From assembly GCA_905250025.1 (NCBI GenBank), contig CAJNOJ010000001.1, forward strand, positions 310,001-374,000: a DNA stretch of 64,000 bases. The letters are read 5' to 3'. The DNA comes from Adineta ricciae. Lineage: Eukaryota > Rotifera > Eurotatoria > Adinetida > Adinetidae. The position numbers and the translations under genes are program-made. Within the stretch, counting starts at the first letter, position 1. Each line of letters starts with the position of its first letter. Below the pieces are notes generated by a model. The model made no database searches, was not told where the DNA came from, and saw only the letters and a program-made list of their open reading frames with translations. This document shows positions 1-64,000 of this stretch, piece by piece.

Positions 1-44
1 GCAGTCGTGAGAGAAGGAAAGAAGAGATAAAATTCGAGTGTAAC

Positions 45-257
45 CTGTCCAGCAGTATCCCAGAGTTGTAAGAGAATACGTTGGTCATTATCACCGGTAA
101 TGTGCTTTTCGAAGACATCGATTCCAACGGTTGAACGGAAATTTGCAAAATTATCATGAATGTACTGATGAAGAAACGTTGTTTTACCGACATTTGCTTC
201 GCCGATGCATAATATTTTGAATAAATAATCGTGCGAGTCTTTCACTGGAACATCCAT
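45..257 (-). CDS. Rab-family small GTPase, first coding exon (partial)
   Basis: The exon codes 71 residues from the ATG at 257 and ends exactly after the WDTAGQ motif, where a GT donor follows at 44-43; the rest of the gene lies left of the window. The P-loop GEANVGKTT is at residues 19-27, a Rab-like switch I with STVGID at 42-47, and the G3 box WDTAGQ at 66-71. Rab proteins cycle between GDP and GTP and direct vesicle traffic. The DYLFKIL lead-in and the VGID switch resemble Rab27 or Rab3-type proteins, but the subfamily cannot be fixed from one exon. An Ala-Asn replaces the more usual Asp-Ser in the P-loop. The gene is divergent from DEPDC5 across about 350 bases. Confidence 0.85.
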
Positions 258-603
258 GTGATGATGAATGTAGAAGTTGAGAGAGAAAAACGGTGTGCGT
301 ACAGATCTCAACAAAGAACATATCCAGGGTATTAATGTAGATTTAGATTGGAGAAATGAATTTTGTAGTTCTTATCGCGATTCTCTTCATCGTAAGAGGT
401 CACCAGTAAAAGCAAACATAACTATTTATTGGATTGGTTATGCTTTTTGACAAATTAATCAGTTGACCAGAAGAAACAGCTGTAGATATCTTTTTCAGTT
501 TATATCTTATCATGAAACAGAAAGTTATAGTTTACTTGTAATAACATTTTTTTTTCTCTCGCGACTTCATCTAATGATAACAGATCTTACAATAAACTCC
601 CAT

Positions 604-3600
604 ATGGCTACGGAAGAGTCTGTATTCGAAGGAGCACCGTACGTGTTAGAAAAAAAAAACTTCAAACGTAATTCGTGTTTTTATATTTAGATTCAAATGT
701 CGACTGAGTTTTTATGGGCGTGGTCAAAGTTTGTTGACATTATCAAATAATCTATTTTCTTTTCGAATGTATCTATGTTTAGACGCAACTCCAACTGCAC
801 CAACATTGGTTACGAATAAAACAAATCTTCGTAAGGGAGACATTGTTGTCATTAGCTTAGATAAAGACGAAACTCAGCAAATTGTCATGCAAGTCGATGA
901 TGAACGTCCAGGACCATCACCAGATCCAGGTACTTCATTTAATGATGAATTATATTTGGATTTTCATTCATGAACTTCTCTTTCAAAGAAATTCTCGTTG
1001 ACGAATCAATCAAACGAATATTTTCTGTCAATAGTTATATGAGAAATTTTCACACAGTTCAAAAGGTTCTTAAAAAAGAGGTAAGCTTCGTGATCGAACC
1101 ATTCGCATTCATGAATAATGTTAATAATGTAATTCAGTCTAACCTATGTAACACGTGCTTTGGCTGTTAATAGATCTATTTATTCAGTTGGACTGTATAT
1201 GATAACATTACGTAAAGAAATGGGGAAATATACTAAAAATATCATAATCAGTAGAACGATCAATGAGATATGTCACAGTTAACTAATTAATGTTTGGTTT
1301 ATTTAGAAATTCGCACTGTATCTAGTCGAATTACAAGTCAAAGAGCAGTATTTAAGCCGCGGCGATATGTGGCGGTTTACTCGGAAATTGGTAAGTTTGA
1401 AAGATGAAGGATACAATCGAACATTTTTCTATTGTTCAGTTGAACACAACTGTCTATTACAAAAAACCGTTAGAAATGTACAGCATGCGGTAAGATATTC
1501 TTGTGGTTATCATTGTCTAAAGGAAAGTTTAGATGTACGGCAACGGTTTACGGCTTATGGGTGGATGCTGCACCCTACCGTGTATCATCTGGGTATATTA
1601 CAAAGGATACAAAAGTAATTGTGATGGTTTGAACGGATGAGGATAGCGAGAGAGACTGATCTTTCGTTTCCATTAGATTGTTTTTCGCTCGTTGAGTGCT
1701 TGTTGTACCATCTTTCTTCAAATGTCCAAAGAGATGTGGGATTTCGATCACCACGGTGACACGTACTATGAGAAAGCTGTCGATGGATTTCTCTTTGATT
1801 TATTTACTCGATGGAAAGTGAGTGATCGACAATGAGAGTACCCGCAGGGTTCATCCATTTGAATTGCTAATTTATATTCTAGTCAATGAGTTGCCAACAT
1901 GATGTAACAATGACATTATTCTCACGTGTGTTCTACGATGCCAAATCTTTAGAAGAGTTCCCTGTAAGTTTACGTCAAAATATCAATACAGACCATCGAG
2001 GAAGATTTTACGAAGATTTTTATCGGTAAGCATATCTGATTATCTATTTATTAAGTATGATCGAAATGTTAATACACATATACACACAGCAAGGTAATTT
2101 TTCTCTCATGGGTCCGATAACCCGTGCATACTTCGGCAGTCAACATTCTTTCAGATGAGATTCCCAGCCAATGGCATAAGTCCCACATTGGAATATATAC
2201 ATTTCATAATGTAAAACATGCCATACATGAGCAACATGTTGACTGAGTCAACACAACGAAGGATTTCTTCTAAAAATTCTGATCAGACAAATATTGTAAT
2301 TAATACTTTCGTAAATGCATACAGACTGTAGATGATTTACATTAACACGTACACTATTAAGATAGTTCCAGCTTATCTGTCCGTTCTGATGTTACACTCG
2401 ACGAAGATAAATCGATTCGATGTATGTGTCATTACTTCTCTTTCGTTCTAAGAGATCAGAATACGTCTTTCGCTTCGATAAAACAGCTTTATCGCAGACG
2501 ATTGATTCGGAAGGAACTTGAAAAATGATATCAGGAATAAAAATTTATCTTGTTTAGTGTAATCTACCAAAACGAACGCTATGACGATTGGTTACCTCGT
2601 TTAGCTAAAATAAAACAAGTCCTTGTGAACTATAAAGAAGATCTACTTACTTATCATAAAAAGAAATTGCCAAAATCTGAAGCAGAAAAGATGCCTAATG
2701 GAACGGTCTCATGTGCCGCGGACGGAAATTTCCTTGAAACATTAAATTTATCATCTAGTGGTTTGTAATTCACATTTATCGAGTTGAAAGTTTCAATCCG
2801 AGAAATTTTCTACTTAGTATTCGAGCGTCATTTCATCGATCGCCCGTTCGATCGTCTTGGACAAATGTCTTTAATAATCACACCTGGTGCAGGTGTCTTC
2901 GAAGTCGAACGTGAATTAGCTAATATGACTAAACAGCGTGTGCTAGATAATGGAATTGGTAGCGATTTGGTGTGCTTAGGCGAACAACCGTTATTTGCGG
3001 TGCCACTTTTTAAATTCTATAAAGAAAATCCTAATGCAGCCGATGATTATCAAATACCACATTGGATGAACTTAAGGTTTGTTCGGAAACATTTCTCGAA
3101 AGATGATTGTGATCGTTGGGCAATTTTCTAGTTATTATCATTCGGCAACAACACCTTCGTGTTTTCAACGTTATGTACCACGTTTACCATTTCCGACTAG
3201 CCGAATTAAAAGCGGAATGCTGGGTAAAAAATTTCATATTTATGTGTACTTTTGTTGACCATGCGATATTTCAGAGGTAAAAAATGTAATGAACTCAATT
3301 GCAGAAGAACCTTTCATGAAACCATTACATGTTACCATGGAAGAATATGATGCTCAAGTATTTCGTTCTCAATCGAAGTCGTAAATAAATCTATGGAGAT
3401 AAACTGTCCGATACGATCAAGTCTTTTTCCTTCTGCATAGATTATCAAAGGACAACCATGTAGAAAAATCAATGAAAAACGAATCACGCTTGCCACGACG
3501 ACGACACATTACAGAAGGTCCTCGATGTGAGTTAAACTAAGATCGTCAATCTCTAGAGTACAATGAATTCGATCAATTTTTCGTATGATTTAGATCCAGC

Positions 3601-6600
3601 ATCGATCGAAGAGGAAGACGACTGCGTACAAGATCAAAACGGGCTAGTCATCGTTAATAGCAAAAATCATTCAATGTCTGTCGTTCACGATGATTTACGT
3701 CATTTCAATGCAAATGTCAAAGATGACATGATACTTTCAACATCACACGCAGGCGCCCCATCGAGTATTATCAATAATATTCCATTTTATCAAACATTCA
3801 ATCAAACCTCACAAGTCTTATTTTCAAATCCACATAGCTTTTCTCGCGCAGCACAAAGTGCTGATACATACTTTTTAGTATCGAATCTTTTCGCGCGCTT
3901 ACAAGCACGACCTAAAGCCTTGACGAATCCGTTTGCGCCAGCTAGTATACGAATACCGATGGTGCCTGGTCGACGGCGATGGGCTCACACATTTCCAATG
4001 GGTAAAATGGAATACTTATGAATCTACATGACGAATTTTTTGCAATGGCTTTTAGGTCCAAATAAATTACCATGGCATTTTCATCATATGCGTCAAACCG
4101 AAGGCGTTACGAAGCAAGAACTTACAGTCGGAATATCTACCTGTGCACATCTGGTACTTCCTGGTACATCTAAAAGAATTATCAATGGACTTGTATCGAA
4201 GCGCACACGTCATTATGGAAAACTGAATACTGACTTTTCTTCTCGACATAAACGGTAAATGTAACTACTTGAAAATTGCGCATGTATGGATCAATTGTTT
4301 TAGTATCCTCAGTCCATCTAACTACGAACTGAAACGACAAGCATCTGAACGTAAAGACAGCGTCTCCGATGATATTCGACTCAGTTTTAGTAGTACTACT
4401 GGCGGTCAAAAGAAACATAACGCTGATGGATCAGCTAAATCATCTATATCCAAAAGTTCGTACATTGGAAAATCTCGCTCATCTGTTCGAAATTTGACAT
4501 ATTTTCAGAAAAGAAAGAAGCCATTATTTGGGGACCTACTGGAGTTGAACCGTGGAGTGCATCGATGATTACAGGTATTGATTGGAAATCGTTGACAATT
4601 CCAGCATCGCTCCCAACAACATTTGATGTTGTACCATGCGCTGAGGAACTAAACCGTGATTATATACATAATTCATATGTCCTGATTCATGCTCTACCGC
4701 CTTACCACGAATATGAGCGTAAGAAAAAACATCTATCCAATGGCAATAATAACTGTAAAAAGGAAATCGAGTAAGAATTTTATTTTGAAAATTTGTGAAT
4801 CATATGAATGACTATTCATTAGTGATCATATGGAACGACAGAGAATCACATTCGATGAACTGATTGATCAACGATTGTCTCAAGTGAGAAATGGAATCTC
4901 TTTCATTTCAGTTGAATACGTTCGCTTGTACAGGGTTTTCAAATGATCGTAGAAATTCCAGGACATGTTAAGCAGAAAATGATTGACACAATTCGACGTG
5001 CTGGCTATACTGAAACCGAATACAATCGCTTATTGAGTATTGGTCGAATCTATCATACGCTAAGCCTAGTCATAGAAGACAATCAATCCCAAGACACCGT
5101 AGTTATCTACGTTCAACAACATAAACCTCAGTTCGTTGGATTCATAGTAATAATTATACACGCTTTCTTCGACTCATTTTAGACATCTATTTCAACCTAA
5201 ATCTGTCGATTATAAATATCGCTTTCAATGTCCCGATTCGTCTGATTATGATCTGGCTCAGTATGAATTACAACTAGATAGTTTAGAGAGCTTTCCATGG
5301 AATTCAGTTGATAATATTGTTGGAAATCATGGTACTGGTGATCATAAACTCTCGGGAGTATGTTTCGAATTCTATCTTCGAGTCGATTTTCTCCGGTGTA
5401 TATTTTTAGTTAGTAAAATATTGGCACACCCGGTTAGTTATTATGCCTGTCTCTCGCGATTATACAATCAAGAATATTGAATCTGGCCAAACCAAATGTG
5501 ATAGTCGGGAAGAAATGTCGCATGAAGATTTTTTCCTTTATGTCGAACATTTCGTTCGATTTTTATTCATGTTGAACAAACTCAACCGTCTACCGATTGG
5601 TACAACTGAGTCTATCCATCGTGTATGATCATTTTTTGCTGCCATAGTTCGGCAGAAAGAAATTTGTTATTCTTGTAGCCACTCGATCCAGTTACAGGTA
5701 AAAAACGTACGGATACACCTCGACGACAGGCAAAAACTACGTAAGATATTTCCCCTTAACATTTCTCTTTGTTCCTATTCGAAAGCTTTCAGAGTATCCA
5801 TGCAAACATTCCAATTGGGAAATATTATGAACGGTGATGTTGACGAAATAAATGCTCTCTTGGCTTTATTTCGAACTGAACATCAAGGCTTACTATTTGT
5901 TAAAGATTCTGTTCTACCAGAGTTTACATTCATTGCTATTGAAGCAATCTGGTGGTCGATTGAGCGTTGTGTAGATATACAAACTGAACAAGCAGCATTA
6001 GATCTTTTTCAAGTGAGAGAAATCAAGCGAAAACTTTTGATAATAATGATCGCTTGTTTTAGTATTTATTCAGCAAAGGATATATCCGACATTGTACAAA
6101 CACCGAGACGACCTTTCGCTTTGGATTCTTCCTCTATTACATCGTTACAGAAAAGACGGCCAATTGTAAATATGCGTTCATTTCATTCCCTACGAGATCA
6201 TTCTCGAATGTTGCTATTCTTTAGTCCGTCTTGACGCGAATGATTACGCTGAAGTGGAATTTCATCAAACTCAGTCATACATTCCCTCGATGGATTATTT
6301 AGGCTTTGCTGAATGTAAACCAATGCGGCAATTGCCAAAACTGATCGAAAATCCTCAATCGAAACCTCGACCCACACGACTGGCAAGTACTGGAATTACT
6401 TCTCCACCTCTACAGAACCCACCTCCGCAAGATCCACAAACGCCGTCGATTGTTCTCAAACGTGATTGTAATGTCGATGTCGATCCTAAACATATATCAG
6501 ACAGACATGAATGGGCAACAGCACATTACCATTCATTCTATAATCCACATTGTCTATTTGAATTGGAAATTCGATGGCTAGTTGCCACTTCATGTATACT

Positions 6601-7331
6601 CGGTGATTTGATCATGCAATGGTCACAACGAACGGGCACAATACTTGGTTCGAATCAAGTAGCTTTCCATTTAGTGCCAATTCCATGTGATCCATTTGCA
6701 GAATTCGATGCACTTAGAGGTAAAGCACTCATTTATTTCGATCTCACAAATGCTGATTGAATATCTTTGTTCAAGGTCCGATTTATATTAAAATCGATTC
6801 ATCATGTCTTGTTGATAAACTTGCTGATCTTCCAAAAGAAAAACAAATCCTTCGAATAAATATCTTCCAAGAATTGATATTAAAACGGTTTGTTCCACTG
6901 GATCTCGACACGATTTGTTCATGTTTTGTTTTAGCTATGGTTTTATTCTGAATGCTTGTGTTAGTTACAAAGAAGAAAACATCTACTATGTTCACATTAG
7001 TGGTGGGATGTTAGTTTACATTATATCTGATGTTTACAATGTTCATTTCAACAACCGACCGTCACGTATTGCATCGATTGGATCATCGAATGGCAATGGT
7101 CAATTATCACCACTTGACTGTGGATTTTATTGGTGTTGGAACTTTTGTCTTGGCAAAAAATGGCGAAGCACGCAGACAGGAGAGGAGAAGTATCAAGATA
7201 TCATGTTAGCGGACTTTCGTGCATTTTGTGCTAACGACAAGAATCGTTTAGTAAACTTTTGGAACGAATCAAGTAATCTAGCAAATCAAAAATTGGCTGA
7301 AAAACAACAAAATTCTGATGTAGATAACTAA
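604..7331 (+). CDS. DEPDC5: DEPDC5 / Iml1, GATOR1 complex subunit
   Basis: GATOR1 is the GTPase-activating complex for RagA/B at the lysosome; DEPDC5 is the subunit that restrains mTORC1 when amino acids are scarce. About twenty short exons join in frame. Coding starts at 604..667, 783..929, 989..1080, 1307..1390, 1440..1489, 1533..1614, 1677..1817, 1883..2025 and 2558..2760. Family landmarks occur in order: SRGDMW near 1355, EMWDFD near 1734, GRFYEDFY near 2000, GQMS..ITPG near 2860, DNGIG.DLVC.GEQPL near 2950, NPFA near 3920, RRRW.HTFP near 3975 and a DEP domain at about 5930-6180. The C-terminal [19 protein letters not shown] block ends at the stop at 7329. The start is inferred from frame and from similarity to the usual N-terminus. 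The intron at 2026-2557 is unusually long for this locus (532 nt) and shows no gene. Confidence 0.93.
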
Positions 7332-7632
7332 TCAAGTGTATTATCTAGTCTTTTTGTGCTTCCTATTATCTACAGTGTTACGTAACTATGACAGTAACTG
7401 TCGTAATTTTTGACTTTTGTACGAAACCGGACGAGAAACAACGCGAATCGTATTCCAGTGTAGTTTGTGAATATATAAATAAATTTTACAGGAAGAGACG
7501 CTCTTATTCTTTGGTAAATTTCAAAAAAGATGAAGACGGCAAACGTTCGGTTTCTTACGAAAATGCACCGGATGACTCATTGCATCATCACATGGGTATT
7601 AAGCAACATTCACATAGTTTTGCACAAAAAAA
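7332..7632. other. Intergenic, 3' flank of DEPDC5
   Basis: Short open frames here have no domain and look like chance. I see no gene in this stretch between DEPDC5 and the tRNA. Confidence 0.6.
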
Positions 7633-7703
7633 TGCACCTACTGGGAATCGAACCCAGATCTTTCGGGTGGAAACCGAACATTCTACCATTGAAACACAAG
7701 TGC
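7633..7703 (-). tRNA. tRNA-Gly (anticodon TCC)
   Basis: The minus strand folds as a 71-nt tRNA without intron. The acceptor stem is GCACTTG paired with TAGGTGC, with discriminator A. The B box GGTTCGATTCC is present. The anticodon stem TTCGG/CCGAA encloses loop TTTCCAC, giving anticodon TCC. The D-arm has the TGGT-AGAAT pattern of animal tRNA-Gly. Confidence 0.93.
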
Positions 7704-8031
7704 TCGTGATACATCCGTGAGTAGTTGCTCAAAATAATTGAGTAAACTCATTTACAATGCATCGGAGAAGAACATATCTGTGTGCCTTCTTGCTTTCAAT
7801 CAGAAAGAGTAAATTATCATGTGTATTGATATTGTACGCCGAACAACGATACGAGACAATTTGTAGTTTCGAAAACCTCGTCATACAACTTTCTCAATCA
7901 TCAAAAATTAATTGTTTCGGAAAACGTCTAACGATCGATTTTATTAATTTTTTTTATGTAGAAGCTACGAAGGTAAAAAGAAAAAGCGAATTCTAGTCAA
8001 GCAAAAACTGTTTTTGTTTTTTATGTCAAGC
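7704..8031. other. Intergenic, no gene seen
   Basis: AT-rich stretch between the tRNA-Gly 5' side and the 3' end of the ZZ zinc-finger gene. No convincing coding frame on either strand. Confidence 0.6.
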
Positions 8032-9083
8032 TTAAGAGACAATACGAGGATCAGTCATTTGACTCATAATACGTAGACCAAATTTGGCTGTTTTATAATC
8101 GAGATCCGTTTCACGATTGCGCTTATTTTCCTTTGTTTTTACAATTGTAAGTAGATACTTCTGATATGGAATGTGTTCACGAACTGATTTTTCAATCACT
8201 ACTTGAGCATACGGCTGTGTCCATCCAGTCAATGGATCATTGGATTGAGAAAACTTCTTGATGATTTGAATAGCTCGTTTCGCTAATAAATACTTGTTCG
8301 TTGACAATATGAATGGATGTGGAATGATTTTCAACAGTTGTCTGCCAGTTTTATCCGCGCAGCGTTGACAAACATCGCAAACGCTGTTATTGGTTGACAT
8401 ACTGAACCGAGTGCCTTTGAAATCAGTTTCCGAACAGCAACTGCATCTTGTATCTAGATGAGTCAAATTACTGGCAAGTTGTACAAGTTCACCATTTGTA
8501 ATTTTCTTCGAAAATGTATGCGTTGATGGATGATGTTTACTCATCAACGGCATGCATTGTTTGCAAACATTGAACATGTCATGTGTGCACTGGTTGCAAG
8601 TGAAAAATTCATCTTTACCACCGACGATGACTTTTAAACAGTGATTGCAATAACCTAAGAATTGAGTGAGAAAATCTCGACTTGTAAATATCGATGAGCC
8701 TGTCGTTGATACGTCCGTTGACATATCCGTAGACACAGCCATCTGCAATTAAAAGAAGGGAAATCAATCAACAAAATTGCAGTAAAACAACATTTACATC
8801 AGTATCGAATGATATGGGCTTCTTCTTTTGTTCAACGATTACATACGAAGTTGGCGCAGGTATTTTGATCACAGGATCAATCTGTAAGAAAAGAGAAATG
8901 TCGTGTATTTCGCGTTTGATACGAATCTCTCACTTTGAACATTGTATGAAACGAACTGCTACCAATGTTATGTCGCTTGTGGAAACATGAAGTACAAACG
9001 TTGTGATTAGTACATTGTATGCATTTGTACAGACCTGCCGTTGGCGGAATACACGAACCACATGAAGTGCATTCTAAACTCAT
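8032..9083 (-). CDS. ZZ-type zinc-finger protein
   Basis: Three exons, 9083..8934, 8881..8798 and 8742..8032, join in phase 0 to give 314 residues. The first exon carries a ZZ-like cysteine array: CTSC, CIQC, then C..CFHKRH, with a later His. The last exon has a second ZZ-type array (CNHC, CNQC, CKQC, then paired His in KHH and STH) and a third cysteine-rich set with CSCC and CDVCQRC. ZZ fingers usually bind peptides or ubiquitin-pathway partners. The C-terminal 100 residues are basic and helical with no known domain. I recognise the finger class, not the orthologue; multi-ZZ proteins are often expanded in bdelloids. Confidence 0.75.
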
Positions 9084-9871
9084 TCTTGCGTCGACAAATG
9101 ATTGATTGAGTGGCTGTTGTGGTCTGATATTTATACGCGTAGATTTTTTCGAAAGATTGAAATTCGATGTGGAACAGTGACAAGCGAAACAGTGTAGAAA
9201 AAACAGAAAATATAGCTGTGATTGCTCATTGGTCTTGTTTCCATATTAAATGACGTAAAGGTCATGCATATTATTACAGGAAAATATTTGTTCTGCAAAT
9301 CAGAAATAGTCACGATTTGTACGATGTTTTCAATAGTTGTTATCGGACATTCGATGGCAATGAGTGCTGCTGTAAGAACGCTTGCGGTCAAATCGGATGA
9401 TTTGACTCGAATACTCCTATGTCACGTTTGTTTGATTCCAGTAGAGATCTAGAAATGAAAACATGTGATTGTTCTTTATCATATGTTACGATGAAAGTAC
9501 AAATGACCTTGAAAAAACGTAAACATCGACCGTAAAGAATTGCTCGATCTCCAGTATAGTTTCAATAATGACTTCATTATGAAATATATTTTATCGAAGC
9601 TAATAGATTTTTACTATATGCAACACTTGTCAATAGGTTCGGTCTTGAACTTTGTGTCTTTGATGTGACGACGAGCAACGGTCGTACGATCCGCTTTGCA
9701 CATGATGAAATCTTGACTTTGATGATGTTCAGATAGTCGATATCGATAAATATTTTATTCGAAATATACAAAGTTTCACAAGGACAAAAAAAAGATCATT
9801 CAGGATATATTTCATTAAAAGAGAAGCATCAATTTCACTTCCGTTGTTTACACTGTAAAAGAACGACGTAT
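9084..9871. other. Intergenic, no gene seen
   Basis: About 790 bases between the ZZ gene start and the 3' end of the small orphan gene. Open frames here are short, lack domains and have no matching splice partners. It probably holds the promoter of the ZZ gene. Confidence 0.55.
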
Positions 9872-10208
9872 TTACATTCCTTCCAATTTCTTATTATCAT
9901 TATCTAATAGATTAGAAAAGATATTTGTCAAAACTTGAGTATTATTCAATGAACAATTATCTAAATCATAGAACAATCGCTGATTTAGTATAAGAAAATC
10001 AAATGCAAATACCTAAAACATCATTGAATGAATATGTTCCGTCGACTAGAACGCAATTCTTCAATTCCACAGGCAAACCGCATGGATCCGTGAGAAAGTC
10101 GGTTACGAATATTTCGAAATCTTTTGTTACTATTCGAGGAGATGAACGCGTCAGTTTCGTCGAAGCTCGACGTTTTGCTGGTTGCAGTTGTTGTCTTCTC
10201 TTCTTCAT
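9872..10208 (-). CDS. Small basic orphan protein, 94 residues
   Basis: Two exons, 10208..10013 and 9960..9872, join in phase 1 across a 52-nt intron with good GT and TTTAG borders. The N-terminal 25 residues are strongly basic (KKRRQQ, AKRRAS, KLTRSSPR). The remainder is mixed and helical, ending in an Asn/Asp-rich tail. There is no signal peptide or membrane segment. The basic N-terminus suggests a nuclear protein. I do not recognise the family. The start lies about 150 bases from the SGTA start on the other strand, so the two genes may share a promoter. Confidence 0.55.
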
Positions 10209-10356
10209 ATCACGACCGATAAAGTAGGATGTAGGAGAAAAGAATGATTTTATTCATTGGAAGGCAGAGCGTAAGATACAATGGCGATGACGAACACCAA
10301 TAAAAATCGTGCATGAATCATTTCATTCTTTCATTAATTTATTTCTTTCGACGGTG

Positions 10357-11783
10357 ATGGCCCAACAAGAGCAACTCGCTAAACAACGACTGATCTATTC
10401 CATTTTGAAGTTTCTTGATAAAGAAATTCAAGCTGAATCAGCCAATGCTGAACGACGTGAGAGTATTGAAGGTAAAAGTTTACTTTAAGAAAAAAGAAAA
10501 TGTATTTATTTAGATAAATCTACTTCTAGTTGCCGTGCAATGTATCGAAACGGCATTTGAAGTATCTCTGGCCAATCCACCGAATGATTTGAATCGCAAT
10601 GAACCTATTGATCTTTTGTCCGTTGTATCAAATAAAACAGTACGAGATTGTCTACGATTTACTGTTATCTATTTGAAGATTTTTGTGTCTAGTCAATGAA
10701 CATGCCATTAACTGATGACATGCGTCAGCAAGCTGATAAATTCAAAAATCAAGGAAATGAATTTGTTAAACAAGAGAAGTATAAAGAAGCTTTAGAAGCG
10801 TATAATTCCGCAATACAAATTGATCCAAACAATTCCATTTATTATTGCAATCGGTATGTATTTTCCTTCTATTTCAATAGCAAAAGAAAACGAATTCGAG
10901 TATCTTCTGTCTCTCTCTCTAGTGCCGCTGCTCATAACAAATTAAACAATAATGAACAAGCATTGAATGACTGCTTCCGTTCGATCGAGATTGATCCCAA
11001 TTACAGTAAAGCATACGGCAGACTTGGGTACATTTTTATGAAAGATTCTTCTTGAAATTAATTAATCTTTTTGTGTCCAATAGTGTGATCTATCTGTCAT
11101 TGGACAAAGTCCATGAAGCGTTAGATGCTTATAAAAAAGCGCATGGACTTGAACCAACTAATGACAATTATAAACAATCGATTAAACTTTGCGAAGATCG
11201 ACTCAGTGGAGCAAATAATGCCGGTGCAGCGGGTGCAACTGGTGTAAGATGACACTAACATGCTTTGATGACATGGAAAATTTGATGTTTTCATCTAGGG
11301 TTTCAATTTACCACCCATGTTCAGTTCTTTATTAGGTGGTGCTGCAGGTGGACCTGATATGATGTCCATTTTCAATAATCCAGCTTTAATGAATATGGTT
11401 CGTAATTTTCGACTGATTATCGGTGCATTGAACGATCATATTTTAGGCATCACAGTTTGTTCAAAATCCTCAAGTTCAAGGATTGTAATCGATTTTTGAA
11501 AAATATCGATTGTTATTTTTGTATGTTGTACTTTTAGAATGGCTAATTTAGTAACTAACTTAGGTGGACAAGAAGGTGGTCAAGTTGGTTTGGAAACTTT
11601 ATTACAAACGTAAGAGTTCGCATTGGAAAGATTTCTTTCGCAGTATTTTGTTTTTGTTCTAGTGGTCAACGTATGGCAAGTGAATTGTCTGCTACAAATC
11701 CTGATTTGATTGAAACACTTCGTCGTAACATTGGCAATCGTCCACCCCCAAACGGTGACAACAATTCATCACCAAGTTTGTAG
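10357..11783 (+). CDS. SGTA: SGTA, small glutamine-rich TPR co-chaperone
   Basis: SGTA receives newly made tail-anchored membrane proteins and passes them to the GET/TRC40 pathway, working with Hsp70 and Hsp90 in the cytosol. Nine exons (10357..10471, 10530..10639, 10693..10853, 10923..11027, 11084..11243, 11299..11397, 11447..11484, 11538..11609, 11663..11783) join in frame to 326 residues. The N-terminal homodimerisation domain includes the ESIEVAVQCIETAF segment. Three TPR repeats follow (ADKFKNQGNEFVKQ; AHNKLNNNEQAL; GVIYLSLDKVHEALDAY). The C-terminal NNP/methionine-rich region is typical of the family. Length is close to the human protein. It is a standard housekeeping gene. Confidence 0.95.
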
Positions 11784-11932
11784 ATAATAGTAATCGCATA
11801 CACATTCATTTTATTCTTTTCTTAAGATTCCGATCAAAACAAACCATCATCATCATAAAACTTTTATGTTACCATTTTTTTTTAAATAAAATCTTCATAC
11901 AAGAAAGTTCAAATGAAACGAACGAGTTCAGT

Positions 11933-13232
11933 CTAAGTTAATTTACCATAAAAAGCCATAGACGCTACTCCACACATGTTACCAGAATCTTTTGCTAATC
12001 GCAGATATCCATGCTCACCCCATTTTGTTCCCCAGGAATTCTTAATGATCCAATAAGGCATCTTCAGAGCATTGTCATAACCATAACCAACGACGACCAT
12101 AGCATGATCCATATCTTTTCGATGAGTGGGACAGTTTTTGATTTGAAGTACCCCTGATTTGTAAAACATAAAAAGACGCGATTCTGCATCGAGACCAATA
12201 AACAATGGACCGTAATTGACTAGTGCTTCAGCCATGGTTTTTTCATCGCCCTCAGGAATTTCACCATATTGAATATTACCAAGTTGAACTTCATTGAGAC
12301 CATTTATTTTGCAAGTTTGCTTTTGTGTTGCAAAAGGATACGATGCTTCAGTTGCTATCTTCCCACCTTGTCCTGATAAGTACTGAACACTTGGCGGAAA
12401 GTTTCCACCGCGACAACCGTTGTTTCCATTACTTGAACAATCGATTATTTGTTGAGCACTAAACTCAATAACTGTTGTTGAATTTGTTTTCATAGCATAG
12501 AGCGTTTCCATGATGGTCGCTGTAGCCAATGCATAGCAACATCCGCATTTGAGTTGGTTTTTCACGCTACTAATAGCAATCTTTGTGCGCCAGTCAAATA
12601 TCGTCACAGGCTGACCTGGTTTATTATTTCCGTGAATTAAGTCTCGAAACCAATCGAGAAGAAAGCGTTTATTCTTTATCCGCCTTCGATTCCAATTTCG
12701 TTTCAATCGTTTGACATGGTAATGATGTTGAGAAAGCTTTTTTGAACTACGTCGGATTGAGTGATCCTTGTCGTCTTCAATCAACTCTCGTCGTGCACTT
12801 GTTGACGGAATCAAACCTTTTTTCAACGAGTTAAATTCTTCCATTGTCCAATCAGCGAAATCATTCAATTCTAATTCGAACGTACTCAATCGTTCCAAAT
12901 TGGATTCAACTATATAGAAAAGATGGTCGCGAAATATACGCAAACGTTGTTTTTCTTCCTCTAAAAGACGCAAAAATCACTGTTTAGTAAAACTCAATTC
13001 AATCCACACGATACAAACCAATCGATGAATAAGCTCGGCCATATTTCGACTTAAAAAATGACCAGATTTGTCCAATACTCGAATCATTCAAGCTCAATTT
13101 GCCCTCGATTTTATATTTTGCGGCATCAACAAAACTGTCGATATAATCTTGTAAAGACGCACCACCAAAAAGCTCTTCACTCGGCGTACACAAACCGATG
13201 AGAAGAATCACAATATATAACATTCGATTCAT
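11933..13232 (-). CDS. Papain-family (cathepsin L-like) cysteine protease
   Basis: Two exons, 13232..13019 and 12960..11933, join in phase 1 to 413 residues. A signal peptide (MNRMLYIVILLIGLC) is followed by an I29 inhibitor propeptide containing YSSIEEEKQRLRIF and LNDFADWT. A long basic insert with R/K clusters separates this from the mature enzyme. The catalytic set is present: oxyanion Gln and nucleophile Cys in NQLKCGCCYA (Cys at about residue 213), His in DHAMVVVGYG (about 357) and Asn in KNSWGTKWG (about 379). The usual CGSCW is here CGCCY, with Ser to Cys and Trp to Tyr changes beside the nucleophile. It should be secreted or lysosomal, activated by removal of the propeptide. Confidence 0.9.
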
Positions 13233-15735
13233 GTTTATACCTTGATTTTTGCTATATGATTACAAACATGGATATAAATACGACTCTTTCTGCTTTCGTA
13301 TTCGAAAAACCACTTTCCCTTCTTGAGTCAATATGTGAAATTCGACAAGAAAAGTATTGATCAAACAAACACGAAATCAGTTATGATGCTAATCCAGTTA
13401 TTCATACTTTTGTGAATAAGTATATTGATTAAATTTTGCGAATGGATGACATTTTTTTTTCAGTACATGTTAACGAAGAAAATTATGCTTGAATTATTCT
13501 TAAGCATTCGGCTCGTTCCGATTCATTTCCTTCCTCGATTTGAATTCAAACTAATTTGATGAATCTCAGTTCATAAGTCTAATCAATTAGCAAGTGTAGG
13601 TGGCAATTGCCGACATCACGCGAAACTTTTCCGATTGATGTCTACTGACGGCTAGATTTATTCTTATTCATTCACTTGTTGTATGAATAGAGAATAACTA
13701 TTCATCTGAAACAAGAACGTATTTACTTTTTCAAACCTTGAATGTCCTACCCCAGTCACTGATTACATTAAGAATTATTTCTGCCTGTCGGTAATTAGAA
13801 ATGTTAGCTGAATGTCACTGTTGCCGATGATGAGCTTGATGTAGACGTCATAGTACTTTATGTTTGACCTACACAACATATCTACACCCATAAACTAGAT
13901 TGCGTCCAAATCGTAAGTACAGATATATTCGTCATTGTATTTTGAATTTTAATCTGCCTGATTGTAGGAAAAAAATAATTTAACTATTTTCCTGTTGAGT
14001 CATAAATAAATGAATACAATTAATATTTCATTCGATAGACTGAATAATAATTCTATCTCTCAAATAAAAACAGGCAATTGATGGATATACTATTGAATAG
14101 GCGACTAGTTCTTTTTTTGTAAGTCAACGGAAGGTAAGACTAAAATCAATCGATTGATCACTTAGAATAATCAGATAGTCAGGGTTAGACTTTTACATAT
14201 GAAAAGTCTTTTGATTTTCAATTCATATCATGTATCTTGATGACATTTCGAAATAAACGATAATGAATAATGATAGAAAACCAGCACTCATTCATCGGAT
14301 TTTCTTTTTCGCGCATCACGGAACATCCTACGCATTTATTAAGTAAAACATAGATTGTAAAAATAGACAAGATTAGCGGAATTTCCATTTGCATTATGAT
14401 GTCCTATTGTTCTTGACGAGCTGTCGCTACTATTTTACTTATCGAATCTCCATCATCACTCGTTGTTGATGATGATGATGTTGTTGTTGTTGTTGGCTTT
14501 TTTTTTAGAACATCTAGTCAACCAACTTTCCTGTATACATCAGAAAGAGAAGCACATCAAGACCTCTTATTGACATGATTAGCAACTGTCATTGTTTTGA
14601 AATATATCCATTGATCCTTAGCGAAGATCCAACTTGAACCTCTATTTTTACAACAGAACAATGAAGGGTGTTAACTTAGACTGATTGCTTGCCATCATCA
14701 TTATCTATAACCGAAGGCACCATTTCGAGTAATACGAATACATCATTATTCTTTGAGACGTATCATTGTTTGTTCAACGACAAAGCGAAGATAGAAAAGT
14801 ATAAGGAAAGCAGCTGTGTTATGTATGATACTGGAATAGATCGCTAAATGAGACATGAGAAAGTAGACATAACATTTTTGGCGAGAAAATGGCATCTTTA
14901 TCTACAAGGTATCGATCTTAACATTATCAATAAATAGAGAATGATTAGTTTGTCTTTGTGTCTAATTAGAAATTCTATTTAATTGACGCTATATATCATC
15001 GAAACAGAAGAAGATGAGGGTGTTTTATTGATAATTTGTGACATCAGAATAATTCCTCGAGTTTTAGAGAGAAAGAGAGAGAGAAATTGTATATGTCTGT
15101 AGTTTGGATTACATTCTATTTATACAAGAAAGATGATGACGTAAGTGGTGGTAATAGAGAATTATTTATGGATTTATGCAAACTATAAAAGTGTCATTAT
15201 TCGAAGATCTTGTATTGATGATTGGAATCGATTCTAATTGATTTTCTTTTCTTATTAAAAATATCTTTTCGAGGTAAATACAAAGCGTGATATTCAACTA
15301 AAAAACAAACTTTATATTTTAACTCCTATTTTTGACGACTAACATGCAAAAAAGATGTGTTTCTCTTTGCTTGCCCTCTTTCCCATTTTCTTCTGCTTCT
15401 CTTTCTCTAGTTCTTTACTTCGAGCACTTTTTCCTTTTATCATTGTCGTCGCCATTATTCTCTTGTCATCGTTATTATATGACTATTGCAATCATAGTAC
15501 TCGCCTTACTAATGGGATTGGAATCGACGTTCTGTCCGGGACCGGAGATCAAGACAGGATAGCAGAGCACATCGTACGTCATTGATGAGCAACAGAAACA
15601 CTTATTTTCTCTTTTTTTTTCTTAAAAGAAACTCTTCTCTCAGACTCAAATACTTTTCTCACCACATCCTACTCGAATGCTAATGATTATTATAGATTAT
15701 AATTACCTATGAACATAGACATAACCTGATCAGTG
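13233..15735. other. Long intergenic stretch, no gene seen
   Basis: About 2.5 kb of AT-rich sequence. A trinucleotide tract of GATGATGAT and GTTGTTGTT lies at 14460-14500, and short GA runs lie near 15070. Overlapping pyrimidine-rich frames at 15330-15585 encode only low-complexity Ser/Phe/Leu and look like chance. The right end should include the promoter and 5' leader of the receptor gene. Confidence 0.6.
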
Positions 15736-17291
15736 ATGGATATCATTGAGATGATTGATAACACCACAGTAACCGATAAACAAGGCGACGGCATGGACGA
15801 TGGATTGAAATTTGGTATTGCGAAAATATGTTTGTTTAGTACATTTTTTGCACTTGGTCTTATTGGTAACTCTCTTGTGTTAATTGGCATCGGTCTCAAT
15901 AAGGGCATGCAAACATCTACTAATTTGTTAATCTTCAATTTGGCACTTGCGGACATCTTGTTCATTATAGTTTGTATTCCAACAACTTTATTTAGTTTTT
16001 TTGGTCGCTGGCCATTTGCCGAAATTGGTTGTAAAATCGGTAGGTGTAAATCATTTTTCAGATCAGTTTTCACATGTTGATTGAAATCTTTCCTAGCACA
16101 ATTTATCAATCATTTGTCAGCTTTCATGAGTATCTATTTACTTGTATTTATGTCTATCGATCGTTATTTTGCTGTTGTACATGCTATTGATTCGATTTCA
16201 AATTATCGCACTACGAAGAATACAACGATCTCAATTATGTAAGAGTGCTTTTTCTTCTGTAGCAGAAATCGAATTTTTGGGTGGATGTCTCTTCTTTTAG
16301 AGTGCTTTGGCTAATAGGAATAAGTATATGCGCACCTATTGGTTCCTTATTTACAGTTATTGAATTCGGATCACCGAATTCCATGTATTGTCTCTTGTGT
16401 TACTTTAAACCGGAGATGAGTAATGTTTCAAATTTGAACAATGCAACGAATACCACCGAAATTGGAACGTTACCGATTGAAGCGAGTTTATATTGGATTT
16501 GTTTTGTTATTTTTCTCTATGCATTACCGTTGACAATCATTGTTATTCTGTACGGTTTCATGCTAAAATTTCTACGTGGCGCTCGTGGTCAATCTGTGGG
16601 CAAAAGTAAACGACGTGCTACACGAATGATTTTAGCTGTTATTCTAACATATGCATTGTGTTGGTTCTTTATGCAACAATTATTCATTTCGAATATCATC
16701 CTTTCGAACAATACGAGTCATCATTTCGCCACTTATATCGATATTTTGACAACGATTGCAAATGTGTTTGCTTACCTAAATTCGGTATGTAAATCAAAGC
16801 GTTTCATCAGTATTCAATCTTGTGATTTTTAGTGTACAAATCCTATTCTATATGGATTCATGTCGAAAAATTTTCGTTCGTCGTTTATTGATCTACTTTG
16901 CTGTCGGTATTCGAAACGAAATCTGTTTGGACCAAATGAAAGCATGAGGGCTCGAAGAGCACTTGATCAAAATAATAATCAGCGGCATTCATCAAATTGT
17001 AAAAGTGATTATTTAGTACGGACATCTAATGCGTCGCGTTTCACTCAATTGACTCCAATGATAACAACGAGTGGACCAACAACATCGCCATCGTTGTCTC
17101 GTCTTGCCAATGAATTATCTCCCTTGTACAATCCCAATCACGAAAGAAAAATGTCATCCGACAATGATAGTTCACAATATATTTCAGTTGAATTAAGTGA
17201 AACATGTCGACGACATATTCCCAGTGATCATTCACCGGTAGACTCCTATTCTTCATTTGAATCAAAACCTATCGAGGTGCTATGTAAATAA
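15736..17291 (+). CDS. Rhodopsin-family peptide GPCR (allatostatin A/galanin type)
   Basis: Four exons (15736..16039, 16097..16238, 16301..16784, 16833..17291) join to 462 residues. TM1 has GNSLVLIGI; TM2 has TNLLIFNLALADI; a TM3 Cys lies in EIGCK. DRYFAVVHA is the DRY motif at the end of TM3. TM7 ends in CTNPILYGF, the NPxxY variant. An extracellular-loop cysteine pair (CLLC) sits before TM5, with glycosylation sites NVSN and NNATN nearby. The long Ser-rich tail has many potential phosphorylation sites. The TNLLIFNLALAD and AVVHA blocks are closest in my judgement to allatostatin A, galanin or related receptors; the ligand is unknown. The track-style GTG start is replaced by the ATG at 15736. 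Confidence 0.88.
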
Positions 17292-17844
17292 GAAACAAAC
17301 AAAAAAAATCTTGTTGTCGTTATCGATGTTTCAAATATATACTTTTACGCATATATCTATAGCTAGAAATATTTCATACCAGTTCAAACTATAAAAGGGG
17401 TCGGGGGTGTGCGAGTAAAAATAGTCGTTAAAGTGTCGCGGTGATGAAACGGAAAAGAAAAGAAAAATTTCGAGGTGACTGAGACGGATGCTTTTAGATA
17501 ATGAAGAAGTACGAAATTATTGAATTACAATAAGTTCACTTACGGTTATTTCGTCATACGTCAACAATCATATCAATCAGATTCTTCGCTATTGTGATTA
17601 ATCTGGTAATTATCAAGCCACAATGGGAATGCAGAAATAACATCACGCTCTAGTTCACATGAACGACGTTGCCAATAAGACTAGATAGAATCATACTTGA
17701 CATGAACGATAGCGAAAAACAAAATATGTGAAAAAGTCATATGATGGAGAATATTCGAGTATCAGCATGCTTGTTGTTTGAAAAACGTGCAAATAAAAGA
17801 AGCTATGGAGGAGCTCGGTTTTTTAATAAGAAAGAAAAAAGAAA
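17292..17844. other. Intergenic, no gene seen
   Basis: 3' flank of the GPCR and upstream spacer to the tRNA pair. A G-rich stretch (GGGGTCGGGGG) at 17397-17407 is the only notable composition. Confidence 0.55.
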
Positions 17845-17943
17845 CGCTGCGAGTAGGATTCGAACCTACGCGGGAGAACCCATCTGATAGCTTGACACTC
17901 GTGTGATTCAAGTCAGACGCCTTAACCACTCGGCCATCACAGC
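17845..17943 (-). tRNA. tRNA-Ser (TGA) with an intron
   Basis: The minus strand gives acceptor stem GCTGTGA/TCGCAGC with discriminator G, A box TGGCCGAGTGG and B box GGTTCGAAT. The anticodon stem TCTGA/TCAGA holds loop CTTGAA plus an 18-nt insert directly after position 37, so the anticodon is TGA. The insert contains TCAAG, which can pair with the anticodon region CTTGA, as expected for a spliced tRNA intron. The long variable arm (TGGG/TCCC) fits serine rather than the intron-bearing tRNA-Leu(CAA). Confidence 0.9.
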
Positions 17944-18037
17944 ACGATTATTAACTATGATTAAAGTATTGTTATTCGACGATTTTATCGTTCCTGCAAG
18001 AGAAGAAAATAACGCGAAGAAACAAAAAAAAAGGAAG

Positions 18038-18139
18038 CGCTGCGAGTAGGATTCGAACCTACGCGGGAGAACCCATCTGATTACTATGCATCATTTTCAT
18101 GATTCTAGTCAGACGCCTTAACCACTCGGCCATCGCAGC
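18038..18139 (-). tRNA. tRNA-Ser (AGA) with an intron
   Basis: Same body as the TGA gene 95 bases away, with acceptor GCTGCGA/TCGCAGC. The anticodon loop reads CTAGAA followed by a 20-nt insert before TCAGA, giving anticodon AGA. The insert differs completely from that of the TGA copies, while the exon parts are almost identical. Confidence 0.88.
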
Positions 18140-18688
18140 ACGTTAACTTGATGCATATTTTTTTATGTAATGAAGATTCGAGTGAATTTGACTATTTTCT
18201 TGGCTACGTTTGCATACTATTCAGTAACCTTGAAACTGTTTTTTACAATGATAATTATTCATATATTAAAATAACAATCGGTGTAATTTACACCCGCTTT
18301 ATGAAATTTCGAATATGATAATTCTCTTCGTCAAGTTGTGCTTAATGCATATGCCTTGAAAAGATCCATTGTAAAAACAAATTGTCTTCATGCTATCTCA
18401 GTTGCATCTCACTCATTTCTTTCTTATGCATTCAATAGTGGTAATTAAACAGATATTTTCCTTAATTTACTGGTTAGTTCTTTCCTCAAATGTATCGATA
18501 TCTATCAATATTTCAAACTCTCAAAATTAACACAAATATTCCTCATTATGTTGTGAATCTGCTCGAAAAATATACAAATCGTTCACAAACGCTACCATTA
18601 TTAAGAACGAACAAATTCCACACAAAAAAAAAGTTGAAAATGAATAGTTTATGAAATGAATATTGTTTGGTATTCCGCGCTTGTTCTA
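18140..18688. other. Spacer between tRNA-Ser and first peptide gene
   Basis: AT-rich, no coding frame. The last 50 or so bases (from about 18640) match the 3' flank of the peptide gene at 29208, so the duplicated unit extends a little beyond the stop codon. Confidence 0.55.
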
Positions 18689-19040
18689 TTAGCCAACACA
18701 TGAAATTTCTCCATTAGCAATTGTGACAACGCCATTACCACATTGAATAGCTAAAATAAAGATACATCCATCACCTGTCTTCAAAACAAGGCTAGTTAGT
18801 CGCTATGATACTTACATTGTCGGCGAACACGATGATTTTCAGGTAATGGTGATGATGATGCCGATGGTTGTTCTGTATCTAAACATACACAATAAAACAG
18901 TTATGTGCACAAGATATGAGTGTGCATGGAAACATACGGTCGAGAAGTGGTTTGCGATCAGTTGCAGCTGCATTGCTTTGATGAACAGCAAAGATGATCA
19001 TGGTGCACAAGAGTAAGCAGTAGACACTGAATGAGTTCAT
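18689..19040 (-). CDS. Secreted two-cysteine peptide precursor, copy A
   Basis: Three exons, 19040..18938, 18878..18816 and 18750..18689, join in phase 1 to 75 residues. Exon 1 encodes a signal peptide (MNSFSVYCLLLCTMII, then HQSNA) and the start of a propeptide. Exon 2 encodes a Ser/Pro-rich linker ending in a basic RVRR processing site. Exon 3 encodes the core: SIQCGNGVVTIANGEISCVG, with two cysteines 14 residues apart. Furin-like cleavage after RVRR would free a peptide of about 21 residues, likely one disulfide loop with two Asn-Gly turns. I know no named family with this core. Near-identical copies lie at 29208-29559 and 43067-43421. Confidence 0.85.
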
Positions 19041-19128
19041 GGTAGTTGATTGAGAGATTGAGAGTGAGTTGAGCAGTTGAAGAGAAGTTGTGACGAACGA
19101 ATGATGGTGTATGTTGAGATAGCATGGC

Positions 19129-19375
19129 TATTTATATGGTGAAAAAGAGGTGCAGAGACCAATGAAGTGAAGATGGGAAATTATGATTTTCTCCCTTCTA
19201 TCAAGTGAACAACAGGAGTGCGCGTTTGACACATAGTCATGAGTCATGTTCATTGCTTTCTTGTCTACCAATGAAATCAATGATTCGAATCGGTAATACA
19301 TATATGTTTGTCCATGAACAGAAGGAAAGGAGGGAATGTGGGACAAATAAACACGAGAAAGAAAAAGTGACGTCA
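19129..19375 (-). promoter_or_regulatory. Promoter of copy A: TATA, AP-1 and CRE sites
   Basis: Read toward the gene, a palindromic TGACGTCA is at 19368-19375, a TGAGTCA AP-1 site at 19240-19246 and TATAAATA at 19129-19136. The TATA box lies about 90 bases before the ATG. The same three sites occur in the same order upstream of copy B and copy C. Confidence 0.6.
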
Positions 19376-19461
19376 TTCTCATGTGCTTTGAGAAATCGTA
19401 TGCGGTGGATTTTACTGTTCAACATCCGGATATCTATGAGATTAACAAACTAAGTGTTTCA

Positions 19462-19788
19462 CCGCCCATTCCATCGCAAGCATTCGTCGCTCAACTGAAC
19501 TCACTATACCTTCTTCATACTCGCCATCCTCAATCATCTTCTTCAATTCAGTCTCCGATCAACACCAATTATAGACGCTCTTGTAGTGTGTATCAGATAT
19601 TATCATCATTTCGTCATGCTCTTCTTTCATTCACAAACAATTCAACTACAGTGCAGTTTCAGTTTATTTATCAAATCGTCTATGTTCACATCACACATCT
19701 GTGTATTCATCATCAAGAAATACAAAACAAAAAACAAGTTTCGAGTTGAGAAAGTTCTTCTGTTGGATGGATTGTAATAGATCGTCGA
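19462..19788. other. Spacer, no gene seen
   Basis: Lies between the promoter of copy A and the 3' end of the next peptide gene. Serine/histidine-rich open frames on the plus strand look like low complexity and have no supporting features. Confidence 0.5.
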
Positions 19789-20346
19789 TCAACATGATAC
19801 TCCACCACCTTGCACCATACCCCAGTTGCATACTCTCACTTTCAAAAACAAAACAGATACATCTTTGATATCTGAAATCTGATTAACACTTACCTTGCAC
19901 ATCACCAGTACCCATGTTCGATCCATCCACTACAACACAAAAATAACACATATGAAAGGTTCGATCATAATCAACAGATCAAGCAGAGCTCTTCAACACG
20001 ACATATTGGCAAGGATACTATGTTTCCTCCATAGAGATGTTAGTGAGCACCCCTTTTACCTGTGATCGAAGATAGAAGCAATGTTATTCACTTACGAGAG
20101 ACTATACCACCGAATCCACGCTTTTGTCTATGTAACTCTGTCTCGGCGGCAGTTGGTGGCTCGTCAGCTAAAGCACAAATCATTGATGAAAGCATTGGAA
20201 GATATACTTGTGTGCTTACTAGTGAGCTCGATCGGTGAGTGATTGAGTGCTTGGAATTTGGTGTCGAGTGGCGCTGCATTGATGTGATGCAAAACACAGA
20301 TCATTATGGTTACCGATAATAAACAACGAACGGCGAATGAATTCAT
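19789..20346 (-). CDS. Divergent secreted peptide precursor with two-Cys tail
   Basis: Four exons, 20346..20220, 20167..20096, 19929..19894 and 19838..19789, all in phase 1, give 94 residues. The signal peptide MNSFAVRCLL...HHINA shares the MNSF start and the NA cleavage end with copy A. A propeptide of about 30 residues ends in RQKR, a dibasic or furin site. A glycine-rich stretch (GFGGIV) follows. The last exon ends in VCNWGMVQGGGVSC, two cysteines with 11 residues between them. The final GxVSC resembles the GEISC end of the other copies, but the Asn-Gly turns are gone. It is a diverged paralogue with the same exon plan. Confidence 0.75.
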
Positions 20347-20429
20347 GGTAAGAGATAACGTTAAGGTGATCAAGTAAGGTAATTTGCAAGTGAATCGATA
20401 ATAAAAGTTATGGTGGCTGGATGTGTGTA

Positions 20430-20594
20430 TATTTATAGGTGAGTCAGCTAGCGTTTTTCTCTGTTATTGGGCGAGAGTACTCTTAGAGAGAGAGAGAGAA
20501 ACATATCATTGAATGTCATTATAAGTGTAGAAGTGGGAGATTCTGTTTCTCTCCCTCACATCAAACGTTCGACGACAAGCAGTGTCATGACTCA
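20430..20594 (-). promoter_or_regulatory. Promoter of divergent peptide gene: TATA with adjoining AP-1
   Basis: TATAAATA (minus strand) is at 20430-20437, about 85 bases before the ATG. A TGAGTCA starts only three bases upstream, at 20440-20446. A second AP-1 site, TGACTCA, is at 20588-20594. Confidence 0.5.
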
Positions 20595-20653
20595 TATTGA
20601 AATGTGAGAAAAAGTAATCCCAATAATGTTCAGCTAGTTACTGATATTAGTTA
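20433..20653. repeat. 221-nt promoter block, first copy
   Basis: This block runs from TTATAGGTGAGTCAG to TGATATTAGTTA. It recurs at 25593-25813, with no difference that I could see by eye. It holds two AP-1 sites and a GA dinucleotide run. Confidence 0.85.
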
Positions 20654-20654
20654 N
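20654..20654. other. Single N, probable assembly join
   Basis: One ambiguous base stands exactly between two copies of the promoter block. It looks like a gap placeholder of unknown true length. Confidence 0.75.
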
Positions 20655-20823
20655 TTATAGGTGAGTCAGCTAGCGTTTTTCTCTGTTATTGGGCGAGAGT
20701 ACTCTTAGAGAGAGAGAGAGAAACATATCATTGAATGTCATTATAAGTGTAGAAGTGGGAGATTCTGTTTCTCTCTCTCACATCGAACGTTCGACGACAA
20801 GCAGTGTCATGACTCATATTGAA
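20655..20823. repeat. Promoter block, second copy (shorter)
   Basis: Matches the first 169 bases of the block at 20433 with only a few substitutions, then diverges into the upstream region of the gene at 21214. Its copy next to the N may be a true duplication or the other allele. Confidence 0.8.
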
Positions 20824-20905
20824 AACACGTTCACTTGCAGTTAGCTGAGCGATAGGTGTGTTAGTTGAGGGGAGTAGAAAAGAAATCGAAAAAGGAGTGA
20901 CGTCA
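20810..20905 (+). promoter_or_regulatory. AP-1 and CRE sites upstream of the 21214 precursor
   Basis: TGACTCA is at 20810-20816 and TGACGTCA at 20898-20905, about 310-400 bases before the ATG at 21214. Confidence 0.45.
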
Positions 20906-21213
20906 TCAACGGTCAGTGAATTGGTGATGTTGGCTGATTCAACGTTTCTAACATTAGTTTCTACAAAGCAGATAAAGATACGCTTCTCTTGCCGTATATC
21001 TTTCTATTCTTCTCATAACAAATACGTCGTTGGAGACAAACACTATTTATTCTTTGTGTCCATTCGTCCTATCCGCACGATAGATATGAAATAAAGAATA
21101 ACAACATTTAGTTGTGTTTCAGTTGTGTACAGAAAAACATCTCTTATTTATGTCTAATCACATTCATTGATCTCTCTTTTCATTTAGTTCCTTACACTCG
21201 TGTAACAATTAGC

Positions 21214-22083
21214 ATGCATTGGTTCCGCCCTCACTTCCTCGTATCATGTAGCGTCTTGTTTCTTGTCTTTGGTGGTTTGGACAGCGCTTCGATCATGATC
21301 GGACCAAATGGTATTCAATTGAGTGGACAAAACGGCAATGATCAGTTTATCAACATTGCTTTGCCAATTAATGGTTTCAAAGTACAAATTAGCAGTGACG
21401 GAGGAGCAGTTTCTAGTTCGGTGGTGAATGTACCAGTGATAGAAACAGCTAATTACCGAGTAGATGCATCTTCAGCTGGAATAGGTACGCAACAAGCTGC
21501 GTCTGCTGGGACTGTCAGATGGTATCCTCAAATGTATTCGAACCTCGGTTTTACCGCTAATACGTCAATCAATAGGCAAGCCGATCCTTCTGTCAACACT
21601 CAACTCGAAACTCATCGCAGTTCACAAACACATTCGTCACCGAACGTTCAGGTTCAATCTCCAAATCGCTTCACTGTCAATGAAGCTATACCTCATGTAT
21701 TCGTCTCTTCACCTGCTCCTCAAGTCCAAAGTATGTCAACTCTCAAATATACCTTCTCACGCTGTTTCAGTCATTCCACAGCACTTCACACACCACCCTC
21801 ATCTATTTCCTTCTTTGTGTTCTAGGCAAACCTTCAAACAGCAATGGATGTGAAACACAAGGTAAGTTTCACTCTTCGTCTCCTTTCATTCCATCGAACA
21901 TGATCAGCAACTAACTTTTGTCTTTTTCTCTGCTCTGTCGTTTTAGTTGGTTCAAATGGTGAAAAAAGTGAGTTTGATGGATAATGAGAGAGAGCGAGGA
22001 TGATTGTGTTTGTTGTAAATGTAGCGATCAGCATGGCTAATGGAAATGTGAACATTGTTGGTCAAAGTTTGTCATGCAACTAA
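21214..22083 (+). CDS. Large secreted precursor with family-type C-terminus, copy 1
   Basis: Four exons (21214..21730, 21826..21861, 21947..21967, 22025..22083), all phase 1, give 210 residues. The signal peptide is MHWFRPHFLV...GGLDSAS. The first exon then encodes a region with QFINIALPINGFKVQIS, a linker and a Ser/His-rich segment. Two tiny exons add a first cysteine (NGCETQ) and SNGEK. The last exon ends in TISMANGNVNIVGQSLSC, which repeats the T-I-x-x-N-G signature of the small peptides. No basic cleavage site stands out before the tail. The product should be secreted; its function is unknown. A paralogue lies at 26184-27068. Confidence 0.75.
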
Positions 22084-22435
22084 ACAAACAATACTCGACG
22101 ATGATGATCACGAAACTCATGCTCATATGCGCTCTTTTCTTCTTCTTCTTCTTCTTTTTTCTTGTACAATGAATTCTAATGTGAAATTAAATAAACTAGA
22201 GTATAAATGATAAACTCAAGTTCGAGTAACATCAGACTTTGACCTTACACATTGAGTCAATCGTTTCCATGTGTGACTTTGAATAAATACTCCCATGCAT
22301 TACGGTTGCATACAAATAGTATTTGTTTTGTTGCTTATGTTTTGGAAAATGAATTCAAAATAATGCATCGCATCAGCCAGCTCAAGTTCGTGATTTGTGT
22401 TCGGATATGAGCTTTACAATTTCGGCCTCTTTTAA
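22084..22435. other. 3' flank of precursor copy 1, no gene seen
   Basis: The first 100 bases, with a TTC repeat and AATAAA-like ends, match the flank of the second copy at 27069. After that the two loci diverge. Confidence 0.55.
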
Positions 22436-22439
22436 TTTG

Positions 22440-23420
22440 AAAGGTCGGTGATGCGACTGTTACCATTACTGGCTTGCTGTTGGGTTGTTCATACCACTTG
22501 TACCTATTGCTGCAGGATCATTATTAGCAACGAGTGAAGTTGATTTTCATACATATTCACATGAATGTAATCATTGATATTAGGTATTACTGTCGGTACC
22601 TACAGTGCTGTGCGCAGTTCGGGCAAACTTATCGACCGGGCTAACTATGACCAGTCAATAAATCCTGTTGACAAGAAGGAATCGTTGGTATCGATGTGTC
22701 GTTTACTGTAATGAGAGTGAAAAAAGTGCGTTGTCTTTCTTTATCGATCAGGAAGTAAAATAATATAGGATGATTTGCGTTATGTATTAGTACATCACAG
22801 TAATGGCTGAGCAAGGCAATCATGTGAATCAATTTACTCGAGTAACTGTTATTGTAGCTCTTTTCAGCAGTTTTGGAATCAGTGCTATTGGCATGAGTGT
22901 TGCAAGTGCGAATACAATTGTGAAAATACAGAGTACAAAGCTTAATTTTGTCTTCGCACATTGAAAACAAAAATTCAAATGTTTGTAGAGTGAAATAGTG
23001 ACTCCATTAGAATTCGTTCAAGCGGGTGCAAGTCTCCTATTCTATTTTAATCAAGAATTGAACATTCAGACTGCTAGCGATATCATAAAGAATTTGAGTT
23101 TGTTATTCTTATTGATTCTATTGACAAAAACGTTTGATGCGATGGAGTCTTTCATGATCGAAGATAAAAAAAAAACAGCATTCAATGCACAAATTAAAAA
23201 AAGCAGGAAGGTGCCTGCAGATTGGCAAATCGCAAGACCGGTTCGATTTAATTGACTTTTCAATACCAAAGTTGACTGCCAGTTTGTTTAAATCAAATGT
23301 ACCCAGAGTTCAAAATTCATGAAACGAAATTCACAACTATCGGTAGTAACAATGAATTTCCAATTCGACATGAATTTAAAACATTAGGTGTTGAACACAT
23401 TGTAAAAACGACACAGTGAT
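22440..23420 (+). pseudogene. Decayed DUF4781-like gene
   Basis: Broken plus-strand coding pieces appear in order: hydrophobic IPLVPIAAGSLLAT (about 22485), GITVGTYSAVRSSGKLIDRA (about 22583), then an SFGISAIGMSVASANTIVKI segment (about 22872), then TPLEFVQAGASLLFYFNQ (about 23000) and IGSNNEFPIRHEFKTLG (about 23340). Stops and frame breaks separate them. The pattern of small-residue helices and the PLEFVQ...SLLFF signature recall the DUF4781 family of invertebrates, whose function is unknown. The family name is from memory and is tentative; the loss of an intact frame is direct observation. Confidence 0.5.
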
Positions 23421-23747
23421 CAATTCCAGAAGGGCAGTTATACAAATAACGCCGAACGTAGCAATTTGTATTATGGTTAGTATCCTACGAGAGAGATTTT
23501 CATTAGCATGAAAAAAGGCATCTTTTAATAAATAGAAAATCAAGATGAGAATGCCCGAAAGTGCATAAAATGAAAAGAAAATTACAAAGCGCTGATAATA
23601 ATGTTGCGTATACGACGTCTTTTAAATTAGAAATTTCACGTCCGGTTTCCTGCCTAATTACATTTATTGGAAACACAGCGCTCAAATGTGCATCTTAGAT
23701 CAGCGAAAGCCATTACTTAATGCGTTCCAGTGACCTGTTCCCATTTC

Positions 23748-23797
23748 AGCTGTTCAATATGCCAATGGTTAAATTACAGTTAGCAAAGGAAAGATCG
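23748..23797 (+). pseudogene. Relic of a two-Cys peptide core exon
   Basis: After a TTTCAG acceptor, the sequence follows the last exon of the 27779 gene base for base in most positions. The first core cysteine codon TGT has become TAT and a CAA codon has become TAA, so it cannot code a core. No signal-peptide exon is found upstream. It marks an older, lost copy in the cluster. Confidence 0.65.
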
Positions 23798-24725
23798 GGT
23801 ACGAAGCGTGAAATATGAATGTCGTGGACAAATCGATACAGAAGGGAACTTGTGGAATGAAATCGACGATATAAAGATTTGAATGAGACGGATTTATGGA
23901 AGTGAACTTTAACTTACACATATTGGTCGTACCAAATGTCATGTGAAAAAGCTCATATCGATCGGTAGAGTTACCGTAGGCATTGAGGACGTTGTAAAAC
24001 AGAGAGAAAAATGTGTAACAGTCGCTGAAACTAGTCGAACTCTTATTTGTCTATATAGATGTGACACGACTACATAGGTCCACCGGCCTGCAGTTAAGTT
24101 CCGTGTTGTTAAACTTATCATGGTAGGAGAGGACTAACTATCTTACTGTATAATTACGCAGCGGGGTGATTAAAGTGATACGAACAGTTATGAATCTTGC
24201 ATTTGATTTGGGTTCGTCAATTCTTTCTATTGAACAGATATCCTTTTGTTTCTTTCGGTCATTGACGAAAGAAAGCAGGAAAACTGTACTTTGTGGTTGT
24301 AGATTATTTTGAAACTGATTCTGAATCTATTTGATGAACTATGATTTGCAAGACGTCCAATAAGTAATCAATTTATTGATCGCGCCAACTGCTTTGGTAA
24401 TTGAAATCTAGTGTCTTTATTTCTATTTTTCAAGATATCCACATCCAGCAATATATATTTAAATGGCAAATAGAAATATAAATCACATCAACCGATCGGT
24501 CCTCACATTCCGAATAATACTCATCTACTTCAGCATTCACGCTGCCACTCAAATAGTTTCATCTTTCAACGAATTCATAAAAAAGCGTTTTCCAATTTCA
24601 CTTTCAGCACTTTATTTAGAACGACTTAATTGAAAGCGATCAAGAGAAAGCAAACAAATTTATGTAACAAAAGTGGGAAGAAGATAGTTTGTGAAATCGA
24701 ATTGGTTTGGTATTCTACAGTTGAC
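23798..24725. other. Spacer, no gene seen
   Basis: No supported coding frame. It may include further decayed remnants, but none can be named. Confidence 0.5.
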
Positions 24726-25193
24726 TTATTTGCCGGCGCATGAGATGTTACCATCAGTGATTGTGACAACACCATTACCACATTGGATATCTGAAACAAA
24801 AAGATACCCGTCAGATATAGCGGAAACTAACCAAAGTAATTCTTCCTATACTTACTCTCGCTGCCAAATTCATCGAATCCGTCAACACTTGCAGCTAAAA
24901 CACAAACCAGTATCCATTTAATCATCAAGTACTCTTCTTTTTCCTGCATCGGAAACCACATGACTACCACTTACCAGCAATAGCAGCTCGTCGAGCACGA
25001 AGCTTTTCAACCAATGGCGATGACTGTTTTGTATCTAGAAATAGACAAGAAGTGCTAGACATTCGCGATTTTTTACGTTCAGATATATACCATCAAGAAG
25101 TGGTTTGCGATCAGTTGCAGCTGCATTGCTTTGATGAACAGCAAAGATGATCATGGAGCACAAGAGTAAGCAGTAGACACTGAATGAGTTCAT
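24726..25193 (-). CDS. Secreted two-cysteine peptide precursor, copy B (extra exon)
   Basis: Four exons, 25193..25091, 25034..24975, 24895..24857 and 24790..24726, join in phase 1 to 88 residues. Exon 1 is nearly identical to copy A. Exon 2 differs and contains LRARRAA, a basic processing site. An additional 39-nt exon encodes an acidic AASVDGFDEFGSE piece not present in copy A. The core reads NIQCGNGVVTITDGNISCAGK. So the signal exon and core exon are conserved while the middle has changed. Cleavage after RARR would leave the acidic piece attached unless trimmed further. Confidence 0.82.
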
Positions 25194-25273
25194 GGTAGTT
25201 GATTGAGAGTGAGTTGAGCAGTTGAAGAGAAGTTGCGACGAACGAATGATAGTGTATGTTGAGATAGCATGGC

Positions 25274-25507
25274 TATTTATATGGTGAAAAAGAGATGCAG
25301 AGACCAATGAAGTGAAGATGGGAAATTTCGATTTTCTCCCTGAGCTCATACAGTTCAACGCGATAAAATCATGAGTCATGTTCATTGCTTTCTTGTCTAC
25401 CAATGAAATCAATGATTCGAATCGGTAATACATATATGTTTGTCCATGAACAGAAGGAAAGGAGGGAATGTGGGACAAATAAACACGAGAAAGAAAAAGT
25501 GACGTCA
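25274..25507 (-). promoter_or_regulatory. Promoter of copy B: TATA, AP-1 and CRE sites
   Basis: TATAAATA is at 25274-25281, TGAGTCA at 25372-25378 and TGACGTCA at 25500-25507. From 25370 to 25591 the sequence is close to identical with 19238-19459 upstream of copy A. Confidence 0.6.
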
Positions 25508-25591
25508 TTCTCATGTGCTTTGAGAAATCGTATGCGGTGGATTTTACTGTTCAACATCCGGATATCTATGAGATTAACAAACTAAGTGTTT

Positions 25592-25592
25592 N
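25592..25592. other. Single N, probable assembly join
   Basis: Left of the N is sequence shared with the copy A promoter (around 19459); right of it is the 221-nt block from 20433. The N therefore joins two duplicated pieces. Confidence 0.75.
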
Positions 25593-25813
25593 TTATAGGT
25601 GAGTCAGCTAGCGTTTTTCTCTGTTATTGGGCGAGAGTACTCTTAGAGAGAGAGAGAGAAACATATCATTGAATGTCATTATAAGTGTAGAAGTGGGAGA
25701 TTCTGTTTCTCTCCCTCACATCAAACGTTCGACGACAAGCAGTGTCATGACTCATATTGAAATGTGAGAAAAAGTAATCCCAATAATGTTCAGCTAGTTA
25801 CTGATATTAGTTA
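25593..25813. repeat. 221-nt promoter block, third copy
   Basis: Same sequence as 20433-20653. It lies upstream of the large precursor gene at 26184 and includes AP-1 sites at 25600-25606 and 25748-25754. Confidence 0.85.
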
Positions 25814-26183
25814 AGGCAACTTTTCAGCATCGTCCTTTACTAACCAATAGACGATAAACTTCCGTTGACATCCATGTTTTTACTCTTTTCTTTTTCGAAA
25901 CAGATAAGACATCTACTGTTACAAATATCGATTACAACGGACTCCACTCTCCCAGGCATGTTCGTCTATACGATCATCTTCTTTCTATCTCTCGTTTTCG
26001 TCGTCCGATTCGCGCGATAGACAAACGATCGAAACACTTCTTTCTGGCACATATCGAATAGAAAAACACAACAACATTTACCCGTGTGTCACTTGTGTAT
26101 AAAGAAACGTTAAAGATCAATATCTTATCACATTCATTCGTCTTTATTTTCATTTAGCTCCTCTTACTCGCATAACAGCCATC

Positions 26184-27068
26184 ATGCATTCGTTACCCGT
26201 TCACTTCTTCAGCTCATGCAGTCTCTTGCTTCTCCTCGCTTGTGCTTCAAACGCTGCTCCACTCACGCTCAGACCCAATCACGTTCAGACCGCTGCAACC
26301 AAAATTGGCAATACTCAGTTCATCAGTGTTACTGTGCCAATCAACGGTTTCGAAATACAGATCTCCACCCATGATGCAGCTGCACCAACTTCCGTGGTCA
26401 GTGTGCCAATGGCAGAAACACTCTCTTCACAGGTTCGTGTTTCGACAGTTACAATAGATGAGCCAGAAGCTGTACCTGATGATAATGGTGCATGGTTTGC
26501 TCAAGTCAATCCTCAACTACATTCAAAACTTCGTCTTCCCACCACCACGTCATCCAATCGTCAGGTCGATTCTTCTGTCAACACTCAACTCGAAGCTCAT
26601 CGCAGTTCACAAACACATTCGTCACCGAACTTTCGGGTTCATTCTCCAAATCGCTTCACTGTCAATGAAGCTATACCTCATGTATTCGTCTCTTCACCTG
26701 CTCCTCAAGTCCAAAGTATGTCAACTCTCAAATATACCTTCTCACGCTGTTTCAGTCATTCCACAGCACTTCACACACCACCCTCATCTATTTCCTTCTT
26801 TGTGTTCTAGGCAAACCTTCAAACAGCAATGGATGTGAAACACAAGGTAAGTTTCACTCTTCGTCTCCTTTCATTCCATCGAACATGATCAGCAACTAAC
26901 TTTTGTCTTTTTCTCTGCTCTGTCGTTTTAGTTGGTTCAAATGGTGAAAAAAGTGAGTTTGATGGATAATGAGAAAGAGCGAGGATGATTGTGTTTGTTG
27001 TAAATGTAGCGATCAGCATGGCTAATGGAAATGTGAACATTGTTGGTCAAAGTTTGTCATGCAGCTAA
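26184..27068 (+). CDS. Large secreted precursor with family-type C-terminus, copy 2
   Basis: Four phase-1 exons (26184..26715, 26811..26846, 26932..26952, 27010..27068) give 215 residues. The signal peptide is MHSLPVHFFSSCSLLLLLACASNA. The conserved QFISVTVPINGFEIQIS segment corresponds to the one in copy 1. The first 400 coding bases differ substantially from copy 1, while the rest, including three introns and the 3' flank, is almost identical. The C-terminus ends in TISMANGNVNIVGQSLSC plus one serine. A TATAAAG lies at 26098-26104. Function unknown; probably secreted. Confidence 0.75.
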
Positions 27069-27454
27069 ACAAACAATACTCGACGATGATGATCACGAAA
27101 CTCATGCTCATATGCGCTCTTTTCTTCTTCTTCTTTTTTCTTGTACAATGAATTCTAATATAAAATCAAATAAAATACCACAGAAAATGTGAAAACACAA
27201 CCCTCGGTTCGATCCTTGATCATAAACTGCTCTGTTTTATCATAACAGTGCTCTACTCTTCATAGTTCATTCGATTTTTGTTGACAGCCATTTCTTATCT
27301 ATAAGACAAACATCGACTGACTGAGAAATAAAGAAACGTTTTTAGCGAAAAGATCTGTTGTTTCGCATTTCCGGAGATATTGACGCTCTTTCTATAGAAT
27401 ACCTTCACAAGTAAATGTAGCAACTGGATATAGTCGACACAACCAGGGTGAGAG
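27069..27454. other. Spacer, no gene seen
   Basis: 3' flank of precursor copy 2 followed by the upstream region of the 27779 peptide gene. No coding frame supported. Confidence 0.55.
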
Positions 27455-27668
27455 TGACGTCACTTTTCTTTCATGTCTATGTTTCTCTTGCGCATGAACG
27501 AATATATGTGTTTGTCGTCGATTCGAATGGTCGATTTCATCGGTGAGAACGAAGAACTGAACATGAGTCATGACATTGATCGTGCTTCAATCGTGTTCTC
27601 TTTCATTGAAAGGGATAAAATCGAAATTTCCCATCTTTACCTCGATAGTTTTGCCTCATGTATAAATA
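27455..27668 (+). promoter_or_regulatory. Promoter of copy C: CRE, AP-1 and TATA sites
   Basis: TGACGTCA is at 27455-27462, TGAGTCA at 27564-27570 and TATAAATA at 27661-27668, about 110 bases before the ATG. The site order and rough spacing match copies A and B although the sequence between the sites has largely changed. Confidence 0.6.
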
Positions 27669-27778
27669 CGCCTGCTCCTTCAACACACCTCCCCATTCAT
27701 TCATCTCGACTTCTCCTCATCCGATCAACTGCTCAACGCATTCACACACACACACACTCTCTCACTCAATCAACTATC

Positions 27779-28246
27779 ATGAACTCATTCAGCGTCTATT
27801 GTTTATTATTGTGTTCCATGGTCATCTTTATTGTTCACCAAAGCAGTGCAGCCAGAATTCCAGCCAGTATCGACACAGCTGCTGCTGCTGCTGGTAAGTC
27901 ATACCATTCTAATTATGATAGACCATGAAAGACAGAAGTACTTTCCCGAATTCTATTTACTTATTTGTTGTCATCTTTTAGACGACGGTGACGATGATGA
28001 TGGTAGCAGTGCTGCTGCAGCTAGTAGTGTGGATGCAACTGGTGCTGCTGCTGCTGCTTCTGCAGTCAGTCGCCCTCGCGCAACCGTTCGTGTTCAACCC
28101 AAACCTAGACCCAGACCAAGACCCAGCAGTGAGTGCTCTGATCGCTCATTTTCATCACACGTACACCCTCTGTTTCTATTTCAGGTGTTCAATGTGCCAA
28201 TGGTCAAATCACAATCACCAACGGAAAGATCGAATGTAAAAAATAA
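27779..28246 (+). CDS. Secreted two-cysteine peptide precursor, copy C (Pro/Arg-rich)
   Basis: Three phase-1 exons (27779..27893, 27982..28128, 28185..28246) give 107 residues. Exon 1 repeats the signal peptide MNSFSVYCLLLCSMVI, ending HQSSA. Exon 2 is long and of biased composition: an acidic DDGDDDDG run, alanine-rich repeats, then VRVQPKPRPRPRPS, a proline-arginine pattern like that of insect proline-rich antimicrobial peptides. The last exon gives the core SVQCANGQITITNGKIECKK. No classical RxxR site precedes the core, so processing is uncertain. The core alone is basic, unlike copy A. Confidence 0.82.
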
Positions 28247-29207
28247 AAGATCAAGCCACTATACTTTACAAACTATTGGTTTCAGTCTCTCTCTCTCTCT
28301 TTCTTTTTGCGAAATTGCTTGTTTCCTGTTGATTTACGACGTTTGTCTCATTGTGAATAAAGCATTGTGTTTTGTGAAGAGTAAAACATACTTTTGTTTA
28401 TATCAAATGACTGAATGATCGTCGAATGAGGAAAGCATTCGAATATGAGATGTAAATGTCATTAATGACTTCATACGGAACAGAGTTTTCAGAACGAAAT
28501 CGGTGACAGAGAGAGTTGAGTGCAGCGAGAAATGGTGGAAAAGATCACTAGCTTGTGTGAGAAAGAAAGAAAGAAAGAAAGAACGAAAGAGTGCTTATGA
28601 CTACTCTTTTCTGACAGCACTGGTGGGAGACATGCATATTTGTAAACTGATAATATAAACACATATCTCCGATCGTCTATGATCCAGCCTAGTGCTGCTC
28701 AACTTTTCCTGATGTAAGAGAAGTGATTATCTCGCTGTCCAGTTGGACAGCAAACTGATGAAACTGCTACAGACAGTTTTGGTACTAACTAGAATAAGAG
28801 ACCGAGACAACTTGGATGTTCATCAAGCGGTTCAGGTGTACATGGAAAATGAAGTCAAGGAACACTTATGTCCGATCACGAATGGAAAATAAATGTTAGT
28901 TCATCATGCGTCAATATTCGTATTCTGTTGTTTATATTACACTTCTCTTTTTCCTAATGAATGTTATGTTGGAAGAGATTTATACCATCATTATTTCTGT
29001 TCTTGTAAGTCACTTTAAAGTATGTAAACTCAACTCTACATTCACAGAAACGTTGAAATAGTCTGATTTTTGGATTCTTTCGCAAACGCTACTTTTATTG
29101 AGAGATACACAAACGATGGTAATCAAGAACAAACACATTCCACGCAAAAAAGTTGAAAATGAATAGTTTATGAAATGAATATTGTTTGATATTCCGCGCT
29201 TGTTCTA
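28247..29207. other. Spacer with GAAA microsatellite, no gene seen
   Basis: About 960 bases without a gene. A run of GAAA units is at 28560-28590. The last 50 bases match the 3' flank of copy A. Confidence 0.55.
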
Positions 29208-29559
29208 TTAGCCAACACATGAAATTTCTCCATTAGCAATTGTGACAACGCCATTACCACATTGAATAGCTAAAATAAAGATACACCCATCACCTGTCTT
29301 CAAAACAAGGCTAGTTAGTCGCTATGATACTTACATTGTCGGCGAACACGATGATTTTCAGGTAATGGTGATGATGATGCCGATGGTTGTTCTGTATCTA
29401 AACATACATAATAAAACAGTTATGTGCACAAGATATGAGTGTGCATGGAAACATACGGTCGAGAAGTGGTTTGCGATCAGTTGCAGCTGCATTGCTTTGA
29501 TGAACAGCAAAGATGATCATGGTGCACAAGAGTAAGCAGTAGACACTGAATGAGTTCAT
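29208..29559 (-). CDS. Secreted two-cysteine peptide precursor, copy D
   Basis: Three phase-1 exons, 29559..29457, 29397..29335 and 29269..29208, give a 75-residue product that reads the same as copy A. Introns and 3' flank are also almost identical to copy A, so the duplication is recent or the copies are allelic. Processing should occur after RVRR, giving the QSIQCGNG...ISCVG peptide. Confidence 0.85.
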
Positions 29560-29650
29560 GGTAGTTGATTGAGAGATTGAAAGTGAGTTGAGCAGTTGAA
29601 GAGAAGGAGTTGTGATGAACGATTGATAGTGTGTGTTGAGATAGCATGAG

Positions 29651-29742
29651 TATTTATATGATGGAGAGAGCAGCAGAAACCAGTGGAGTGAAGATGGGAA
29701 ATTATGATTTTATCCCTTCTATCAAGTGAACAACATGAGTCA
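29651..29742 (-). promoter_or_regulatory. Promoter of copy D: TATA and AP-1
   Basis: TATAAATA is at 29651-29658 and TGAGTCA at 29736-29742. The CRE found upstream of copies A to C is not present here, because the homology ends before that point. Confidence 0.5.
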
Positions 29743-29992
29743 TGTTCATTGTTTCTCTTCTTCAACCAATGATTCGAATCACCGAGACGATGCATATGTT
29801 AGTGCATGAACAGAGGCAAAGAGGGGAATGTGGGAGAAAGAGAGATGAAATAGTAAGGTTGTCTAGTACAAAGTCTCTGTATTGACGATTTCATCTAACG
29901 GTTTAACGTCAAATTTGTGTAAACTATATTTTATTTAGTGTTATGCTTATAATACATGAATGTTGGAAGCAAAATATTACGAAAATATCAAC

Positions 29993-32253
29993 TCATTTAG
30001 GATATTCAACTTCACAATGAGAACGTTTCCACCATTTCGATGATGACAATGTACTTGGATCGACTTTTGTGACACGCATCATGAGACCATAACAAATAAT
30101 GTTATTCGTGATGAATTCCTCTGCGCCTTCACCTATAATAATCCATTCAAGTTCAGTATTGCTGAAGTTTGGATCGATCGTAACGGTCGCTTTATATTGG
30201 TCGTGGATCAAGGTTTCAGGGCCGATCTTTTTAATCGATGATGGATTTACACGACATTGAAAAACTAATTGATACCACAATGATTGACCATCCTTATGCG
30301 TTCGTTTCCATGGACAAGCATACCGAGGGTGTCCACAGTATTCAATACTGGGTGAAACGTATACACGTGGGATTCCGTCAGCAAAAAAACATCCTTTTCT
30401 GCTAACTTTAAGTCCTGAAGTGAGAATTTTTGATGCGTTTGCACCTTGCGTGCCATGGTAGGCCAAATACCAATCACCCCATTTCGAATCAAATTCTTTG
30501 TCATCTTCAGCTACTTTAACACCGAAACGTTTCCAACCTAGAGAGAGGATTTAATCGAATTCACAAAAGATATGCTTACTAACCTAAAGGACAGAAATAA
30601 GGTCTCCCTCCTCGGTTTATCGGAGTGGACCAAAACTCGGTACCGGCTTCCCCTGGTCCCCAACCATATACCTTATTCCATCTTGGATCCATAAGTCTAT
30701 CTTCAATTCTTAATCCAAATTCACCAAGTGTTATTGATTCAACATTCGCATTCATATCCAAACAGCATTTACGCACAGCCTGCATTCGGGCATAAGCGTC
30801 TGCAGCTCCACCGTTAAGGCCATCGACAACTTGTTTACCAAATGGTGGTAGAACACGTAGTTGTACGATACCTTTCTCACGATCAATACGATCGAAACGT
30901 ATCTTTTTGTTTGGGATACCAAATGCTTCACATAAATTACGAATGAACACGTCACGCATTCCATTATGATTGTTCACCCACTGATCCATCTCAGCGTCAT
31001 TTGCGTCCAATTGAAACATGAAGCCTAATTCGTTCTCTAGAAAATTATTAATTGGAGAATGAGATTTAAACTGTCAGAACGATGCGAAGCTCTTCGTTAT
31101 TTACCTTCAGGATCCCGAATTTCACCAGAAATGACTGGTATACTCTGTTCATTATCACGTCGTTGTTTTTGCACCGTTCTCTGAAGTTGACTATCGAATT
31201 GTTTATTTTCACCCGATCCCACGGCTAAACGGCATAGAAGAGCTGCCAAGGCCAGTTTCTTCGCCTCCTGTGCCATTCGTTTTCGACCGCATTCGGCTTT
31301 AACTATCTCTATTTTCTCCTCATCTATGTCAAAACAAGCAAAAAGATATCATATAGAACAAATGAAAAATTTCCCACGGCGATCTACATACATGGATCCT
31401 CTTCTTTCTGATTTCGTATTGCATCTCGCTCCGCGAACCATTTTTCAGCATATTTAATAATCTCTTCAATTTCCATACCATTCAACTGATCTGCTAGTTC
31501 ATTAGCATTAACTTCATTCCGTTTGTCTTCATCGATCGCGAGGAGTTTTCGAACGAATTTACGTACGATGTCGAAATATGCCGGTTCGATAGGTATAACC
31601 TGTCGAGCAGCAATTAGTTTTTTTGCGTGTGCTATGACACGACTTGTTGGCGATAGAACAGCAAAATTGGGTTCTGTAATAGCGCCATTGAACTTTTTGT
31701 TACGTTCATTGATATTCGCTATTCGAGATCCGTAAGTATCTTTCCACCATCGATGAATATTTCGAATGATCTCGTCCGAATCGCTTTGTTCTACTAGTGC
31801 ATACAAATCTTTGAAATTATTGTCGAAATCTTGTTGACTGCGACAATAGTCCATTGTGTCATTGCAAAGCTGGACGAACTTCGATGAATTCGGCAATGGA
31901 TCAGCTAAATTACGTAATCGAGTGAGGTAGCCAACACATGAATTAACCTTTGCTGACAGTTCGGCGCGCAAAGAAGCTATACAAGCCGGATCGTCTATGA
32001 CTGTTCTCGTTTTACTCGGCTCAGAGCCAGCTCTTCGAAGGTCGTCACAGAATTTATCCACCAACGCCTTCTCTTCTTCGTGTGAGCCTTTATCTTTGGG
32101 CGGTGGTCGTGCTGCTATGTACTTCACTTGTTCTTCTTCAAGTTTTCCACATTGATCTTCCTCTTCTTTCTTGATTTCTTCAACACAATCATCGATTAGT
32201 TGAACCTGTTCATCGATAAATTCATTGAGACAAAAGGCTAAATCATCGTCCAT
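29993..32253 (-). CDS. YHGT-motif protein, possible ADP-ribosyltransferase-like fold
   Basis: Four exons, 32253..31392, 31323..31105, 31036..30584 and 30537..29993, join in frame to 692 residues. The N-terminal third is acidic and helical with coiled-coil tendency (EEIKKEEEDQ, KLEEEQ). A middle section follows. The C-terminal 200 residues contain WYLAYHGTQGANASKIL, then GCFFADGIPRVYVSPSIEYC. The spacing of His in YHGT and Tyr in VYVSP resembles the H-Y part of PARP/ART folds; a Glu-rich GEGAEEFI lies further on. Function is not established. No signal peptide or membrane segment is seen, so it is probably cytosolic. Proteins with this YHGT block recur in rotifers and other lophotrochozoans, from memory. 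Confidence 0.65.
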
Positions 32254-32618
32254 GTTTGCGCTCTGGTAGGAAGTGGAAAGAGGTTATTGATTAAAGAAAA
32301 ACAAATGTCGATTTGCATCTTGTTTTGTTCTATTTATATATTGTTGAGGAAAGGAGAACGAGAAAAATCGTCGAAGCGACTTCTCCAATTGTGAAATACA
32401 AATAGAAGCTCTTTTACTTGGAAGAAACATCGAAAAGCATGTCAAAGAAGTATAAACAAAAGTCATGAATTGTTCTTTTTTCGATTTTCTTCCAAATCAC
32501 ATCAGAGGTATGACTAATTCCTTCGACCATGGTAAAAGTCACGTATGCTGAATTAGAAAAATTTGCTTTGCATGGATAATCAGTTTTTATTCAAAACAAA
32601 ACATATCTTTTCCATTGT
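32254..32618. other. Intergenic, no gene seen
   Basis: Promoter region of the YHGT gene and 3' flank of POLG2. A short minus-strand frame here lacks features. Confidence 0.55.
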
Positions 32619-33512
32619 TCAAGCAAAATCATCAAGTGCTTTGAAATAATCTCCTAAACGTTTCGTTACCAGTTTTACATGAATATTTTCATTTAATTGT
32701 GTATCGCGATTCCATACTGAACAAACACCGGTTTTCAACGAATTGTCATCGAGTTTAACGTGAAATGGAATGTGATCTGCAGTTTGTTCATCGGTTAAAC
32801 GTACGACACGTAAATGATACTTGTACGTTAGTAATTTAGAGATATATTGAGAAATTTCAGCTGATTTCATCGTTGTTTGAATTCCAATTTGATGTGGTGC
32901 GAGTAATGGATGTAAAGATTTCATTTGAGAATCGAGTAATAATGCAATTAACGAGTGATTGATGTTTAACGATAAGTTCAGGGATGAATCATTAGCATCG
33001 AATCGAATAGTTTCGAGTAGATATGGTTCGGTGTCTTGCGAAAAGCGATAGTTAATGTCGAATTGATTTTGTTTCGATGACAAAAATTCGAGTTTATCAC
33101 GACTGGAAAAATACTTTTTCCAGAAACATGTTCGTTCGTTTGCTAAGCGTATTAGATTGATATCTTCAGTAGGCTTGACGTATTGTAGACAGAGATGGTC
33201 GTCATCCCGAACGTGTTCGTCACGTTTAAGAATCAATGGTAGTTCAAGAAGATTATTTGTTATTTTAGTTTGCCAAGCAAGAGTCATATTCGGACTTGGA
33301 TTGGGAATTTGATCGATTGAGTCAAGCCAGAGAAATTGATATCGACCGGAGCTATTCCGTATAAAGGATTGAACCCATTCTTGACGAAAATTGAAAAATA
33401 AATAAGATGTGAGCGGACCATAATTGAAGGCCGGCGAGGAAGAATTAGAAGAAGTAGCTTTTAGAAAACCAGAGGTTAAACCTCTTTCAATCAGATGTTG
33501 AATTGACAACAT
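32619..33512 (-). CDS. POLG2: Mitochondrial DNA polymerase gamma accessory subunit
   Basis: A single exon of 297 residues. POLG2 resembles class II aminoacyl-tRNA synthetases and supports processive mtDNA copying. Landmarks are FNYGPLTSYLFFNFRQEW near the N-terminus (family YGPLG..L..N), then LHPLLAPHQIGI starting the anticodon-binding-like domain, and GVCSVWNRDTQLNENIHV, matching the family RSRDT block near the C-terminus. It is shorter than the vertebrate protein and lacks a clear presequence, as expected of compact invertebrate forms. The start codons of POLG2 and THOC7 face each other across 386 bases. Confidence 0.7.
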   Translation of the reverse strand: MLSIQHLIERGLTSGFLKATSSNSSSPAFNYGPLTSYLFFNFRQEWVQSFIRNSSGRYQFLWLDSIDQIPNPSPNMTLAWQTKITNNLLELPLILKRDEHVRDDDHLCLQYVKPTEDINLIRLANERTCFWKKYFSSRDKLEFLSSKQNQFDINYRFSQDTEPYLLETIRFDANDSSLNLSLNINHSLIALLLDSQMKSLHPLLAPHQIGIQTTMKSAEISQYISKLLTYKYHLRVVRLTDEQTADHIPFHVKLDDNSLKTGVCSVWNRDTQLNENIHVKLVTKRLGDYFKALDDFA

Positions 33513-33898
33513 GAAAGTGAAGGATGTTTGTCAGTCTTTTCCAATTGGGAAAACTTATCATATTCGTCCATTACATTTCGAGTTGAATCGTTGTAGATGT
33601 CACTAGTTGTTACTCAAATACTGCTGAGATGATAAATTAATTTCAAATTCTCAACGGATGCAAAACTCTAATCAACATCATTGTTTTTAACTACGAAACG
33701 TTTCAATGAACAAAGTAACTTTTTCTATTGCTTATTTCATTGCCAGTTGTCAATCCAATCATAAGTGAGCAGTTGTTTTCATTTCAAACAGTAAAACAGT
33801 CCATTACTGACGCTTCTTCAGTCAGCAGTGAAAAATAAAAATAGTCTCTTAGTCATCCGTCATATTACGATCACAAGATTGCCTATTTTCAGATTCAA
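33513..33898. promoter_or_regulatory. Shared divergent promoter of POLG2 and THOC7
   Basis: 386 bases separate two divergent start codons and no other gene fits. A TTTTCAG just before the THOC7 ATG may be the acceptor of a 5'-leader intron. Confidence 0.45.
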
Positions 33899-34504
33899 AT
33901 GTCGACGTCACGAAAAAGATTCAAATCCGATCATGACGAAGACTTATTCTTGTTTAACTTATCTGAACGTTTTCATTCATTTTGTTACCCGCAAATGGAT
34001 GATGAGACTTCTTCGACATCCTTAGATGATCTTTGTCAACGTCTGAATGAACATGATCTTCAGTACCGTTCATCGATAAACTTGAATCTTCAGAATTTGA
34101 ATCAAGAAATTCTCTCCAACGAAGAAAAACTTTTTCAATTAAATCAATCAATTAATGAAATTAAGGAGAGCTTAAATCAACGCAAACAGTACTTGAAACA
34201 AGCAAAACTAAAGCGTCGACATCAATCAGATTACTTAACAATGTACAATGTAATTAATCGCTATTCGTCCCGTGATGTTTTACAAAATAAATTAGCCCAA
34301 TTGAATGCCGAATATGAACAACAGAAATCGGAGTTGAACCATTTAAATCAACGCTTGGTTATTTACCAAAAACAATCGAAAGTTGTATTGTATTCTCTAC
34401 TCGAACTCGTCGGCTTCATAGATGTTAAATTACCGATTAATTTTGAAGATGAAATTGGTCGTTTAGACAATAATCCATTATTAGAAAGTAATGGAGATCG
34501 ATAG
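33899..34504 (+). CDS. THOC7: THO complex subunit 7
   Basis: One exon, 201 residues. THOC7 is part of the THO/TREX complex that couples transcription to mRNA export in the nucleus. The protein is mostly coiled coil. The QAKLKRRHQSDYLTMYNVI block followed by SRDVLQNKLAQLNAEYE corresponds in spacing to the family QAKRIRKNRQEYDALAKVI and HETLKELEALGKELE blocks. Length matches the human protein (about 204). The N-terminal RKRFKSD also fits the family start. Confidence 0.82.
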   Translation: MSTSRKRFKSDHDEDLFLFNLSERFHSFCYPQMDDETSSTSLDDLCQRLNEHDLQYRSSINLNLQNLNQEILSNEEKLFQLNQSINEIKESLNQRKQYLKQAKLKRRHQSDYLTMYNVINRYSSRDVLQNKLAQLNAEYEQQKSELNHLNQRLVIYQKQSKVVLYSLLELVGFIDVKLPINFEDEIGRLDNNPLLESNGDR

Positions 34505-34800
34505 GCCTTTGATCAATGTATCTTCTTGTTGTTATTGAATAAAATTCTTTCTATTGGATTTGTTTACCTTGACATGACATGTGTTATAGATGGTTTTTAA
34601 AAGGACTGATGCTGTGAAGTAACATTAGCCATTCGATAGGAAGGAAGTCAATCCTTTTTACAGTATAGTTTCCTAGAGTGTTAATATCTAATGGATTTGC
34701 TTTTCGGAAATGACTCACATTAGTTGTGTTCTGTTTCATTTTTGTAGATTATGAATTTTGTACAGATCTGAACTCATTTTATTTTGTTAGTATTTCATAA

Positions 34801-35401
34801 ATGGCATCAGCAAATTATACTCGTCCGCAAAACTACGTAAATTTCGATGATTTTCAAGAATGATTTGTCTTGATTTTAGTTGTTTTAGTCATCAGTTCGA
34901 GATGATGATGATGAAGCACTCGATATTCGAGTCAATTCGTAAGTAAATATGGATAAATTTATTCCAACAACGCCATGCTATTTATCCATTTTAGAAATAA
35001 TGCTCAATCAGGTGATGATAAGAATGTGAAAGCGTAAGTATAATGATAGATGTGTTCGTTTCTGTAGCTTTTACTTCCTTTCAGACTTCATGGGCAAGTT
35101 CAAGAGGTTGTTGGCGTGATGAAACAAAATATTGATAAACTATTGGATCGTGACGTGGCATTGAGTAACCTTTCGTCACGGGCTGATGAACTTCAATCGT
35201 CAGCGACAACGTACAATCAGACAACCAAACAATTACGAAGAAAATTTTGGTGGAAAAATATGAAAGTATGCAAATGCGTTACCCCTTCGTGCAAAAAAAT
35301 CGAATGTTCTCTCTTACTCTTTGTAGACAAACGTCTGTATTGCTGGTATCATCATCACAGTTCTTATAATCATCATCAGTATGTTCCTTTTCATCCTATA
35401 G
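34801..35401 (+). CDS. Synaptobrevin/VAMP-type R-SNARE
   Basis: Five exons (34801..34836, 34889..34938, 34995..35033, 35085..35265, 35327..35401) give 126 residues. R-SNAREs drive vesicle fusion. The SNARE motif runs from QVQEVVGVMKQNIDKLLDRD through LSSRADELQSSA to TTKQLRRKFWWKNMK; the zero-layer Arg is in LLDRD. A single C-terminal membrane anchor (CIAGIIITVLIIIISMFLFIL) ends the protein. An alternative splice donor just before the end (GTATGTTCC) could replace the last residues with a short polar tail ending at 35499. The N-terminus is short and acidic. Confidence 0.9.
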
Positions 35402-35967
35402 AAGAACTAATTCGTGAGATTTGTTTTGAATTTAGTGTCAATAGCATTGAGCCGTCGTGGAAAGAACTGAATTCTCATTGGTTTTACTTATCTACATAAA
35501 CTTTTGTCTCTCTCGAAAAACGATCTTTGATTTTATTTCTTCTTTCTTTCTTTCTTTCTTGCTTCTTCTCATTTTAACAAGGAAAAACAAGAACGCAATC
35601 GGATCTGTTTTCCTTCAATGAAGAACGACAACGATCATCTCTAAGTAGACAATTGAAAAATTGATTAAGGAGAATGATGTTTAATTCTGTATGAACCTTA
35701 GTAATTGAACGGCCGTCTCTATAGACATGGCACCCTGCTAAGATTATTTGTTGAACAATAGAATACGAAAATCAATAGGTGCGAAAGAAAAATCGCAGTA
35801 GGTGGCGTTCATAAGAAAGTTTTATTTCAATATTTGATCCATCCGCATTGAAGAGAAAGTAATTATATGTTCAATTCTGCGGACGAGAATTAATTTCGGT
35901 GAACGAATGTATATATATATATATATTTGTTTAATATAAAAGAACAACACAACAAACACGTTTTTTC
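35402..35967. other. Intergenic, no gene seen
   Basis: Contains a TTTC microsatellite (35540-35560) and a TA run near 35915. Tail-to-tail spacer between the VAMP and ZIC genes. Confidence 0.55.
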
Positions 35968-37237
35968 TTAAAACTGAAGTCCAGAATAGTGTGACGGGAA
36001 AGTGGATGCATGATGATATGCATGCATAGGCGGCATTATCATGGGAGCAAGATTTTCAAACGACGATGACGAAGGCGGCGAACAACTATCTGTCGCGACA
36101 GAGTTATTTACTGGTGGTGATCGAGTGCGACGGAGATTATGAGATCGTTTTGTTGTAAATTCATTGTTTGAATCGGAAGATGCCTCATGCATTTTCATAT
36201 GCTTTCTCAAAGCTAGAAAGAGTTGAGTTTAGTTTTAGTTTACATTGCGATTTCTTTTCGAATATGAATTGACTTACATGATGGATGTGTATAGGTTTTA
36301 CCACAACCATCGACACGGCATGTATATGGTTTATCAAATGTATGTACATGTTGATGTTTTTTCCGATCGGAACTGTTGGCAAAGCTTCGGTCACAATATT
36401 GACATGGAAATGGTCGTTCTCTGAAAGAATGGTCATGAGTCGATGCGTTATGTTACTAATTTGAAAAAGAAAACTTACCCTGTATGAGTGCGTTTATGAA
36501 TTTTAAGGTTTTCTGATCGTGCGAAAACTTTTCCACAACGAGCGTATGGACAAGCGAATGGCTTTTCACCGGTATGAACACGTATATGATTGACAAGTTT
36601 GTATTTTGCTTTGAACGCTCGACCCTGCCGAGGACAGTCAAGCCATAGGCACATATGTGTCGATTGTTCCGATGCACTAACATGTTCAACCGTCAAATGG
36701 GTAACTAAAGGAAAAAAACACCAGCGAGAATTCTCAGCGATTTATTGTTTTTAGTTTGAAATCTTACCAATATCTGACATGCAGGAAAATGTTCGATTAC
36801 AGATTTGATTGGTATCAGGGTCAACCCATTTGCATAAATAATGATCAGCTTTTTCATCGGGAACAGTTGATGTTGGATGGAGATTTGAACGATACGGCGG
36901 ATAAATATAAGGAAAAAATGCTGTCTGATTGGTGGAATCGATATGCCGAGGGTGGTACGGATTATTTGTATACTGTTCAGCATCGAACATTGGATACGAT
37001 CTAGAAATATCCACATAAATAAATAGAAAAGAATCAAGTGGGAATACTTTACATCATATCTGATGTTGGATTTGGATAGGAGGAAAATTCGGCGAAACGT
37101 TGCTGTTGGTCATCGATGGAAGCTGTTGGTATATTAAAAAGAAAAGATGATGATGAAGTTGATGTGAACGGGCGATACGCTGTTGAAGTGTAAGGAGTGG
37201 CATAAGGATCAGTTGATGGATTAGGCAAATCGAACAT
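35968..37237 (-). CDS. ZIC-family zinc-finger transcription factor
   Basis: Five exons, 37237..37053, 37000..36768, 36704..36479, 36420..36278 and 36212..35968, give 343 residues. ZIC factors are nuclear C2H2 regulators of neural and mesodermal patterning. Five fingers are seen: an atypical first one ([12 protein letters not shown]...THLTVEHV), a second with [20 protein letters not shown], then [46 protein letters not shown] and [23 protein letters not shown]. These match the ZIC class closely. Flanks are Ser/Pro/Tyr-rich. The ATG at 37237 is preferred to an upstream TTG in the same frame. Confidence 0.93.
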
Positions 37238-39151
37238 TGTTGTGCGCACAGTTGAAATTATCAAAGACAAACTTAATAATTATCTTCACTGTGTGATTGA
37301 TCGGTAAGAAATTAGCAGTTATTAGTTCCTATTGAGCCAGAAGGTAAGCAATGCTTTTCAAACTCCACAGGATCGAACTATTGATTCGGCAGTGATCACT
37401 CCAGTAGGTAGCCTTCAAAAGATTGATACATATACAATAGTAGACGATGTGACAGGATTAATATCTATTGAGAAGAAATAGAAAGGAAAGTCACTGATAT
37501 AGTTGTATGTTCGGATTAGATGATGAGATTCCCCGAGGTGTGAATCGAATGATAGGAGAGGAGGAAATGCATGTGTTATATCCAGCGAAGTTTTTTTTTT
37601 GTTTCAGAGAATATGAAAGAGAGAGAAAGAGGAGAAGAAGGAGAGAAAGAAACGGTAGGACGTTGATTGGAGAAACCATGCTGAGTTGTTCTTTACATCA
37701 GTTCTCTTTTCTACCAATCGATATATTTCTTGATAAAGCTACCAATAAGAAAGAAAAGTTTCTGCTCACTCGTAGATCTTAGCACGAATTCGTGGAGGAA
37801 AAGTCATGTAATGATTATTCCAAAAATCGAGCATTCTTCACTACCTCCTGTTGTCCACTTGTCATGCTCATGCTTATATAAATGAATCGTTTGATCATAT
37901 GACATCATTTACCTTTAACAATGATCTCTCGTTATTGTTTGATCGAAATCGATGAGTCGGAAAAGGAAAATATGAAACGATTGCAATTCGTTCATTAACA
38001 AGTTGTGAGTGAGTTCATTTTCGTTTTTTTTTGTCTTCTATTCTAATACGTTCTACTTGAAAATATAATTCATAATCGATGAACAAATTAGTTACATACG
38101 ACGACAGGATAATTGAATTGCCTTCATGAATAATTTTCTTCGTATGATATCATTTGACATGTCGTCTTCTCCCATCCAATTGTTAATTGCCATACATGTA
38201 CTTATCGAAATATGAATACATGTTGTCTCAATATTTTCTATTATGATTCGTAAATTCGAAACAGATTCCATTCATCGGAATCAATCATTCTAGAGAATAA
38301 ATATTATTCATCTGCTTTTCGAATCCAACTTTTTCTAAATAAACATTGCCATCTCCTATTCCACATTGACATATAATTATTCCAATGAGACGAGCAGCAG
38401 GTTCATATGCTATGTCTAGTGAACAGCAATGGTAGGGGGTAAGCTAACAAAACACTGTCTTTGGTTTAAGAAAATAAACATCGACGATGACAGGAATAGT
38501 CAATGTCAATGATTATGCAAAAAGGAAGCGTCTGTCGATCAGAATTCTTTCGTTGGACTAGTTAGTTAATTTGCGAGACAAGGTGATAAGTCATTTTCAC
38601 CTCTTTCACATTCATGTGTGATATTCGGATGTGGAAATATGTGAGGTAAAAAACAGCGGGACGTTCATGTAATCGATTATCATAGCACACAAATAGATTG
38701 ACTTCTTGAATACAATGAACAAATGTTGTTACACATATGAAAAGAATACACAAGGAGATCTTGTTTAATCCGAACTAATCATACAAATATAATCGATTCG
38801 TACATATCCATGTCATACCGATCAGCAGGGAGGCATGAACTGAATTTACCTTCATCAGTTCTTCCTATAAATAACAAATTTCTTTCCGCTTCATTCTGTT
38901 TTTTGTAGCTTTGCACTTGGAAAGATGATGATATCGCTTTCACGCTGTTATTCGTTACCAGAAAAAGAATAAATGGACCTCCTTTGTTGTTTTGCATTTA
39001 AGAGGAAGTGAATGACATATGCATTAAGAACAGAAAAGGAAAAGTTGTCAAAAATCTGAGATTTACTGTGAATATCCGCATAGGTTAAATTTATTCGTAA
39101 AAAATATCAAGATTCATTCAGAGAGTCTATATTTCTGATTATTTTGATCAT
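37238..39151. other. Long intergenic stretch, no gene seen
   Basis: About 1.9 kb upstream of the ZIC gene. Short frames (for example at 37507 and 38562) have no domains. Long upstream regions of developmental regulators often hold enhancers, but no element can be named here. Confidence 0.6.
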
Positions 39152-42100
39152 TCACGGCTTTTTTCTGCTACTGCTTGGTCTTGGCGGGTAAATTTCAGGT
39201 GAATTAGGAGGACGTCGTTGGGTATCGTCATGCGTCTGCGTTGGCGATCGTGCAGATCGATCACCTCGTGAACCGGAAGGCGATCTTCGTCTTGATTTTG
39301 ACGGATCAGATTGTGACAAAGGTGACTTCACTGACGATCGTTCGCGTTCGTTGGACGCATTTCGGCCTGTTCGACTCTGTTGACTCAGTGATGTCATTTG
39401 TAATGGACGCACTATATGAAATACATGAAGCAATATTATCTGACAAATCTTATCTTACTTGGTGTTGCTGGATTGGACATTCCTTCGAGGTAATACTTCA
39501 ATTGTTGCAGTTCTCCGATGAGACGGGTAACGACCGAACCGACTTTGACTTTACGTTTTTCTGTTTGCTTGAGTAAAGCGGTTAGAATATCGATGTATTC
39601 CAAATCTTTTTGTGCAGCTGTATTTTCAATTTGTCGATCTTTGTTCCAACCGATTTTTAGAACTCCTAAACATAAGCAATAGGAACCAATTATAGGAACA
39701 ATGAACAATGTCACGAACCGAGTAGATCGAAATTACTGGAATCGATACTTTGTAAATCAGCACTGGAATGATTGGTAAATCGATTGAATAAATCAATTTG
39801 AGATTTTAAATACTCAATCGTCTATATACATTTATCGGATTCAATTCTTCTAAACGTCATTATAATCTTACTCTTCGAAATCGTTCATTTTCAGCTTCTA
39901 GTGTTTCCAATCGACAACCTTTATCATAAATATCTTCTTCGAGTTTTAAAACTTCTTCATGCGTTTTTTGCATTTGTTCTTGTGTTTCACGTTGACATTC
40001 TTTGACAGCGACGATGGCAATGTCACGCGACTTGATCTTCTCACGTATCTCGCGTTCAACTTGAGCGATTTTATCCAGTACATCTTGCTTTTTACGTTTT
40101 GTTTCGATCATCAATTCTTTAGCAGCTTCGTACGCGGCGCTCACTTTTTCGTGTTCGACTAGCAAGCGTTCATATTCGGGAGTGTTATCGATGATTTTCT
40201 CTCGATTTGTATCGATGGAAATCAACAATTGAACTGTATCTTCCTGCGAGAAGTCAGATGCAAATGCAAATCGAACTTCAACTGAGAGAAATTACTTCGA
40301 GAAACTTGATTTCTTTTTCTAAACGTGTCTTCATTTGCTGATATTCTTCTTTCAAAGAGGAAATTTGTTCTTGTAGTTGTGTTAAGCGTATCTGATCTTC
40401 TTGAGCAGTTTGTTCCAAGATGGCTTTCTTTAAAAAAACAAACAATTGCAAGTGAATTATTGAAAGTTTAATGCACACTCGTTCAGTGAGATCTTTGATT
40501 TTCGCCGTTGTTTGAGTCACAAATCGGTTATGTTTGATCTCGTTATCTTTCACTGTTAATTTGGCCTTTTCGATTGATTTCAACAATGCTTCACGTTCCT
40601 TCTGTTTCGCAACTCTACAAAACACTTGAATAGTTGATTGTAGTAGTTAAATGTCCTTTTACCGGGTGTTCCGAATAGTTTGCAGTTCTTTATCTAGTGT
40701 TTCCATTTGAATTTTTAGCGAGTCGAGCATCATGTAATGCGCTTGCCTCATAGCTTCAAGTTCTTTCGTCGCCTCAGCATTTTCCATGTTCAATTTGGAT
40801 GTTTGTTCAAGTTTTTCGGCAATGGATTTCTTGATTTCTTCTAACCTGTGAAAAATCGAATCGGCTAAAGCTTTGAGTCAAGAAAACATTCAAAACAAAC
40901 TCTCTGCCAATCGCTTCAATTGAATTTTCTAAACTTTTCATCAGTGCAGTGCGTTCTTCAACTTCTTTGAGAAGATCATCATGTTTCTTTTTCAAAACTT
41001 TCAAATTTTCTGTTTCTTTACTGCTGCCTTCATGAGCCTAACAATATTCGCAAAAAGATCAAAGAACACATTTCTACAAAACAGAAACTTACAGCTTTAG
41101 CTCGACGCTCGAAATCGGCCTTTTTGGCTTGATAATCAAGTAAAGCTATGGCAGCTGCTTCAGTTAATTCAAGTCTAAAAGGAAACAGTAATGAGAATGT
41201 TTTCTGAAATCTTCATGTACTGTTCGCGTAATAGTCGATCATGTTCTTGTTGTTCCATTTCGAATAGTTCAGTTTGTTCTGCGACGTGCTGTTGCAATTC
41301 ATCACGTTCATTTTCAAACCGTTCGCGTTCCTATTGATACAGAAAATCTTCGATAGACTCGCACAATCGATCGACGATATACTCAACTCTATACACAGTA
41401 CGCAGTTGCATTTCACTCTCGGCTAGCTTATTGGTTGCGAGATCTACATCTCTAAAGGTAGAGAGAAATTTTGCTTGAATGATCATTCAGAAAGACGAAC
41501 CTTTTCAGGACTTGATTTGCATGATCTTGTTCTTCGAATTGTTTAGTAGTCGTGGCCTGGTAAAGTAAATGAATGATTCAATGCGAAGTCTTGCACTGAT
41601 AACTTACAATTTCTCCCTCAAGACGCGCTTTCTCTTTTCGAGCATCGTTTCTTTCTTGCATAATGCGTTCTTTTAATGCCATAATGTCTTCTTCTAAATC
41701 GAATGTCTATATCATACGGAGAATGTATTTTAGTTGTAAGTTTGTTAATAACATACGTGTTTGTTTGTTTCTCTAACAGCATCTCTAGTTTCGTTCAATT
41801 TGATTTGTAATGCAGCTTTTTGCGATAAACGCTCGTTCACTTCATTGATTGTTGCATTATATTGATCTTGTAATCTTTTCTTCTCTGCTCTTGAAAGTTT
41901 ACAAATGCAATCAGTTTGAAAACGGTTTCGAGATATTCCTTACTGCAAATCTTGTATAGCTTTGAGATAGTTTTTATCCTGTTCAGTACAATCTCGTACT
42001 TGTTGAAGATACTTATCAAGTTCATTTTGTAATTGTTGAATAACACTCAAATTCGATACTCGTGCCATTTTAATTGCCTCTAGAATCCAAGATGACAAAA

Positions 42101-42511
42101 CATACAAGAAATGAATCAATTTAGATGACTCTATTCATTACCTTGGATCTCATTCTTAATTGTGACCGGTAACAGCTTCAATCGGTGACGAAGTCGACTA
42201 GAATCGATTGATTCGGTCTCATATTCACTATATAGTTTTAATATTTCTTTTTCCTAGAGAATTTTATTCAGATATAAGAAGAAACAAGTCACATGTAGTT
42301 TGTCACCTACCAATATCATGAGAGTTTCAGCAACTGAATCAATATTATTTAAGTCATTTTCTGTAAACGTATTTGTTTGAAATGATCCACCTACATTCAA
42401 ACCGATGAGAGTGTTTATCACAAGTGTTCTAGCCTATTTACCAAGCTGTTTTAGATGACGAACAGCACTTTTGATGGATGTAGTTAGTTCTGAGCTATCC
42501 ATAAAAACCAT
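39152..42511 (-). CDS. Long coiled-coil protein, orthology uncertain
   Basis: About fifteen short exons carry one continuous coiled-coil protein. It starts at the ATG at 42511 (or at 42502, in frame) with SSELTTSIKSAVRHLKQLGG. SSRLRHRLKLLPVTIKNEIQ follows near 42190, then MARVSNLSVIQQLQNELDKY near 42068. Long heptad regions with Glu, Lys and Gln continue to about 39860. The C-terminus (NRDRQIEN-type segment, then LQQLKYYLEGMSNPATPS) ends in a basic Ser/Pro-rich tail of RSRRRSPSGSRGD type. No signal peptide or membrane segment. Sperm or ciliary coiled-coil proteins such as the CCDC175/CCDC178 group are possible relatives, but I cannot assign it. Confidence 0.7.
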
Positions 42512-42764
42512 TTTAGCAAAAGTAATCGGCAGAACTTTGTTTCAGTTCACAACACGTTTAAACGGGCAATTTGCAGCCATTTATATGTTCGAATCAGCGA
42601 GATGTATTGGTTACCGCTCAATTGCCATACATTTTAAAAGGACATCTTTTAATCAATCGACTGCAAGTTGCGCTGATGTAAACTTGTCGCTAAATGTACC
42701 TCTATTTAAGTTAATACATATTCAATACAACGGTAACGTTATTGGAATCCAATCCAATCAACGT

Positions 42765-42863
42765 GCTGTGATGGCCGAGTGGTTAAGGCGTCTGACTTGA
42801 ATCAAAGAAGTGTCAAGCTATCAGATGGGTTCTCCCGCGTAGGTTCGAATCCTACTCGCAGCG
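42765..42863 (+). tRNA. tRNA-Ser (TGA) with an intron
   Basis: The mature parts match the gene at 17845-17943, and the 18-nt insert after position 37 differs from that copy only in its first half (TCAAAGAAGTGTCAAGCT). A T-rich pol III terminator follows at about 42865. It lies 200 bases from another member of the peptide family, as does the tRNA-Ser pair upstream, but in the opposite relative orientation. Confidence 0.92.
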
Positions 42864-43066
42864 TTTCCTTTTTTTTACCGTTTTTCATAGTCTATTCGTG
42901 CGCTCCATCGGTGATAATTCTCATTATTCGAATATTTCATAAACATTATTTTATTGACAATTAGACAAACATTCATAGCTATCAACAACAAAACAAAAAA
43001 CACACAGCAACCATATGGAGATGAATATTTTGTAAGAAGGATTATGTTTAGTGTGTTACAGCTGAT

Positions 43067-43421
43067 CTACTTGCCAACACATGAAATTTCTCCATTAGCA
43101 ATTGTGACAACGCCATTACCACATTGAATAGCTAAAATAAAGATACACCCATCACCTGTCTTCAAAACAAGGCTAGTTAGTCGCTATGATACTTACATTG
43201 TCGGCGAACACGATGATTTTCAGGTAATGGTGATGATGATGCCGATGGTTGTTCTGTATCTAAACATACATAATAAAACAGTTATGTGCACAAGATATGA
43301 GTGTGCATGGAAACATACGGTCGAGAAGTGGTTTGCGATCAGTTGCAGCTGCATTGCTTTGATGAACAGCAAAGATGATCATGGTGCACAAGAGTAAGCA
43401 GTAGACACTGAATGAGTTCAT
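43067..43421 (-). CDS. Secreted two-cysteine peptide precursor, copy E
   Basis: Three phase-1 exons, 43421..43319, 43259..43197 and 43131..43067, give 76 residues. It matches copies A and D, with one extra Lys after CVG because the stop codon differs. The RVRR processing site and both core cysteines are intact. Upstream sequence is cut off by the N at 43451, so its promoter cannot be read. Confidence 0.83.
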
Positions 43422-43450
43422 GATAGTTGATTGAGAGATTGAGAGTGAGT

Positions 43451-43451
43451 N
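43451..43451. other. Single N, probable assembly join
   Basis: The N separates two inverted copies of the same peptide gene. Such a junction is typical of a collapsed or misjoined inverted repeat. Confidence 0.75.
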
Positions 43452-43787
43452 TCTACTGCTTACTCTTGTGCTCCATGATCATCTTTACTGTTCATCAAAG
43501 CAATGCAGCTGCAACTGATCGCAAACCACTTCTCGACCGTATGTTTCCATGCACACTCATATCTTGTGCACATAACTGTTTTATTATGTATGTTTAGATA
43601 CAGAACAACCATCGGCATCATCATCACCATTACCTGAAAATCATCGTGTTCGCCGACAATGTAAGTATCATAACGACTAACTAGCCTTGTTTTGAAGACA
43701 GGTGATGGATGTATATTTGTTTCAGCTATTCAATGTGGTAATGGCGTTGTCACAATTGCTAATGGAGAAATTTCATGTGTTGGCTAA
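43452..43787 (+). pseudogene. Two-cysteine peptide gene, copy F, truncated at its 5' end
   Basis: Reads from inside exon 1 (43452..43538) through exon 2 (43598..43660) to exon 3 (43726..43787), in the same frame and phase as copy A. The first codons of the signal peptide are missing left of the N. The core SIQCGNG...ISCVG is intact. The truncation may be an assembly effect rather than a real loss. Confidence 0.7.
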
Positions 43788-44132
43788 TAAAACAAATAAG
43801 GAATGGTTGATATACATGAGTCCACAAAATACTTACTCGAATTGTTTTTTTTTTGTGTGCATTTGTTCATTTATCATATCCCAGCACTGTTTAATTTGAA
43901 ATAAAGTAATAATCGAAGAATCGCAAAACATGTGTGTTTGATGAAACATCAGAGTTGCTATGTGCTCATTATTCGAACTATGATAATTGTAGGAAAAAGA
44001 AACTCTAATGAATATTTTGTCCTCTTTGCCTGCCTTTAAAGTAGATTTCGGCTCAGTATGAAAAAGACTAAGCCGGCAGAAAATGTTTGCTTATTTTTAT
44101 TAGGTAGTTTATTGAGAAAAACCAGAAAAGTA
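43788..44132. other. Intergenic, no gene seen
   Basis: 3' flank of copy F and of the PARG gene, tail to tail. No coding frame supported. Confidence 0.55.
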
Positions 44133-45660
44133 TCAAAAAACTTCACCTTTGCTTGACTCGATACTTGGTATGTATTTTTCAAATGCATCGTTCTTCCAAT
44201 CATCAATAGAAACGAACCAGATATGTTCAAATGCATAACGGATCGGTCCGTTCGAACCCATCATGTTCATGTCAAGCACTTTTTTGAAAACTTTAGCTAT
44301 TTTGTCAACATCATTTCCAAATGCTCCAGTACCGATAGGACCAAGCAAGAGGTATGTATTTTTGCCATCACCAATTGTATTTGCTACAGCTGCAGAAATG
44401 AATGCACGAAATTTCGCCACATTATTCTTTTCCAACTAAAACAGAAATCAGATGCCAATAGTTGTTCTTGATGACATTTTCAATATGTACTTCGTCGTCA
44501 TTTTCTGGATTATTATACAGCTCAGAACCATGTAGACAATAGCATGCAGAAACCAACATATCTGTTTTACGGTATTTTTTCTCGTCATGTGCATCGAAGA
44601 AGCGCATATTGCGGACATAGGCCAACCCAAATTCAGGAATGGCATATCCTCCGCACATTCGTTGATATTTCAGGTCGAGCAATGCTCGATAGCCATCAGA
44701 ATTATATAGAATAACTTCCTCCTGCGCCACTAAGCGAAAAAATAACACCAATCGAATCTATGTAGTACAATTGTCACTTACTTGCACGACGTAGATAACC
44801 ACCACCCGGTGATTGTTCATTCTAAGAGTCAGAAATACAGTCGATAGGAATTATTAATCAAAAAATTTACTGCAAAATTGAGAACGATAATTTGAGCGTC
44901 TTCGGGTATATCAAACACAGCTTTTTCAATGCCATTAGTGACATAGGTGATTTCTCCGCGGTTTCTCCGAGACGCAACTGGATATTGTCGAAGATTCTCG
45001 TAAGCATCCTTATCGGATGGATCATACGAAATTTTATCTTCATCTTCACCCTCTGTTGGACACAAACTCTCCAATTGTTCTGCATTCCAATAAACTTTCA
45101 GCTCTTCCGGTTTAAATCCTTCTGCACGAAATTTCTTCATATATTCACGCGACTGTTTGACAACTTTATGCGGCTAAATATAAATCAATGTGGTTATTTA
45201 TATACTGGACTATGATGTAACCTACAGTTTTCATATCTAACTCGAAGTATGGATTTGCATTGTCAGCATGATGATAATTTGCCAGAGCATCGTGTTTTTT
45301 GTCACATGTATCATCATAGTTCTTCTGAAGTTCTTTCCAGTCCAATGGTTGGTTGTTTCTATCAACGAGCCACGCACGAACTTGTCTAGCATGCTCAATT
45401 ATCCGTTGGTCCAGTTTCTTCTCATCGCTCTCGAAACTATTTTCAATGTCTGTCAACTTTTTGTTCAATGCAAGTAAGAATATTAGTAGCGTACGTTCGC
45501 TATGATCCCAATTGAGCGAATAATGTGGAACTACAACATTGATAACCGAACGGACAGTTGGCTCGGTGAGTGACTCAAGTGGTATATAAACTGAAGATGG
45601 ATCACAGTTTTGTGTTCTGTGTGGAGGGTCTTCAATCATTCTTGTAGAGTTACTGCCCAT
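44133..45660 (-). CDS. Microbial-type poly(ADP-ribose) glycohydrolase (DUF2263/TIGR02452)
   Basis: Five exons, 45660..45226, 45173..44871, 44821..44782, 44729..44491 and 44435..44133, join to 439 residues. PARG removes poly(ADP-ribose) from proteins. The catalytic signature GGG-x(6-8)-QEE is met: PGGGYLRRAMAQEE, built across the junction of exons 3 and 4. It is preceded by AQIIVLNFANEQ, the strand expected in macrodomains. Near the end, LLLGPIGTGAFGNDVDKIA matches the G-x-G-x-F-G-N loop of the family. The N-terminal 150 residues are helical and not recognised. The QEE form with GGG spacing is that of bacterial and fungal PARGs rather than the long animal type. Confidence 0.8.
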
Positions 45661-46210
45661 CAAGCATAATCGTATGTATAACGGCAGTAGATCGATTAAT
45701 TACCCACTTCCGACCACTCATCCATACTGAGTGTCATGGAGACATTAGAAGATTTATCATGAAAATAGATGGCGTAATGTCGCAAGCCTTTTTGCTATTT
45801 GAAATATCTCGGTTATACTATGATTTATTTTTGAGGATCGAAGTATGCGATTACTTCACAGAATGAAGGAAATGATGATTTCTACTGAAATACCTGTTAT
45901 AATATTTTACTGGACAAGATCTTTCATCATTCCCGAGGTTGTAGGCCGATAAGAGTTGCTAGTTTATTGTTGAAATTCTCTAACTATGTTTGCGAACAAT
46001 ATAACTTTTTGTAGGGTGATCGTCTGCTGTAATTAAACAAAGTGGTGTGAACATAAATGTAAGAAGCAAGTTTCTTTTTAATTTTCATTAGTACTTTCCA
46101 CAACTCCGTCTTTTTCATAGTCAAGGAGATGCTCTGCGAGGCATATTTAAAGCACGTACCTTGCGAGGAAATCATATATTCGCCATTGTTTTCAGTCGCA
46201 AGTAGATCAA
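45661..46210. other. Intergenic, divergent spacer
   Basis: 550 bases between the PARG start and the large membrane-protein start on the other strand. No coding frame supported; it should hold both promoters. Confidence 0.55.
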
Positions 46211-49036
46211 ATGTCTATACAATTTGTTTTTCTTTGGTTATTCTTCGATCGAAGGTTGTTCACGAACTGCTTTTCTCCTGACACAACTGATTATGACACG
46301 TATGGTTCGAAAATTGCATTAAATGACAAGATTTTCGTCCAAGCAAATGGTGAGGGAGAAACATTTCTCGTTCAATTTTCTCCATATAACTATACACTCG
46401 ATTCTCTTCAATGTTCGTTTGACTACGACGATTCCTCACATTATATTTATTCGGTTGGTGTGGGACAAAAGCAAAATACGAGCCTGAACGTTTACTTTTA
46501 CGTTATTGGAGAAGTTACGTCTGACGAGGATGAATCAGGTCGAAATGGTTCATTTATTGGCGTTTGGATTAATCAAGATCCACATAGTATTGATTATTAC
46601 CTGATGACGAGAGAGTTCCTGTCTTGCCATGATTTTGTAAATAAAAATTTTCAATTCTTGACGTCCTACGATCATCAGGAGTTTTTTGTTATGGCAGTCG
46701 AACCGTATGGGCGATATGCGATTGGATTAGCAACTGATTTTGCGCTTATTTATACACCATTTCCAAGCGCCACGATAAGAACGCTATCATCCGCACAGAT
46801 TTGGCCAAATAATGCAACTTTTTATCCATTATCAGCCGACGCTAGTGATACATTTACGATCGTCGCCGGCTTTGTCGCTGGCACCGCCCGATCACGCGTA
46901 CGTGCTACACCAACTATTTATTTACTGTCTAATACCGATCTAAAAGTCCTGTCGACATGGTCCTATAGTGCTACTAATAGTTCTTGGCAATCACGCCTAA
47001 CTTACTCCGGTGTTGATGTTTGGAACAGTAAATATACCATATCAGTAAAGATCAATTCCGATGATCCAGCAAAAGTACTTGTTGGAATGCCATTTTTGAA
47101 TACAGTTTTCTTCTTTACAGTTACCAACAACAGCAATCTTACATTAGCGAGTTATCTCGATGATGGTGAATCAGTTGGCTATGGTAAAAGCGTAACTTGG
47201 TTGACAAACTCACAAGCAGTCATACTCGTATCATCGTATTCATTTGATTATCTTACATGGTATTCTACAAAAGTATACGTCTATACATCATTGAGCAATA
47301 CTACACTACCTTCGTCGCCGACTGTTGTCATACCGAATACTCAACAACCTATACCATCTACAATTAATTCGAAGTTAATACGCCTGGCTTCGTCGCCTTC
47401 TTCATTGGCTATACTTGATAATGATGGTGGTGTTCTGATGATCATACCTGAAGATGCAGGTTATTATGCATCAACAGATACAACCGACTCGCCGATAGCT
47501 GCATCGATGCCTGTCATTAGCCATTCAAGTAGTTGTATAGCCGGTACTTATAAATCCGATGTTGGCATCCATGCCTGTCAACCTTGCGCAAGTGGAACAA
47601 GAAATCCAGGTGTGACGTCTGCAAAATCATGTATGAATTGTTCATCAGACAGCTTTTGTCCTCTGGGTGCGGCTTATGAGCTCAACTCCAGTTTTCTTAT
47701 ACCTATCAGTCAAGCATATGCTTATCCTCGTTCACCGGATACAACTTCATTCGAAGATATTCTTCTACAAAACATGTTTTCTTTTGGCACAACTCCATCT
47801 TGTTTGCTTGTTTCACCGATATTTTGGACGCTCATATTAATTGTTCTATTTCTTATTCTATTTCTTGTTATGGCGTCATTGAATTGTTGTGTACAACCAC
47901 CCAAACGAGAACTGTATCGAGCAGCTATTAAGCATATCTTTCGAAGCACAGATCTTGTCGTAAGTAATTCTATTCATGATACTATTCTATTCTAAAAGAA
48001 ATAACTTAGGGCGAAGGCGAATGGTGGGTTGGTGGACTTGCATCGATAGCAGTTGTTTTAGTATCTGCTATGGCTTATACATTTGCTATATCCTATATGT
48101 ATCAATATCCCATCGAGACAACTGATGGATCAAAATTTGCTTGTGATTCTACTCTTCGAAATGCGAAATTCGAATCAAGTCTACAACCATTGGCTGTTCC
48201 GCCATCTACCCAAGTGCAACCAATGTTCGATATGTTAGATACACAAAATTTTACTCTTCAATTTGATTTACTCAATACTGTCTTATCATGTATGCGAATT
48301 ACGTTTTACAAACTGACAGATTCTTCAACAATATCTCTTTCACCCTTGTCATGTTCCCAGCTGAATGGAACAGTTTCGACAACCATCCTTTTACCTGACC
48401 AGCAGATCACTATCAGAGTAGTCTTCGATGACATTCAATTGATCGGCGGTATACGCGTAGGTCTCTCTGGATCAGGCCAGAATAACGGATTCTTCACATT
48501 GAAACAACTGAATTTTCTTCAACCCATCTACAGTCCATCGAAACTAGCTCTTGGACAATCAGCAACGATCAAAATTTCTATGACGAAAGTAATCATACTA
48601 TTGTAACAATCTTCATTTCTTGCAAACTTGACTTTTCTAGGTTATAAATGAAACTGATCCTTTGTTTGACAGTGATCCTGTTCAGTTTTCAGGAATATGG
48701 TATCCCACATTTACATACAGTTACTCTGAAATGTTCATGACAGCTGCGCAGTATGCAACCACCATCAATGGCACGTCAACAGATATAACAATTGCAACCA
48801 GTGAAACATCGTATTACATCAAAAATATACAATCACCTATCGCTAAACAGCCCGAGGTGATTTTTCGTACTCTTTTATTTGCATTCTTATGTTTGGAATT
48901 ATGTGCCATGGCATTTATACTTTGCAAATTACTCATCATTCCATTAATAAATAGAATCACTTCAAAATGTTGTGGCCAACTTCTGAATACTGTAGAACCG
49001 ATGAAGCTTATCGTACCTCAACATCATCATCATTAG
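46211..49036 (+). CDS. Large orphan membrane protein with Cys-rich stalk
   Basis: Three exons (46211..47959, 48010..48588, 48641..49036) give 907 residues. A hydrophobic N-terminus (FVFLWLFF) may be a signal peptide. A long ectodomain of Tyr/Ser-rich repeats with many N-glycosylation sites could be a beta-propeller. It is followed by a cysteine module (CIAGTYKSDVGIHACQPCAS, then CMNCSSDSFCPLG) of the ephrin-receptor/GCC2-GCC3 type. Membrane segments follow at LILIVLFLILFLVMA, ASIAVVLVSAMAYTFA and, near the end, LLFAFLCLELCAMAFILC. The region between the second and third segments is a large extracytoplasmic loop. The tail ends in five histidines or nearly so. I know similar proteins only as uncharacterised rotifer and protist products. 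Confidence 0.75.
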
Positions 49037-49825
49037 TATTGATTTGATTATTATGAAAACAATACTTCTCAAAATTTATATTGGATACAAATTTAATGCA
49101 AAGTTTATTACTTAACGTAGATTATGATTAATGATATCAAGTGAGCGACTTCGATGATTCATGTATACTATGATTGGTATCTCTCTCCCTGTACGCCTTT
49201 TTACGTAACTGCATAAAAAAAAAACTTCCGATGTGATAATCGGGCAAAAAACTATTATGTACTTACATTTTTACTCGTTATAACGAACTTCGACTGAGTT
49301 AATCTATAACATTGATAGAAATCAACTGATTATGTTATTTTCAGAATATCATAAGTGTCCAGGCTAAAAAATTTCTTCTATTTTTCAGTTTGAGATTATA
49401 TCAGACAGAGATTTTTATCTTTCTCAAATGTATTTGACTTGTGCAACGCATCATGTCTCTTCTTTTTCTTCTTCACGCTTGGATGAGAAAACAAAACACG
49501 CAACTTAGTTGCTTTAATTATAATGTCGTTTTACTTTTGTAATTTTCTCGCTTTCTCTTTCTCCCTGCGACTGCTCGTGACGTATGTGCAGGTGACTGAT
49601 ATTTAGATGAAAGAAATAAAAACAATTGATTGACGTTAGTCTAATGTAGACATTCATGTGCATAGATTCCTTTTCCTTCTCGTCAATTTTGATAGGATCA
49701 AAAATCGTACGAGAGAAGACGAAAAAAGATGAAGCGCTTCTCATGCATAGAAATATCATAAGAAGAGAAGAAAATATTCTAAATATTTTCGCACTTATAT
49801 GCGTGTGCGCCAAACAGAAGACAAA
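49037..49825. other. Intergenic, no gene seen
   Basis: AT-rich. Includes the probable promoter and leader of LSM14. An upstream in-frame ATG at 49799 could extend that protein by nine residues. Confidence 0.55.
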
Positions 49826-51669
49826 ATGCAACTTCAGGAGCAGTACCTTTGTGATACAAACTCAATTACGCATAGTCCGTATTATGGTTGTACGGTGCGA
49901 GTCGTTTCCAAAGCACAAGTTTCCTATGAAGGTGTGCTCGATGGAATCAATACAGAGAAGAACCGCATTTTTCTGAAAAATGTCCGCGTAAAGGGCAGTT
50001 CTATGGACTTACCTGATCGAAGTAAGTTTGACGAAAAATGTAGAGAATGATTCTAAGTTGTTTCTCTTCAGTAAATTCAATTGAAGAATCTGACACAGCA
50101 AACACGGTCATGATCGATCATCTTACAAATGATATGCGGATTTATGAGCAAGTCTGTTTGAATGTTCGAGACATTCAAGAATTAAATCTCATTCGCTTGC
50201 CTGCAACATTTCATGAATCTCAAGCAAAGCTACGTTCTATTGATCCGTGTCTTCTCGACATTCGTCTTTCACCGACGGATGAACAAGGGAATCAATCAGA
50301 AGAGTATACTCAACCGATTCCGATTACACGACGCGTTCGTGGTGAATCTTTAGGAAGCATGGGCGGTGGCCCCTTGGCTTCTTCAAGTTCAAATGAATCG
50401 ACATCATCGTGCGGCTATCGACCGAATGAAAGTTGCTTTGATTCGTTTGATGAACAATGTGAAAACTTCAGTCGTCTTTCCACATCACCCGTTACTCAAA
50501 ACCCGCCCACATTATTGGCGAAAAAAGTTCTGGCGAAAAAAATCGAGCGGAATACAATTCCATCTTTAGTGCCTGAAACTCGTCCAACGGATCATCCTAC
50601 CATTTTGAAAATTGTTCCTTTAAATAATCAACGCAAGCCATCACCTATTCGTGTTACAATAACCAGTAAACTGAATCCAAATGCGACGCCATTCTATGGT
50701 CAAGAACAAAAACGGCCAACACACCAACCGAATCAAAATTCATCATTCAAGTTCTATGCGCACAGTCGATTTCAACCACGCTCTCAACTACAGAATCGAT
50801 CTCAACAGGGTAACCAACCGGTTCCGTATCCTCACCAACATCAACGCTTTGTGCCACCGCGACAAATGGCCATCAAGAAAAAGTTCAACAATCAAACACC
50901 ACCATCTGTAAATAAACGACCACAACAACAACAGCAACAACAACAACACCAAAACAGACACAAAGCAGCGAGCCATGAACAAATACCAGGTATAATTTCG
51001 ATCGTGCATTCTAGTTTTGTAATTCAACTTTATTCAGGATTAATGCAACCACTTCCTTCATCGATTATGGATCAAATCTTGACAAGACCACCTCTTCGAG
51101 AACGTCTATCCGTCCCGAATTACAATCGCCATAATCAATCTCCTGTTAACTTACATCCAACTAGTAGTTTGCCATATCAATATGGAATCATAGGAGATTC
51201 AAATCAACTACAAGTTCCATCGTCATTTGTCGAACCCATTGGCTCTCACCGTGGCCCGCGTACTGTTTCGGGAACTAGCAGTGCTAGTAGTATGAGCATT
51301 GAAATAGGCCCTCATTCAATTGCTCAACTTGATTCATCGTCAAATGCATTGATATCACCCGATGGCCCGTACGATTTCGAAAAAGCCAACGAAGAATTTC
51401 GCCGTTATCTAGAATTAGAAGAGTTGGTTACACGACATGCATCATCTGCTGGTCCAACAGGTTCTCACGCCAATGAGCAATCCAATTCCCCACAATCGCA
51501 AAATCATTCATATAAGAAAGAAATTTCGTTTTTTGATCGCATTTCATGTACAGCTACGACCGGTACAGCTGTTGCCTACACTGAAATGGATGCTGACGAG
51601 AAAAATCTGGAAACATTCGGTGATGATGCCCTTCGTCTTGTGGCGGAGATAGATAATGAAGAATGGTAA
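49826..51669 (+). CDS. LSM14: LSM14 / Scd6-type mRNP regulator
   Basis: Exons 49826..50021, 50072..50989 and 51038..51669 give 581 residues. LSM14 proteins repress translation and organise P-bodies. The N-terminal LSm fold is seen in YYGCTVRVVSKAQVSYEGVL and YEQVCLNVRDIQELNLI. Near the C-terminus are the FDF-like box (YDFEKANEEFRRYLE), the FFD box (YKKEISFFDRISC) and the TFG box (EKNLETFGDDALRL), in the family order. Between them is a long Gln/Asn/Pro-rich region with a polyQ run. The piece 50990..51037 has intron borders but is also open in frame (48 nt), so it could be retained. Longer than most orthologues. Confidence 0.9.
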
Positions 51670-51883
51670 ATCTGAAACGATATTTACCTTTTCAGCTGGT
51701 TTGTACATTTTGTTCAGTCCATTCTACCACAGCAAGGTTTTCATTCTGTCTGAAGATATCTAACTAATCGTGTTTGCTTCTAATCCTCTTCTTTCTAAAT
51801 AAAGACGAATATGACGACATCTGCTGTTTCATCAGTCTTGCGTAATTCACGCACGTATAAAGAAAAGAAAGGATTTGAGTCAT

Positions 51884-52459
51884 ATGCAATCTATGGCTAC
51901 AGCAGCAGCAGCAGACACAACCGACACGGCTCCGTTGAGGATTGGCATTGATTTCGGTGGCGTTCTTACAATACATGACAAAACTCGTACATCTGAAGAT
52001 GATGAACATCGATCCGTCGAAATCAATATGCCAGATGCAATGAAAAGTTTACTTCAATTGAAAGAATCAGGTCACAAACTTTATTTAATCTCGTATTGTG
52101 GCGAACGACGCGCACAAGAAACGAAAAAAAGCCTTTTAAGAACTCTTCCATCGAAAAACTTCTTCGATGCACTTTACTTCACCCAACGAACATCGAACAA
52201 ACTCGATGTTTGTCAAGCACTTGGTTGTGACATAATAATTGAAGATCGATTAAAAACCTTAAAACACATTCAACATACCGTTCCAACAATGAAATTCTTA
52301 TGGTTTACATCTTCCAATGAAACACAACCTGATGACATAATCAAGGTCGAGTCTTGGTCAGATGTGATGAAAACGATAACTGATACACTTATTCACGACT
52401 CACATCGACATCAACCTGATCGGCGTGTTATACTAACTGGCAAAGTCCATGTTGTTTGA
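51884..52459 (+). CDS. HAD-superfamily-like protein
   Basis: A single exon coding 191 residues. The N-terminal IGIDFGGVLTIHD corresponds to HAD motif I, but the second Asp of the usual DxD is Gly. Motif II may be LYLISYCGERR (Ser in place of the usual Thr/Ser strand end) and CDIIIEDRLKTL resembles the acidic motif IV. HAD enzymes use the first Asp as nucleophile for phosphate transfer; loss of the second may change or end phosphatase activity. No signal peptide. The alternative TTG start upstream is not preferred; the ATG at 51884 is used. Confidence 0.65.
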   Translation: MQSMATAAAADTTDTAPLRIGIDFGGVLTIHDKTRTSEDDEHRSVEINMPDAMKSLLQLKESGHKLYLISYCGERRAQETKKSLLRTLPSKNFFDALYFTQRTSNKLDVCQALGCDIIIEDRLKTLKHIQHTVPTMKFLWFTSSNETQPDDIIKVESWSDVMKTITDTLIHDSHRHQPDRRVILTGKVHVV

Positions 52460-52711
52460 ATGAAAGGAAAGAAAAACAACTCCAAACTTTTTTCCGTATT
52501 ATTTTCACTCTAAATAAACCCCATTTTTTCGTGACGGCACGCATAGCGATACTATAAGTTTGCGGTCACGGATGTATGAGCATAGCAAAAAGACGAAGAA
52601 AAGAAAACGAAAAAAAAAACCGAGTAAACCTGTATGCAACAAGACTCGACTCGACCATATTTATTACCAATCACTGGCAATTTTCTCGTTTTTATATAAT
52701 TTGAATTGAGG

Positions 52712-54045
52712 ATGTTTTCATCAGTGTACCTCTATGGTATCTGTTCATTAATTTTGATTGAAGCTGTACAGTCAAGTTACAACGTTTTTACGTACAAAGG
52801 TGATGGCGGCGACGGCGACGACGAACATTGTTGTCTTGTGCAATTAGATGATAAATTTTGTTTGGCACAAGTATTAACCAATAGTTTAATTCAAGTTGAT
52901 CGAGATTGTCAACGTCTCAATGCGAATGATAAAAGCAAAACTTATCTAAATAAAGTCGTTCGTCGATTGCCTGTTGTGTCGTCCGAGAAAGTTGGCGACC
53001 AAATATTAATCGAATTAGAAAAACCATTAGATAGAGATATCCTCAAAAACGACCTCTTATGTTTAACAACGGAGAATAATAATAATAATATCAACTTACA
53101 AAAATGTCATATTATCCTAGCTAATGTCGAACGAAAAAGTAGCAGTAAGACGAATTTTCTAGAAAGAAACTCGTCCAAGATACGAATCTTTGTCTACGTT
53201 TTTATTTAGAACGAAAAACAAAAAATGAAACCGCAAACGAATCGACTAACGATCAGCCTGAAGTTCAAAGCGTAGATATTGCAGAAGCAGTGCAAATTTA
53301 TCAAGGTCAAGGCGTAGCTGTTCGTCAAACATTTCAGTTAGATTTAGTTGACGTTGAGCCTAAGAGTCGAGAGGAACGTGAGTATTGGTCATGGTATCGT
53401 ACAAACACGAAAAAAATCTGCAATCAACCGCAAAAGACGAAGAAAACCTGCATACCATATACTGATCAAAATGCAAACTATCTTCGACAAATTTTCAATT
53501 CTACAACCAATGAAAATGAAGAATTCTCTCTGCCATTAACAGTAACCAAAGGATCGAAGTTATTTTGTGAAAATAATAACCAACAAACAAGATTACTTGG
53601 TTATTATCAAAAGAGTCGAATATGTTTTCAAGCAACTCATCAAATATATATCGAACATGACTTTACCGATTTTGTACGTTTGTCCAATGTGAAAAGTAAT
53701 CAACGAGTGCTTCAGTTCATCTCTAACAATTCAAAACTAACCAATCAATACGAGCAGGATTGTAAGGATAAAACCACATTAGCTGATATAAAGAAAGCGC
53801 TGGAACAAGAAGCTGAAGCGAAATCTGCAGCTAAAGCCGCAGAGGAAGCAAAGAAGAAGGCAAAGGCGGAAGCCAAAGCCGCTAAAAAAGCTGCTGCGAA
53901 AGCTGAAGCTGAAGCGAAAGCTGCGGCTAAAGCAGCTGCGAAAGCTGAAAAGAAATCTAAAAGAGAGAAAGTTGAAGTCGAAGCCGAATCTGCAGCGAAC
54001 GCCGAAGTCAAGGCAGCTGAACAAGAGACTGGCTCGTCAACATAA
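52712..54045 (+). CDS. Secreted orphan protein with Ala/Lys/Glu-rich tail
   Basis: Two exons (52712..53144, 53210..54045) give 422 residues. A signal peptide (MFSSVYLYGICSLILIEAVQSS) starts the protein. The middle has scattered cysteines and a YRTNTKKICNQ block, with no known domain. The last 80 residues are an alanine, lysine and glutamate repeat (AEAKAAAKAAAKAEKK), predicted as a continuous helix. The composition recalls late-embryogenesis-abundant or chromatin-linker proteins, but the signal peptide points to secretion. The donor at 53145 (GTAAGA) was chosen for its better match. Function unknown. Confidence 0.7.
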
Positions 54046-54659
54046 GTAGACGATCGATGAAACACATTGACTTCATTCTTCTTTCTCTTTACTTTTTTTC
54101 TTTCCAAATTATTTTCATTAAAATAAATGTAGTGGTATAATCAAACAAATAAAAATACGAAAATTTAATCAAGTCAATTTGCCGTTTGCTTTTCACGTGA
54201 GTACAGAAATGGTTATGATGAAGATTATATAGATGACTTGTGACTTTCGAATCGATGGTGCTGAAATGAAAAGAGGAAAACAACAATGACGCTGTCACGT
54301 ATTATCTTTGACTGTTATATTTACTGTCAATCTCATTACAGTCAAATGAAAGGTGTACAGTTGCTCGCTGACATACCCGAGATTCTTCTCATTATTCAAA
54401 ACGAAAAACAAAACATCACTTATATGTCTTGTCGATTGTGTGACAAATGATAAGATAAGCAAACAAGAACGATTGTAGTCATCAAGAGAGCAAGACGAAC
54501 GAACGCAAACCATGATGTATAGTAGAAAATATTCAAATTATCACATAGGTTTTTTTTTCTTCAAGGTTAAATATGTGACATTGGTATCAAAATGTCTAAT
54601 TTGATCATGATACTCAAAAAGATATAGTCCAAGATGATTTATCATCGACGATTTCATCC
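54046..54659. other. Intergenic, no gene seen
   Basis: Tail-to-tail spacer between the secreted orphan and the chitin-binding gene. If the last intron of the chitin-binding gene is used, its final short exon would lie near 54590. Confidence 0.5.
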
Positions 54660-56410
54660 TCATAATAACTTACCTAAACAAGGTACTTGATCAGCTGGTG
54701 TACACTTCCCCATATTCTTATTAAAACGTTGTCCGCTTGCACAGCGACTATAATTTGCCACACGATAATCTAAACATTGTATATACGATTGACAATTCGG
54801 TTTGGTTGGATCAAGGTAAAACCCATTGCTATGGCCAGCACACGATGGCGAGAAATCGCACGAACTTTTTCGATCATCATGTTTCGATGTATAATGGCCT
54901 AGAAAGGTGATAAATACAAAGGATTGGCAATCATAGACTTACATTTGTTCAAACATGGCCGCCGACCAGCACATTTTACTTGTCTATATGACACACATCG
55001 ATGAGTTTGTATATCGTATAAATTCGGGTGCGGACATGTCTGCAGAGTCAATTTTCCGGAAATACACTCATAAAAATGGCAACAACTGGCAGGATCAATG
55101 AATCGAGCGCCGTCGTTTTCTATTGTACACTTATTCTTACCTAGCAAGAAAAAAAACGGACATATTGACTTGAATAAGAAACTCGAATTGAACGTTTTTC
55201 TATACATTGTACATTATGTGCATGGTCGCATTTTTGTTTTTCAGGATTATATTGTAATGTGGCTGGACAGTACGATATGCGGTCAGCACCACGATAACAA
55301 TCATGATAAATCGAACAATCATATGGATCTGGAATGCGCCAGGATTTCGTCGGCGGGCAAAGATCTGATGCCGGAGGGTTGGTCGAAACATAAGAAGATG
55401 GATAGACTGAACCTCGAGGTATGTATAACATATCTCGTTCAGCTGGTTCTGCGGTGGGTGGCGCTGCACTTGTGCTCTTCGCCGGACCTTAAATTATGAA
55501 GGAAAAGGTGAAGATTATGCCTGAAAAGATTGCGTGAGACAAACTTACAATCTGATTGAGCAGGCCATACACACATTCTTTCGGTTTGTGACCACAGGAG
55601 ATTCTTTTTACATATTTTCGTTTGTGGAACACCTGTAATGAACAAAAGAAACTGGATTAATTTTGATCTTCGAAAAGCATATATATCCTTCTCTTCTCAA
55701 CGGTCAAATATATACAATATCAATAATCTGACCTGACTAGACTTTCTTTTTCCTTAGTAAACAAACGTATCGTATCGTTTTCTTCCGTTTAATTGCCTGA
55801 GATATCCGCTTCGATGTCACGTCTTTTGCTTACCGTTTGCACAGTAGGCATATTGTTTACAATCTGATGGGTGAGCAACATAGTCATTAGCAACGGATTG
55901 ACACAAATAATCAAGAACTGTTTCATCTGGTAATTTGTCACTAGCAGGTATCTTTGCATCTAAAATAGAACAGGAAAATGTAAGGAAACACACACATTAG
56001 GTCAAAATGGTTTCCAACTTGATGTAGAAGGTGGAATGTGCGGTGGTGCAAATGTGGTTGCGTGAGAATTCGTGCAGTTTACCTAAAGAATTCGATGATT
56101 TGACTGTGTTGATGATAGAAAAGAATCGATATTTTTACATTCATAGCCCAATCACATTCGTTTTTGACTGGATTAAACAGGAGATCATCTTTGCAAGCTT
56201 TTACTGAATGTGACGATCCCACGCAGATATGATAAAGCCAACAATCGCGTTTATCCGGAAAGAATCCATCTTTTTCGCATTTAAAAGTCTCAGCTATTCC
56301 TGATTGTATCTGAATAGCTATGATGAATACAAAATCAAACGTTATTTTTTACCTTCAGCAAGTGTAAACTTACCAATGATTAACAGATGGAAAAGAAATT
56401 GTTTTGCCAT
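54660..56410 (-). CDS. Chitin-binding protein with five peritrophin-A domains
   Basis: Multi-exon gene starting at the ATG at 56410 with signal peptide MAKQFLFHLLIIA. Five six-cysteine CBM14 domains follow: CEKDGFFPDKRDCWLYHIC; CQSVANDYVAHPSDCKQYAYC; CPPTKSWRIPDPYDCSIYHDC; CTIENDGARFIDPASCCHFYEC; and CAGHSNGFYLDPTKPNCQSY. Each continues with the usual distal cysteines. CBM14 domains bind chitin in gut linings, cuticles or jaws. An inter-domain C at GRRPCLNKC and a Thr/Pro linker (HATTFAPPHIPPSTS) are present. The 3' end is uncertain: reading through the last donor gives a stop at 54660. The gene has more domains than most single-domain peritrophins. Confidence 0.85.
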
Positions 56411-57098
56411 AATGAGCGTATATTTAGTTTGGACATTTTGATTGTAAGATCTATGAAATACTTTCATTTAGAATAAACGACAAAAAAGAATGTTCGAGCA
56501 GTCGCATTGAATGTGCATTGTTGTATGAACTAACAGAAAAAAGAAACAATGAGACAAATAAGAGAAAGAAAAAGTTATACAAATAAATGTTAATACTTAC
56601 ATGAACAACGATGAGGAAATAATGAAGAAGAAGAAGAAGAAGAACAATGACCGAACGAAAGGAGGAAAGAACGAAAGTGATCATACACACCTGAATAAGA
56701 ATGGATATTGTCAATGATCTTGAACGTAATCTTTTATTTGTTTTTACGTTGATTTAACTCAACGCAGTGAAACATCTGTTAGAAAGTTCAGGTACTGTCT
56801 AACATTCATCGGATGACATTTTTCAAATAGTAAAGAACATTTGTCTGGGAAAATTTTCGACAATCGAAAGACACGATGAGAATTTCTCTTTTCTTTTTCT
56901 CACCGTTAATTAAATACGTTGTGAAGACAAGTGTGTGATTAGCTAAAGGTCGATTATGCAACACCTTTTTTTTTCGGATTTATAATCACTCATACATGTG
57001 TTTTGTCTTCTTTGTCGTATCTTAAACACATTGTATTGTTCTTATAATCAGTCAACATGTCTGAACAAAAATCTTTTCGGATGAAAATCTTCTTTTAT
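56411..57098. other. Intergenic, no gene seen
   Basis: Contains a GAA microsatellite at 56622-56645. A short minus-strand hydrophobic frame at 56451-56714 is probably chance. Confidence 0.5.
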
Positions 57099-58853
57099 TT
57101 AAAAATGACTTGTGCATAATTTATTGTAGATTAAATCGATTGTATCGCGTTCAGTCATTGCTTTCACCAGACGTTTCAATAACGCATCATTCTCCGATGT
57201 GTCCGCAGATCCTTCTACCACTTGCGCTTCGTTCGTAGATGATAAGCCAAGTTCCCCAAATGTAATACTAGTTAGACGTTGTTCATGAACATGGTCTGCA
57301 GGAGTTATAACAGTGCGCAGCCGCTTCGGTAAAGGTTCATTGCTTTCATTCGATTCGGTTCTACTGAGTAGACCGGACAGTATTGTTAAATTTGTCATGG
57401 GATCGGTGACCATCTGAAAGTAAAAGTCGGATGAATAGGAAAAAGGTGCGAATCGTGTGTCAAACCTCGTTATGATTTAACCAGTCATCTGTAGAGTAAT
57501 CATGTGCTACAATGGCTGATGTAACGATCTGTCGAACAAGCATCTCTTTGATTTGTTCTTCGTGATCACCAGGCTACGTAGGATGATGAAAATATTTGAT
57601 GAGTTTCCTTCAATTTACGCATTTACTTGTTTCAACCAACTATTCACTGAGATTGTTACGGAATCCAAAGACGAAACAAAATGCCACCAATGTTTCGGAA
57701 CAAATAGCACATCGCCAGGTTCGAGTGTAACATCATAAACATCGATATTCTACACGAGATCAGTTAATTGTAAAAGTATTCTATATAATTTTTACTTTAA
57801 GTCGATCTAAAACACTTGGTTCGATATCAATATAAACACTTGATTCTTCATACGGTATTCGTGTCTGTAGCTGACCGATCGGGCTGTGGGATGGAAAGAG
57901 CAACCATCGTTTTCTATGCACAAACGAAAATCATCTTTTCCAATGAAGATTTTGTTTCTATTATACCTGCCAACAATTTGGGCGACAAAGTTAATTCCAT
58001 ACGTATCATAATGACATGGCGTATGTGCTCCCTGTGAACCAATCCATAGAGTTGATTCTTTTCCATCACGATCTTTCATGCCCATATCCCCCCAGTTGAT
58101 CATCTACAAAAAAAATAGATTGCTCATTTTGTAAAGTAGAAAATCTCCATTCATACATTTATAAGAGCGTGCTGCTCATCACCAAACAATTCAGGCAAGT
58201 GCATGTAGTCCGCATAAGCGAAATAGTCCTCCACTGGATATTTATGTAATGGATGATCGATCGGAAATGACTTGCAATCGTTCGTGGTTGTCCAATGGAG
58301 AAAATCATTGATAGTTGATTGAATATGACTACAATCTTTTTCGAATTGTACACGATTGCCTAAAACAATAATTTCGATACTTGATAAGTATATCGGTCTT
58401 GAATCGATCGTATTTTTCTCTTGTTAATGATTAAAATTTATGTAAGTATCATGGTCGGTCTTATCACGACAAGTAACCTTGGCTAAGCGTAATTTTTCTC
58501 GATGTCAAATGACTATTATTTCGATAACAATCTTTCCTTTAGCTCAAATTCGAATGACGCTTGTGTCGGTAATTAAAACTTTAGTTTTGTTCTGTTGTTT
58601 TGTTAAATCATGCATATCATAAGGACAAAACAACAATATTCTTTACTTAAGCATAAAAGTTTTTTCTTTAACTACCGAAAAACGATTTATGTCGTTTGCC
58701 AATTCTGAACGATAAGGGTTTTCCGTCGAATAGGTCAGCCAGTCGTTGTCCATCTGTCCAGGAACATGTGTCTCGAAGGATTCGTGCACCTTTGAATACA
58801 TATGGAACATTCCAACGCGTATCGGCTACTAAATCTGATGTCGATGATGTCAT
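57099..58853 (-). CDS. HSPBAP1: HSPBAP1-type JmjC protein
   Basis: Exons begin 58853..58676, 58359..58157 and 58103..57967 and continue to the stop at 57099. The JmjC fold shows Fe(II) ligands in the HxD motif of TPCHYDTYG, preceded by STLWIGSQGAH. The distal histidine lies in PKHWWHFVSSLD. GRKRWLLFPSHSP and TRIPYEESSVY match the family closely. HSPBAP1 binds the small heat-shock protein HSPB1 in mammals; enzymatic activity is not settled. The C-terminal 100 residues (RTVITPADH...LTSITFGELG) are less conserved. The first intron (58360-58675) is 316 nt, longer than its neighbours. Confidence 0.9.
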
Positions 58854-59395
58854 TCGTAATCTAAATGTTTTGATTGGAATGCATTAAATAGAATATACCA
58901 AATTTCCTCGCGATTGTTATATATTTAGTGATATGCAGACATTTTTTTTACTCCTGTACGCTCGGCTGCGTTTTCTTTTCATATATAATGGAAAAAAGAC
59001 GCATGCAAGTGTGAATTAGTGGTACCTGTTCGTTTTCGTCGACGCTCGTTCTCTTTCTTCCTCTTCTCAACATTCAAGGTGAATCATTCGAAAGTGATAT
59101 TTCTTCAATCAATTGAAAATTAACCTCAAATTATGTTCAACAATTAAATAAACGATATATTCCGTCATTCATCTATTTCATTAGTTGGTTAACAGTTTCT
59201 TCGACCGATCTTGACATATAAAATGGGAAATCGGGTAAGATTACAAAAAGAAAGTCGGAGACGATATTCATTTCATAGATTTATTCATTTTTGTCCTTGA
59301 CAACTACAGACATATAGTTAACATCAAGAGAGAAGAGAGATAGAGAAAGAAAACTGAGATATACAGACACATATATATTCATATTTATATAACAA
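58854..59395. other. Intergenic, no gene seen
   Basis: Promoter side of HSPBAP1 and 3' flank of the remodeller gene, including its probable 3' UTR at 59281-59395. Confidence 0.55.
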
Positions 59396-62300
59396 TTAGT
59401 GTTCGACCTCTCCGTCATCATGTTCATCTTCGGGGGGTTGTTGAGGTTGCTGCTCCTGCTGCTGCTGTTGTTGTTGTTGTTCCTGTCGCTCTTCTTCCGA
59501 TTCATCATCATCTTTAACTACCGCTACTTTTCTTTTTCGGCCACGTTTGGATACTTCACCATTTGTCGTTATGGGTGTGATCGGTGTTCGTACAGTACGA
59601 GCTCGTCGTCCTGATGTACGAGGAGTTGTTGTTGACGTTTCTGCTGCAGCTGGAGTCGATGGTGTTGCTGTGGCAGTAACTGCTGTGGACATTGATTCAT
59701 TTGACGGTATTTCGATAAGACCAGCATCTAATTGCTGACGAAGGTCTTTGTAAACTTTGCCGATTAAAATCGAATCTTCGAAAATTAACGACGTTTCACA
59801 ATTGAACGTTTGAGCATTCTGTACTAGTAATTCAATGTCGGCTTCGAATTCATCTAGACTTGAATAACGATAGGTATCGATTTTTCGTCGTATACGCTGA
59901 AAATCAATTGGATCTTGTATAGTTTGATAATAGATCGGCAATTGCTTCTGACCAGGTAAACGTATGAATGGCTGTGCTAGTTGTCGATTATCTTCCGTGC
60001 GATAGGCTAAAATACGTTCGAGAATTGCTCGACATTGAGGTGCAACTTTAGGATCAACCGATTGTAAACGTTTTTTAACACTACCACGTTTTGATCCAAG
60101 GTTATTATGATTAGCCATTGGCGTTGAAGGATTGTCAAATGACGAACGTGCTTCCGTTTCATCAAGATCGATATCATCATCTTGTGACGATAATAGAGCG
60201 CTTTTTCGTGATTGTTTTCGCACGCGTTTTTGCTCGACGGCATCGTCTAAATTGCCTTCTTCGAGTGCTTGAAGAAATTCTCGTTCGGTTAAATTATCGC
60301 TGTAATCAACATCTTTACGTTGTCGACGACCTTTACCGAAATCTTCATCGTTCTCGAGAGTCTTTTCCACTTCTTCAACATCATTTTTCAACCATTCTGG
60401 TAGTTCATCTTCAGTGATCAGACGACTGACTTTCATTTTACGATGAATGCTTGGTGTTGCTTGTGAAAAGTCCACATCCTCTTCATCTTCCAGATCATCT
60501 AATGGTGAGGGAGTGGTTTCATCATTGGTCGTCGTTGTTGTGGTCGTTTCTTCTCCACCTCGAGTACCATCATCATCACTTTGATCCATAAATTCTGTAG
60601 TTGATTTACTAAAATAAACCAAACGATGAGAAAAGGTATTTTCACAATTGTGCACTTACTTTTCTTTCGAAGAAGTTTTTGCCGCTTGATCCGTTGAATC
60701 TTCATTATCACTATCCTTCTTCTGACGTTTGACTCGAGGTGTAATTGGCTTATTGCCGGTGTTTGCTGTCGATGGTGTAGCATCGGATAGTTTCCAATTT
60801 CGACGTTCATTTGCGCCATCGCCACCACTACCAACGCCATGTAAAGCTTCGTATTCTCGTCGAGCAACATCCATACGATTGAACAGATTGAATTCCGCTT
60901 CAGTTCGAGCAATCATCTACATCGAAAGAAATTCGCTTTGAATTCTGATTTTATACTTTAAATTGTGAAATCTAGTACGGTTCAGAAATTCTACGGTCAA
61001 GAGCACTCTAAATCCTTGCAAGAACCGATCGATAGGATCATTTTGAATAAACAATCAAGATGAAAGTGTCAACCGATAACATCATTCAATTAGAAATATT
61101 AATTTCAAATTTGTTCATTGACCTTTGACTGCGACTTCTATCAGCAAATGGGGTCTCATCACAGAGAGAAAAAAAATGACATACCTGATTGAGAATTTCG
61201 TCATCAGGTATATCTTCGTCATCATCTTTACATTCCTCGTCGACTTCCATCAATTGTGCCAGATAATCGTGTCGTTCACTCGACGTCGACGATCGATTGA
61301 ACATACCAGCTTGAATAACCTTTTCATCAACGTTTAATTTGTACCTTGCACATGCTAAGATCTTTTCTTCGACGGTATTCACAGTCATTAATCGTAACAC
61401 TCGTACTTCGTTCTTTTGTCCGATACGATGTGCCCGATCTTGTGCTTGCTGGTCTTGATGCGGATTCCAATCGGAATCAAATAGAATAACTGTATCAGCA
61501 CGTTGTAAATTCAAACCAACACCGCCAGCTCGTGTCGATAGTAGAAAGATGAAACAGTTTATACTATCATCATTAAAACTTCGTAATAATTCACCTCGAT
61601 CGTCAGCTTTCGTCGTACCGTCCAGTCGCAAATATGTATAGTTACGATAAGCAAAATAAATTTCTAATAAATCCATGACAGCTGTCATTTGACAAAACAT
61701 AAGAATTTTATGTCCCGAAGCCTTTAATTTTGGTAAAATACGATCAAGTAATTCGAATTTGCCCGACACACGAAACAAATCGGGACCATCGATAATACCC
61801 GTTTTGTAGCCAAGTGATTGAGCTAGTCGATCTTCGATTTCTTCGAAAAGGAATGGGTGATTGCAAATTTTACGCAGTTGCATTAATTTATTCATTAAAG
61901 CTCGACGACCACCTTTGCCATTTTGATTTTCAATGATTAGTGTACGATTCTTCGACATGGCATGATAGAGACAACGTTGTAATGCAGATAATTCGCACTT
62001 AATTGTGTATTCAACCTAAACATAGACCAATAATATGGAAGAATTGGTTTCTCAATGATACGAACCTTATCTGGCAATTGAGATTCAACTTCTTTTTTAA
62101 GTCGTCGAAGAAGAAATGGCCGTAGAACTTTATGTAAACGTCGAATGATCAACAATGTTTCCTCATGATTCAATTCGACCTTTTCACTTGGTAATGTTGC
62201 GAACGGTGCATTGAACCAGTCTGTAAACGTGGTCGCCGATTTAAATATCGTCGGGAGAATAAAATTCAACAACGCCCATAACTCTGGTAAATTGTTTTGT

Positions 62301-64000
62301 AATGGAGTTCCAGTAAGCAATAGACGATGAGAAGCATTATTGTAATATGTATTTAAAATTTGCGTTAATTTACAATGGTGATTTTTCATTCGATGACCTT
62401 CATCGACGATTAAATATTTCCATGGTGCTTTTGATAAAACCGCACGATCCCGCATTATATATTCATAAGTAGTCAATAAAACATTAAAACGATTTGCACG
62501 TATTGTCTGAGCAAGCATTTTGCGTACGTGTGGTAAACCTTTATATTGAATCACGCCAACTTCTGGTGCCCAACGTTGAAATTCCGATGCCCAATTCGAT
62601 AGAGTTGATAGTGGTACAATAATCAACGATGGGCCCGGATTTTTCTTATAATCGATCAAATGTACAATTAAAGCAATTGTTTGAATAGTTTTTCCCAAGC
62701 CCATCTCATCGGCAAGGATACCATTGAGGTTATTATTGTATAGTGAAACAAGCCATTCGAGACCTTGTAATTGATAGGGTTTCAGTTGACCGCCAATAAG
62801 CATCTTGGATTGTTCGGTGATGGGCTCGCGAATTCGATGTGCAATTGAATAGTAGGATTCTTTCGCATCGTATTCGTCATCTTCATTCGTGGCTGCTATT
62901 TTGACAGCGTCACGAATAGCTTCATCATTACCTGTTTGATCAATATTTTCTCTGAAACAAAAAACAGAATAAGTCACATTAGTAGAATTTGTCAATAGAC
63001 TTACGGTGGCCGCTGTTCTCCATCTGTTACTGTTGTTGTTGTTGTTTCTGGTGGGTTAACAACTGTCGTAACAGATTCTTCCGGCTTGTCAGAAAGATTT
63101 TTAGCTGGTCTTCCTCGACTACGATTGACTTGTTGATGTTGTCGCACTAGTTGTTTTAAATTATCAATGTATGCATCAGTTTGTGATAATAACAATGATA
63201 AACGTGCATCTTTCTTTTCGTCAACTAGTTTTCGATAACCTTCTTCATCTTCATTCATCAAACGTTTAATACGTTCTTTCTCTTTACGTTCTTTTTCTTT
63301 CAATAATTCTCGTTCACTATTAGCAAAATAGGTTTGTATAGCTTTGCTCATTCGCGTCGTGGTCAATGCTAATTGACGATGATATTCACGAAATTCACGC
63401 GCATGATTTTGAACAGCATTGAGAAAGTCCTGATGTTTAGCACGTTGGCGTTGTTCGATATCAATTTTACGTTGACGTTCGTACTGTTCAGTTGCACGTG
63501 CTTCACGAAGATGATGACGTTTCGGACGTTTGTATGCACGAGGATTGAGAGCTGTTTGAATTAATGTATCTTTCTATATGAAATTATGAAATAGAAGAAA
63601 AGGAAAATATGAATGAATGAACAATCGCGAACCTTCATGGTGTTGAGAACCTCCCCACGAAGTTGTTTTTGAAATTGAAGTAACTTGAGTGATTTCAGTT
63701 CGATTAACGCTTGTGTTCGTAAATCAATACTCATTTGTGCTGGCATATGTTCGAGCTCTTGAAGACGATTCGAAATACGATTAAGAACACTAAAAGATTG
63801 AGAAGAAAAAACACACAAGCGCTTTTACTTAAGATCAATATTAAGCTTTCATTCTACCGTTTTTCTCGTTCTTGTTGAACATACAATGGATTGAGACCAA
63901 TTGGATGTTGACGGATACGTGCCGGAGTTTCATCTCCATTGTGTTTATTGATTTCGTTGACTCCTACTAACCATTGATACATATTCGTTGCTGATGAGAA
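59396..64000 (-). CDS. SMARCA4: BRM/BRG1-type SWI/SNF ATPase (SMARCA2/4), N-terminus outside window
   Basis: The gene runs off the right edge, so the QLQ region is missing. An HSA domain begins near 63560 ([20 protein letters not shown]). The Snf2 ATPase follows: motif [11 protein letters not shown] near 62690, DEGH box near 62405, LTGTPLQN near 62310 and the C-lobe [11 protein letters not shown] near 61430. After EILNQ the [16 protein letters not shown] segment continues the family order, then an acidic region and a bromodomain ([20 protein letters not shown], then NAQTFN) at about 59720-60030. The C-terminus is polyQ- and Glu-rich and ends at 59396. SWI/SNF remodels nucleosomes in the nucleus. 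BRM and BRG1 cannot be separated here. Confidence 0.95.

What the first reader, a model, noticed from the sequence alone, without database searches (positions are those of the whole stretch)
18689..29559. Cluster of undescribed small secreted peptides with a two-cysteine core
At least four complete genes in this interval (18689, 24726, 27779, 29208), plus two more at 43067-43787, share a signal-peptide exon and a last exon encoding C-x-N-G-x-[VI]-T-I-x-[ND]-G-x-I-x-C. The Asn-Gly pairs suggest two tight turns inside a disulfide loop. Variable propeptides, basic processing sites in copies A, B, D and E, and recent duplications are what one expects of a defence or signalling peptide family. I know of no family with this core, and novelty is an inference.
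Basis: partly seen in the sequence, partly recalled or inferred. Interest (0 to 1): 0.88.

Follow-up and report, generated by a model that had tools for sequence, protein, structure and literature searches.

The report
Co-regulated cluster of secreted two-cysteine peptides
A tight cluster of related animal genes makes small secreted peptides that each end in a similar two-cysteine core and mostly share one unusual promoter element; they matched no family in the libraries searched and look most like stress- or infection-induced defence peptides, which is not yet tested.

Summary
Six copies of C-x-N-G-x-[VI]-T-I-x-[ND]-G-x-I-x-C sit in last exons; none occurs in 40 randomised windows. Five belong to complete genes; the sixth (43452-43787) has lost its 5' end at an assembly N.

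(1) A diverged paralogue, D (20346-19789), with the same signal exon and a core two residues shorter. (2) The divergent precursors A, B and D all keep a furin-type R-x-[KR]-R site. (3) All 5 core genes whose upstream DNA is present carry a 21-bp GGGA-N13-TCCC element; it occurs 6 times in 64 kb, always in these promoters or a promoter copy, against 0.07 expected.

Core codons look under purifying selection. A low-depth AlphaFold model gives a hairpin at the second Asn-Gly only.

Pfam, NCBIfam, PDB and prokaryote/virus contigs gave nothing above threshold.

Most likely: inducible secreted effector peptides, organised like Bomanins but not Bomanins. A peptide hormone is the main rival. No expression data were available.

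The parts
18689..19040 (-). Gene A: 3 exons 19040-18938, 18878-18816, 18750-18689; 75 aa; RVRR then QSIQCGNGVVTIANGEISCVG
   Evidence: furin-type site and first core Cys located
19175..19195 (.). GGGA-N13-TCCC element of gene A promoter; AP-1-like ATGAGTCAT at 19239-19247; TATAAATA at 19129-19136
19789..20346 (-). Gene D (new): 4 exons 20346-20220, 20167-20096, 19929-19894, 19838-19789; 94 aa; RQKR; shortened core CNWGMVQGGGVSC then stop
   Evidence: a last-exon pattern written after seeing D occurs 0 times in 60 null windows; signal exon also scored by a profile that includes D
20535..20555 (.). GGGA-N13-TCCC element of gene D promoter; AP-1-like site at 20587-20595; a second copy of this promoter, with a one-base variant of the element at 20757-20777, lies beyond the N at 20654
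21214..22083 (+). Gene F: 4 exons, 210 aa, signal-like start, transcribed away from D; last exon TISMANGNVNIVGQSLSCN; kinship to the core family tentative
   Evidence: last-exon stretch at chance level in the core profile (E 9.5)
24726..25193 (-). Gene B: 4 exons 25193-25091, 25034-24975, 24894-24856, 24790-24726; 88 aa; RARR; core CGNGVVTITDGNISC then AGK
25320..25340 (.). GGGA-N13-TCCC element of gene B promoter; AP-1-like site at 25371-25379
25593..25813 (.). Copy of the D-type promoter without its gene (100% identical to 20433-20653; element at 25695-25715), cut at the N at 25592; a D-type gene is probably missing from the assembly here (inference)
26184..27068 (+). Gene F2: paralogue of F, 4 exons, 215 aa
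27612..27632 (.). GGGA-N13-TCCC element of gene C promoter; AP-1-like site at 27563-27571; TATAAATA at 27661-27668
27779..28246 (+). Gene C: 3 exons 27779-27893, 27982-28128, 28185-28246; acidic stretch, Pro/Arg-rich stretch, core CANGQITITNGKIEC then KK
   Evidence: exon 1 end corrected by eye from the sequence printed
29208..29559 (-). Gene E: 3 exons, protein identical to A
29696..29716 (.). GGGA-N13-TCCC element of gene E promoter; AP-1-like site at 29735-29743
43067..43421 (-). Gene G1: A-type copy, 76 aa, ends CVGK; about 30 bases of upstream DNA before the N at 43451, so no promoter in the assembly
43452..43787 (+). Gene G2: A-type copy, 5' end of the signal exon missing at the N

Best explanation
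The locus is a tandemly expanded family of prepropeptide genes. Each precursor enters the secretory pathway on a conserved signal exon. In A, B and D it is cut after a furin-type R-x-[KR]-R site, releasing a 21-38 residue peptide whose C-terminal end is a small core closed by one disulfide and folded at least partly as a hairpin (shown: sequence, splice structure, sites; predicted: hairpin; inferred: cleavage and disulfide). In A-type copies the released peptide would begin with Gln (likely pyroglutamate); A-type copies and B end in Gly or Gly-Lys, which suits C-terminal amidation (inferred). Transcription is switched on together through a 21-bp GGGA-N13-TCCC inverted element with an AP-1-like site close by, resembling stress- or infection-inducible promoters (element shown; trans-factor and induction inferred). 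The peptides act outside cells as host-defence effectors, by binding a microbe or neutralising its secreted factors rather than by charge-driven membrane lysis, since three of four predicted mature forms are net acidic (inferred).
For: Gene models and phase-1 introns. Core dN/dS: A-B 0.12/0.67, A-C 0.27/2.28, B-C 0.27/0.90, on 16 codons. Last exon A-B 49 of 62 aligned bases identical, against 29 of 56 and 37 of 65 in the two introns compared. R-x-[KR]-R in A, B and D; shuffled propeptides hold one in 3.4%, 3.2% and 0.6% of 20,000 trials each. GGGA-N13-TCCC: 6 matches, mean 0.07 expected, 0 of 100 shuffles reach 6; five lie in the promoters of A, B, C, D and E and one in a copy of the D promoter. 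ATGASTCAT: 8 matches against 1.21, seven of the eight in those promoters or copies. Side-chain charges -1, -4, +7, -1 for A, B, C, D (C's start was assumed). Model of the C core: strands 19-22 and 25-28 around the second NG, mean pLDDT 73.8. Clustering, short secreted peptides unlike known AMPs, and amidation parallel the Toll-induced Bomanins (PMC4411088, passages).
Against: No transcript, induction or activity data were seen. The six element matches and the furin-type sites come from related genes and are not independent; C and D are the most divergent carriers. Other blocks upstream of A, B, C and E are conserved too, so the element is not the only constrained or recently shared stretch. 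TATAAATA is not specific (15 in the window, 5 at these genes). The CRE-like TGACGTCA is not significant (4 against 1.68; 10 of 100 shuffles reach 4). Beta-hairpin antimicrobial peptides are defined as cationic (PMC13001179, passages), and A, B and D are not. The processing marks fit a hormone equally well. C has no R-x-[KR]-R site. dN/dS rests on few codons. Adineta vaga is reported to lack Toll-like receptors (PMC8609888, passages), so a Toll route to the element would be unexpected if this is a bdelloid.
Confidence: 0.42

Rival explanations
1. The peptides are hormones or neuropeptides: one cyclic, pyroglutamylated, amidated peptide per precursor acting on a cell-surface receptor.
For: R-x-[KR]-R sites; N-terminal Gln and C-terminal Gly or Gly-Lys in A-type copies; conserved core with variable spacer. 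A rhodopsin-family receptor piece lies nearby at 16263-16832.
Against: Five complete core genes plus a truncated one plus D in one window, predicted charges from -4 to +7 and different N-terminal extensions in B, C and D are unusual for a receptor ligand. The receptor's position alone is no evidence. Pfam matched no family for A, B or D and only two sub-threshold ones for C.
Confidence: 0.22
2. The peptides are structural or mucosal secretions (egg shell, glue, body or gut lining) that cross-link through their cysteines.
For: Gly/Asn-containing beta-prone cores; no confident structure for exon 1 of F2 (mean pLDDT 32.7, two-row alignment); sub-threshold hits of C to mucin-like and glue families (E 0.038 and 0.039, 14 bits against cut-offs of 35 and 31).
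Against: Exactly two cysteines in the core and furin-type release of short peptides fit a discrete ligand better; the weak C hits cover its N-terminal low-complexity part (residues 8-74), not the core.
Confidence: 0.14
3. The apparent gene number and promoter mosaic are largely assembly artefacts over one or two real genes.
For: Single Ns at 20654, 25592 and 43451 fall at the edges of near-identical blocks; A and B are 100% identical over the distal 200 bp of the promoter, up to the N at 25592.
Against: A, B, C and D differ in exons and introns and each lies in an N-free stretch, so four distinct genes are likely real. Unresolved repeats more likely hide copies than invent them (inference).
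Confidence: 0.08

Closest known systems
Drosophila Bomanins (55C cluster)
   Same: Clustered genes for short secreted peptides with a conserved core of about 16 residues, some with tails, unlike known AMPs, several reported amidated (PMC4411088, passages)
   Different: The Bomanin motif has a CXXC bend; here the cysteines are separated by 13 residues (11 in D). The paper reports orthologues only from Drosophila. Furin-type site in A, B and D here
Disulfide-closed beta-hairpin antimicrobial peptides (thanatin and ranacyclins, single disulfide; arenicin type)
   Same: Short hairpin with a cysteine pair; thanatin comes from a larger precursor, ranacyclins are amidated (PMC13001179, passages)
   Different: The class is defined as cationic; A, B and D are net acidic. 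No BRICHOS match in the precursors; that arenicin-type precursors carry BRICHOS is from search listings
Proline/arginine-rich plus cysteine AMPs of crustaceans (recalled, no call)
   Same: Gene C has a PKPRPRPRP stretch before its cysteine core and a charge of about +7
   Different: Only C has it; sequences were not compared

Membership tests
Bomanins | 16-residue motif with a CXXC bend (PMC4411088) | tested here: not met
   Cys spacing C-x13-C, or C-x11-C in D
Bomanins | Induction by infection through Toll | not testable with these tools
   No expression data; A. vaga reported without TLRs (PMC8609888, passages)
Beta-hairpin antimicrobial peptides | Cationic charge | tested here: not met
   Predicted mature charges A -1, B -4, D -1; C is +7 with an assumed start
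Beta-hairpin antimicrobial peptides | Antiparallel hairpin closed by a disulfide | tested here: inconclusive
   Hairpin predicted at the second NG of C, mean pLDDT 73.8, pTM 0.27, 3-row alignment, first 10 residues and part of the 11th intron-encoded; disulfide not examined
BRICHOS-linked AMPs (arenicin type) | BRICHOS domain in the precursor | tested here: not met
   Pfam at E<=10: no family for A, B, D; other, sub-threshold families for C, F, F2; no BRICHOS in any of the six
Amidated peptide hormones | Signal peptide, basic cleavage site, C-terminal amidation Gly | tested here: met
   Sequence features only, in A-type copies and B; signal peptide judged by eye; processing itself not tested
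Amidated peptide hormones | Receptor activation | not testable with these tools
   None

The most novel reading that the evidence does not exclude
A previously undescribed, lineage-restricted animal peptide family, co-induced through a composite GGGA-N13-TCCC plus AP-1 switch in an animal lacking Toll receptors, that protects against fungal attack by neutralising secreted toxins rather than by killing: a Bomanin-like solution evolved independently.
Probability: 0.12. Interest if true: 0.75.

Novelty: new member of a known kind. Interest (0 to 1): 0.5.

Why it matters
If the window is bdelloid, this is a candidate endogenous effector arm in animals of which one species, A. vaga, is reported to lack Toll-like receptors (PMC8609888, passages). 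A fungal-challenge RNA-seq study of two bdelloids says that it did not closely explore metazoan genes (PMC11258130, passages). Gene models, the shared promoter element and predicted masses make the question testable in existing reads.

Tried and rejected
Prokaryote genome contigs: two scans, with protein A (322 pattern stretches) and with the three-row core alignment A1 (44 stretches); none confirmed at E<=1e-3. A phage search with A gave one phage portal gene, two records of the same phage, E=0.08, 31.7% identity, taken as chance. PDB: nothing for the single A core; for the four-row profile one histone chain at E=7.9, taken as chance. Pfam sub-threshold hits: C to mucin-like and glue families, F and F2 to DUF4556 (E 0.07, 13.6 bits against 27), not accepted. 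NCBIfam: one sub-threshold hit for D (E 0.044).

Papers: a full-text search for five core strings found 0 papers. Searches on bdelloid antimicrobial peptides, rotifer neuropeptides, bdelloid secreted peptides, NF-kappaB, desiccation/immune and furin/amidation showed nothing on this family in the listings seen, some of them capped (20 of 480, 12 of 68). Searches listed Bomanin and arenicin-type papers (20 of 111, 8 of 62). Passages of the rotifer lectin paper PMC8878817 held nothing on rotifer antimicrobial peptides beyond general mention.

CRE-like sites were dropped as not significant. F and F2 as core-family members: their last exons are at chance level in the profile, so they are listed as neighbours. 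No fold search was run, since a 30-residue hairpin and a pLDDT 32.7 model would give meaningless matches. Model errors of mine: gene C's first exon ended 3 bases early (6), so the A-C and B-C exon 1 and intron 1 counts are slightly off; the C protein sent to Pfam carried one extra Gly; G2 was printed out of frame and its translation rests on the last-exon frame. None touches the core.
Full report
What was checked. The window is 37% GC. Of ten open frames scanned against Pfam, five matched: a cathepsin-type protease, a rhodopsin-family receptor piece, a SNF2-type helicase, a peritrophin chitin-binding domain, and a THOC7 hit just under its cut-off (28.5 against 28.7 bits); five matched nothing. 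This fits animal DNA. The six core matches sit where stated and are far from chance: a profile built from A, B and C finds these six at E<1e-12 with the next hit at 2.6, and the strict motif is absent from 40 Markov windows.

Gene structure. A, E, G1 and C have three exons; B, D, F and F2 have four; introns are GT..AG and phase 1 (C's donor at 27894 read). Exon 1 is signal-like (judged by eye). A profile of four signal exons (A, B, C and D, themselves in the search) finds seven strong places, at A, B, C, D, E, G1 and the truncated G2; the next hits are at E=0.31. Gene D is new: MNSFAVRCLL start, RQKR, and a last exon VRVCNWGMVQGGGVSC ending at its stop. Against B this reads as the same core with two residues removed, as if one residue were lost from each strand of a hairpin (inference). 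A last-exon pattern loosened to include D hits only the family (8 hits: the 6 core copies and 2 readings of D) and 0 places in 60 null windows; it was written after seeing D, so this is supportive, not independent.

Selection. A, E and G1 are nearly identical, introns included. The independent comparisons are A-B, A-C and B-C: dN/dS on 16 core codons is 0.12/0.67, 0.27/2.28 and 0.27/0.90, while the introns compared align at about 46-57%. Few codons, but all three comparisons point to purifying selection on the core. Exon 2 diverges, yet A, B and D each keep R-x-[KR]-R. F and F2, on the + strand between the copies, have a divergent first part (dN/dS 0.48/0.71) and near-identical 3' parts. Their link to the core family is tentative.

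Promoters. Aligning upstream DNA of A, B, C, E and D shows conserved islands, among them an AP-1-like site and a 21-bp GGGA-N13-TCCC element; other islands are shared by A, B, C and E, including part of the 5' leader. The element occurs 6 times in the window against 0.07 expected: in the promoters of A, B, C, D and E, and in a copy of the D promoter that has no gene. The AP-1-like site lies 18-43 bases from the element in the five genes (coordinates). G1 and G2 have no upstream DNA to test; F and F2 have no element of their own and at best share the D-type ones. ATGASTCAT occurs 8 times against 1.21, seven of them here. The GGGA/TCCC halves resemble kappaB half-sites (recalled, not tested). 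Duplicates are not independent, so the case rests on C and D, the most diverged carriers.

Assembly. Single Ns at 20654, 25592 and 43451 lie at the edges of near-identical blocks. At 25592 a D-type promoter ends within its TATA box and is joined to B's upstream DNA, so a D-type gene is probably missing. Copy number is best taken as a lower bound.

Structure. A three-row model of the C core, with intron-encoded lead residues, gives strands 19-22 and 25-28 around Asn-Gly, mean pLDDT 73.8, pTM 0.27. The first Asn-Gly is not in a predicted strand pair. The F2 exon-1 model is unusable (32.7).

Reading. Conserved signal and core, variable spacer, furin-type release, tandem expansion and a shared inducible-looking promoter fit an effector-peptide locus. 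The organisation recalls Bomanins, which are clustered, short, partly amidated and unlike known AMPs (PMC4411088, passages); mutants of two Bomanin genes are sensitive to a fungal ribotoxin (PMC12894722, abstract). The peptides fail the Bomanin CXXC test, and A, B and D fail the cationic test for beta-hairpin AMPs. A hormone remains possible. The published fungal-challenge RNA-seq did not closely explore metazoan genes (PMC11258130, passages) and could settle induction if these genes exist in its species.

Noticed in passing
17845-17943(-), 18038-18139(-), 42765-42863(+): Three related tRNA genes of 99-102 bp (Rfam tRNA; mutually similar) lie beside the left end of the main cluster and beside the G1/G2 pair, as if both clusters came from one duplicated segment (inference).
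   Followed up: partly
15730-17291(+): Open frames of a rhodopsin-family receptor (7tm_1 on the 16263-16832 piece) about 1.4 kb from the 3' end of gene A.
   Followed up: no
21562-22195 and 26547-27174: F and F2 jump from 52-74% to 88-100% identity per 50 columns part-way through exon 1 (96.5% over the block), as after gene conversion.
   Followed up: partly
19260-19459 and 25392-25591: A and B distal promoters are 100% identical over 200 bp up to the N at 25592: recent conversion or an assembly overlap.
   Followed up: partly
11936-12976(-): Papain-family cysteine protease with I29 propeptide.
   Followed up: no
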